This document shows positions 1 to 64,000 of a stretch of 64,000 bases of DNA, piece after piece. The notes beneath the pieces were generated by a model. The model had not been told where the DNA came from. It ran no database searches and saw only the letters and a program-made list of their open reading frames with translations. The DNA is taken from positions 70,895,695-70,959,694 of the forward strand of contig OX638135.1 in assembly GCA_951804985.1 (NCBI GenBank), in the 5' to 3' direction. How positions within the stretch are numbered: position 1 is the first letter of the stretch; the number at the start of each line of letters is the position of its first letter. The stretch comes from Dryomyza anilis. Its lineage: Eukaryota > Arthropoda > Insecta > Diptera > Dryomyzidae. The position numbers were made by a program, and so were the translations under genes.

Positions 1-769
1 ATAAAATGACTTTTCTGTGCAACTTTATATATTTTTAAAATTGAATCACAGTTCTGTATAATAATTTTTTTTTTAATTTATTTTAAATCATTTATGTATT
101 TTTTAAAATTTCTGATAACACTTTTAATAAACTTTAAAATTAACTTTCGATTTTTTTCTTTAAAATTTTTATTAATTTTAATTAAAATTGTTGTAATCGC
201 AGTTGGTTATATTTATCGTTGTCGAAATATTTGTTTTTTTTTTATTTCACTTAATAATTTTCTAACTTATTTTCTGAACAAAATCATTGAAACTCTTTTT
301 CGTTGAGTCTTCTGTTTTTTACCTTTCTGATTGCTGTGTTGAAGCAGCCACAACAACCAAAAATATATGCGGCAGAGTTGTTGTTGTTCTCATGTGTGCA
401 ATTTTTTCTGCGAGAGTATTATACACTGCACTAACAACAGTGAGCGCAGTCAACTGGAGTTCTCTTTTTCATATGGTTGTTGTAATTTAGTATTTAGCTT
501 TTTCTGACGATATTTGTTCTAAAATTATAAAAAGTAAGTATAGCACGCACTACATCTGATTAATACGAATCAGTATCATTAAAATCTGTTCAGAAATATG
601 GCCGGTTAGTGCAAGAGAAAAAAACACGTTTTGTTTTATTAATTAATATATTTTTTTTTTCATATCAATAAATCAGTCAACTTTGCCTTTCAAGTCATGG
701 AACAAGTTTAAAACTAAAAAGTTACATACAAAAAACTTTGATGCGCGCCTTTTCCATACACTCAGCTCA
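1..769. other. AT-rich sequence without a recognisable gene
   Basis: I see no gene here. Short open frames (around 94-306 and 287-490) are low-complexity Phe/Leu/Ile/Asn runs from T-rich DNA or lack any family motif. No repeat with clear ends is visible. Confidence 0.6.
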
Positions 770-955
770 ATGTGCTACCGTGGGATAAGTCTCTCAATAA
801 AGTTCTACCGAGCGTATTATGTGAAAGACTAAAGCCCATCGTCAACAGACTGATTGGAACTTATCAGTGCGGCTTCAAACCTGGCAAGTCCACCATAGAA
901 CCTATTCACATTGCGCCAAATCCTGGAAAAGACCAAAGAGAGGCAGATCGACACT
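770..955 (+). pseudogene. LINE (non-LTR retrotransposon) reverse transcriptase fragment
   Basis: This is a short piece of a non-LTR reverse transcriptase. One frame reads CERLKPIVNRLIGTYQCGF followed by KPGKST, the fingers-region block seen in many insect LINE RTs. The family signature on each side lies in other frames: YRGISL just upstream near 776-793, and FTLRQILEK then KERQIDT downstream from about 903. At least two frameshifts therefore break the fragment. No endonuclease, catalytic YxDD or tail is present within reach, so it is a dead remnant. The family is recognised from motifs only; the clade (jockey-like or other) is not assigned. Confidence 0.7.
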
Positions 956-965
956 AGAGATGGGC

Positions 966-1131
966 ACGTGAGTGAGTTTTGACTCACACTCACTCACGAA
1001 AGAATTTTTCTAATCACGCACACTCACTCACGGTCTTTTTTGCTCTACTCACACTCACTCACAATCACGTGAGTAAAATAAGGATTCAATCACAATCACG
1101 CGTGATTCACGTGATCACGCTGAATCACGTG
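966..1131. repeat. CACTCAC / TCACGTGA simple-sequence cluster
   Basis: The stretch is a degenerate microsatellite of CTCAC and CACTCACTCACG words that passes into copies of the palindrome TCACGTGA / ATCACGTGAT. The CACGTG core occurs several times in about 170 bp. The adjoining LINE fragment ends a few bases upstream. Confidence 0.7.
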
Positions 1132-1319
1132 TTGTTTTTCAGAATGCATAAAAATACATATTTCATTTGTTTATGTTGGTGAGATTGGTGTACCGAGCGT
1201 GACACCTCTAATAAAACCCACATCTTTAAAACGCAATAATGATATTATGATGTTAGGGAGTTTGATAAAATATATCTTAATTTTTAACGGTGATGGAAAT
1301 GTGAAAGACCTTCGATATG

Positions 1320-1545
1320 CTGTTCATATAAAAACTAAAAAATTGCCTCGAAAAATAATTCTCCGGTAAAGAATTCGTGTAAAATCTTTGAGAATTGTCC
1401 CTGGAAAAATGATCTATGGAAAAAAAATTATAAATAAAAGAATTGTCCGGGGTAGAATTTACCAGGGATGAATTTACTTTGTAACCAACTTTTTTTGAAG
1501 CGATTTTTTTGGTTACTACATTTATAACTCGAATAAAAATTGGAC
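1320..1545 (+). repeat. Degenerate relative of the Helitron tail
   Basis: This region repeats, in poor copy, features of the 3' part of the Helitron family described below: GAATT words with a CCGGG core (around 1360-1375 and 1446-1475) followed by a ggttac.acatttataa..cgaataaaa block at 1512-1540. In the full copies that last block lies about 130 bp before the CTAG end. No CTAG terminus is seen here. It may be an old diverged copy. The open frames on the minus strand across it (1277-1725) show no protein family features. Confidence 0.4.
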
Positions 1546-1781
1546 CCCACATGAACCTCTGGAACAAACTAAACTTAATAAACAAAAGGAAGTCAATGCA
1601 GAGTTATCATGTATAGTTGAAATTGAAAATTTTAACTTTTTACAAAAACGAGTATATCGTAAAAAATGCGTTCTATGTCCATTACCATGAACGGTCGTAT
1701 GAAACCAAGCAAAAACTATTGACATGACCCCACAAAAATTGACTAGTCCATACTAAGTACAGCCGGTTGGCAGGGGTTAGA

Positions 1782-3199
1782 TAATATATTTAATATATTT
1801 AATATATTTAATATATTTAATATATTTAATATATTTAATATATTTAATATATTTAATATATTTAATATATTTAATATATTTAATATATTTAATATATTTA
1901 ATATATTTAATATATTTAATATATTTAATATATTTAATATATTTAATATATTTAATATATTTAATATATTTAATATATTTAATATATTTAATATATTTAA
2001 TATATTTAATATATTTAATATATTTAATATATTTAATATATTTAATATATTTAATATATTTAATATATTTAATATATTTAATATATTTAATATATTTAAT
2101 ATATTTAATATATTTAATATATTTAATATATTTAATATATTTAATATATTTAATATATTTAATATATTTAATATATTTAATATATTTAATATATTTAATA
2201 TATTTAATATATTTAATATATTTAATATATTTAATATATTTAATATATTTAATATATTTAATATATTTAATATATTTAATATATTTAATATATTTAATAT
2301 ATTTAATATATTTAATATATTTAATATATTTAATATATTTAATATATTTAATATATTTAATATATTTAATATATTTAATATATTTAATATATTTAATATA
2401 TTTAATATATTTAATATATTTAATATATTTAATATATTTAATATATTTAATATATTTAATATATTTAATATATTTAATATATTTAATATATTTAATATAT
2501 TTAATATATTTAATATATTTAATATATTTAATATATTTAATATATTTAATATATTTAATATATTTAATATATTTAATATATTTAATATATTTAATATATT
2601 TAATATATTTAATATATTTAATATATTTAATATATTTAATATATTTAATATATTTAATATATTTAATATATTTAATATATTTAATATATTTAATATATTT
2701 AATATATTTAATATATTTAATATATTTAATATATTTAATATATTTAATATATTTAATATATTTAATATATTTAATATATTTAATATATTTAATATATTTA
2801 ATATATTTAATATATTTAATATATTTAATATATTTAATATATTTAATATATTTAATATATTTAATATATTTAATATATTTAATATATTTAATATATTTAA
2901 TATATTTAATATATTTAATATATTTAATATATTTAATATATTTAATATATTTAATATATTTAATATATTTAATATATTTAATATATTTAATATATTTAAT
3001 ATATTTAATATATTTAATATATTTAATATATTTAATATATTTAATATATTTAATATATTTAATATATTTAATATATTTAATATATTTAATATATTTAATA
3101 TATTTAATATATTTAATATATTTAATATATTTAATATATTTAATATATTTAATATATTTAATATATTTAATATATTTAATATATTTAATATATTTAATA
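1782..3199 (+). repeat. 9-bp satellite array (TATTTAATA)n, about 157 units
   Basis: The array is near-perfect. The unit TATTTAATA is in phase from 1787 to 3199 (157 units), with a few matching bases before it. The last unit ends exactly at the CTAG terminus of Helitron H1. On the left it borders single-copy-looking sequence. Because 9 is a multiple of 3, the array is open in several frames. Confidence 0.95.
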
Positions 3200-3419
3200 C
3201 TAGCTGGACCCGTGCACGACTCGTGCCAAGATTTTCTGAATTCAAAGATATGGAGCGATTTTATTAATATAAAAAACATTTTATTATTTATATGAGGGGC
3301 CCGTGCTTAGCTGTAGACATTTTTTTATTCGTTTTATAAATGTGGTAATCAAATAATTCTCCGCCAAAACAACTTTTCTCAAAGACAATTTTTTCTCAGA
3401 CTGCGCTTCTCCGCAGAAT

Positions 3420-3565
3420 TATTCCCAGTAGAAATCTTCCCCGTAAAATCCACATAGAACGCTTTCCCGTAGAATTCTCAACGTAGAATTCATCCCGGTA
3501 GAATTGTTCCCGGTAGAATTCTTTCCCGTAGAATTCTTCCCCGTAGAGTTTTTCCCAGTAGAAGT
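3420..3565 (-). repeat. GAATTC-rich minisatellite of H1
   Basis: Degenerate units of about 16-18 bp built on GTAGAATTC with CCCG between, about eight copies. They lie between the 15-bp array and the conserved 3' tail. The same block is present in every other Helitron copy here. Confidence 0.8.
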
Positions 3566-4817
3566 TTTAGTGTGGTGGGTTTTAATGTAGTAAGTTTCGG
3601 TGTGGTGAGTTTAGATGTGGTGAATTTTGGAGTGGTGAGTTTAATTGTGGTTAGTTTTGGTGTGGTGAGTTTTAGTGTGGTGTGTTTTAGTGTGGTGAAT
3701 TTGAGTGTGGTGAGTTTAAGTGTGGTGTTTTTAAGTGTGGTGAGTTTTAGTGTGGTCAATTATAGTGTGGTAGGTTTTAGTGTGGTAAATTTTAATGTGG
3801 CGTGTTTTAATGTGGCGTATTTTAGTGTAGCGAGTTTTAGTGTGGTGAATTTTATTGTGGTGAGTTTTAGTGTGATGAATTTTAAAGTGATGAATTTTAT
3901 TGTGGTGAGTTTTAGTGTAGTGAATTTTAGGGTGGTGAGTTTTAGTGTGGTTAATTATAGTGTGGTGGATTTTAGTGCGGTGAGTTTTAGTGTGGTGAGT
4001 TTTAGTGTATCGAAATTTAAGTTTAGTGAGTTTTAATGTGGTGAGTTTAAAAGTGGTGAATTTTAATGTGGTGAAATTTTAGTGTAGTGAGTTTTAGTGT
4101 GGTGAGTTTTAGTGTGGTGAAATTTTAGTGTGGTGAGTTTAAGTGTGGTGAATTTTAGTGTGTTGAATTTTTGTGTGGTGAGTTTTAGTGTGGTGAGTTT
4201 TAGTGTGGTGAGTTTTAGTGTGGTAAGTTTTAGTGTGGTGATTTTTGGTATGGTGAGTTTAAGTGTGGTGAGTTTTAGTGTTGTGCATTTTAGTGCGGTG
4301 AGTTTTAGTGTGGCGACATTTGAGTGTAGTGAGTTTTAGTGTGGTGAGTTTTAGTGTGGTGAGTTTTAATGTGGTGAAATTTTAGTGTGGTGAGTATTAG
4401 TGTGGTGAATTTTAGTGTGGTGAAATTTTAGTGTGGTGAGTTTTAGTGTGGTGAAATTTTAGTGTGGTTGGTTTTAGTGTGGAGAATTTTAGTGTGTTGA
4501 ATTTTTGTGTGGTGAGTTTAAGTGTGGTGAGTTTCAGTGTGGTGAGTTTAAGTGTGGTGAGTTTTAGTGTGGTGAGTTTTAGAGTGGTGAGTTTTAGTGT
4601 GGTGAGTTTTTGTGTGGTGAGTTTTAGTTTGGTGAGTTTTAGTGTGGTGAGTTTTAGTGTGGTGAGTTTTAGTGTGGTGAGTTTTAGTGTGGTGAATTTT
4701 AGTGTGGTGAGTTTTAGTGTGGTGAATTATAGTGTGGTGGGTTTTAGTGTGGTTAATTTAAGGGTGAATTTTAGTGTGGTGAGTTTTAGTTTGGTTAGTT
4801 TTAGTGTGGTGACTTTG
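3566..4817 (-). repeat. 15-bp minisatellite of H1
   Basis: Consensus on the plus strand is GTGGTGAGTTTTAGT, with variants such as GTGGTGAATTTTAGT and occasional 14- or 16-bp units that shift the frame. It reads as Val-Val-Ser-Phe-Ser repeats but has no protein features. Its edge to the T-rich spacer near 4817 is conserved among copies. Confidence 0.95.
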
Positions 4818-4975
4818 TTTTTCTTTTTCTTTCCATTTTTTGTTTTTTATTTAGTTTGGATTGTGGTTTTATGTGATTGTTTTTGTATTTTTGCTTTTGT
4901 GTTGTGCTTTTGCTTTTTCGTTTTTAATTTTTTTTTGTATTTAATTTTTTTTTTTTGTATTTGAGTTTTTTGTTT

Positions 4976-6560
4976 CATGTTCGTAGCTGGTGAAAGTGCC
5001 GAGTTATATCGTGTTTAGGTTGTATGGGAGTTGCCACGCCTCTTTGTCCAATCCCGCCCATATATAGCCTATCATTCCTTCCAGACCATACCGCATCTGT
5101 GGTAAAAATTTCAAGACAATCGGATCAGCCGTTTAGACGGAAAAGCGGAACAAACGTGATTGCTTTTGTTTTTGTATTTTTGCTTTTGTTTCGTGCTTTT
5201 GCTTTTTTTTTTTTAATTTTTTTTTTTATTTGTGTTTTTTCTTTCATGTTCGTAGCTGGTGAAAGTGCCGAGTTATATCGTATTGAAAGTTTAGGTTGTA
5301 TGGGAGGTGCCACGCCTCTTTGTCCAATCCCGCCCATATATAGCCTATCATTCCTTCCAGACCATACCGCATCTGTGGTAAAAATTTCAAGACAATCGGA
5401 TCAGCCGTTTAGACGGAGAAGCGGAACAAACGTGATTGCTTTTGTATTTGTATTTTTGCTTTTGTTTCGTGCTTTTGCTTTTTTTTTTTAATTTTTTTTT
5501 TTTATTTGTGTTTTTTCTTTCATGTTCGTAGCTGGTGAAAGTGCCGAGTTATATCGTATTGAAAGTTTAGGTTGTATGGGAGGTGCCACGCCTCTTTGTC
5601 CAATCCCGCCCATATATAGCCTATCATTCCTTCCAGACCATACCGCATCTGTGGTAAAAATTTCAAGACAATCGGATCAGCCGTTTAGACGGAGAAGCGG
5701 AACAAACGTGATTGCTTTTGTATTTGTATTTTTGCTTTTGTTTCGTGCTTTTGCTTTTTTTTTTTTAATTTTTTTTTTTTATTTGAGTTTTTTCTTTCAT
5801 GTTCGTAGCTGGTGAAAGTGCCGAGTTATATCGTATTGAAAGTTTAGGTTGTATGGGAGGTGCCACGCCTCTTTGTCCAATCCCGCCCTTATATAGCCTA
5901 TCATTCCTTCCAGATCATACCGCATCTGTGGTAAAAATTTCAAGACAATCGGATCAGCCGTTTAGACGGAGAAGCGGAACAAACGTGATTGCTTTTGCTT
6001 TTGTATTTTTGATTTTGTTTTCTTTTGTTTCGTGCTTTTGCTTTTTTTTTTTAATTTTTTTTTTGTATTTGAGTTTTTTGTTTCATGTTCGTAGCTGGTG
6101 AAAGTGCCGAGTTATATCGTATTGAAAGTTTAGGTTGTATGGGAGGTGCCACGCCTCTTTGTCCAATCCCGCCCATATATAGCCTATCATTCCTTCCAGA
6201 CCATACCGCATCTGTGGTAAAAATTTCAAGACAATCGGATCAGCCGTTTACACGGAGAAGCGGAACAAACGTGATTGCTTTTGTTTTTGTATTTTTGCTT
6301 TTGTTTTCTTTTGTTTCGTGCTTTTGCTTTTTTTTTTTAATTTTTTTTTGTATTTGAGTTTTTTGTTTCATGTTCGTAGCTGGTGAAAGTGCCGAGTTAT
6401 ATCGCATTGAAAGTTTAGGTTGTATGGGAGGTGCCACGCCTCTTTGTCCAATCCCGCCCATATATAGCCTATCATTCCTTCCAGACCATACCGCATCTGT
6501 GGTAAAAATTTCAAGAAAATCGGATCAGCCGTTTAGACGGAGAAGCGGAACAAACGTACA
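4976..6560 (-). repeat. Six tandem copies of the Helitron 5' segment in H1
   Basis: Units begin (plus strand) at about 4976, 5247, 5521, 5798, 6084 and 6369, a spacing of 271-286 bp. Each has about 180 bp of conserved sequence, including the word AACGGCTGATCCGATT (minus strand) common in arthropod Helitron 5' regions, plus a T-rich spacer of variable length. The other Helitron copies have two or three units, so this is an expansion within the element. Confidence 0.9.
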
Positions 6561-6608
6561 AACGTACAAACGTACAAACGAACAAACAGATTTATTATAT
6601 TAATAGGA

Positions 6609-6914
6609 TATTTAATATATTTAATATATTTAATATATTTAATATATTTAATATATTTAATATATTTAATATATTTAATATATTTAATATATTTAATATA
6701 TTTAATATATTTAATATATTTAATATATTTAATATATTTAATATATTTAATATATTTAATATATTTAATATATTTAATATATTTAATATATTTAATATAT
6801 TTAATATATTTAATATATTTAATATATTTAATATATTTAATATATTTAATATATTTAATATATTTAATATATTTAATATATTTAATATATTTAATATATT
6901 TAATATATTTAATA
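6609..6914 (+). repeat. 9-bp satellite, 34 units between H1 and H2
   Basis: The array is 306 bp, exactly 34 x TATTTAATA. It lies between the 5' ends of H1 (minus) and H2 (plus), so the two Helitrons are head to head. Confidence 0.95.
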
Positions 6915-7572
6915 TCCTATTAATATAATAAATCTGTTTGTTCGTTTGTACGTTTGTACGTTTGTACGTTTGTTCCGCTTCTTCGTCTGAACGGCTGATC
7001 CGATTTCCATGAAATTTTTACCACAGATGCGGTATGGTCTGGAAGGAATGATAGGCTATATATGGGCGGGATTGGGCAAAGAGGCGTGGCACCTCCCATA
7101 CAACCTAAACTTTCAATGCGATATAACTCGGCACTTTCACCACCTACGAACATGAAACAAAAAACTCAAATACAAAAAAAAATAAAAACAAAAAAGCAAA
7201 AGCACAAAACAAAACAAAAGCAAAAATACAAAAACAAAAGCAATCACGTTTGTTCCGCTTCTCCGTCTAAACGGCTGATCCGATTGTCTTGAAATTTTTA
7301 CCACAGATGCAGTATGGAAGGAATGATAGGCTATATATGGGCGGGATTGGACAAAGAGGCGTGGCACCTCTCATGCAACCTAAACACGATATAACTCGGC
7401 ACTTTCACCAGCTACGAACATGAAACAAAAAACTCAAATACAAAAAAAAAATTTAAAAACGAAAAAAGCACAACACAAAACAAAAGCCAACATACAAAAA
7501 CAAAACCAATCACATAAAACCACAATCCAAACTAAATGAAAAACAAAAAAAGGAAAGAAAAAGAAAAACAAA

Positions 7573-9046
7573 CTCACCACACTAAAACTAACCAAACTAA
7601 AACTCACCACACTAAAATTCACCCTTAAATTAACCACATTAAAACCCACCACACTATAATTCACCACACTAAAACTCACCACACTAAAATTCACCACACT
7701 AAAACTCTTCACACTAAAACTCACCACACTAAAACTCACCACACTAAAACTCACCACACAAAAACTCACCACACTAAAACTCACCACACTAAAATTCACC
7801 ACACAAAAACTCACCACACTAAAACTCACCACACTAAAACTCACTACACTTAAACTCACCACACTAAAACTCACCACACTAAAACTCACCACACTTAAAC
7901 TCACCTCACAAAAATTCAACACACTAAAACTCACCACACCAAAACTCACCACACCAAAACTCACCACACTAAAACTCACCACACTAAAACTCAACACACA
8001 AAATCTCACCACACTAAAACTCACCACACTAAAATTCACCACACTAAAACTCACCACACTTAAACTCACCACACTAAAACTCACCACACTTAAACTCACC
8101 ACACAAAAATTTAACACACTAAAATTCACCACACTAAAACCCACCACACTAAAATTGCACCACACTAAAACTCACCACACTAAAATTCACCACACTAAAA
8201 CTAACCACACAAAAATTTCACCACATTAAACTCACCACACTAAAACTCACCACACTAAAACTCACTACACTCAAATGTCGCCACACTAAAACTCACCGCA
8301 CTAAAATTCACAACACTAAAACTCACCACACTTAAACTCACCATACCAAAACTCTCCACACTAAAACTTACCACACTAAAACTCACCACACTAAAACTCA
8401 CCACACTAAAACTAACCACACAAAAATTCAACACACTAAAATTCACCACACTTAAACTCACCACACTAAAATTTCACCACACTAAAATTCACCACACTAA
8501 AACTCACTACACTAAAATTTCACCACATTAAAATTAACCACTTTTAAACTCACCACATTAAAACTCACTACACTCAAATTTCGATACACTAAAACTCACC
8601 ACACTAAAACTCACCGCACTAAAATTCACCACACTAAAACCCACCACACTATAATTAACCACACTAAAACTCACCACCCTAAAATTCACTACACTAAAAC
8701 TCACCACAATAAAATTCATCACATTAAAATTCATCACACTAAAACTCACCACAATAAAAATCACCACACTAAAACTCGCTACACTAAAACACGCCACAAT
8801 AAAACACGCCACATTAAAATTCACCACACTAAAACCCACCACACTATAATTGACCACTAAAACTCACCACACTTAAAAACACCACACTTAAACTCACCAC
8901 ACTCAAATTCACCACACTGAAACTCACCACACTAAAACTCACCACACCAAAAACCAACCACAATTAAACTCACCACTCCAAAATTCACCACATCTAAACT
9001 CACCACACCGAAACTTACTACATTAAAACCCACCACACTAAAACTT
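7573..9046 (+). repeat. 15-bp minisatellite of H2
   Basis: Plus-strand consensus is ACTAAAACTCACCAC, about 98 units' worth of sequence with many substitution variants and some odd-length units. Confidence 0.95.
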
Positions 9047-9307
9047 CTACTGGGAAAAACTCTACGGGGAAGAATTCTACGGGAAAGAATTCTACCGGGA
9101 ACAATTCTACCGGGATGAATTCTACTTTGAGAATTCTACGGGAAAGCGTTCTATGTGGATTTTCCGGGAAGATTTCTACTGGGAATAATTCTGCGGAGAA
9201 GCGCAATCTGAGAAAAAATTGTCTTTGAGAAAAGTTGTTTTGGCGGAGAATTATTTGGTTACCACATTTATAAAACCAATAAAAAAAATTTCAACAGCTA
9301 AGCACGG

Positions 9308-9499
9308 GCCCCTCATATAAATAATAAAATTTTTTTTATATTAATAAAATTGCTTCATATCTTTGAATTCAGAAAATCTTGGCACGAGTCGTGCACGGGT
9401 CCAGCTATAAATAATAAAAATGTTTTTTATATTAATTAAATCGCTCCATATCTTTGAATTCACAAAATCTTGGCACGAGTCGTGCACGGGTCCAGCTAG
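9308..9499 (+). repeat. Tandem duplication of the H2 3' terminus
   Basis: Two copies of the final ~92 bp lie in tandem. Each has the hairpin GCACGAGTCGTGC and CACGGGTCCAGCTA. The inner copy reads CTAT at its would-be terminus and runs directly into the second copy, which ends in the proper CTAG. The copies differ at several bases. Confidence 0.85.
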
Positions 9500-9661
9500 T
9501 ATTTAATATATTTAATATATTTAATATATTTAATATATTTAATATATTTAATATATTTAATATATTTAATATATTTAATATATTTAATATATTTAATATA
9601 TTTAATATATTTAATATATTTAATATATTTAATATATTTAATATATTTAATATATTTAATA
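9500..9661 (+). repeat. 9-bp satellite, 18 units between H2 and H3
   Basis: 162 bp, exactly 18 x TATTTAATA, between the CTAG end of H2 and the TCC start of H3. Confidence 0.95.
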
Positions 9662-12103
9662 TCCTATTAATATAATAAATCTGTTTGTTCGTTTGTACGT
9701 TTGTACGTTTGTACGTTTGTACGTTTGTCCGTTTGTACGTTTGTACGTTTGTTCCGCTTCTCCGTCTAAACGGCTGATCCGATTTCCTTGAAATTTTTAC
9801 CACAGATGCGGTATGGTCTGGAAGGAATGATAGGCTATATATGGGCGGGATTGGACAAAGAGGCGTGGCACCTCCCATACAACCTAAACTTTCAATACGA
9901 TATAACTCGGCACTTTCACCAGCTACGAACATGAAACAAAAAACTCAAATACACAAAAAAATTTAAAAACAAAAAAACAAAAGCACAAAACAAAACAAAA
10001 TCAAAAATACAAAAGCAAAAGCAATCACGTTTGTTCCGCTTCTCCGTCTAAACGGCTGATCCGATTTTCTTGAAATTTTTACCACAGACGCGGTATGGTC
10101 TGGAAGGAATGATAGGCTATATATGGGCGGGATTGGACAAAGAGGCGTGGCACCTCCCATACAACCTAAACTTTCAATACGATATAACTCGGCACTTTCA
10201 CCAGCTACGAACATGAAACAAAAAACTCAAATACACAAAAAAAATTAAAAACAAAAAACCAAAAGCACAAAACAAAACAAAACAAAAGCAAAAATACAAA
10301 AACAAAAGCAATCACGTTTGTTCCGCTTCTCCGTCTAAACGGCTGATCCGATTGTCTTGAAATTTTTACCACAGATGCGGTATGGTCTGGAAGGAATGAT
10401 AGGCTATATATGGGCGGGATTGGGCAAAGAGGCGTGGCACCTCCCATGCAACCTAAACACGATATAACTCGGCACTTTCACCAGCAACGAACATGAAACA
10501 AAAAACTCAAATACAAAAAAAAAATAAAAACAAAAAAGCAAAAGCACAACACAAAACAAAAGCAAAAATACAAAAACAAAACCAATCACATAAAACCACA
10601 ATCCAAACTAAATGAAAAACAAAAAAAGGAAAGAAAAAGAAAAACAAACTCACCACACTAAAACTAACCAAACTAAAACTCACCACACTAAAATTCACCC
10701 TTAAATTAACCACACTAAAACCCACCACACTATAATTCACCACACTAAAACTCACCACACTAAAATTCACCACACTAAAACTCACCACACTAAAACTCAC
10801 CACACTAAAACTCACCACTTAAAAACTCACCACACTAAAACTCACCACACTAAAACTCACCAAGCAAAAACTCACCACACTAAAACTCACCACACTAAAA
10901 CTCACCACACTAAAACTCACCACACTTAAACTCACCACACTAAAACCCACCACACTAAAATTTCACCACACTAAAACTCACCACACAAAAATTCACCACA
11001 CTAAAACTCACCACACTAAAATTTCTCCACATTAAAACTCATCACACTAAAACTCACCACACTAAAACTCACTATACCCAAAAGTCGCCACACTCAAACT
11101 CACCGCACTAAAATTCACAACACTAAAACTCACCACATTTAAACTCACCATACCAAAACTCACCACACTAAAACTTACCACACTAAAACTCACCACACTT
11201 AAACTCACCACACTAAAACTCACCACACAAAAGTTCAACACACTAAAATTGAACACACTAAAACTCACCACACTAAAATTTCACCACACTAAAACTCACC
11301 ACACTAAAACTCACTACACTAAAATTTCACCACATTAAAATTCACCACTTTTAAACTCACCACATTAAAACTCACTACACTCAAATTTCGATACACTAAA
11401 ACTTACCACACTAAAACTCACCGCACTAAAATTCACCACACTAAAACCCACCGCACTATAATTAACCACACTAAAACTCACCACCCTAAAATTCACTACA
11501 CTAAAACTCACCACAATAAAATTCATCACACTAAAACTCACCACAATAAAATTCACCACACTAAAACCCACCACACTATAATTGACCACACTAAAACTCA
11601 CCACACTTAAAAACACCACAATTAAACTCACCACACTCAAATTCACCACACTAAAACTCACCACACTAAAACTCACCACACCAAAACTAACCACAATTAA
11701 ACTCACCACTCCAAAATTCACCACATCTAAACTCACTACACCGAAACTTACTACATTAAAACCCACCACTCTAAAACTTCTACTGGGAAAAACTCTACGG
11801 GGAAGAATTCTACGGGAAAGAATTCTACCGGGAACAATTCTACCGGGATGAATTCTACGTTGAGAATTCTACTGAGAATAATTCTGCGGAGAAGCGCAGT
11901 CTGAGAAAAAATTGTCTTTGAGAAAAGTTGTTTTGGCGGAGAATTATTTGGTTACCACATTTATAAAACTAATAAAAAAATTTCAACAGCTAAGCACGGG
12001 CCCCTCATATCAATAATAAAAAAATGTTTTTTATATTAATAAAATCGCTCCATATCTTTGAATTCAGAAAATCTTGGCACGAGTCGTGCACGGGTCCAGC
12101 TAG
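9662..12103 (+). mobile_element. Non-autonomous Helitron, copy H3
   Basis: H3 has the same termini (TCCTATTAAT at 9662; CTAG at 12100-12103). It holds three 5' segments (to about 10500), the 15-bp array (10650-11789) and a shorter GAATTC block that lacks part of the usual sequence near 11865. Just after its start, the ACGTTTGT octamer word is repeated more often than in other copies (9690-9755). Confidence 0.75.
10650..11789 (+). repeat. 15-bp minisatellite of H3
   Basis: Same 15-bp unit as in the other copies, about 76 units' worth. The rare variants near its 3' end (for example ACCACAATTAAACTC) recur at the same relative place in H1, H2 and H7, so the array order is inherited and not freshly homogenised. 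Confidence 0.95.
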
Positions 12104-12112
12104 TATTTAATA
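12104..12112 (+). repeat. Single 9-bp satellite unit between H3 and H4
   Basis: Exactly one TATTTAATA separates CTAG of H3 from TCC of H4, so the two Helitrons are a direct tandem pair with a one-unit linker. Confidence 0.95.
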
Positions 12113-13969
12113 TCCTATTAATATAATAAATCTGAATGTTTGTTTGTTGGTTTGTCCTTTTGTTTGTTTGTTCCACTTCTCCGTCTAAACGGCTGATCCG
12201 ATTTTCTTGAAATTTTTACCACAGATGCGGTATGGTCTGGAAGGAATGATAGGCTATATATGGGCGGGATTGGACAAAGGGGCGTGGCACCTCCCATACA
12301 ACCTAAACTTTTAATACGATATAACTCGGCACTTTCACCAGCTACGAACATGAAACAAAAAACTCAAATACAAAAAAAAAAATTTAAAAGCAAAAGCGCC
12401 AAACAAAAGCAAAAGCAAAAACACAAAAACAAAAGCAATCACGTTTGTTCCGCTTCTCCGTCTAAACGGCTGATCCGATTTTCTTGAAATTTTTACCACA
12501 GATGCGGTATGGTCTGGAAGGAATGATAGTCTATATATGGGCGGGATTGGACAAAGGGGCGTGGCACCTCCCATACAACCTAAACTTTTAATACGATATA
12601 ACTCGGCACTTTCACCAGCTACGAACATGAAACAAAAAACTCAAATACAAAAAAAAATTTAAAAGCAAAAAGCAAAAGCACAAAACAAAAGCAAAAATAC
12701 AAAACACAAAAACAAAAGCAATCACGTTTGTTCCGCTTCTCCGTCTAAACGGCTGATCCGATTTTCTTGAAATTTTTACCACACATGCGGGATGGTCTGG
12801 AAGGAATGATAGGATATATAAGGGCGGGATTGAACAAAGGGGCGTGGCACCTCTCTCTAAACACGATATAACTCGGCACTTTCACCAGCTTCGAACATGA
12901 AAAAAAAAACTCAAATACAAAAAAAAAATTAAAAACAAAAAAGCAAAAGCACAACACAAAACAAAAGCAAAAATACAAAAACAAAACCAATCACATAAAA
13001 CCACAATCCAAACTAAATGAAAAACAAAACAAGGAAAGAAAAAGAAAAACAAACTCACCACACTAAAACTAACCAAACTAAAACTCACCACACTAAAATT
13101 CACCCTTAAATTAACCCCACTCAAACCCACCCCACTATAATTCACCACACTAAAACTCACCATACTAAAACTCACCACACAAAAACTCACCACACTAAAA
13201 CTCACCACACTTAAACTCACCACACAAAAACTCACCACACTAAAACTCACCATACTAAAACTCACCACACTAAAACTCACCACACTAAAACTCACCACAC
13301 TAAAACTCACCACACTTAAACTCACCACACAAAAATTCAACACAGTAAAACTCACCACATTAAAACTCACCACACTAAAACTCACCACACTAAAACTCAC
13401 CACACAAAAACTCACCACACTAAAACTCACCACACTTAAAAACACCACACTTAAACTCACCACACTCAAATGCACCACACTAAAACTCACCACACCAAAA
13501 CTAACCACAATTAAACTCACCACTCCAAAATTCACCACATCTAAACTCACCACACCGAAACTTACCACACCGAAACTTACTACATTAAAACCCACCACAC
13601 TAAAACTTCTACTGGGAAAAACTCTACGGGGAAGAATTCTATGGGAAAGAATTCTACCGGGAACAATTCTACCGGGATGCATTCTACGTTGAGAATTCTA
13701 CGGGAAAGCGTTCTATGTGGATTTTACGGGGAAGATTTCTACTGGGAATAATTCTGCGGAGAAGCGCAGTCTGAGAAAAAATTGTCTTTGAGAAAAGTTG
13801 TTATGGCGGAGAATTATTTGGTTACCACATTTATAAAACCAATAAAAAATGTCAACAGCTAAGCACGGGCACCTCATATAAATAATAAAATGTTTTTTAT
13901 ATTAATAAAATCGCTCCATATCTTTGAATTCAGAAAATCTTGGCACGAGTCGTGCACGGGTCCAGCTAG
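12113..13969 (+). mobile_element. Non-autonomous Helitron, copy H4
   Basis: The shortest copy, mainly because its 15-bp array (13053-13606) is contracted. It has three 5' segments, the third partly deleted near 12850. It ends in CTAG at 13966-13969. Its 5' flank is TATTTAATA but its 3' flank is the reverse-complement unit TATTAAATA. Confidence 0.75.
13053..13606 (+). repeat. 15-bp minisatellite of H4
   Basis: About 37 units' worth of the ACTAAAACTCACCAC repeat, less than half the size of the arrays in H2 and H7. Confidence 0.9.
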
Positions 13970-15427
13970 TATTAAATATATTAAATATATTAAATATATT
14001 AAATATATTAAATATATTAAATATATTAAAAATATTAAATATATTAAATATATTAAATATATTAAATATATTAAATATATTAAATATATTAAATATATTA
14101 AATATATTAAATATATTAAATATATTAAATATATTAAATATATTAAATATATTAAATATATTAAATATATTAAATATATTAAATATATTAAATATATTAA
14201 ATATATTAAATATATTAAATATATTAAATATATTAAATATATTAAATATATTAAATATATTAAATATATTAAATATATTAAATATATTAAATATATTAAA
14301 TATATTAAATATATTAAATATATTAAATATATTAAATATATTAAATATATTAAATATATTAAATATATTAAATATATTAAATATATTAAATATATTAAAT
14401 ATATTAAATATATTAAATATATTAAATATATTAAATATATTAAATATATTAAATATATTAAATATATTAAATATATTAAATATATTAAATATATTAAATA
14501 TATTAAATATATTAAATATATTAAATATATTAAATATATTAAATATATTAAATATATTAAATATATTAAATATATTAAATATATTAAATATATTAAATAT
14601 ATTAAATATATTAAATATATTAAATATATTAAATATATTAAATATATTAAATATATTAAATATATTAAATATATTAAATATATTAAATATATTAAATATA
14701 TTAAATATATTAAATATATTAAATATATTAAATATATTAAATATATTAAATATATTAAATATATTAAATATATTAAATATATTAAATATATTAAATATAT
14801 TAAATATATTAAATATATTAAATATATTAAATATATTAAATATATTAAATATATTAAATATATTAAATATATTAAATATATTAAATATATTAAATATATT
14901 AAATATATTAAATATATTAAATATATTAAATATATTAAATATATTAAATATATTAAATATATTAAATATATTAAATATATTAAATATATTAAATATATTA
15001 AATATATTAAATATATTAAATATATTAAATATATTAAATATATTAAATATATTAAATATATTAAATATATTAAATATATTAAATATATTAAATATATTAA
15101 ATATATTAAATATATTAAATATATTAAATATATTAAATATATTAAATATATTAAATATATTAAATATATTAAATATATTAAATATATTAAATATATTAAA
15201 TATATTAAATATATTAAATATATTAAATATATTAAATATATTAAATATATTAAATATATTAAATATATTAAATATATTAAATATATTAAATATATTAAAT
15301 ATATTAAATATATTAAATATATTAAATATATTAAATATATTAAATATATTAAATATATTAAATATATTAAATATATTAAATATATTAAATATATTAAATA
15401 TATTAAATATATTAAATATATTAAATA
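13970..15427 (+). repeat. 9-bp satellite (TATTAAATA), 162 units
   Basis: 1458 bp in perfect phase with the end of H4. One variant unit (TATTAAAAA) lies near 14026. It passes directly into the 7-bp satellite at 15428. Confidence 0.95.
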
Positions 15428-18400
15428 AAATATATAAAATATAAAATATAAAATATAAAATATAAAATATAAAATATAAAATATAAAATATAAAATATAA
15501 AATATAAAATATAAAATATAAAATATAAAATATAAAATATAAAATATAAAATATAAAATATAAAATATAAAATATAAAATATAAAATATAAAATATAAAA
15601 TATAAAATATAAAATATAAAATATAAAATATAAAATATAAAATATAAAATATAAAATATAAAATATAAAATATAAAATATAAAATATAAAATATAAAATA
15701 TAAAATATAAAATATAAAATATAAAATATAAAATATAAAATATAAAATATAAAATATAAAATATAAAATATAAAATATAAAATATAAAATATAAAATATA
15801 AAATATAAAATATAAAATATAAAATATAAAATATAAAATATAAAATATAAAATATAAAATATAAAATATAAAATATAAAATATAAAATATAAAATATAAA
15901 ATATAAAATATAAAATATAAAATATAAAATATAAAATATAAAATATAAAATATAAAATATAAAATATAAAATATAAAATATAAAATATAAAATATAAAAT
16001 ATAAAATATAAAATATAAAATATAAAATATAAAATATAAAATATAAAATATAAAATATAAAATATAAAATATAAAATATAAAATATAAAATATAAAATAT
16101 AAAATATAAAATATAAAATATAAAATATAAAATATAAAATATAAAATATAAAATATAAAATATAAAATATAAAATATAAAATATAAAATATAAAATATAA
16201 AATATAAAATATAAAATATAAAATATAAAATATAAAATATAAAATATAAAATATAAAATATAAAATATAAAATATAAAATATAAAATATAAAATATAAAA
16301 TATAAAATATAAAATATAAAATATAAAATATAAAATATAAAATATAAAATATAAAATATAAAATATAAAATATAAAATATAAAATATAAAATATAAAATA
16401 TAAAATATAAAATATAAAATATAAAATATAAAATATAAAATATAAAATATAAAATATAAAATATAAAATATAAAATATAAAATATAAAATATAAAATATA
16501 AAATATAAAATATAAAATATAAAATATAAAATATAAAATATAAAATATAAAATATAAAATATAAAATATAAAATATAAAATATAAAATATAAAATATAAA
16601 ATATAAAATATAAAATATAAAATATAAAATATAAAATTAATTATATATTATAATTTTATATTTTATAATTTAATATTATAAAATATAAATTAAAAAATAT
16701 AAAATATAAAAATATAAAATATAAAATAAAAATATTAAAATATAAAATAATAAAATATAAAATATAAAATATAAAATATAAAATATAAAATATAAAATAT
16801 AAAATATAAAATATAAAATATAAAATATAAAATATAAAATATAAAATATAAAATATAAAATATAAAATATAAAATATAAAATATAAAATATAAAATATAA
16901 AATATAAAATATAAAATATAAAATATAAAATATAAAATATAAAATATAAAATATAAAATATAAAATATAAAATATAAAATATAAAATATAAAATATAAAA
17001 TATAAAATATAAAATATAAAATATAAAATATAAAATATAAAATATAAAATATAAAATATAAAATATAAAATATAAAATATAAAATATAAAATATAAAATA
17101 TAAAATATAAAATATAAAATATAAAATATAAAATATAAAATATAAAATATAAAATATAAAATATAAAATATAAAATATAAAATATAAAATATAAAATATA
17201 AAATATAAAATATAAAATATAAAATATAAAATATAAAATATAAAATATAAAATATAAAATATAAAATATAAAATATAAAATATAAAATATAAAATATAAA
17301 ATATAAAATATAAAATATAAAATATAAAATATAAAATATAAAATATAAAATATAAAATATAAAATATAAAATATAAAATATAAAATATAAAATATAAAAT
17401 ATAAAATATAAAATATAAAATATAAAATATAAAATATAAAATATAAAATATAAAATATAAAATATAAAATATAAAATATAAAATATAAAATATAAAATAT
17501 AAAATATAAAATATAAAATATAAAATATAAAATATAAAATATAAAATATAAAATATAAAATATAAAATATAAAATATAAAATATAAAATATAAAATATAA
17601 AATATAAAATATAAAATATAAAATATAAAATATAAAATATAAAATATAAAATATAAAATATAAAATATAAAATATAAAATATAAAATATAAAATATAAAA
17701 TATAAAATATAAAATATAAAATATAAAATATAAAATATAAAATATAAAATATAAAATATAAAATATAAAATATAAAATATAAAATATAAAATATAAAATA
17801 TAAAATATAAAATATAAAATATAAAATATAAAATATAAAATATAAAATATAAAATATAAAATATAAAATATAAAATATAAAATATAAAATATAAAATATA
17901 AAATATAAAATATAAAATATAAAATATAAAATATAAAATATAAAATATAAAATATAAAATATAAAATATAAAATATAAAATATAAAATATAAAATATAAA
18001 ATATAAAATATAAAATATAAAATATAAAATATAAAATATAAAATATAAAATATAAAATATAAAATATAAAATATAAAATATAAAATATAAAATATAAAAT
18101 ATAAAATATAAAATATAAAATATAAAATATAAAATATAAAATATAAAATATAAAATATAAAATATAAAATATAAAATATAAAATATAAAATATAAAATAT
18201 AAAATATAAAATATAAAATATAAAATATAAAATATAAAATATAAAATATAAAATATAAAATATAAAATATAAAATATAAAATATAAAATATAAAATATAA
18301 AATATAAAATATAAAATATAAAATATAAAATATAAAATATAAAATATAAAATATAAAATATAAAATATAAAATATAAAATATAAAATATAAAATATAAAA

Positions 18401-19667
18401 TATAAAATATAAAATATAAAATATAAAATATAAAATATAAAATATAAAATATAAAATATAAAATATAAAATATAAAATATAAAATATAAAATATAAAATA
18501 TAAAATATAAAATATAAAATATAAAATATAAAATATAAAATATAAAATATAAAATATAAAATATAAAATATAAAATATAAAATATAAAATATAAAATATA
18601 AAATATAAAATATAAAATATAAAATATAAAATATAAAATATAAAATATAAAATATAAAATATAAAATATAAAATATAAAATATAAAATATAAAATATAAA
18701 ATATAAAATATAAAATATAAAATATAAAATATAAAATATAAAATATAAAATATAAAATATAAAATATAAAATATAAAATATAAAATATAAAATATAAAAT
18801 ATAAAATATAAAATATAAAATATAAAATATAAAATATAAAATATAAAATATAAAATATAAAATATAAAATATAAAATATAAAATATAAAATATAAAATAT
18901 AAAATATAAAATATAAAATATAAAATATAAAATATAAAATATAAAATATAAAATATAAAATATAAAATATAAAATATAAAATATAAAATATAAAATATAA
19001 AATATAAAATATAAAATATAAAATATAAAATATAAAATATAAAATATAAAATATAAAATATAAAATATAAAATATAAAATATAAAATATAAAATATAAAA
19101 TATAAAATATAAAATATAAAATATAAAATATAAAATATAAAATATAAAATATAAAATATAAAATATAAAATATAAAATATAAAATATAAAATATAAAATA
19201 TAAAATATAAAATATAAAATATAAAATATAAAATATAAAATATAAAATATAAAATATAAAATATAAAATATAAAATATAAAATATAAAATATAAAATATA
19301 AAATATAAAATATAAAATATAAAATATAAAATATAAAATATAAAATATAAAATATAAAATATAAAATATAAAATATAAAATATAAAATATAAAATATAAA
19401 ATATAAAATATAAAATATAAAATATAAAATATAAAATATAAAATATAAAATATAAAATATAAAATATAAAATATAAAATATAAAATATAAAATATAAAAT
19501 ATAAAATATAAAATATAAAATATAAAATATAAAATATAAAATATAAAATATAAAATATAAAATATAAAATATAAAATATAAAATATAAAATATAAAATAT
19601 AAAATATAAAATATAAAATATAAAATATAAAATATAAAATATAAAATATAAAATATAAAATATAAAA
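15428..19667 (+). repeat. 7-bp satellite (TATAAAA)n, about 4.2 kb
   Basis: Near-perfect heptamer array. It is interrupted once, at 16637-16750, by irregular AT sequence with TATAAAATTA..TAATTTTATA inverted words. It abuts H5. A similar array in reverse complement flanks H6. Confidence 0.95.
16637..16750. repeat. Irregular AT island inside the 7-bp satellite
   Basis: This is the only disordered stretch in the 4.2-kb heptamer array. It contains self-complementary runs and partial heptamers with one-base insertions (AAAAATA, ATAATAAAA). It has no counterpart in the array next to H6. Confidence 0.8.
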
Positions 19668-19672
19668 TCCTA

Positions 19673-21626
19673 TCCTATTAATATAATAAATCTGTTTGTT
19701 CGTTTGTACGTTTGTACGTTTGTTCCGCTTCTCCGTCTAAACGGCTGATCCGATTTTCTTGAAATTTTTACCACAGATGCGGTATGGTCTGGAAGGAATG
19801 ATAGGCTATATATGGGCGGGATTGGGCAAAGAGGCGTGGCACCTCCCATACAACCTAAACTTTCAATACGATATAACTCGGCACTTTCACAAGCTACGAA
19901 CATGAAACAAAAAACTTAAATACAAAAAAAAATTTAAAAACAAAAAAGCAAAAGCACAAAACAAAACAAAAGCAAAAATACAAAAACAAAAGCAATCACG
20001 TTTGTTCCGCTTCTCCGTCTAAACGGCTGATCCGATTTTCTTGAAATTTTTACCACAGATGCGGTATGGTCTGGAAGGAATGATAGGCTATATATGGGCG
20101 GGATTGGGCAAAGAGGCACCTCCCATGCAACCTAAACACGATATAATTCGGCACTTTCACCAGCAACGAACATGAAACAAAAAACTCAAATTAAAAAAAA
20201 AAATTAAAAACAAAAAATCAAAAGCACAACACAAAACAAAACAAAAGCAAAAATACAAAAACAAAACCAATCACATAAAACCACAATCCAAACTAAATGA
20301 AAAACAAAATAAGGAAAGAAAAAGAAAAGCAAACTCACCACACTAAAACTAACCAAACTAAAACTCACCACACTAAAATTCACCCTTAAATTAACCACAC
20401 TAAAACCCACCACACTAAAACCCACCACACTATAATTCACCACACTAAAACTCACCACACTAAAATTGACCACACTAAAACTCACCACACTAAAACTCAC
20501 CACACTAAAACTCACCACACTAAAACTCACCACACTTAAACTCACCACACTTAAACTCACCACACTAAAACTCACCACACTAAAACTCACCACACTTAAA
20601 CTCACCACACAAAAATTCAACACACTAAAATTCACCACACCAAAACTCACCACACTAAAACTCACCACACTAAAACTCACCACACTAAAACTCACCAGAC
20701 TTAAACTCACCGCACTAAAATTTCACCTTACTAAAACTCACCACACTAAAACTCACTACACTAAAATTTCACCACATTAAAATTCACCACTTTTAAACTC
20801 ACCACATTAAAACTCACTACACTCAAATTTCGGTACACTAAAACTCACCACACAAAAACTCACCACACTAAAACTCACCACACTTAAACTCACCACACTA
20901 AAACTCACCACACTTAAACTCACCACACAAAAATTCAACACACTAAAATTCACCACACCAAAACTCACCACAATAAAATTCACCACACTAAAACTCGCTA
21001 CACTAAAACACGCCACACTAAAACACGCCACATTAAAATTCACCACACTAAAACCCACCACACTATAATTGACCACACTAAAACTCACCACACTTAAAAA
21101 CACCACACTTAAACTCACCATACTCAAATTCACCACACTAAAACTCACCACACTAAAACTCACCACACCAAAACTAACCACAATTAAACTCACCACTCCA
21201 AATTCACCACATCTAAACTCACTACACCGAAACTTACTACATTAAAACCCACCACACTAAAATTTCTACTGGGAAAAACTCAACGGGGAAGAATTCTACG
21301 GGAAAGAATTCTAACGGGAACAATTCTACCGGGATGAATTCTACGTTGAGAATTCTACGGGAAAGCGTTCTATGTGGATTTTACGGGGAAGATTTCTACT
21401 GGGAATAATTCTGCGGAGAAGCGCAGTCTGAGAAAAAATTGTCTTTGAGAAAAGTTGTTTTGGCGGAGAATTATTTGGTTACCACATTTATAAAACGAAT
21501 AAAAAATTTCAACAGCTAAGCACGGGCCCCTCATATAAATAATAAAATGTTTTTTATATTAATAAAATCGCTCCATATCTTTGAATTCAGAAAATCTTGG
21601 CACGAGTCGTGCACGGGTCCAGCTAG
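19673..21626 (+). mobile_element. Non-autonomous Helitron, copy H5 (left palindrome arm)
   Basis: H5 starts TCCTATTAAT at 19673, preceded by an extra TCCTA (19668), and ends CTAG at 21623-21626. It has two 5' segments, the 15-bp array (20334-21266), the GAATTC block and the tail. It shares private variants with H6: CACAAGC in the first unit, a 5-bp loss giving GAGGCACCTCCC in the second, and the doubled start TCCTATCCTATT. H5 and H6 are therefore sister copies. Confidence 0.75.
20334..21266 (+). repeat. 15-bp minisatellite of H5
   Basis: About 62 units' worth of ACTAAAACTCACCAC. The order of variant units matches H6 unit for unit, apart from a few substitutions. Confidence 0.95.
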
Positions 21627-24173
21627 TATTAAATATATTAAATATATTAAATATATTAAATATATTAAATATATTAAATATATTAAATATATTAAATATA
21701 TTAAATATATTAAATATATTAAATATATTAAATATATTAAATATATTAAATATATTAAATATATTAAATATATTAAATATATTAAATATATTAAATATAT
21801 TAAATATATTAAATATATTAAATATATTAAATATATTAAATATATTAAATATATTAAATATATTAAATATATTAAATATATTAAATATATTAAATATATT
21901 AAATATATTAAATATATTAAATATATTAAATATATTAAATATATTAAATATATTAAATATATTAAATATATTAAATATATTAAATATATTAAATATATTA
22001 AATATATTGAATATATTAAATATATTAAATATATTAAATATATTAAATATATTAAATATATTAAATATATTAAATATATTAAATATATTAAATATATTAA
22101 ATATATTAAATATATTAAATATATTAAATATATTAAATATATTAAATATATTAAATATATTAAATATATTAAATATATTAAATATATTAAATATATTAAA
22201 TATATTAAATATATTAAATATATTAAATATATTAAATATATTAAATATATTAAATATATTAAATATATTAAATATATTAAATATATTAAATATATTAAAT
22301 ATATTAAATATATTAAATATATTAAATATATTAAATATATTAAATATATTAAATATATTAAATATATTAAATATATTAAATATATTAAATATATTAAATA
22401 TATTAAATATATTAAATATATTAAATATATTAAATATATTAAATATATTAAATATATTAAATATATTAAATATATTAAATATATTAAATATATTAAATAT
22501 ATTAAATATATTAAATATATTAAATATATTAAATATATTAAATATATTAAATATATTAAATATATTAAATATATTAAATATATTAAATATATTAAATATA
22601 TTAAATATATTAAATATATTAAATATATTAAATATATTAAATATATTAAATATATTAAATATATTAAATATATTAAATATATTAAATATATTAAATATAT
22701 TAAATATATTAAATATATTAAATATATTAAATATATTAAATATATTAAATATATTAAATATATTAAATATATTAAATATATTAAATATATTAAATATATT
22801 AAATATATTAAATATATTAAATATATTAAATATATTAAATATATTAAATATATTAAATATATTAAATATATTAAATATATTAAATATATTAAATATATTA
22901 AATATATTAAATATATTAAATATATTAAATATATTAAATATATTAAATATATTAAATATATTAAATATATTAAATATATTAAATATATTAAATATATTAA
23001 ATATATTAAATATATTAAATATATTAAATATATTAAATATATTAAATATATTAAATATATTAAATATATTAAATATATTAAATATATTAAATATATTAAA
23101 TATATTAAATATATTAAATATATTAAATATATTAAATATATTAAATATATTAAATATATTAAATATATTAAATATATTAAATATATTAAATATATTAAAT
23201 ATATTAAATATATTAAATATATTAAATATATTAAATATATTAAATATATTAAATATATTAAATATATTAAATATATTAAATATATTAAATATATTAAATA
23301 TATTAAATATATTAAATATATTAAATATATTAAATATATTAAATATATTAAATATATTAAATATATTAAATATATTAAATATATTAAATATATTAAATAT
23401 ATTAAATATATTAAATATATTAAATATATTAAATATATTAAATATATTAAATATATTAAATATATTAAATATATTAAATATATTAAATATATTAAATATA
23501 TTAAATATATTAAATATATTAAATATATTAAATATATTAAATATATTAAATATATTAAATATATTAAATATATTAAATATATTAAATATATTAAATATAT
23601 TAAATATATTAAATATATTAAATATATTAAATATATTAAATATATTAAATATATTAAATATATTAAATATATTAAATATATTAAATATATTAAATATATT
23701 AAATATATTAAATATATTAAATATATTAAATATATTAAATATATTAAATATATTAAATATATTAAATATATTAAATATATTAAATATATTAAATATATTA
23801 AATATATTAAATATATTAAATATATTAAATATATTAAATATATTAAATATATTAAATATATTAAATATATTAAATATATTAAATATATTAAATATATTAA
23901 ATATATTAAATATATTAAATATATTAAATATATTAAATATATTAAATATATTAAATATATTAAATATATTAAATATATTAAATATATTAAATATATTAAA
24001 TATATTAAATATATTAAATATATTAAATATATTAAATATATTAAATATATTAAATATATTAAATATATTAAATATATTAAATATATTAAATATATTAAAT
24101 ATATTAAATATATTAAATATATTAAATATATTAAATATATTAAATATATTAAATATATTAAATATATTAAATA
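21627..24173 (+). repeat. 9-bp satellite (TATTAAATA), 283 units, left of the palindrome centre
   Basis: 2547 bp, exactly 283 units in phase with the CTAG of H5. One unit variant (TATTGAATA) lies near 22006. The array inverts at 24173/24174. Confidence 0.95.
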
Positions 24174-26567
24174 TATTTAATATATTTAATATATTTAATA
24201 TATTTAATATATTTAATATATTTAATATATTTAATATATTTAATATATTTAATATATTTAATATATTTAATATATTTAATATATTTAATATATTTAATAT
24301 ATTTAATATATTTAATATATTTAATATATTTAATATATTTAATATATTTAATATATTTAATATATTTAATATATTTAATATATTTAATATATTTAATATA
24401 TTTAATATATTTAATATATTTAATATATTTAATATATTTAATATATTTAATATATTTAATATATTTAATATATTTAATATATTTAATATATTTAATATAT
24501 TTAATATATTTAATATATTTAATATATTTAATATATTTAATATATTTAATATATTTAATATATTTAATATATTTAATATATTTAATATATTTAATATATT
24601 TAATATATTTAATATATTTAATATATTTAATATATTTAATATATTTAATATATTTAATATATTTAATATATTTAATATATTTAATATATTTAATATATTT
24701 AATATATTTAATATATTTAATATATTTAATATATTTAATATATTTAATATATTTAATATATTTAATATATTTAATATATTTAATATATTTAATATATTTA
24801 ATATATTTAATATATTTAATATATTTAATATATTTAATATATTTAATATATTTAATATATTTAATATATTTAATATATTTAATATATTTAATATATTTAA
24901 TATATTTAATATATTTAATATATTTAATATATTTAATATATTTAATATATTTAATATATTTAATATATTTAATATATTTAATATATTTAATATATTTAAT
25001 ATATTTAATATATTTAATATATTTAATATATTTAATATATTTAATATATTTAATATATTTAATATATTTAATATATTTAATATATTTAATATATTTAATA
25101 TATTTAATATATTTAATATATTTAATATATTTAATATATTTAATATATTTAATATATTTAATATATTTAATATATTTAATATATTTAATATATTTAATAT
25201 ATTTAATATATTTAATATATTTAATATATTTAATATATTTAATATATTTAATATATTTAATATATTTAATATATTTAATATATTTAATATATTTAATATA
25301 TTTAATATATTTAATATATTTAATATATTTAATATATTTAATATATTTAATATATTTAATATATTTAATATATTTAATATATTTAATATATTTAATATAT
25401 TTAATATATTTAATATATTTAATATATTTAATATATTTAATATATTTAATATATTTAATATATTTAATATATTTAATATATTTAATATATTTAATATATT
25501 TAATATATTTAATATATTTAATATATTTAATATATTTAATATATTTAATATATTTAATATATTTAATATATTTAATATATTTAATATATTTAATATATTT
25601 AATATATTTAATATATTTAATATATTTAATATATTTAATATATTTAATATATTTAATATATTTAATATATTTAATATATTTAATATATTTAATATATTTA
25701 ATATATTTAATATATTTAATATATTTAATATATTTAATATATTTAATATATTTAATATATTTAATATATTTAATATATTTAATATATTTAATATATTTAA
25801 TATATTTAATATATTTAATATATTTAATATATTTAATATATTTAATATATTTAATATATTTAATATATTTAATATATTTAATATATTTAATATATTTAAT
25901 ATATTTAATATATTTAATATATTTAATATATTTAATATATTTAATATATTTAATATATTTAATATATTTAATATATTTAATATATTTAATATATTTAATA
26001 TATTTAATATATTTAATATATTTAATATATTTAATATATTTAATATATTTAATATATTTAATATATTTAATATATTTAATATATTTAATATATTTAATAT
26101 ATTTAATATATTTAATATATTTAATATATTTAATATATTTAATATATTTAATATATTTAATATATTTAATATATTTAATATATTTAATATATTTAATATA
26201 TTTAATATATTTAATATATTTAATATATTTAATATATTTAATATATTTAATATATTTAATATATTTAATATATTTAATATATTTAATATATTTAATATAT
26301 TTAATATATTTAATATATTTAATATATTTAATATATTTAATATATTTAATATATTTAATATATTTAATATATTTAATATATTTAATATATTTAATATATT
26401 TAATATATTTAATATATTTAATATATTTAATATATTTAATATATTTAATATATTTAATATATTTAATATATTTAATATATTTAATATATTTAATATATTT
26501 AATATATTTAATATATTTAATATATTTAATATATTTAATATATTTAATATATTTAATATATTTAATA
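24174..26567 (+). repeat. 9-bp satellite (TATTTAATA), 266 units, right of the palindrome centre
   Basis: 2394 bp, exactly 266 units, the reverse complement of the preceding array. It ends at the CTAG of H6. It has 17 units fewer than the left arm and no counterpart of the TATTGAATA variant. Confidence 0.95.
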
Positions 26568-28513
26568 CTAGCTGGACCCGTGCACGACTCGTGCCAAGAT
26601 TTTCTGAATTCAAAGATATGGAGCGATTTTATTAATATAAAAAACATTTTATTATTTATATGAGGGGCCCGTGCTTAGCTGTTGAAATTTTTTATTCGTT
26701 TTATAAATGTGGTAACCAAATAATTCTCCGCCAAAACAACTTTTCTCAAAGACAATTTTTTCTCAGACTGCGCTTCTCCGCAGAATTATTCCCAGTAGAA
26801 ATCTTCCCCGTAAAATCCACATAGAACGCTTTCCCGTAGAATTCTCAACGTAGAATTCATCCCGGTAGAATTGTTCCCGTTAGAATTCTTTCCCGTAGAA
26901 TTCTTCCCCGTAGAGTTTTTCCCAGTAGAAATTTTAGTGTGGTGGGTTTTAATGTAGTAAGTTTCGGTGTAGTGAGTTTAGATGTGGTGAATTTGGAGTG
27001 GTGAGTTTAATTGTGGTTAGTTTTGGTGTGGTGAGTTTTAGTGTGGTGAGTTTTAGTGTGGTGAATTTGAGTATGGTGAGTTTAAGTGTGGTGTTTTTAA
27101 GTGTGGTGAGTTTTAGTGTGGTCAATTATAGTGTGGTGGGTTTTAGTGTGGTGAATTTTAATGTGGCGTGTTTTAGTGTGGCGTGTTTTAGTGTAGCGAG
27201 TTTTAGTGTGGTGAATTTTATTGTGGTGAGTTTTGGTGTGGTGAATTTTAGTGTGTTGAATTTTTGTGTGGTGAGTTTAAGTGTGGTGAGTTTTAGTGTG
27301 GTGAGTTTAAGTGTGGTGAGTTTTAGTGTGGTGAGTTTTTGTGTGGTGAGTTTTAGTGTATCGAAATTTGAGTGTAGTGAGTTTTAATGTGGTGAGTTTA
27401 AAAGTGGTGAATTTTAATGTGGTGAAATTTTAGTGTAGTGAGTTTTAGTGTGGTGAGTTTTAGTAAGGTGAAATTTTAGTGCGGTGAGTTTAAGTGTGGT
27501 GAGTTTTAGTGTGGTGAGTTTTAGTGTGGTGAGTTTTAGTGTGGTGAGTTTTGGTGTGGTGAATTTTAGTGTGTTGAATTTTTGTGTGGTGAGTTTAAGT
27601 GTGGTGAGTTTTAGTGTGGTGAGTTTTAGTGTGGTGAGTTTAAGTGTGGTGAGTTTAAGTGTGGTGAGTTTTAATGTGGTGAGTTTTAGTGTGGTGAGTT
27701 TTAGTGTGGTGAGTTTTAGTGTGGTCAATTTTAGTGTGGTGAGTTTTAGTGTGGTGAATTATAGTGTGGTGGGTTTTAGTGTGGTGGGTTTTAGTGTGGT
27801 TAATTTAAGGGTGAATTTTAGTGTGGTGAGTTTTAGTTTGGTTAGTTTTAGTGTGGTGAGTTTGTTTTTCTTTTTCTTTCCTTATTTTGTTTTTCATTTA
27901 GTTTGGATTGTGGTTTTATGTGATTGGTTTTGTTTTTGTATTTTTGCTTTTGTTTTGTTTTGTGTTGTGCTTTTGATTTTTTGTTTTTAATTTTTTTTTT
28001 TAATTTGAGTTTTTTGTTTCATGTTCGTTGCTGGTGAAAGTGCCGAATTATATCGTGTTTAGGTTGCATGGGAGGTGCCTCTTTGCCCAATCCCGCCCAT
28101 ATATAGCCTATCATTCCTTCCAGACCATACCGCATCTGTGGTAAAAATTTCAAGAAAATCGGATCAGCCGTTTAGACGGAGAAGCGGAACAAACGTGATT
28201 GCTTTTGTTTTTGTATTTTTGCTTTTGTTTTGTTTTGTGCTTTTGCTTTTTTGTTTTTAAATTTTTTTTTGTATTTAAGTTTTTTGTTTCATGTTCGTAG
28301 CTTGTGAAAGTGCCGAGTTATATCGTATTGAAAGTTTAGGTTGTATGGGAGGTGCCACGCCTCTTTGCCCAATCCCGCCCATATATAGCCTATCATTCCT
28401 TCCAGACCATACCGCATCTGTGGTAAAAATTTCAAGAAAATCGGATCAGCCGTTTAGACGGAGAAGCGGAACAAACGTACAAACGAACAAACAGATTTAT
28501 TATATTAATAGGA
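26568..28513 (-). mobile_element. Non-autonomous Helitron, copy H6 (right palindrome arm)
   Basis: This is the inverted partner of H5, with CTAG at 26568-26571 and the 5' end at 28513 (28518 with the duplicated TCCTA). It differs from H5 by one fewer ACGTTTGT octamer in the 5' segment and at least four substitutions (for example in the T-rich spacer near 27866 and the minisatellite near 27498, 27360 and 27672). It is otherwise the same element. Confidence 0.75.
26930..27863 (-). repeat. 15-bp minisatellite of H6
   Basis: Reverse complement of the H5 array, the same length to within a base or two. Confidence 0.95.
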
Positions 28514-28518
28514 TAGGA

Positions 28519-31500
28519 TTTTATATTTTATATTTTATATTTTATATTTTATATTTTATATTTTATATTTTATATTTTATATTTAATATTTTATATTTTA
28601 TATTTTATATTTTATATTTTATATTTTATATTTTATATTTTATATTTTATATTTTATATTTTATATTTTATATTTTATATTTTATATTTTATATTTTATA
28701 TTTTATATTTTATATTTTATATTTTATATTTTATATTTTATATTTTATATTTTATATTTTATATTTTATATTTTATATTTTATATTTTATATTTTATATT
28801 TTATATTTTATATTTTATATTTTATATTTTATATTTTATATTTTATATTTTATATTTTATATTTTATATTTTATATTTTATATTTTATATTTTATATTTT
28901 ATATTTTATATTTTATATTTTATATTTTATATTTTATATTTTATATTTTATATTTTATATTTTATATTTTATATTTTATATTTTATATTTTATATTTTAT
29001 ATTTTATATTTTATATTTTATATTTTATATTTTATATTTTATATTTTATATTTTATATTTTATATTTTATATTTTATATTTTATATTTTATATTTTATAT
29101 TTTATATTTTATATTTTATATTTTATATTTTATATTTTATATTTTATATTTTATATTTTATATTTTATATTTTATATTTTATATTTTATATTTTATATTT
29201 TATATTTTATATTTTATATTTTATATTTTATATTTTATATTTTATATTTTATATTTTATATTTTATATTTTATATTTTATATTTTATATTTTATATTTTA
29301 TATTTTATATTTTATATTTTATATTTTATATTTTATATTTTATATTTTATATTTTATATTTTATATTTTATATTTTATATTTTATATTTTATATTTTATA
29401 TTTTATATTTTATATTTTATATTTTATATTTTATATTTTATATTTTATATTTTATATTTTATATTTTATATTTTATATTTTATATTTTATATTTTATATT
29501 TTATATTTTATATTTTATATTTTATATTTTATATTTTATATTTTATATTTTATATTTTATATTTTATATTTTATATTTTATATTTTATATTTTATATTTT
29601 ATATTTTATATTTTATATTTTATATTTTATATTTTATATTTTATATTTTATATTTTATATTTTATATTTTATATTTTATATTTTATATTTTATATTTTAT
29701 ATTTTATATTTTATATTTTATATTTTATATTTTATATTTTATATTTTATATTTTATATTTTATATTTTATATTTTATATTTTATATTTTATATTTTATAT
29801 TTTATATTTTATATTTTATATTTTATATTTTATATTTTATATTTTATATTTTATATTTTATATTTTATATTTTATATTTTATATTTTATATTTTATATTT
29901 TATATTTTATATTTTATATTTTATATTTTATATTTTATATTTTATATTTTATATTTTATATTTTATATTTTATATTTTATATTTTATATTTTATATTTTA
30001 TATTTTATATTTTATATTTTATATTTTATATTTTATATTTTATATTTTATATTTTATATTTTATATTTTATATTTTATATTTTATATTTTATATTTTATA
30101 TTTTATATTTTATATTTTATATTTTATATTTTATATTTTATATTTTATATTTTATATTTTATATTTTATATTTTATATTTTATATTTTATATTTTATATT
30201 TTATATTTTATATTTTATATTTTATATTTTATATTTTATATTTTATATTTTATATTTTATATTTTATATTTTATATTTTATATTTTATATTTTATATTTT
30301 ATATTTTATATTTTATATTTTATATTTTATATTTTATATTTTATATTTTATATTTTATATTTTATATTTTATATTTTATATTTTATATTTTATATTTTAT
30401 ATTTTATATTTTATATTTTATATTTTATATTTTATATTTTATATTTTATATTTTATATTTTATATTTTATATTTTATATTTTATATTTTATATTTTATAT
30501 TTTATATTTTATATTTTATATTTTATATTTTATATTTTATATTTTATATTTTATATTTTATATTTTATATTTTATATTTTATATTTTATATTTTATATTT
30601 TATATTTTATATTTTATATTTTATATTTTATATTTTATATTTTATATTTTATATTTTATATTTTATATTTTATATTTTATATTTTATATTTTATATTTTA
30701 TATTTTATATTTTATATTTTATATTTTATATTTTATATTTTATATTTTATATTTTATATTTTATATTTTATATTTTATATTTTATATTTTATATTTTATA
30801 TTTTATATTTTATATTTTATATTTTATATTTTATATTTTATATTTTATATTTTATATTTTATATTTTATATTTTATATTTTATATTTTATATTTTATATT
30901 TTATATTTTATATTTTATATTTTATATTTTATATTTTATATTTTATATTTTATATTTTATATTTTATATTTTATATTTTATATTTTATATTTTATATTTT
31001 ATATTTTATATTTTATATTTTATATTTTATATTTTATATTTTATATTTTATATTTTATATTTTATATTTTATATTTTATATTTTATATTTTATATTTTAT
31101 ATTTTATATTTTATATTTTATATTTTATATTTTATATTTTATATTTTATATTTTATATTTTATATTTTATATTTTATATTTTATATTTTATATTTTATAT
31201 TTTATATTTTATATTTTATATTTTATATTTTATATTTTATATTTTATATTTTATATTTTATATTTTATATTTTATATTTTATATTTTATATTTTATATTT
31301 TATATTTTATATTTTATATTTTATATTTTATATTTTATATTTTATATTTTATATTTTATATTTTATATTTTATATTTTATATTTTATATTTTATATTTTA
31401 TATTTTATATTTTATATTTTATATTTTATATTTTATATTTTATATTTTATATTTTATATTTTATATTTTATATTTTATATTTTATATTTTATATTTTATA

Positions 31501-31727
31501 TTTTATATTTTATATTTTATATTTTATATTTTATATTTTATATTTTATATTTTATATTTTATATTTTATATTTTATATTTTATATTTTATATTTTATATT
31601 TTATATTTTATATTTTATATTTTATATTTTATATTTTATATTTTATATTTTATATTTTATATTTTATATTTTATATTTTATATTTTATATTTTATATTTT
31701 ATATTTTATATTTTATATTTTATATTT
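28519..31727 (-). repeat. 7-bp satellite, about 3.2 kb
   Basis: On the plus strand the unit is TTTTATA, the reverse complement of the array left of H5. One variant unit (ATTTAAT) lies near 28582. It ends abruptly in ordinary AT-rich sequence at 31728. It reads as one long open frame of a seven-residue repeat because 7 x 3 bases lack a stop in that frame. Confidence 0.95.
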
Positions 31728-34185
31728 AAAAGTGTAAGTATATTACCATTCCTTAGTATATTAAAACTAGTCATGAAAATTATAAGAAAAGTGCGCTTAA
31801 ATTTTTTTGTGTAAGTATTTTTTAACAGTAGTATATTTTTTATGTATTCTAAATAGTGGGTGAAAAGGGATTAAAATGACGATTGCAATTTTAATATAAA
31901 CTTTACGTATTAGGAAATAACGACTATTTAATAACTCGCTGATAATATAAAGTGAGATATAAAGGTTTTAAGCTAAGTCCATTTAAAATATTAGTATTTT
32001 TGAAAAAACGTTGTCCTGCACATATACTGCGCCGGGCAAAGAATAACTAAGGCTAAAAATATATACAAATAGATCATCCTTAATATTGCATATTATTTTT
32101 TTTTAACTTTTCTTCAGTTTGGTTTAACTTTGACGAGTGTGGACAGATTAGTTAAATATATTTTGGAATAATTTTTTCTTTTAAAAAATTATCAGTAATG
32201 ATATCTATTAAAAAAAATTTAATAAAATGTCCATATACTGAAGAAGAAAAATTATAAGTCAAATTTATCAAAAAAAAAAAAAACAAATAATTGGAAAACA
32301 AAAAAAAAATCCTAGTTATATTTATAAATATTCAAAACCACTGAATATATATTTTAAAACGGTTTTCAGTTTATAATTTATGTGTTAATTGTTTATAATT
32401 GTTTTGGTTTCATGATTAAATGTTTGTTGAAGTAATCTTCAATAATAAAAATTTGTGATCATGTCTATATCTTCGAAACTAAACAAGATTTTATCTCAAG
32501 TGAGCGTATTTTCTTTCGATCTTAATGAAAGCTTTTGAGCGTTTGGAAAATATGGCTGTGCAGAAATATGAAGGTTGTTTTCGCTGCTGCACGGAGTTGC
32601 ATCGCGAAATATGTATGCACTTGCGCGACATTCTTGTTTGTTTTCACATTTCACGTGCGCGTGAACTGCAGTTTTATTATTGCGCGCTTCGCAGCGATCG
32701 GTATTATTTTAATATCAAAGCATGTAAAAGTGCAGGTACCGAGAATGTCTCGTGGCGGCGTGCATTGTTGTAAAAAAAATGTGATGCACGAGTGCGTAAA
32801 TAAATTTGCGTAAAATTGGAAGAAGTACCATCTCTGAAATAATCAAAAACATGTAATCCAACTAATTTTTTTTTATTTTTTTTAAAATAATCAAAAAAAA
32901 AAGAAATATTTTTCTTAGGTTATTTTTTTATTATTTGATTACCCAAAAATAATCTAAGAAAAATAGAAATAATCAAAATAGTAGGATTACTTTTTTTTAT
33001 TATTTTTAAGTAATCAAAAAATAAAATAGTCCGATTACTTTTTTTTGATTATTTTAAAATAGTCGTGAAAATAATCAAAAAATGTACTAAAGATCAAATT
33101 ACTTTTTGATTATTTCTAATCGTAATCAAAATTATTGATTACGACTACTAAAGAATCGTAACCAATATTTTTGAATGTATGGTACAACATTATATTGTGT
33201 TAACAGTTTGAATATTATTGAACTAATGATACGCCTTAATAATATAAATAATTGTTTTTCTAATGAAATACTATTAATATACCATGTTTTTTCTGGGTGT
33301 ACGATTTTAATTTAATTTAATTTTAATTAATTTATTTTTTTTTCTTTTACTTGTCATAAATGTCGAAATTCACAAAAAAAAACTGTCACGGCCTTTTAAC
33401 TAGGAAGACCCCTGGAACCCTGGAACCGACTAAAAATCGAAAACTAACTGAAGTCATAAGTCGTTTTTGAATTATAACAAAATGGGCGGGGCAAAAAAAA
33501 ATGTCACGATTGCCTCCGCAGTTGATTGCGCAGGCAATAGAGTGCTAGGCGATGGGTATTTACGGGAAGAAATGAGCGGGATATAAGTGTTGCATTGCAG
33601 TTTAATTATTTCAGACATTTATATAATTTTCGCTTTCAAATATATGAATATTTGTTATTTTGTAAAAGGTTTTCGGATTTTATATTGGCTAAAGTTCACT
33701 TTACTGGCCCAAGAGAAATTAAAAAAAAAAAATGCCACGCGCTTTATTTTCGTAAAAAAATAAGAGTAAAAAAAAGGCCAATCGAACTTCTGGTGACCTT
33801 GAAAAAACAAAAACAAATGTAATTTTTGAATATTTCGTGAAAAATTTTTTTTATCGCAATCCGTTGCAATGTTATAAATCTTTTTTAAAATTTTGTACAC
33901 ATAACTACAATTGTTTCAGCATTTCAAATCAAATATTTTTCAAACAATACACATAACTATTTTTTAAAGTATTCAAATAAGTTATTTAGTAGTCAAATAC
34001 ATTGAAATGGTATCTGAAATTTTCATTATAACATAGGCACACATGCTTGTAAATCATGGTATCACTTTCACAGTCTACACTAAAATTAAAAGGTTATATA
34101 CTTTGATAATCTGTTCGAAATAAACAAAAGAAAGAATCGATATTCAGAGGCTTTATTATATCTGAAATCGATTTCGTAATATTCA
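31728..34185. other. AT-rich sequence without a recognisable gene
   Basis: No gene is supported. Frames at 32525-32813 and 33595-33900 lack family motifs. At 32860-33150 there is a dense set of GATTA and TAATC words in both orientations, able to form imperfect hairpins. A less AT-rich stretch at 33395-33600 could be part of an unidentified repeat, but I see no ends. Confidence 0.5.
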
Positions 34186-34195
34186 AGGATTGAAA

Positions 34196-34340
34196 CCTAA
34201 ACGAATAACGGTTTCGATTTCGTTTTCGGTTTTTTCCGCGTTTCGGTTTCGGTTACGGTTTTAAGTTTTTATAACGAAACGGTTTCGGTATACCGGTTCC
34301 ATGTTACGGTTTCGGTTTTGATTTCGGTTTTTGTATAAAT
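34196..34340. repeat. Degenerate CGGTTT / GGTTTCGGTTTC hexamer array
   Basis: A run of GGTTTC and GGTTTT hexamers with scattered substitutions, broken by short non-repeat words. It borders AT-rich DNA on both sides. Confidence 0.7.
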
Positions 34341-34698
34341 TTTCTTTTTTTCCACATTTTTCAAATAATTTAACATTATTTATATAGTGCTAAGTTATGT
34401 TCAAATTATGATATTAGGGTAATGTGGGAAACGTAATTTAAATAATGTTTAGTAAAAATATTGTGTTATATAAATTATTTAATTGATTTCGCCAAGAAAA
34501 AATGTTAATTTAAAATATCGTGACCACAAACCAATGAAAAGCAACATTTTGACTTCACCTGAGATATGATCTGAATTGCAAAGAAGAAGAATTTTGTACA
34601 ATTTCCATCCATAAAAGCCAAAGAAATTAAATTTCAAGAATTCAGTGAACTGCAATATATGTAAACCAGAGTTCGTAAAATAACCCTCAAAGATATTT

Positions 34699-34739
34699 AT
34701 CAATTTATATCCCTCACAAAATGAGGGATATAAATTGAT
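34699..34739. repeat. Perfect hairpin, 18-bp arms
   Basis: Arms ATCAATTTATATCCCTCA (34699-34716) and its exact reverse complement (34722-34739) are separated by five bases. No T-run or gene end makes it a terminator. Confidence 0.85.
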
Positions 34740-34752
34740 GAACAAAAATTTA

Positions 34753-34813
34753 GATCATTGAGCGATATTTTTATTTTCATCATTGATGAGAAAAAATATA
34801 TCGCTCAATGATC
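34753..34813. repeat. Second hairpin, 16-bp arms, with partly complementary loop
   Basis: GATCATTGAGCGATAT (34753-34768) pairs exactly with 34798-34813. The loop holds ATTTTCATCATTGATGAGAAAA, itself partly self-complementary. The two hairpins are 13 bp apart. A similar word, TCATTGAGCGATGCG, occurs near 41748 beyond the env gene. Confidence 0.8.
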
Positions 34814-34849
34814 GAAATTAATTCTCATCTCAAAAGTACTCAGCACTGA

Positions 34850-35040
34850 TGATGAAAATAATTTGTACCTTCAATTTTTCTCATCATTGAATGATGAGAA
34901 AAAGTAGAACGTAGCGAATTCTCATCATTTGAAGATAAAAATAAATGATGAGAAAAGATGAAAAAAATGATGAGAAAAGAGGAAAAAAATGATGAGAAAA
35001 ATAAAGAGACAAATGATGATAAAATGATTAGAAAAATATG
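34850..35040. repeat. ATGATGAGAAAA-type minisatellite
   Basis: A degenerate array of AAATGATGAGAAAA words with variable A-runs, leading from the hairpins into the ~110-bp tandem repeat. Confidence 0.7.
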
Positions 35041-35099
35041 AGGACTAATGAGATAATGGACACATCCGATTGCCGCTGAATGATATGTAAGCAATGGTT

Positions 35100-35790
35100 T
35101 CGACATGTCCTTTGAAGGATGAGGTGCTCCTGGACATGTCCATGATGACCTCGAACAATTTTTTTTTTTTTTTATTATTTTTTGAAATCTTATAAAAATG
35201 ATTTTGGACATGTCCACTGGAGGATGAGGTGCTCCTGGACATGTCCATGATGACCTTGGACAACATTTTTTTTTTCATTATTTTTTGAAATGTTTTAAAA
35301 ATGATTTTGGGCATGTCCACTGGATGATAAGGTGCTCCTAGATATGTCCTGGACATGTCCATGATGACCTTGGATAAAATTTATTTTTTTCATTATATTT
35401 TGAAATGTTATAAAAATGGTTTTGGACATGTCCACTGGAGGATGAGGTGCTCCTGGACAAGTCCATGATGACCTCGGACGAAATTTTTTTTTTCATTATT
35501 TTTGAATTGTTATAAAAATGATTTTGGACATGTCCACTGGAAGATGAGATGCTCCTGGACATGTCAATGATGACCTTGGACAAACAATTTTTTTTTCATT
35601 ATTTTTTGAAATGTTATAAAAATGATTTTGGTCATGTCCACTGGAGGATGAGGTGCTCCTGGACATGTCCATTATGACCTTGGACAAACATTTTTTTTTC
35701 ATTATTTTTGAAATGTTATACAAATGATTTTAGACATGTCCACTGGAGAATGGATGAGGTGCTCACGGGCATGTCTAGGATGACCATGAA
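35100..35790. repeat. Tandem repeat of about 105-118 bp, six to seven units
   Basis: Each unit holds GGAGGATGAGGTGCTCCT, GGACATGTCCATGATGACC, a T-run, CATTATTTTTTGAAATGTTATA and TTTTGGACATGTCCACT. The palindrome GGACATGTCC occurs about twice per unit, with one-base variants. The open frames on the minus strand (34840-35723) follow the repeat and are not genes. The last unit (about 35735-35790) is degenerate. Confidence 0.9.
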
Positions 35791-35884
35791 AATTTTTATT
35801 TTTGGGTTGTTTTTGATCGATGAATATCTGATATTGTTTAAATGAAAATACATTTATACATTTGTATTGTTAATGAATTTTTTT

Positions 35885-36129
35885 ATTAAAAATGTAACTG
35901 TTCCACAATATTATGATTTAATTTTACTAATAATAAGTTTTCTAAATTATACCTACTTAATTTATTTCTTAACCTAGTATGTATTATAGGTAATGCATTA
36001 AGAGCCCGTTCAACGGGAACTTGCGTAGCTGGAACAGACAATGCAATTTCAGCAATGCAATTTCAGCTAAAGATTTTTCTTTGTAATATATAGCTTTCCA
36101 GTATAGTAGTACGTCACTTTGAATTGGCA
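35885..36129 (-). pseudogene. hAT transposase, C-terminal dimerisation part (cut off by foldback insertion)
   Basis: This is the end of the hAT transposase whose main part lies at 44655-45945. Reading on the minus strand, DVLLYWKAIYYKEKSLAEIA is followed, in the next frame, by SVPATQVPVERALNAL. This is the hAT dimerisation block (W...L..lA...l..P.t...vER.fs.l). The remaining C-terminus runs to about 35885. A 14-bp tandem duplication (CAATGCAATTTCAG twice, 36039-36066) causes the frame change. The gene was split when the 8.5-kb foldback element inserted, copying the 10-bp target at 36120-36129. Family assignment is firm from the VERA motif and its continuity with the other part. Confidence 0.8.
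36120..36129. repeat. 10-bp target-site duplication, left copy
   Basis: TGAATTGGCA, directly abutting the left inverted arm and identical to 44645-44654. Confidence 0.9.
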
Positions 36130-36525
36130 CTGGTGTGAAGATAGCGCATCGCGGCGAATTGGAGTTATCCCACAATTTGTGAAGTTAGCGCACAATTTGA
36201 ATTCGCCGCTTTTTTTTTTTTTTTTGTTTAAATATAACATATTAAAATCTTCTTATTTTTTGCATTTCCATATAATATAATCAATAATATACTACAAACC
36301 GAGTCATATATTTTTATAATTACTAAAATTGCAAATATTTTAAAATAAAAACAAAACGCTTAAAATGAAAACAGCACCATAATTTTTGAATGTATGTTAA
36401 ATAAAATAGCTCTAGCTAATTTCAGTATCAAAATTTTGTACCAATATGCGCTCTTATCATGCCAAAAATTGCATTTTTAAAAGGGGAACTTATTTCAATT
36501 TAAAATATAATATACATTTCTTGAA

Positions 36526-37705
36526 ACTTAAAAAAAATGCTTAAAAGAAAAAACCACCTCGAGATTTTTTGATATTTTGTAGATAATAGGATAAACTAAC
36601 GATTATTTTCAAAATTCGTACTAGCCCACTTTTTATTCAGGGTCCTTCATGGTGAAAAGTGGGTCTAAAGATTGACAAATTTTCAGTCGCAGTATGAAAA
36701 AAATGCATTAATTGAAACTTAAAAAAAACGCTTAAAATAAAAAACCACCTCGAGATTTTTTGATATTTTGTAGATAATAGGATAAACTAACGATTATTTT
36801 CAAAAATCGTACTAGCCCACTTTTTATTCAGGGTCCTTCATGGTGAAAAGTGGGTGCAAAGATTGACAATTTTTCAGTCGCAGTATGGAAAAAATGCATT
36901 TACTAAAACTTACAAAAACCCTTAAAATAAAAAACCACCTCGAGATTTTTTGGTATTTTGTAGATAATAGGATAAACTAACGATTATTTTCAAAAATCGT
37001 ACTAGCCCACTTTTTATTCAGGGTACTTCATGGCGAAAAGTGGGTCCAAAGATTGACAATTTTTCAGTCGCAGTATGGAAAAAATGCATTTACTAAAACT
37101 AAAAAAAAAAACGCTTAAAATAAAAAAACCATCTCGAGATTTTTTGATATTTTGTAAATAATTGGATAAACTAACGATTATTTTCAAAAATCGTACTAGC
37201 CCACTTTTTATTCAGGGTCCTTCATGGTGAAAAATGGGTCCAAATATGGACAATTTTTCAGTCGCAGTATGAAAAAAATGCATTTATTGAAACTTAAAAA
37301 AAACGCTTAAAATAAAAAACCACCTCGAAATTTTTTGATATTTTATACATAATAGATTAAACTAACGATTATTTTCAAAAAAAACTTTTTATTCAGGGTC
37401 CTTCATGGTGAAAAGTGGGTCTAAAGATTGACAATTTTTCATTCGCAGTATGGAAAAAATGCATTCATTAAAACTTTAAAAAAAACGCTTAAAATAAAAA
37501 ACCACCTCGAGATTTTTTGATATTTTGTAGATAATAGGATAAGCTAACGATTATTTTAAAAAATTGTACTATTTTCAAGGTCCATTATGGTGAAAAATCG
37601 GTCCAAAGATGGAAAATTTTGCAGTCGCAGTATGAAAAAAATGCATTTATTGAAACTTAAAAAAAACGCTTAAAATAAAAAACCACCTCGAGATTTTTTG
37701 ATATT
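36526..37705 (+). repeat. Tandem ~190-bp units in the left arm (about 7)
   Basis: Each unit contains AAAACCACCTCGAGATTTTT, a GATAATAGGATAAACTAACG block, CGTACTAGCCCACTTTTTAT, CAGGGTCCTTCATGGTGAAA and CAGTCGCAGTATG. Unit starts are 181-192 bp apart. The fifth and sixth units have small deletions. Confidence 0.9.
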
Positions 37706-38113
37706 TTTTTTTTGATATGTATTTATATAACTTTCAATGATTATTATTTATTTATTTTAATTATTTAAAACAATTAAATATTTTTATACTGTAATTTTTG
37801 ATCTAATAAAGAAGGCGAATATTTTAGCAAATGTATGAACCTTTTAGCGCAGTCGTTATGCAATGTCGCAACCATGAAAAAGATTCAAAGGTGAATCTTT
37901 TAGCAAATGTCTGAACCTTTTAGCGCAGTCGTTTTCAATGTCACATCCATGAAAAAAATATTCAATAGGAGAACTTAAGTGCTCCTGATCTAAGATGGCA
38001 CTATTGGCCATTTAAAAATATATGTAATATTAATTAGAAGTGGCATTTTAAATTCAAAATTCATAAATAATATATTATGTGACCACATTTTAATTTACCT
38101 ACATCTCATATAT

Positions 38114-38246
38114 AGCGTCGGTGACTCAGATGGTTAAGGCGTTGGAGTACGAGTCGAAAGATCGCTGGTGCTAACGCAACTGAATAATTAAAAAAAAAAC
38201 TTGTTTTCTATACAGCGCTATCTCTCGGCAGAAATTGGCCACCTTA
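38114..38246 (+). repeat. tRNA-derived SINE fragment at the inner end of the left arm
   Basis: It begins with a tRNA-like head (GTGACTCAGATGGTTAAGGC as A box, then GTTGGAGTACGAGTCGAAAG). It continues into the body CAGCGCTATCTCTCGGCAG..TGGCCACCTT. The same order of blocks is found in the complete SINE at 61168-61481, but here only the first ~130 bp are present and the B box is degenerate (GTGCTAACGC). Confidence 0.75.
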
Positions 38247-38758
38247 TAGTAAAAGGTGGCCAATATAAAAGACATATATTTTAATTGTAAGACACTGTTT
38301 ATTGTTGATAGAGATAATACGTTTTATAGTTTTGTAAGATCATAGGCTTTTAAATGTAATTTTAAAACATAAATAATATTATTTATTACATAATTCTTTA
38401 TAATATATTTTTTAATAAAAATATAACATATGTATGTAATTAATTTCAATCATATTGGTAAACAAACATTCTGAAGAAACATGATAAACATATATAATTT
38501 TGATATTTATTATGTTTTTATTTACATTTTACAATTTTTACACAATTTTAAACATTATACATACTTTCCTATTTTTCTATTATATATTTGTATGTATTAA
38601 TGTATGTATGTTCCGAATAGTCGTGAAAACGGCAGAACGAACGCTACATTAGATTTCATTGAAGTTCGTAATTACAGATAATATATTTAGGTAATAAATT
38701 ATAATCATATTTTATAAAACTTAATTAAAATATCTATTGAATATTTATGACGAACATA
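38247..38758. other. Foldback loop, left part, no gene seen
   Basis: AT-rich sequence with a second short AAAGGTGGCCAAT word at 38252-38264 just inside the arm. No open frame of note. Confidence 0.5.
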
Positions 38759-39110
38759 CTAAGCATATATAATTTGGGGCTTCGTTATATTTTTTTTTAA
38801 TTTGCTAAGGTACAATTTTCCACAACTTCGATGTATTTTATTTTCACAATTTCGGCATAATAGAACTTCATGTGAATCATTAATTCGACTGCAGTATTTG
38901 CAAAATGAATTTAAACATTCTGATTTCTCTAAACATAAGTTAGCTAAATATTTTCTATAAGAATCAGGATTAAAAGTGGTTATTTTTTATTATATAAAAT
39001 TTGGTTTCATAAAATTATATATAATAATAGCCGCAAGCCCAAGCATCAGTTTGTATTTGATTTAAATAAATAGTTTCCAAATTCCAACATTCCTATATAT
39101 AATTAAAGTT
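38759..39110 (-). pseudogene. Remnant of a possible cysteine protease joined to a PHD-like zinc finger
   Basis: On the minus strand, frame pieces with stops between them read NQIQTDAWACGYYYI (about 39030-39075) and then FNPDSYRKYLANLC. A Cys/His cluster follows with the spacing CKYC-x12-CRNC-x4-H-x2-C (38800-38900), inside an open frame from 38986 to the stop at 38759. A Gln a few residues before CGYYY resembles the active site of adenain/Ulp1-type (C48/C5) proteases used by Mavericks and some MULEs. The cluster fits part of a PHD or related zinc finger. The catalytic His and Asp regions are not visible, no start codon is seen, and at least one frameshift separates the parts. This identification is tentative. 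It runs opposite to env. Confidence 0.35.
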
Positions 39111-39872
39111 GAGAAGGTTTTGATGCAATTTATATGTTTAATTATTATATTCAATTAGTGATGATCAAAAATTTCTTGTTCTTGCTTCATGCTCTTGTTC
39201 TTGAATTAATGAACATTAATGAAGATGTGCGTTTTTGTTTTCTTGTTTTACAAGGCTAATGAATATAAGCATCTTAAAAATATTGTCTTTGAAGCACATT
39301 TGAAGCGGTAAATCGGATACAAGCACATGCAACTTCGCCATGCTAGTTCGTTAGTCGATTGTGCATATGCACTGACATTTTTTTTTTGTACTTTTATGTA
39401 TATTTTTTTGGTAATTGAAAAATCATGAAGTTTTTCTTATGTTATGTTATACGTGCATCATTTCATTTAACTTATAAAATCAAAAAATATATTTTTAATA
39501 TATGATGCTTTTTGTGTTTTTGTTTTTTCACATATCCGATGATTCGTTTGAAAGTACAACAACAAACATGCGAACAAAGCATAGAATTTGTGGCGGCAAA
39601 TTTTTTCTACAACAAAGAAAACTTGTTTTTGTTGAAAACTGGATGGCATGGATACATGCGACTGTGTGTTGTCATGTGTGTATCTGTTGCCATGCGATGA
39701 TACAGGGTAGCAAAGAAAAATTGGCATCGAAGTGTATACGCATCGTAAATCATTATTGCTGTAATTCATTATAGTTGTAATATATATTTATTTCATACAT
39801 TTATTTCCCCATTTTTTTCATACATAAATCTTTTTATTTTATTCGAATATTTTTATAAATTTTAGAATAAAC
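39111..39872. other. Foldback loop between the protease-like remnant and env
   Basis: Overlapping frames on both strands at 39467-39774 show no motif and cancel each other as shadow frames. The AT-rich segment 39775-39872 just before env could hold its promoter, but no clear element stands out. Confidence 0.45.
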
Positions 39873-41626
39873 ATGATTATATCAACAATATTCATACTTT
39901 TTATTATATTTTCCGTAAGTTACGGCATGCCCCAAAATGGACAAACGATTGAAGTAAATATAACAAAATTAGAAGACACAACATATGTGTATCTAGATCC
40001 GATTGGCAACATGGATGTAATTACATCCTCATGGAGACTTGTTCTGTATTACGACCTTGATTCATATTTGATGGAGATGTCAGAAGTTCCAAAATACATA
40101 GAACTCATAAAAGCACAATGTTGTAAATTTCATTCGTTTACTAATCAGTGCATGATGTTAATGGAATCAATGGAAAATAAATATAAAACATTAAATAATG
40201 ATAATAATGGAATGATTCATGTGAAAAACAGACAAAAAAAGAGCATTATTAAATTCGATGGGATCCATGTTTCACATATTATTTGGAGTTATGGATAATG
40301 ATGATCGGGGAAAACTAGAAGTTGATATGAAAAATTTACTGAAAAATCAACATGATATCGAGACTTTCACAAAACGTCAAACATCCTTAGTAGATTCTAT
40401 TGTTAGTATATTAGAAGAAACAACAACAGATATAAACAAAGAATTTAAAAGGTTGTCTGATGAAATAATAAATATGGCAAATAACACAAATTTTGATTGA
40501 AACTGTTGTTATGTTTGCACTTTTGGAAAAGCAGTTGAATATAATGATCCAACACTGTAAGGATATTCAAATATCTATTATTAACTTGATTACGAATCGA
40601 AAAGATCAAGGGGCATATTCTTCTTTAATTAAAACGTCTACAATGATGAATGAAATCACAGATATTAAATCTAAACTCCCATTCAAATTAAAATTACCAG
40701 GTCAAGAAAAAGGCAAAGAACTTATAGAAATATTTCGCTTGATGTCGGTGACTGGAATAATAATCGAAAAGCGATTAATGATTGATATTAAACTTCCTTT
40801 AATTGAGTCAGAAAAATCAACTGTATACAGTGTTATTGGTATACCGTTTCACCAAGATAATATTCTTCTAATGCCAAAACTAAGATTTGATATTATAGTT
40901 TTTAATCTTGGACTGAACAGTTACTTACCAATGAGTCGTGTCGAATTACTGAGCTGCAAAGAAAGCACCGAAAATAGTTTCATGTGTTATAATGATAGGC
41001 CCTGGAAAACTATAACAGAAGGGACATGCGAGGCATCTGCACTACACCAGTCACATACAAGTAAATGTCAATTTGAACAAATTGAAGAACAAAATATATT
41101 CATTGAATTGTACAACAAAAATACATGGCTGTTTAAAGTATTTAATACCACCAAAATTAGTGTTTCATGTAAATTTGGAAAACACTATTGGATGACATTA
41201 TTATCGCAAGGAATTATACACTTAGAACTACAGTGTACTGTACGATATGATGGTGGTTCATTTTCGTCTTCATACACTGTTGAATCAAATAGCAATATTG
41301 ATTTAAATACACCATGGATTAGAACAATTCAAAAAGTACCAGATACACATATAAAGTTATTCACACATATTGACAAAAATAACACAATTGACGAAATTAA
41401 GAAACAAATGGAGCCATTCGTTGCTGCACATATTGAAAATAAAAATGAAGTTAATGAAATAAAGAATAACCTGGAAGACATCAAGAAGTCCCACATTAAC
41501 TTCAGAGGATTAGAATTTCATCATCTCTATGATCATACGCCATTTATGATAGTTATTGTAATAGCTTTTATAATATGCATATCAATAATATGTTTCATAA
41601 AAAAATGTTTATGTTGTTGTATGTAA
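39873..41626 (+). pseudogene. env: Retroviral/baculovirus-F-type envelope fusion protein gene, broken by two frame changes
   Basis: Three overlapping frames cover one Env protein: 39873-40298, 40258-40500 and 40493-41626. The first opens with a signal peptide (about 18 residues, rich in Ile/Phe). It holds a Cys-poor surface part and ends near a basic cleavage-like site, RQKKS. The second has the conserved FGVMDNDD motif that follows the fusion peptide in errantivirus Env and baculovirus F proteins, then a heptad region. The third has a Cys-rich ectodomain, a second helical region, one membrane segment (about residues 352-370, Ile/Val-rich) and a short basic, Cys-rich tail. In insects such proteins mediate membrane fusion of errantiviruses; captured copies exist as host genes. 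AATAAA signals follow at about 41660 and 41696. No gag, pol or LTR is seen in the loop. The cleavage site lacks the usual final Arg. Confidence 0.8.
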
Positions 41627-42072
41627 ATTATTTAATAAGTGTAAAAAGATTGTACCTAAATAAAACCTTTAATAACATAACCCATAATTGTTAAAAATAA
41701 AGAAATTATAAAAAAAAAACTTAATACATTTTTCACTTCAGTCTCATCATTGAGCGATGCGTGATATATTTGTACCAGTGTAGCCACATTTTGTGTAATT
41801 CCACAATTTTTTCGTGTAATTTAATTTTTGTGTAATTTAGAATCAAATAAAATTATACTACAAAAGCAAAATTTTAAGAGTTTCATGAATATTTCCAGAT
41901 AGATATATAAAACACTATCGCCTACTGTAACTCGATGCCAAACATTTAAAAGTTCTGGAAAGTTATTACATTAAAAGCTTATTATCATACAAAACTATAA
42001 AACGTAAGATCTTTATCAAAAATAAATAGTTACTTAAAATTAAAAAAATGTGTTTTTATTCTGTTTTTACTC
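41627..42072. other. Foldback loop right of env
   Basis: AT-rich 3' flank of env with possible polyadenylation signals and the word TCATTGAGCGATGCG (41748). I see no LTR or gene. Confidence 0.5.
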
Positions 42073-42205
42073 TAAGGTGGCCAATTTCTGCCGAGAGATA
42101 GCGCTGTATAGAAAACAAGTTATTTTTTTAATTATTCAGTTGCGTTCGCACCAGCGATCTTTCGACTCGTACTCCAACGCCTTAACGATCTGAGCCACCG
42201 ACGCT
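42073..42205 (-). repeat. tRNA-derived SINE fragment at the inner end of the right arm
   Basis: Mirror copy of 38114-38246 with the same length. Its tRNA-like head is slightly closer to a tRNA (GTGGCTCAGATCGTTAAGGC). It is cut at the same base of the SINE body as the left copy. Confidence 0.75.
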
Positions 42206-42485
42206 ATATACAAGATATAGGTAAATTAAAATGTGGTCACATAATATATTATTTATGAATTTTGAATTTAAAATGCAACTTCTAATTAATATTAGATATA
42301 TTTTTAAATGGCCAATAGTGTCATCTTAGATCAGGAGCACTTAAGTTCTCCTATTGAATATTTTTTTCATGGATGTGACATTGAAAACGACTGCGCTAAA
42401 AGGTTCAGACATTTGCTAAAAGATTCGCCTTCTTTATTAGATCAAAAATTTCATTATAAAAATATTTAAGTGTTTTAAATAATTA

Positions 42486-42516
<31 letters not shown>

Positions 42517-42619
42517 AATCATTGAAAGTTATATAAATACATAACAAAAATTTAATATTTTTTTTAAAGAAACACCTTCATCGTAAAAACCACATAAATA
42601 GCTTTTTTAATAATTACAT

Positions 42620-44275
42620 TTTTGAACCCATTTTTCACCATAATGGACCCTGAAAAAAGCATGATTTTTTAAAATAGTCGTTAGCTTATCCTTTTATCTA
42701 CAATATATCAAAAAATCTCGAGGTAGTTTTTTATTTTAAGCGTTTTTTTTAAGTTTCAATAAATGCATTTTTTCATTCTGCGACTGCAAAATGTTCCTTC
42801 TTTGGACCCATTTTTCACCATGATGGACCCTGAAAATAGTACGATTTTTTATAATAATCGTTAGCTTATCCTATTATCTACACAATATCAAAAAATCTCG
42901 AGGTGGTTTTTTATTTTAAGCGTTTTTTTTAAGTTTCAATAAATGCATTTTTTTCATACTGCGACTGCAAAATTTTCCATCTTTGGACCGATTTTTCACC
43001 ATAATGGACCCTGAAAAGAGTACAATTTTTTTAAATAATCGTTAGCTTATCCTATTATCTACAAAATATCAAAAAATCTCGAGGTGGGTTTTTTATTTTA
43101 AGCGTTTTTTTAAAGTTTTAATAAATGCATTTCTTCCATACTGCGACTGAAAAATTGTCAATCTTTAGACCCACTTTTCACCATGAAGTACCCTGAATAA
43201 AAAGTGGGCTAGTACGATTTTTTAAAATAATCGTTAGCTTATCCTTTTATCTACAAAATATCAAAAAATCTCGAGGTGGTTTTTTATTTTAAGCGTTTTT
43301 TTTAAGTTTTAATAAATGCATTTTTTCCATACTGCGACTGAAAAATTGTCAATTTTTAGACCCACTTTTCACCATGAAGGACCCTGAATAAAAAGTGGGC
43401 TAGTACGATTTTTGAAAATAATCGTTAGTTTATCCTATTATCTACAAAATATCAAAAAATCTCGAGGTGGTTTTTTATTTTAAGCGTTTTTTTAAGTTTC
43501 AATAAATGCATTTTTTTCATACTGCGACTGAAAATTTGTAAATTTTTAGACCCATTTTTCACCATGAAGGACCCTGAATAAAAAGTGGGCTAGTACGATT
43601 TTTGAAAATAATTGTTAGTTTAATCTATTATCTACAAAATATCAAAAAATCTTCAGGTGGTTTTTTATTTTAAGCGTTTTTTTTAAGTTTCAATAAATGC
43701 ATTTTTTTCATACTGCGACTGAAAAATTGTCCATATTTGGACCCATTTTTAATCATGAAGGACCCTGAATAAAAAGTGGGCTAGTACGATTTTTGAAAAT
43801 AATTGTTAGTTTAATCTATTATCTACAAAATATCAAAAAATCTCGAGGTGGTTTTTTATTTTAAGCGTTCTTTTTTAAGTTTCAACAAATGCATTTTTTT
43901 CATACTGCGACTGAAAAATTGTCCATATTTGGACCCATTTTTCACCATGAAGGACCCTGAATAAAAAGTGAGCTAGTACGATTTTTGAAAATAATCGTTG
44001 GTTTATCCTATTATCTACAAAATATCAAAAAATCTCGAGGTGGTTTTTTTTTTTAAGCGGTTTTTTTAAGTTTTAGTAAATGCATTTTTTCCATACTGCG
44101 ACTGAAAAATTGTCAATCTTTGGACCCACTTTTCACCATGAAGGCCCTGAATAAAAAGTGGGCTAGTACGATTTTTGAAAATAATCGTTAGTTTAATCTA
44201 TTATCTACAAAATATCAAAAAATCTCGAGGTGGTTTTTTGTTTTAAGCGTTTTTTTTTAAGTTTCAAGAAATGTC
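42620..44275 (-). repeat. Tandem ~190-bp units in the right arm (about 9)
   Basis: Same unit as in the left arm, with the CTCGAGGTGG word at about 42718, 42898, 43080, 43270, 43462, 43652 (mutated), 43847, 44034 and 44226. The inner units lack the GCCCACTTTTTAT segment and are about 180 bp. Confidence 0.9.
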
Positions 44276-44644
44276 TATTTACATTTAAAATTGAAATAAG
44301 TTCCCCTTTTAAAAATGCCATTTTTGGCATGATAGGAGCGCATATTGGTACAAAATTTTGATACTGAAATTAGCTAGAGCTATTTTATTTAAGATACATT
44401 AAAAAATTATGGTGCTGTTTTCATTTTAAGCGTTTTGTTTTTATTTTAAAATACATGCAATTTTAGTAATTATAAAAATATATGACTTAATATCGGTTTG
44501 TAGTATATTATTGATTATATTATATGGAAATGCAAAAAATAAGAAGATTTTAATATGTTATATTTAAACAAACAAAAAAAAAATGCGGCGAATTCAAATT
44601 GTGGGATAACTCCAATTCGCCGCGATGCGCTATCTTCACACCAA

Positions 44645-44654
44645 TGAATTGGCA
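44645..44654. repeat. 10-bp target-site duplication, right copy
   Basis: TGAATTGGCA, identical to 36120-36129. Removing the element and one copy rejoins the hAT reading direction. Confidence 0.9.
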
Positions 44655-45945
44655 GTCTATCGACGTATTGACGGTTTTCTAATTTTTGTCTTATATTCTC
44701 GTTTTCCCACGTTGATGGTGTTTCAGCTGAAAGTTTCTCTTCTAGTTTGCTATATCTGCCTTCTGGCTTTGATGTCGATGGGGAGGGTTCTGGTAATATT
44801 TGTTTACTCACTGAACTTGGATTAAATTCATTTATTAATTTAAAAATGGTCATCAAATGTTCCTGAAATTAAAGAATACGTCATTTTTTGCATGTAAATT
44901 ATTTAAAATTGTGCTTACAACTGCTCTGCGCTTTTGAGATTCAGTTAAATATGTTGAACCTCTATAGCAAAATCTTGGATCTATGTAAATAGCAGCTAGA
45001 AATGCATCATTTTCTAGCAGTTTCCGTTTTTTTATTTTTATCGCGTCTAAAAGCATTTTCGCATAAATGTTGTTAAGGTGAAGTTCCTCCAAGTCTTTTT
45101 CACAAACAAGCCATTCACGGTAGAAATCTCCCATTACCAACTGCTCTGTTTGCAACATTTTCGTACAATCTGAGAGAGGTTTAAACGATACGCAGACATT
45201 TTCCACAAACCCCCAATTAATTTCATAATTATAGGAAGTATTATCCTCTATACTGGCTCTGATTTCTTTTAACGATCGAATCATATTATATGTAGAGCTC
45301 CATCTTGTGTTGTTGTATAATATCGGCATGGGCAAACCTTCTTCATATCGAATAACCTTTCTCAATGATTTTCAATTTTTCTGCAATCATCAACAGGCGT
45401 TACTATTTGCTTCAAAACATCCCACGAAGCTAACTGAAGTGTATGTGCTGCACAATGAACAACTGACATTGTTAAGTTTATATTTTCCTTAATATTATTG
45501 AAGTTGTCATCTATATCATCGTTGTTATATATTCCAACATCTTCATATTCCTGAAGAAGTCGTGAAGTTTTTATAACATTTGCCCCATTGTCTGTCGTCA
45601 TGGAATAAATTTGCTTCATATCAATTTCAAAGTCGTTTAAGCATCTCGGAATTTCAGTTTTTAGATATCGAGCTGTGTGACGATCCGTAAGTTCAACCAT
45701 TGAAATTGTATATTTATTTGAATATTGATGCCCATTATGCTTCTATCCTTCGACGTTGCAATGTCCATTTTCAAGCATATTACACGATTTTTCATATTAT
45801 TCATAATATTTTCTCGAACTTTGATTTTTATCATATTTAAATGATCGACGATATTTTTGGATTTGAACTTAATACCAAAAGCGGACGGCCAGGGATGTAA
45901 CATTTTTTGAAAGCATTTGTCATCATCAAAAAATCTAAATGGCAT
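44655..45945 (-). pseudogene. hAT transposase, main part (interrupted by the foldback element)
   Basis: Minus-strand transposase of the hAT superfamily, cut-and-paste enzymes with an RNase-H-like DDE fold. In order: MDIATSKDRSIMGINIQINI (the first catalytic-Asp strand region), ELTDRHTARYLKTEI, TTDNGANVIK (second catalytic Asp), HCAAHTLQLA, the N-x-TRWSST block (TRWSSTYNMI), and the all-alpha part to DRLPIHW next to the insertion. The C-terminus lies at 35885-36129. The BED zinc-finger N-terminus is missing upstream of 45945. Pieces at 45945-45661, 45700-45362 and 45365-44853 are in different frames, so frameshifts are present. A 55-bp intron (44863-44917) fits GTAAGC..TTTCAG. Confidence 0.85.
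44863..44917 (-). other. Intron in the hAT transposase gene
   Basis: On the minus strand it starts GTAAGCAC and ends TTTAATTTCAG. Removing it joins the QKRRAV segment to EHLMTIFKLINEF. Its 55 bp is a usual size for fly introns. Confidence 0.65.
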
Positions 45946-45954
45946 ATGTTGACG

Positions 45955-46252
45955 AGAGTAGAAAGGATATGGGCAGAGTAAGCTTAATTGATAATGGTGG
46001 GTGGAATTGATAAAAGTGAGAAGGGATTGTGTTACTCACTATAAATATTCATTGTGAATGATAATAGTGGGAAGAGTTTATTGATCTTACTAATATTCCA
46101 ACACATGTAGCGTGCTAATGCAACGCACCAAAACATTGTATGCAATAGAGTAGAAAGGATATGGGCAGAGTAAGCATAATTGATAATGGTGGGTGGAGTT
46201 GATAAAAGTGAGAAGGGGTTGTGTTACTCACTATAAATATTGATTGTGAATG
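45955..46252 (+). repeat. Two direct copies of a 106-bp sequence
   Basis: 45955-46060 and 46147-46252 begin AGAGTAGAAAGGATATGGGC and differ at only a few bases, with 86 bp between them. They lie at the broken N-terminal edge of the hAT gene and may mark the event that removed it. Confidence 0.85.
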
Positions 46253-46267
46253 CTGAATAGCGATTTC

Positions 46268-46485
46268 GATAGATGGAGATGTCAATAGACACCACTAGAT
46301 GGCCACAATGAAGGTTAGAATTCAGTTATTGTAAATAGTTAGCGTGGGATTGTATCACCGCTAAATGCATCGCTCGATGTAAGCAGATGTCAATAGACAA
46401 CATTAGAAGGCGATGAGTACTGCTAGATGTCAAGGATCTCTGTAAATGTCGATAGACATCGCTAGATGGCGCTGAATGCGATGTA
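46268..46485 (+). repeat. Degenerate repeat with ATGTCAATAGACA..CTAGATGGC
   Basis: Three copies (about 46279, 46385 and 46445) of a word of about 30 bp, ATGTC(A/G)ATAGACA followed by CTAGATGGC or a variant. No gene is seen. Confidence 0.65.
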
Positions 46486-47292
46486 ATATACGAACCGTAA
46501 ACTTGTTTAGTCAGAGCATGACTCATATATTTACGGGGACCATATACTTATGCAATGTAAAAATTAAATTGTAGATGATTTAATTTAAATTAAAATATAT
46601 TATTTCAACTATTTTGAGACAATCACACAGTACAAAGGAAATTATTTTTTAAACAACATGTCTCGATATTTATTTATTAGTATCATAAGGAATATCTGAG
46701 AATCAATTAAATTGAAAAAGGTTAAATTAGGAATTCGGATCACAATTTTCGGTCATAAATACCGTCCGTCCTATTGACTGGAATTTTTTAATTATATAAT
46801 AAAAATACCACCCACTTAAAATATTCATAAACATTATATGTACAATTATGCTTTCGAAATATAATTCTGATGCAATAAATTGTAATATTTACGATTAAAA
46901 GTATAAGTAGAACCGTTAGAATTTTAGTAATTAATATTCAAAAAATGTTTTCGTTAAAAATTAATAATGCAGGGGCTACCCTTTATAAATGTACCATACG
47001 ATTTAAAATCGATGCAGGTAAAACACAATAGGATACTACTAAATGAAACTCTATTGCCATAACTGCATTGAAATACATCCTATGGCTTTTCATTTACTTT
47101 ACCTCCATAAGTTTTCATCTACTGGGGCCAGTATAAAAATTTATCCCAACATCGGTTGACATAAAGTTGTTTTTGTCTAATTGTTTATAACATTTTGTTA
47201 TTGATTAAAGTAAATTTTCATTTTAAACTTACTTATTAAAGAAAATTTTATTTTACTTTTTAAATAATAAACATATTAGTAAAAAATTAAAT
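46486..47292. other. Sequence upstream of the Maverick polymerase gene
   Basis: No gene is visible. The left terminal inverted repeat of the Maverick should lie here or be lost. I cannot find it because its partner is beyond the window. Confidence 0.5.
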
Positions 47293-50200
47293 ATGTTCGC
47301 GTGTGAAAATTGTACAGCAACATTCTCATCGTTAGAAAATTTGTCAATTCATTTAAATGATTGTAAAGAAAAATATTTTCAATGTGGCTGCGGTTTACTC
47401 ATTAAAGGCATTCAATATGTCGAGAATCATTTAGAGAATTGTGATGGTGAACCGATCATAGCTGAACCCATCCTCTCCTCATCTCATAGAGGAGTTAAGA
47501 AAAATGGAACCCAATAAGGAGCATCATCATCTCATCAAATCCTCAAACGGAAAGGAAATGGAATCAACATACAAAATACAACTAGACGACCAAAAATTGA
47601 CATGGAAACGAAAGTATGTGAGATTTGTGGGATACATATTCCCATAAATCGGTATAAAATGCATTTTAGAACCGACATGCACAAGGAAAGATCTGCAATA
47701 ACACTACGGGAAAACGTTCTCCAACTATCAACCTTCCAAACCAATATTGTAAAAAAATATCGTGTTTTAAGCTCATCGAAGAATGAGATATTGATTGAAA
47801 ACTTTTTTTACTAATATAAATGCATATTTAAAAGAACTTCTGTTAACGAATATTGGAGAACATGATTTCGTTAAATATAATATAGTTCTATATGGTGATT
47901 ATGTAAAACAACAGGAAACCGAGAAGGTACTAACAAAAAAACACTTGGGAACCCGATTTGTTAGTATATATAATCTGGATGATATAAATTCTTGATTAGA
48001 AGAATTGATAAATGAAATAACTAGAATTTCAAGTGAATTCCAAGAGAGAGACAGTGGATGGGCAATCGTAGAATTTACATATGTGGAAATAACCATATGA
48101 AAATTAGAACATATGCCATCAGGAATATATACGCCTCTGCCTAAAGATATTTACTCTAAAGCTGCAACAATCAATATAAAAAAATATAGATGAATTTTGC
48201 TTCAAATGGAGTATTCTGGCTGCAATAGCTTGTAAATATGATAATTTGGAGTCAAAAAATCTTTATAAGTTGACAAATCCCAATTATTATAGAATTTTGG
48301 ATATTTTGGATATGATGTTTCCAACACCATTAAAAGATTTAAAAATATTTGAACAAAATAATCCACAGTTCAGCGTCAACGTGTACGATATTAAAGGTAA
48401 AAAACACATACGGAAACTAGCAAAATTATAGGACCATCTAGACCAACATCAGAAGTTCGAGCATTCCATGTGAATTTATTATCTTTAATAAATTTGAATT
48501 CAAACAGCAATCATTATTGTCTAATAAAAGATTTAAAGAGACTGGTAAAATCATTATCAATTACTACTAGTCACAATAGTGGTTATTTTTGTGAGTTTTG
48601 TCAGAATCACAATTTCGTCGATTCAAAAAGACATAATGAAAAGGAATGCGGAAAAGTTACTGCAAGATATCTTAAAGCAGGAGCCACAGCAACATTTACA
48701 AGATTGGAAAAGAAATTATCACCGCCTATAATTTTATATGCCGATATGGAAGCAATTTTAACACCAATTCAATATACAATTCCAAATGAAAAAATATCAT
48801 CAACAACCCAAGTTCAAAAACATGAAGCATGTGCGATCAAATACTATGTGAAGCTCACGTTTAATTCTGATTTGGATGAAATATTTACTATTGAAGGTAA
48901 TTTTTTATAATTATTTTTTATTTTGTTTTTAAATTTTAATATTTTCTTATTTTGTTATAGATGCAAATTGTGTTGAGGAATTCATTAATTCTATGGAGGA
49001 GAAATTAGATCAACTTCATCGAAAATATTGGATGTCTCCAGCTCCCCATAAAAATCTAACGCAGAATGATCAACAAACGTATACCACTGGAAAATGTTGT
49101 GCTTGTGAGGAAAACTTTACCGACAGCACGAGAAATGTAAGAACATTTAAAAAAAAAAATATCCATTTTTCCCAGTGGTATTTCATAATCTATCTAGATA
49201 TGATATCGATTTATTCATAAATAAATTGAGTGGAAATTTAAAAGCAATTCCATGCAATAAGGAGTTATATATATCACTCACTAAAACTGTTATGGAGGGT
49301 AAAACATTTAAATATAATATAAATTTTATAGATTCAAATAGATTTTTAAACTCCAGCTTAGAAAAATTATCTAATTATATGGATAGTAATAATTTCAATA
49401 TTTTAAAAAATAGATATAAAAATGTTGACAAATTTAATTTAATGAGGAGGAAAGGAGTGTTCCCCTTTGATTATGTAAATCACTTCAATGTTCTGAAAGA
49501 AACTTCCCTTGCCAGTAGAGATCATTTTTATAATTCGTTAGATGACCAAGAATGTTCAGTTGAAGACTATATATTTGCCAATGAGGTATGGAAAACATTC
49601 AAATGTAATACACTACGTGATTATATGTTACTTTATTTAGAAAGCGATGTTCTTATTTTAGCTGATGTATTTGAAAATTTTCGAAGCATTTGTTTAAATA
49701 TTTATAATTTAGATCCAATAAATTATATAACTGCCCCTTCTTTATCTTGGAATGCAATGCTTAAGTATACCAAAGCAGATCTAAAACTTATAAACGATCC
49801 TGATGTTCATAACTTTCTTAAAGTTAGCGTAAGAGGAGGATTAACTCAATGGACTCATAGGATATCTGAAGCCAACAACAAATATTTAAAATCTGGATAT
49901 GATACAAATAAAGAAGATAATTATTTAACATATGTGGATGCTAATAATTTGTATGGATGGGCAATGTCGCAAAATCTTCCAATCTCAGGTTTTAAATTTT
50001 TAGAACAGGCTGAGTTTAATATTCTAGATTTTTCTACTATTACTACTGATGGTGTATTTGGATATATTCTTGAGGTTGATTTAGAATATCCAGATTCTAT
50101 TCATGACGAGCATAATTGTCTTCCATTTTGTCCTGAAAACAAAATACCAATTGGTGGAAAAGGAGTTAAATTAATAGCCGATCTTCATAAAAAAGACAAG

Positions 50201-50304
50201 TATATAATTCATTTAAAATACTTGCAACTATGTTTACAACATGGTTTAACGCTAAAAAAAGTACATCGTGTTCTGCGCTTTAAACAAAGCAAATGGTTAG
50301 AACC
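47293..50304 (+). pseudogene. polB: Maverick protein-primed DNA polymerase B, N-terminal and exonuclease part
   Basis: From ATG 47293 there are three Cys/His fingers (C-x2-C-x12-H-x4-C, a second CGCG..H-x4-C, and C-x2-C-x11-H-x5-H). A conserved N-terminal region then reaches FQERDSGWAIVEF and WSILAAIACKYDN. ILYADMEAI (Exo I, about 48735), HNLSRYDIDLFI (Exo II, 49180) and YLESDVLILADVFENFR (Exo III) mark the 3'-5' exonuclease. YVDANNLYGWAMSQ is polymerase motif A. Stops at 47515 and 47993, a stop near 48099, and frameshifts near 47800, 48200, 48430 and 49150 (an A-run) break it. The Cys/His segment usual between DSTRNVR and Exo II is missing. The coding region continues after the gypsy insertion, at 56366. 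Confidence 0.85.
48897..48960 (+). other. Intron in polB
   Basis: A 64-bp GTAATT..TTGTTATAG segment. Splicing joins EIFTIE to DANCVEEF in frame; the read-through frame meets a stop at 48908. A spliced polB is a reasonable feature of an insect Maverick. Confidence 0.7.
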
Positions 50305-50308
50305 ATAT
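50305..50308. repeat. Target-site duplication ATAT of the gypsy element, left
   Basis: ATAT abuts TGTTACG of the 5' LTR and is repeated at 56362-56365 after the 3' LTR. Confidence 0.85.
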
Positions 50309-50841
50309 TGTTACGAAAAGAGGTAATTTGCCCCACTGTGCAAGCAATCAACAATAATAAATGAGACGCAAGACAATTCAGCGCACTAAGCAATGTGTTA
50401 GAAAGAGACGGAAGATCATTCAGCGCACTGAGGCAGTGTGCGAGAAAGAGATGGAAGATCAGCGCATTAAACCCATGAGTGCGAATGAGATGCCAATAGC
50501 ATGCGTCATTCACGAAACGAGTAGAAGGTTCTCGAAACAAGTCGAAGCTTGTCGAAACGTGTCGAACTGATGCATACAGGCCGCGCATCTGAGGCACTGT
50601 ACTTCAGTTGTGATTTAATAGTGAACTAGTGCGTCTCGTGAGTGAACATTGTAAAGATTGTAGTAATTCAGCAGTTGATATAAGTGATTATTCTTTAAGT
50701 TGTTATTTAAATTAATAAAGTTAATTAATACTAGTTGAAATAATACTAGTTAAAACCAAATATAAGTGCGTTTTTATTTTGTACACAATCCAGCGATACG
50801 AACTCGTAGAACAGTTTTCCGTAGACTGAATTTTCGTAACA
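50309..50841 (+). repeat. 5' LTR (533 bp)
   Basis: It starts TGTTACGAAAAG and ends TTTTCGTAACA. It has AATAAA at about 50713. Relative to the 3' LTR it lacks 8 bp that contain TATATAAG, so its core promoter may be damaged. Confidence 0.95.
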
Positions 50842-50842
50842 T

Positions 50843-50860
50843 TGGTGTCAGAAGTGGGAT
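50843..50860 (+). other. Primer-binding site
   Basis: TGGTGTCAGAAGTGGGAT begins two bases after the 5' LTR. TGG at the start matches the CCA end of a tRNA. The body fits a tRNA-Leu-type 3' end as used by some insect gypsy elements; the tRNA identity is from memory and less sure. Confidence 0.75.
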
Positions 50861-50871
50861 TGTGATACAAA

Positions 50872-52213
50872 ATGGTTAAATTCGAACAACTTAAAGTCGA
50901 CCAGCTAAAGAAGGAGCTGGCGATTAATAATCTTCCAACTGTAGGTACGAAAGTAGAGCTACAAAAGCACCTAATGGAAGAATTAGAGAACCAAGGCATT
51001 GACCTCGCAGAGCACGAGTTTGAAATGGAAGCTGCAACAACGTCATCGAAAAGTGTGGACACGGAGCAAAAAGTACAATCTCGAAGTTTTGATATGAGCC
51101 AGTTGCTCGGAGCAATACAACAACAGCTTCAAGAAAATTCCAATCAACTTAAGACAGAACTTCAAGAAAATTCCAATCAACTTAAAACAGAACTTCTGGA
51201 AAATTCTAACCAACATCAAGTAAAAATGGAGCAACAAATGCAGGAACATTCGAAACAGCTTCTGGAAGTTACTAATACACTTCATAGCAAAGTAAAAGAT
51301 CTTGAGGAGCATGTAAGGGATATGGGTTAGAGTTGATGATAAAATTAATGGTATCGATCAGAAGCTCCAGAAAATGCAAAAAGATTTCGAAGGGTTGCAA
51401 ATAAATGGACCCTCACAACATGTTGTCAGTGGTACAAGGTTAAAGTCGCCGATATACGATGGAACCACAGCGTTCAACATTTTCAAGCTGCAATTCGAGA
51501 CCACGGCTGTAAGTAATCGATGGAACAATGAGGACAGCGTAGCCGCACTTATCGTGGCGCTTAAAGGAGGCGCAGCCGAAGTATTTCAGACTGTTCCAGA
51601 AAGTGATCGAAACAGTTATTTAGCGGTTATGTCTGCACTGCAACGAAAATACGGCAGTGATCACATGAAGCAAATCTACAGAATGGAACTAAAGTGCCGA
51701 ATGCAAAGAAATGGTGAAACAATGCAGGCGTATGCAGCCGACGTCGAGAGGCTTGCGCATTTGTCGTATGCAGATTCAACGAGTGATTTCATAGAAAAGT
51801 GCAAGATCTAAGCCTTCATTGACGGCATACGTGATCCGGAAACAAGACGTGCCACAGTGACAATGCCGAAAGTGACATTTACGAAAACTGTAACCACAGC
51901 ACTAACACAGGAGACAGCAACTACGTTATGCCGCCCAGCGCCAAAGGTCCGTAGACTAGATGTGGAGAATGAAGACCTACTTCAGGTAATTTGCCAAGTG
52001 TTAAAAAGTGGAGCTAAACCAGATTACACCGCTGCCAACCGAGACACCCAATTTAAAGGTAAATGCTACAACTGTGATACATGTGGGCATATGGCACGTG
52101 ATTGTCGTAAAAAACGAAAGCGCTCAATGAATCCATTTGCAAATGAACCCCGACATGAAAAAACCCAGGATCATGTCCAAAATAACGTAAATTTTAATCA
52201 ATCTTTAAACTAA
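50872..52213 (+). pseudogene. gag: Gag polyprotein of the gypsy element
   Basis: From ATG 50872: a SAP-like helix-extended-helix motif (residues about 6-40), a Gln/Asn-rich coiled-coil region with a threefold ENSNQLKTE-type repeat, and then a frameshift near 51325. The next frame from about 51332 carries the capsid-like part (YDGTTAFNIFKLQFE; AEVFQTVP; LAVMSALQRKYG). It is stopped by TAA at 51809-51811 and continues in frame to a single CCHC zinc knuckle, C-YN-C-DTCG-H-MARD-C (about 52060-52110), ending in TAA at 52211. Gag forms the particle and binds RNA through the knuckle. One frameshift and one nonsense codon disable this copy. Confidence 0.9.
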
Positions 52214-52215
52214 AA

Positions 52216-54420
52216 CGAGTCAGTTCTGCGGGGCACGATCTGACTCCCATAACCGATTGCCCCAGAATCTCCATTTCACAAATTGCTCGAAATCCAAATA
52301 GCTTAACTGTCGAAGGACTCATTGATTGTACAGCATATATGGTAACATTGGATACGGGAGCTTCACACTCAATAATAAGAAGTAACCTTGTTAAGGATAA
52401 AGTAGAGCCGCTTGTAGGAATAAGATTACAAACAGCTACAGGTGAAGAGGCCCCTATCAGAGGAAAGATTACCAAGAAAATAACGATTGATACTACGACA
52501 GTTAAGCATGATTTTATTGTGGCAGAAATAGTAGACGAAATAATACTTGGCATGGACTTCATGATAAAGAACGGTTTCACACTTGATTTAACAAGAAAAA
52601 TTTTGAATTATGCCAACACGGAGATCCAACTGAATATTGATTGTGACCAAAGCCCGAAAATGAAACAAGTTATTGCTTATAAAAATAGAAAAATACCACC
52701 TAATTCAGAAGCAATTGTTTGGGCGAAATTAAATGGAGATTGTGGGATAAGCAAGTTGTGGTTTATTGAAGCAAACGAAAAGCTGTATAAAAGTAACATA
52801 GTGGTAGGAAGAACACTTGTTGAGGCGGAGAAAGACAGAATTGTACCTATAAGAGTTCTCAATTTGGAAAACTCGTCAAAATTAATCAAAAAGGGGACAG
52901 TGGTAGGCCAGTGTCAAGAGGTGTCAGCGATTATAAATTGCGAGTCAAATACATCAAAAGACTATGTCACACCGCAAGTAAACAAACAATCTACTCACAA
53001 GTTTATAAATGAGTAGACGAAGGATTTGGCTGCCAAAGAAATGAGTCAAGTGCAACAGCTAATTGACAAATATCGGTGTATATTTGCTGAAAAGGGACAA
53101 AAGGACGGCAGAACTGCCATTGTAAAACATCGAATAGACACTGGTGATTCTAACCCAATTCGTCAAGCACCAAGAAGGGTACCACTTGCGAAAAGAGACG
53201 AAGTATCACATTTGGTTGAAGAAATGCACGCAAATGGCGTGGTGGAACCATCTGAGAGCCCATGGAGTTCACCAGTAGTATTGGTGAAAAAGAAGGACGG
53301 TAGCACTCGGTTCTGCGTTGATTACCGAAAACTTAATGATGTCACAAAGAAAGATAGTTATCCATTGCCAAGAATCGATGACACATTGGATACACTATCT
53401 AATGCTAAGTGGTTTTCCACGTTGGACTTGCAAAGCGGTTACTGGCAAGTAGAAATCGATAAGAAAGATCGAGAGAAGACCGCATTCAGTACTGGAGATG
53501 GACTATGGCAATTTTTGGTAATGCCGTTTGGACTATGCAATGCCCCAGCAACATTCGAGCGGTTAATGGAGCACGTATTAAAAGGTTTACTCTGGAAAAC
53601 ATGCCTAGTATACCTTGATAACATCATTGTTATGGGCAAGGATTTCAACGAACATCTAAGAAATCTAGAGGAAGTATTCCTTCGATTGAAAAATGCGGGT
53701 CTACAACTTAGCCCAAATAAATGCTCACTTTTTAAGAAAGAAGTCAAGTATCTGGGTCATCGAGTTACCACGGAAGGAGTGCATACCGATGAAGATAAAA
53801 TAGTTGCAGTAAAGGAGTGGCCCAGACCGCAAAACCTACATGACCTACGAAGTTTCTTGGGGCTAAGTACATACTACAGGCGATTTGTTCCAGGTTTTGC
53901 CAATGTTGCTACCAGTATTCACGAGTTGACAAGAAAGAACCCTGCATTTCAATTGGGCAATGATCAAGAAAGGGCGTTTTTGAAATTAAAAGATCTACTG
54001 TGCTCGGCACCAATTCTTGCGTATCCAATTCCAGGTGAGAAATTTATACTTGATACGGATGCAAGTGGATACGGAATAGGCGGAGTTCTCTCTCAAGTGA
54101 TCAATGGGCAAGAAAAAGTGATCGCATACTACAGTAAAACATTGTCCAAGCCCGAGCGAAATTACTGTGTCACCAGAAGGGAGCTTCCTGCTGTAATTGA
54201 AAGTGTGAACATTTTCCATAAGTATCTGTTCACTTCAAAACCGAGCACGCAGCACTACGATGGTTACTTCAGTTCAAAGATCCGGAAGACCAAATTGCGC
54301 GTTGGATAGAACGATTACAGAGCTACGATTTCTCAATCGAACATCGTAAAGGAGGAAATCATGGAAATGCAGATGCTCTGTCACGACGCCCATGTAAACT
54401 AGAATGCAGACATTGTTCAA
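52216..54420 (+). pseudogene. pol: Pol: aspartic protease, reverse transcriptase, RNase H
   Basis: The protease has LDTGASHSII (about 52350) and later ILGMDFM. RT starts after a nonsense TAG at 53014-53016. It shows PWSSPVVLVKKKDGSTRFCV, YPLPRIDD, STLDLQSGYWQV with the first catalytic Asp, and FGLCNAPATF. The active-site box reads YLDN at 53611-53622 where active RTs have YxDD, so one catalytic metal-binding Asp is lost. RNase H has LDTDASGYGIGGVLSQ and RRELPAV. A frameshift near 54240 moves its end (WIERLQSYDF; HGNADALSRRP) into another frame. The protease frame is shifted relative to gag, consistent with frameshifted or separate translation of pol. Confidence 0.95.
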
Positions 54421-55837
54421 GAGCAGAAGGTAAAGAAAACACAATTGACATTCGTTTGCTAAATGTTTTGCCCGATGAAAAATGGACTTCGGAACAAATT
54501 CAAATTGATCAAAAGAGTGATCCCGACCTCACAAAAATCATGATGTTCAAGGAACAGCAAAGAAAACCAACGTGGGAAGATATAGCGGCCGACAGTCCAA
54601 TAACTAAAGCTTACTGGGCACAGTGGCAGAGCTTAAAGCTACAAGATGGTTGCTTATATCGTGTATGGGAAAATGAAGGTGGCACATCCGCTCGAAGTTT
54701 GATTGTTGTTCCCAAGTCAAAAATAAAATAAATATTAGCGGAATACCATGGTGGATCTAGTGGTAGTCATTTGCGCATTAATAAAACGGTCGAGAAGGTA
54801 AAGAAACGTTTTTATTGGATTGGGTGCCAAGAGACAGTCGCCGATTGGATTCGCAGTTGCCCGCAATGTGTACCAGCTAAAGGACCAACAGTCAAAAGTC
54901 GCGGCAGGATGCATCAGTACAACGTGGGAGCACCATTCGAGCGTATTGCCATGGATGTCGCCGGGCCGTTTCCAATCAGTGATACGGGGAATATGTGCTT
55001 GTTGTCATTGACTACTTCAGCAAGTGGCCTGAAGTGTATCCCATGCCGAATCAAGAAGCCACAACAGTTGCGGATGCATTAGTTAACAACTGGGTAAGCC
55101 GTTTTGTAGTACCGTTGGAATTGCATTCAGATCAAGGAAGAAATTTTGAGTCTGCTGTATTTAAAGAAGTATGCAAAGTCCTCAACATACACAAAACACG
55201 AACAACGCCTTTGCACCCGCAATCAGACGGCATGGTGGAGAGATTCAATCAGACTTTGGAAGAGTATCTCAGAAAAGTGGTTGATAAAAATCAAAAAGAT
55301 TGGGATACACACATATCACTATTCCCCATGGCTTATCGAACGGCGGTTCATGATACCACAGCAGTTTCACCATCTAAAATTGTTTTTGGAACAGACTTAA
55401 GAATACCTGCGGATTTAAAGTTTGGTGCGAGTCCATCAGCTGGAATTCCTGTACACAATTATGTTTTCAGAAAAAGTGAAGAAATGAACGAAGTGCATCA
55501 GTTTGTAAGACAGCGTACACAATTTGCGAGTGATAAGATGAAGGCCAGATACGACTTGCGCACAAATTCAGAGGGATTTACGGAAGGACAACTTGTTTTG
55601 CTCTATAACCCACAAAGGAAGAAAGGCTTATCCCCTAAGCTACAAACACACTGGGAAGGACCATACAAGATAATTAAAAGAATTAACGATGTCGTGTATC
55701 GGATTCAGAATACTGCAGGCGTTAGAAGAAAAATGAAAGTGGTACATTTAGAAAGATTGGCGCCGTATAGAGAGAGGATTAACATCTGTTCGGGACGAAC
55801 AGATTTAGGTGGATGGCAGTGTTACGAAAAGATGTAA
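54421..55837 (+). pseudogene. pol: Pol: integrase of the gypsy element
   Basis: The zinc-binding domain has HGGSSGSH and C-PQ-C (about 54750-54880). TAA at 54729-54731 precedes it in frame. The catalytic core has MDVAGPFP (first Asp), HSDQGRNFES (second Asp) and SDGMVERFNQTL (Glu), giving D,D-35-E. A frameshift near 55000 separates the first Asp from the rest. The C-terminal part has WEGPYKIIKRINDVVYRI, a GPY/F module, and LERLAPYRER. The frame runs 18 bases into the 3' LTR. No chromodomain or env follows. Confidence 0.95.
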
Positions 55838-56361
55838 TTTGCCCCATAGTGCAAGCAATCAACAATAATAAATGAGACGCAAGACAATTCAGCGCACTAA
55901 GCAATGTGTTAGAAAGAGACGGAAGATCATTCAGCGCACTGAGGCAGTGTGCGAGAAAGAGATGGAAGATCAGCGCATTAAAACCCATGAGTGCGAATGA
56001 GATGCCAATAGCATGCGTCATTTACGAAACGAGTAGAAGGTTCTCGAAACAAGTCGAAGCTTGTCGAAACGTGTCGAACTGATGCCTGCAGTATATAAGG
56101 CCGCGCATCTGAGGCACTGTACTTCAGTTGTGATTTAATAGTGAACTAGTGCGTCTCGTGAGTGAACATTGTAAAGATTGTAGTAATTCAGCAGTTGATA
56201 TAAGTGATTATTCTTTAAGTTGTTATTTAAATTAATAAAGTTAATTAATACTAGTTGAAATAATACTAGTTAAAACCAAATATAAGTGCGTTTTTATTTT
56301 GTACACAATCCAGCGATACGAACTCGTAGAACAGTTTTCCGTAGACTGAATTTCCGTAACA
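55820..56361 (+). repeat. 3' LTR (542 bp)
   Basis: Ends TGTTACGAAAAG..TTTCCGTAACA. It keeps the TATATAAG box (56092-56099) missing from the 5' LTR. It differs from the 5' LTR by about five substitutions, an 8-bp indel and one extra A. Confidence 0.95.
56092..56099 (+). promoter_or_regulatory. TATA box of the LTR
   Basis: TATATAAG in the 3' LTR. In the 5' LTR the corresponding place (about 50570) reads GATGCATACAGGCC with no TATA box. Role inferred from its place in the LTR. Confidence 0.55.
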
Positions 56362-56365
56362 ATAT

Positions 56366-57244
56366 ATTATTCTTAATACAGAACAAAGGAAGCAGGCTAA
56401 AAATGATTTTGAAAAAAACTTCTATAAATTGATGGATAATGCAGTATATGTTAAAACGATGGAAAATGTTGAAAAAAGAAGAGACGTAAGGTTATTAACT
56501 CATTATAATAATCGAAGGAATTCAGAAAGCTTTCGAGCACTTATAGCTAAAACTAATTTCCATAGTATAGACATTTTTAGTGACTCTCTGGTTGGAGTTG
56601 AACTAGTCAATTTAGAAATATTTTATGACAAACCAATTTATGTGGGAACAACAGTACTCGAATTATCCAAATGGTTGATGTACGATTTTTATTATAATTT
56701 CTTGAAAAAGAAAAGTAAAAATATTGATGTTATTTATATGGATACAGATAGTTTTATATTGTCGTCTAAGGATGATATTTATAATATTATTAAAACAAAT
56801 CCAGCCCAATTTGATACATCAGATTATAATGTAAATAATCAGTTTTTAATAACACCACAAAACAAAAAAGTTTTAGGTTTAATGAAGGACGAAAACGCAG
56901 GTCTTATAATGAAAAGTTTTGCAGGATTAAAGGCCAAGGCATACGCATATATTGTTGAAAAGGATATTGATGGGGCAGACGATAAGGTTTTTAAAAAGAT
57001 TAAAGGAGTTAAGAATTCGGTTGTAAAAAAAAATTCATATAATGATTATCTAAAGTGTATAAGAGAGAGAAAAATATTTCATGGTCAACAGCGAATTATA
57101 AGAAGTAGATCCCATCAACTTTATACTGAGATAGTTAATAAAATTAGTCTCAATTTTATGGACGATAAAAGATATATATTACGAGTTCGAATATCTACAT
57201 TGGCATGGGGGAATTATAAAATAGTTGAAGATATTCTTCAATAA
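56366..57244 (+). pseudogene. polB: Maverick DNA polymerase B, C-terminal part
   Basis: This is the continuation of polB after the gypsy element: ILNTEQRKQAKNDFEKNFY leads into motif B (KLMDNAVYVKTMENVEKR). Motif C, YMDTDSFIL, carries the catalytic DTD (about 56745). GLMKDENAGLIMKSFAGLKAK is the KxY-type thumb-side block of protein-primed enzymes. It ends at TAA 57242-57244. This frame is free of stops from about 56400. In motif B the usual Asn-Asn and aromatic-Gly are Asp-Asn and Tyr-Val; the Gly loss may impair nucleotide binding. Confidence 0.9.
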
Positions 57245-57290
57245 TATATTGTAATACATTATATAAAATAAGATATATATATATATCCTA

Positions 57291-60131
<2,841 letters not shown>

Positions 60132-60233
60132 ATTGTAATTAAATAAACTGTATAATAATAAAAATATAATTAAAAAATTAAAAAAAAAAACATTTTTTTT
60201 TTAATTCTTTAGATAATCTCTAAAATAAATATG

Positions 60234-60380
60234 TTAAGAACTCTTGGTTTTAATATTCTCTTTATCTTTTTTAAGATCATCATATTTCTTCTTTCTACAT
60301 TTTTCAGCATTATGTTCATCACTAGCACAATATGTGCAATAATATAATCGTTGATATCCTTTTTTATTAAACCAATCCAT
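60234..60380 (-). CDS. Small CCHC zinc-knuckle protein of the Maverick (48 aa)
   Basis: An intact open frame from ATG (60380) to TAA (60234). It contains one perfect knuckle, C-TY-C-ASDE-H-NAEK-C (C-x2-C-x4-H-x4-C, residues 15-28), followed by a very basic, charged tail. Zinc knuckles of this spacing bind single-stranded nucleic acid. It is in line with the integrase gene (same strand, 120 bp beyond its stop), so it may be expressed with it. I do not know a named family for it. It could be a separate accessory gene or a terminal domain detached from another Maverick protein. It is one of very few undamaged frames in the element. Confidence 0.6.
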   Translation of the reverse strand: MDWFNKKGYQRLYYCTYCASDEHNAEKCRKKKYDDLKKDKENIKTKSS

Positions 60381-60499
60381 CCTGTCCAAATACAATTATA
60401 ACTATTTTGTTATATTTTTAGGTTAAGCACTGTACAAGGTTAATACGTATATGAGTCGTTAATTTTAGGCGAATTCTTTTTATAGTTGTTTATATAATT

Positions 60500-60865
60500 T
60501 TAGTTTAGCATTTGACTTCTATTAATCCATGTGTTATGATCATCACTAAATCCCAACCATTTAACCAGCACTTTATCCCCCTTTCTTCGTATAATTTTTT
60601 CAATAAGATATGCATCTTTATCTCTCACTCTTTGAAGTTCAAATTCATAAAAAGACCCTTGGATTATATTTTCCTTATAATCTTCTAGAATGCAAGTTAC
60701 TGGTTTACTTATTTTCACCCGCTGAATAGAAAATATTACTGTAGACAAATTTGGTTCATATCCCTTTAAAAATATACCTTTATATTTACTTATTCGAACA
60801 TGATCGCCTACAGTATATTTCGGCATAGGAAATACTTTGGGGAAATTATATATTGTTTTTAACAA
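60500..60865 (-). pseudogene. int: Maverick integrase, C-terminal SH3-like and chromodomain part
   Basis: It reads PMPKYTVGDHVRISKYKG (SH3-like fold) and later a chromodomain: YLIEKIIRRKGDKVLVKWLG followed by FSDDHNTWI, with the aromatic/Trp pattern of chromodomains. The chromodomain is typical of Maverick integrases and is thought to guide integration to chromatin. It is separated from the catalytic core (61846-62429) by the ~1-kb insertion. Stop at 60500-60502. Confidence 0.85.
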
Positions 60866-60871
60866 TAATTA

Positions 60872-61838
60872 TACCCTACACTAAGAGTGAAAGGGTATAT
60901 TCAGTTTGGTACGCCGTTTGTAACACCCAGAAGGAAGCATCTCCGGTATGGAAAAGTATATATATTCTTGATCAGCATGACCTCCTGAGTCGATTTAGCG
61001 ATATCCGTCCGTCTGTCCGTCTGTCTGTCTGTCTGTTGAAATCCCTACTACTTTTAAAATTGAAGAGCTAGATAAATGAAACTTATAACTTAGATTACTA
61101 ATATACCTACGCTGTATGGCGAGATCGGTCTGTTGTGACCTATGATCCGACCACTTATGTTCAAATATAATAATAATAATAGTTTGGCGCTACAGTCCTG
61201 TACAGAACTTCGGCCGAGCTCTCTCACCATTTTGAGCTGTGCGTGTTATATTTGTACTCAAAGTGGTGGGACCTACAGTTTATTGCCGAATCCGAACGGC
61301 GGGTGAGAGCTTTTTCATAGGCAATGGTTTTACTCTCGTAGGTTTGCCATTTACTGACGAGAGGTAGCGCGGAATAGAAAAATGTTTCTATGAAAAGATG
61401 TTGTTAGCCCCAGTCCAGGCTTGAACCGGGGACCTTTCGACTCGTAGTCCAACGCACTAACCACTGAGCTACCGCGGCTACTGTTCAAATACCTCATATA
61501 AAATGTACATATAAAGATCAATTTTTATGTATACGTACTTAGGTAAACTTTTTTGGTCAAATATATATTGACATCATGCTCAAATACATGATAATCAAGT
61601 TTTCCGGCGAAAAGACTTGTGGTTCACAAAAAAAAATCTAAATTCGGTACACCTACCCATTATATTTACAAATGGGTATCAAATGAATGGAAATTCTTCA
61701 GCGATTGAATGTTTGTAGTTATTTTCAGGATTCGTATACCCTGGTGACCTATATATCACTTTGAATGGTAACCACACATATGTGTGGGGTATTTATAAAC
61801 GGCTTAGACCGACTATAATTTTGATAATCCTAACTATC
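60872..61838. mobile_element. Repeat of about 1 kb inserted in the integrase gene
   Basis: It is flanked by a 7-bp direct repeat ATAATTA (60865-60871 and 61839-61845). It begins with the stem-loop TATACCCT..AGGGTATA (60870-60899) and has the words TATATATTCTTGATCAGCAT and TCCGTCTGTCCGTCTGTC. These are common in non-coding transposon-derived repeats of Drosophila and related flies. No coding frame. A SINE with its own duplication lies inside it, so the repeat proper is about 640 bp. The class is not assigned. Confidence 0.55.
61168..61481 (-). mobile_element. tRNA-derived SINE, complete, with 10-bp target duplication
   Basis: On the minus strand it begins with a tRNA-like head: A box TAGCTCAGTGGTTAGTGCG, an anticodon-like ACG in CTACGAG, and B box GGTTCAAGCCT. 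It runs through an unrelated body and ends in a (TTA)n tail. TGTTCAAATA is repeated on both sides (61158-61167 and 61482-61491), as expected for LINE-mediated insertion. The A and B boxes would form an internal Pol III promoter. The first ~130 bp are homologous to the inner ends of the foldback arms. Confidence 0.9.
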
Positions 61839-61845
61839 ATAATTA

Positions 61846-62429
61846 CACCTACTTTAAAATTTCCCATGTGATCTAACCTTCCCAACTGGTTTTTCATTTC
61901 TTTTAGTTATTTCAGCGGGTTTCATTCTAATAGTTCTATGCCAGGTTTTATTATATTAATTTATCAATCGATCTAATGAATTAATCCATTTGTAATCCCC
62001 TTGCATACTAAACATTTTCCACATTTTACTTTTTAACGTTCGATTAAATCTTTCACATATAGATGCTTTCATATGTGTATATGTATGATAGTGATTAATA
62101 TCGTATTGTTTCATTAGACTTTTAAAGTCTTTATTAAAATACTCTTTTCCCTGATCTGATTGAATATTTTTTGGTTGAACTTTAGAATTATTTAATATTT
62201 TTAACATTGCGGTAGACACATCTTTGGCATTTTTAGTTTTAACAAATTTAGAAAAAATATCGATGACTGTTAGTAAGTATTTGTATCCATTGTTTAGGGA
62301 ATGATACGGAATCATTTCTACCAAATCAATTTGCCATGTATCATGTAAACCTTTTTGTATAAATCTTCTTCTAGGAAAATGTTTCCTAGCAGATCTGTGA
62401 ATTTCATTTACTACTTTTTCTTTTGACAT
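61846..62429 (-). pseudogene. int: Maverick integrase, catalytic core
   Basis: Starts ATG 62429. It shows the conserved lead-in ARKHFPRRRFIQKGLHDTWQ and the DDE triad: QIDLVEM (first Asp), QSDQGKEYF (second Asp) and SICERFNRTLK (Glu). It then reads LIN, a TAA stop (about 61956), and continues in frame with NKTWHRTIRMKPAEITK. Retroviral-type integrases of Mavericks cut and join the element's terminal repeats to the target. Divergent from the small ORF at 62728. Split from its chromodomain by the insertion at 60872. Confidence 0.9.
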
Positions 62430-62727
62430 TTTTAAAAAATATGTAAAATTATATATTAAAAATAAAAAGAAATAATATTTGTATTTATAGAGTTGTCTCT
62501 TTTGCTTTTATGATTAGTTTATATAAAGAAACTTATGATGATCAAGTTTTAGTTGTATGTATTCCTTATAGGCCATAAGATGAATATTGTGAAATTGTTG
62601 TCTAAATCATTACATAATAGTATGAAAACATTATATAATATAAATATATATATATATTAAATATCATTCGTCTTTTATTTTATATAATTAAGTTCTGAAT
62701 GTATAGTCGATTCATTTTAGTCAAGTT
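62430..62727. other. Divergent intergenic region of the Maverick
   Basis: About 300 bp between the integrase start (minus) and the 62728 ORF (plus), probably holding promoters for both. A TATATATATATT stretch lies at 62645-62659. No other element is seen. Confidence 0.4.
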
Positions 62728-62991
62728 TTGAATTTCATCGAAGATACACTTAAAATATTTTACACTCCGGACATGGATCTATTGACTGTTGAACGTTTTT
62801 TAAATGAGTTTGAAAATGTCTTATTTGAGGATCATAAATTGGAAATTTTAGATCACATCGAATCTTTAAAGCTATTCCAGTATATGGAAAAGGTGAATTC
62901 AACTAATGGAAAACACTATGTTTGTTGTTCTTGGTCTAAAAATGAAGCAACATGCGGACCAGATACCTGCGAATGTTCATACTTCAAGTAA
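62728..62991 (+). CDS. Small Cys-rich hypothetical protein of the Maverick (72-87 aa)
   Basis: Open from 62728; the first ATG is at 62773 (72 residues). The first half is acidic and Leu/Phe-rich (VERFLNEFENVLFEDHKLEI). The C-terminus has a Cys cluster, CC..C-x4-C-x-C, possibly metal-binding. It lies between integrase and ATPase and points the same way as the ATPase, 137 bp upstream of it. I do not recognise the family. It is undamaged, unlike its neighbours. Confidence 0.45.
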   Translation: MNFIEDTLKIFYTPDMDLLTVERFLNEFENVLFEDHKLEILDHIESLKLFQYMEKVNSTNGKHYVCCSWSKNEATCGPDTCECSYFK

Positions 62992-63128
62992 CCTGTGAAA
63001 AGATTGAAAAACTTATGAAGTTATATTTAAGAATTAGGTTTAGTACACACATTAATTTAATTAAATAAATGAGTATATATAAAATCAAAAATGTCTTCCA
63101 TTCGTATTATATAGTTCAATAATATAAA

Positions 63129-63829
63129 ATGTTTTATCAATTTTTTCATCCATTCGCAATGCTAATTAGCGGACCATCAGGTTCAGGAAAACTACATTTT
63201 TGAAGAATTTATTAGAAAACAGAGATATATTGATTAGCAAGCATATTAATAGAGTCATTTGGTGTTATGGAGAAGAACATGCAAAGCCGTCATTTAAAAA
63301 TATTGAATATTTTAAAGGAATACCTGATAATTTCGAAAATGAATTAAATGAACCAGTTCTTATTATTTTGGATGATCTAATGATGGGAGCATTCAATAAA
63401 GAAATATGTGAACTTTTTACAAAAGGATCACATCATCGAAATTTGTCTATAATTGTTGTAACTCAAAATATTTTTCATAAATCTTCCCATACTCGAGACA
63501 TTTCATTAAATACAAAATATATTGTTGTATTTAAGAATCCTCGGGATAAACTACAATTTCAGAACTTGGCCAGACAAATTTGCCCTGAAAATTCAAAAGA
63601 GTTGATGAGGATATATAAAGAGGTTACCGATGAACCACATGGCTATTTACTAATTGATCTTACTCAAAGTGTAAATGATCTATTAAGATATCGAACAAAT
63701 ATTTTTGATAAAGATTTTTGTTATTGTTACTGCGATACCGGTGAAAATGGTTTACAAAAAGAATCTAAAGCGATTGAAGGTAAAACAAGCATATTTTGTA
63801 TACGATCAAAAATGCTGATACAAAATTGA
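63129..63829 (+). pseudogene. Maverick packaging-type ATPase (FtsK/HerA, A32-like)
   Basis: From ATG 63129 the frame gives FAMLISGPSGSGK, the Walker A motif, but the expected Thr codon is lost by a one-base change in the A-run at about 63186-63190, and a stop follows. The next frame (63200-63829) carries the rest: VIWCYGE, VLIILDDLM (Walker B, about 63360), SIIVVTQNIFHKS and TKYIVVFKNPRDKLQF. This ATPase of Mavericks and related viruses is thought to drive genome packaging into capsids. The frame ends at TGA 63827 over the start of the next gene. Confidence 0.85.
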
Positions 63830-64000
63830 GAAAAGCTATATTGAAAAACGGACCTCCTGATCTGATTAACACCATAGCAGAAATTTCTCATAATACCCAC
63901 AGAGGAAATAATAAGTTAAAAATTAATGATAAACAATATTTAGAAAAGTATTAAAAAGAACTTAGATGTCTGGCCTGCTCAAAGCGATCCCTGAGCTCGA
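63812..64000 (+). pseudogene. Small basic conserved Maverick protein, partial at window end
   Basis: ATG at 63812 overlaps the end of the ATPase gene. After a one-base shift near 63822 it reads LRKAILKNGPPDLINTIAEI and then LKINDKQYLEKY, TAA (63952), KELRCLACSKRS to the window edge. A small basic protein with a K-x-L..P..I..I.....G...L......L..Y...LR..A pattern is common next to the ATPase in arthropod Mavericks and adintoviruses; its role is not settled. One frameshift and one stop are present. Confidence 0.5.

What the first reader, a model, noticed from the sequence alone, without database searches (positions are those of the whole stretch)
36130..44644. A foldback-type DNA transposon carrying a retroviral-type env gene as cargo
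The ends, inverted arms and 10-bp duplication TGAATTGGCA are all directly visible, and the insertion splits a hAT gene whose halves match across it. Inside the loop sits an Env-type gene with no gag, pol or LTR. Foldback elements usually carry little or no coding sequence (Drosophila FB-NOF is an exception). A MULE/foldback element transporting a fusion-protein gene would be a new kind of composite and a route for env capture outside retroviruses.
Basis: partly seen in the sequence, partly recalled or inferred. Interest (0 to 1): 0.88.

Follow-up and report, generated by a model that had tools for sequence, protein, structure and literature searches.

The report
Jumping gene carrying viral fusion gene

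Summary
Window 36129-44645 is a foldback-type element: inverted arms of about 2.2 and 2.7 kb built of ~190-bp repeats, inserted in a hAT-like relic. The duplication is 8 bp (GAATTGGC), not 10; two other copies also have 8 bp, four have none. The loop holds a frame-broken Baculovirus-F-type env plus a transposase-tail relic: this copy is a deletion derivative. Fuller copies (~12 kb) in the same genome carry env (open, ~600 aa) divergent from a DDE-Ulp1-PHD transposase. Of 31 close env loci, 23 lie within 15 kb of a scored terminus, against 0 of 16 distant env loci and 0.2 by chance; two more lie beside similar repeat arms. Between two subfamilies env and a transposase region have similar dS (0.171, 0.161) and dN/dS (0.33, 0.28). 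The window's gypsy pol, protease and integrase find nothing in the window element. Env is best read as a resident, selected gene of a MULE-like transposon (Rehavkus or Phantom kin). Its role, such as helping the element enter other cells, is inferred. Host and distribution elsewhere are unknown.

The parts
36121..36128 (.). left 8-bp target-site duplication GAATTGGC
36129..38360 (+). left inverted arm: outer ~380 bp, ~190-bp tandem repeats (36515-37707), inner part; inner end approximate
38748..39092 (-). relic of the transposase C-terminus (PHD-finger part), broken
39210..39758 (.). non-coding stretch (X) between transposase relic and env, with partial matches in other copies including the second subfamily
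39828..40262 (+). env piece 1 (N-terminus; open frame 39873-40298)
   Evidence: Baculo_F 3.6e-4, below cut-off,
40225..40494 (+). env piece 2, another frame
40484..41626 (+). env piece 3 (open frame 40493-41626), with a hydrophobic C-terminus (read by eye)
41965..44645 (-). right inverted arm with ~190-bp repeats (42663-44273); inner end approximate
44646..44653 (.). right 8-bp target-site duplication GAATTGGC

Best explanation
This is a non-autonomous deletion copy of a MULE-like foldback transposon (closest named groups: Rehavkus and Phantom) whose fuller form (~12 kb) has two genes reading away from each other between long repeat-built inverted arms: a DDE (MULE)-Ulp1 protease-PHD transposase and a Baculovirus-F-type envelope gene. 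Shown: architecture, copies on several chromosomes, similar divergence of env and transposase between two subfamilies, purifying selection on both. Inferred: the transposase cuts and pastes the element by its outer termini, with 8-bp duplications. Inferred with less certainty: the Env glycoprotein reaches the cell surface and is kept because it helps the element or its vehicle (vesicles, or particles of other elements) get from cell to cell or into the germ line. The structural claim carries the confidence below; the transmission role alone I put at about 0.35.
For: Env + transposase + PHD at C6:51.538-51.573 Mb (three copies) and, as a diverged subfamily, at C6:33.917-33.933 Mb: terminus, env on one strand, transposase and PHD on the other. 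All five loci with transposase matches of at least 83% identity (copies A, B, C; C6:33.93; C7:9.43) have env within about 10 kb. Domains: MULE 4.3e-5 (below cut-off), Baculo_F 1.3e-24, PHD 1.2e-5; Peptidase_C48 8.7e-6, above cut-off; solved Ulp1 2.1e-6. Co-location 23 of 31 vs 0 of 16 and 0.2 expected (inputs recounted). dS env 0.171+-0.024, transposase region 0.161+-0.037; dN/dS 0.33 (p=1e-8) and 0.28 (p=1e-4). Open frames of 611-657 aa at five of the 92 env matches; RxKR at residue 120 and a hydrophobic C-terminus in 2 of 2 open copies examined. 8-bp duplications in 3 of 7 paired copies.
Against: The MULE hit is below Pfam's cut-off (24.3 vs 27.6 bits). In copy A the transposase frame is open for 685 codons, then disrupted before the PHD part (B and C are 99-100% identical in these frames), so no fully intact autonomous copy was shown. 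The one long single frame seen (1534 aa, C1:6842743) belongs to a sister at 66% identity without a close env match near it in the capped list. 4 of 7 paired copies lack a duplication; only one of the three duplicated copies holds env. Non-coding loop and inner-arm sequence differs by 21-30% and the Ulp1/PHD tail has dS 0.289, both more than env dS, so exchange of env between subfamilies cannot be excluded. The selection test is one pair of sequences per gene. No expression or fusion data.
Confidence: 0.82

Rival explanations
1. Env came by separate insertions of an errantivirus or its env transcript into loops of the element, so it is a passenger without a role.
For: The conserved env block ends near a run of A after AATAAA-like signals in both subfamilies, as a retrocopied transcript might. 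Env is more alike between subfamilies than neighbouring non-coding DNA (7.9% vs 21-30%).
Against: Same place and orientation beside stretch X in both subfamilies; some similarity continues past the run of A; the transposase region has a similar dS; dN/dS 0.33; the window's gypsy genes find nothing in the window element or in the env-bearing loci compared (the two loci that do match, L046 and L049, show no env). An ancient single retrocopy remains possible as the route of capture.
Confidence: 0.1
2. Env is kept because the host uses it, for example as a receptor blocker or a fusion protein, and the transposon merely spreads it.
For: Some copies keep a long open env frame without a transposase match in the stretch read (C3:36513684, 611 aa).
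Against: Close env loci sit on six chromosomes, many with stops, and dN/dS is similar to that of the transposase, as for a gene of the element.
Confidence: 0.08
3. The unit is a relic of a larger virus-like DNA element (a Polinton or another DNA virus) that lost capsid and polymerase genes and kept transposase and env.
For: Polinton-like ORFs lie elsewhere in the same window (named from memory); Mavericks with a fusogen are known in nematodes (PMC10680173, one passage read).
Against: In L031-L050, frames of at least 130 aa were env, transposase, Ulp1/PHD, frames antisense to these or to stretch X, repeat-derived ones, gypsy-type ones (L046, L049) and one LINE-like one (L049), sorted by eye (low-complexity frames were filtered out). 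The window's Polinton-like polB, ATPase and integrase find nothing in the window element or in the 26 loci compared. The sister MULE has DDE and PHD in one frame without close env.
Confidence: 0.04

Closest known systems
Rehavkus group of Mutator-like transposons
   Same: PHD finger in the transposase and a minisatellite before the 3' terminal repeat, arthropod/annelid hosts (PMC6446971: table passage, section 8).
   Different: Listed duplication is 9 bp, here 8; no env or Ulp1 in the passages read; transposase kinship not tested, as no Rehavkus sequence was at hand.
Phantom group of Mutator-like transposons
   Same: Duplications of 8-10 bp and, in aphids, a minisatellite after the transposase frame (PMC6446971 table passage).
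   Different: Zinc finger listed as none, FLYWCH or SWIM, not PHD; the term 'envelope' does not occur in the main text. Kinship of the transposase not tested.
Foldback elements (FB/FB-NOF, Tetris, Tm1)
   Same: Long inverted arms; Tetris has ~220-bp tandem units and 8-10-bp duplications, Tm1 mostly 9 bp (PMC4079207, PMC3169594; passages).
   Different: Tetris copies lack coding capacity and Tm1 encodes a Phantom-like transposase; no env in the passages read. FB-NOF is known to me from memory.
Insect errantiviruses (iERVs) with F-type Env
   Same: F-type Env with signal peptide, furin site, fusion peptide and anchor (PMC12992720; passages).
   Different: Those are LTR retroelements; here the mover is a DDE-type DNA transposase and no gypsy pol was found in the window element.
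Nematode Mavericks with a fusogen
   Same: A DNA transposon with a virus-type fusogen (PMC10680173, meeting report; one passage).
   Different: Mavericks encode integrase, polymerase and capsids; this family shows only transposase and env, and its fusogen is Baculo_F-type.

Membership tests
MULE superfamily | MULE-type DDE transposase | tested here: inconclusive
   PF10551 E 4.3e-5 but 24.3 bits against a cut-off of 27.6
MULE superfamily | target duplication of about 8-11 bp (range from the table passage) | tested here: met
   8 bp in 3 of 7 paired copies, none in 4
Rehavkus | PHD finger in transposase | tested here: met
   PF00628 1.2e-5, above cut-off, in the PHD frame of copy A; in the same open frame as the Ulp1 part in L059, there 21.8 bits, below the cut-off of 24
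Rehavkus | minisatellite next to the terminal repeat | tested here: met
   ~190-bp arrays in both arms
Rehavkus | 9-bp target duplication | tested here: not met
   8 bp; so I do not file it as a Rehavkus member
Rehavkus | transposase groups with Rehavkus in a tree | not testable with these tools
   no Rehavkus sequence at hand; protein database switched off
Phantom MULEs | 8-10-bp duplication | tested here: met
   8 bp in 3 of 7
Phantom MULEs | N-terminal FLYWCH zinc finger (so in PMC3169594; 'none, FLYWCH or SWIM' in PMC6446971) | tested here: inconclusive
   no FLYWCH or SWIM hit in the 685-aa and 509-aa frames; sources disagree on whether it is needed, and the part upstream of the 685-aa frame was not scanned
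Foldback elements (structural class) | long inverted arms built of tandem repeats | tested here: met
F-type Env | Baculo_F similarity over the whole protein | tested here: met
   1.3e-24, 1.6e-28 for the second subfamily; for the window's own pieces only 3.6e-4 and none
F-type Env | furin-type site and C-terminal anchor | tested here: met
   RxKR at residue 120 and hydrophobic C-terminus in 2 of 2 open copies examined
Errantivirus (LTR element) | LTRs, gag, pol around env | tested here: not met
   no long direct repeat around env; no match of the window's gypsy pol, protease or integrase in the window element; gag was not searched

The most novel reading that the evidence does not exclude
A cut-and-paste DNA transposon has become, with two genes only (transposase and fusogen, no capsid or polymerase), an element that can pass between cells or hosts: a further use of the F-type fusion protein beside baculoviruses and errantiviruses, and a minimal path from transposon towards an infectious agent.
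Probability: 0.25. Interest if true: 0.95.

Novelty: new variant of a known kind. Interest (0 to 1): 0.85.

Why it matters
Gain of an F-type env is held to have turned intracellular LTR retroelements into infectious insect retroviruses (PMC12992720, passage). A capsid-less DNA transposon that has kept an F-type env under selection through at least one subfamily split would show that the same gene can serve a DDE transposon, and would offer a testable route for horizontal transfer of DNA transposons. It also widens where searches for fusogens and for env ancestry should look.

Tried and rejected
Rejected: 10-bp duplication (it is 8). One-off secondary insertion of env. Assembly join (split hAT-like relic with a duplication). 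Viral source in IMG/VR: transposase and env gave no confirmed relative (0 of 14 and 0 of 8 pattern matches); these scans find close relatives only. PDB by sequence gave nothing convincing for env or the 685-aa frame but Ulp1/SENP for the L059 frame. The poly(A)-retrocopy idea for env stays undecided. Literature: ten searches. I saw no title or abstract start on a MULE or foldback element with env, but some listings were cut (20 of 65, 20 of 294, 12 of 59), and Repbase and most subscription papers are not held; the Phantom paper itself was not held.

Dropped rows: one search hits under 250 bases, and its output was cut; low-complexity frames; repeat hits under 300 bases. In one search I used 53 of the 92 env matches (the other 39 lie within 5 kb of an included one), merged those within 5 kb, and used the 40 main places each (3 and 1 partial matches left out), which make 57 distinct termini. 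C1:23213136 (43%) counts in neither class. C5's length in the random control was a guess; no close env lies there. In one search the 21-codon s2 frames and copy C's rows are not used (copy C's frame starts in unrelated repeat); its untrimmed ratio for A against the second subfamily is 0.38-0.40, against 0.33 after trimming to the first ATG.
Full report
Observation. The window element spans 36129-44645 with inverted arms of about 2.2 and 2.7 kb, each with an array of ~190-bp repeats, and inner parts that mirror each other. The termini read ACTGGTGTGAAG and its complement in the other copies. The same 8-bp length appears at C6:30466106-30473905 and C1:56098982-56111130. Four other paired copies (C1:32.99, C1:51.07, C6:71.79, C7:9.43 Mb) show none; exchange between copies would explain that, but was not tested. 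The flanks joined without the element carry two parts of a hAT-like gene (recognised from memory, Pfam silent on the three pieces scanned).

The loop. The window env lies in three frames (39828-40262, 40225-40494, 40484-41608), next to a relic of the transposase tail at 38748-39092 on the other strand. So the window copy is a fuller element that lost most of its transposase.

Fuller copies. At C6:51.538-51.573 Mb three copies carry an env frame of 614 codons (A, B; 599 from the first ATG in A) or 652 codons with an unrelated repeat start (C), opposite a 685-codon transposase frame followed by a PHD frame. Their outer ends are partly truncated and show no matching duplications. Pfam: MULE 4.3e-5, below cut-off; PHD and Baculo_F above. 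In copy A the stretch between the 685-codon frame and the PHD frame is disrupted. In the second subfamily (C6:33.93 Mb) that tail is one 509-codon frame with Peptidase_C48 above cut-off and PHD just below, and similarity to solved Ulp1. In a sister element (C1:6842743) DDE and PHD parts lie in one frame of 1534 codons. So the transposase is a DDE-Ulp1-PHD protein.

Linkage. The terminus search gave 43 matches (40 of 258 candidates scored), the second-subfamily terminus 41 (40 of 263), together 57 distinct main places. The env search gave 92 (109 of 310 candidates scored). Of 31 merged env loci at 60% identity or more, 23 are within 15 kb of one of the 57 places; of 16 env loci under 40%, none; random placement on the same chromosomes gives 0.2 on average, at most 2 in 2000 trials. 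Of the eight others, two (C4:44.55, C6:57.67 Mb) lie beside similar repeat arms; six were not resolved. Not all copies hold env: of the 7 paired copies, 5 do and 2 show none (C6:30.47, C1:56.10). All five transposase loci of at least 83% identity have env near. Those at 65-66% (C1:6.84, C5:24.39) have no close env, nor do shorter pieces at 72-78% (C6:18.04, C6:15.16). A worn env relic at C1:23.213 Mb (35-41% in the main pieces) lies about 5 kb from transposase pieces.

Selection. Between subfamilies, env (A against C3:36.51): 579 codons, dS 0.171+-0.024, dN/dS 0.33, p=1e-8; transposase C-region (copy B against C6:33.93): 214 codons, dS 0.161+-0.037, dN/dS 0.28, p=1e-4; Ulp1/PHD: 158 codons, dS 0.289+-0.064, dN/dS 0.41, p=0.002. 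Each is one pairwise comparison, and env and transposase come from different second-subfamily copies, whose env frames are 99.7% identical. The window's own env pieces show weaker constraint against copy A (0.64-0.66), as expected for a dead copy. Non-coding stretch X differs by 21%, inner arm 24-30%, outer terminus 11%.

Env protein. Two open copies examined have RxKR at residue 120 and a strongly hydrophobic C-terminus; the N-terminal hydrophobic stretch passes the threshold in one of the two. The one distant env of the genome that I fetched (C7:22.72 Mb, L057) is also Baculo_F (7e-36) and 23-24% identical; its surroundings were not read, so I do not know whether the distant env loci belong to LTR elements.

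Reading. The family is a foldback-type DNA transposon with a MULE-like transposase. PHD and minisatellite point to the Rehavkus group, the 8-bp duplication and minisatellite also fit the Phantom group (PMC6446971); membership of either is open. Env is best read as one of its genes. What Env does for it is not shown. The most economical guess, by analogy with env in insect errantiviruses (PMC12992720) and Mavericks with a fusogen (PMC10680173), is passage between cells; without a capsid, it would need vesicles or another element's particles.

Noticed in passing
window 49175-50326, 56429-57244, 61956-62429, 63200-63829: Polinton/Maverick-like open frames (polymerase B, integrase, ATPase; named from memory) around a Ty3/gypsy-type element at 52339-55837.
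   Followed up: partly
window 1743-31737: Low-complexity arrays open for up to 1684 codons, in places on both strands; not genes.
   Followed up: no
window 35117-35814: ~104-bp minisatellite just left of the element.
   Followed up: no
G000 C6: 33 of 57 distinct scored termini and 18 of 31 close env loci lie on C6 (82 Mb of 657 Mb), a strong bias of unknown cause.
   Followed up: no
L042-L045 (C6:51.538-51.573 Mb): Three near-identical ~12-kb copies in an array of mixed orientation with truncated termini at joints and no matching duplications.
   Followed up: partly
G000 C1:6842743-6845838: Sister transposase (66%) in one open frame of 1534 codons, possibly an intact element; no close env match nearby.
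   Followed up: partly
L053 and L054 (C6:57.67 and C4:44.55 Mb): Two unlinked places with very similar element pieces and env; possible recent duplication between chromosomes.
   Followed up: no
L046, L049: Gypsy-type pol frames near element termini, without env.
   Followed up: no
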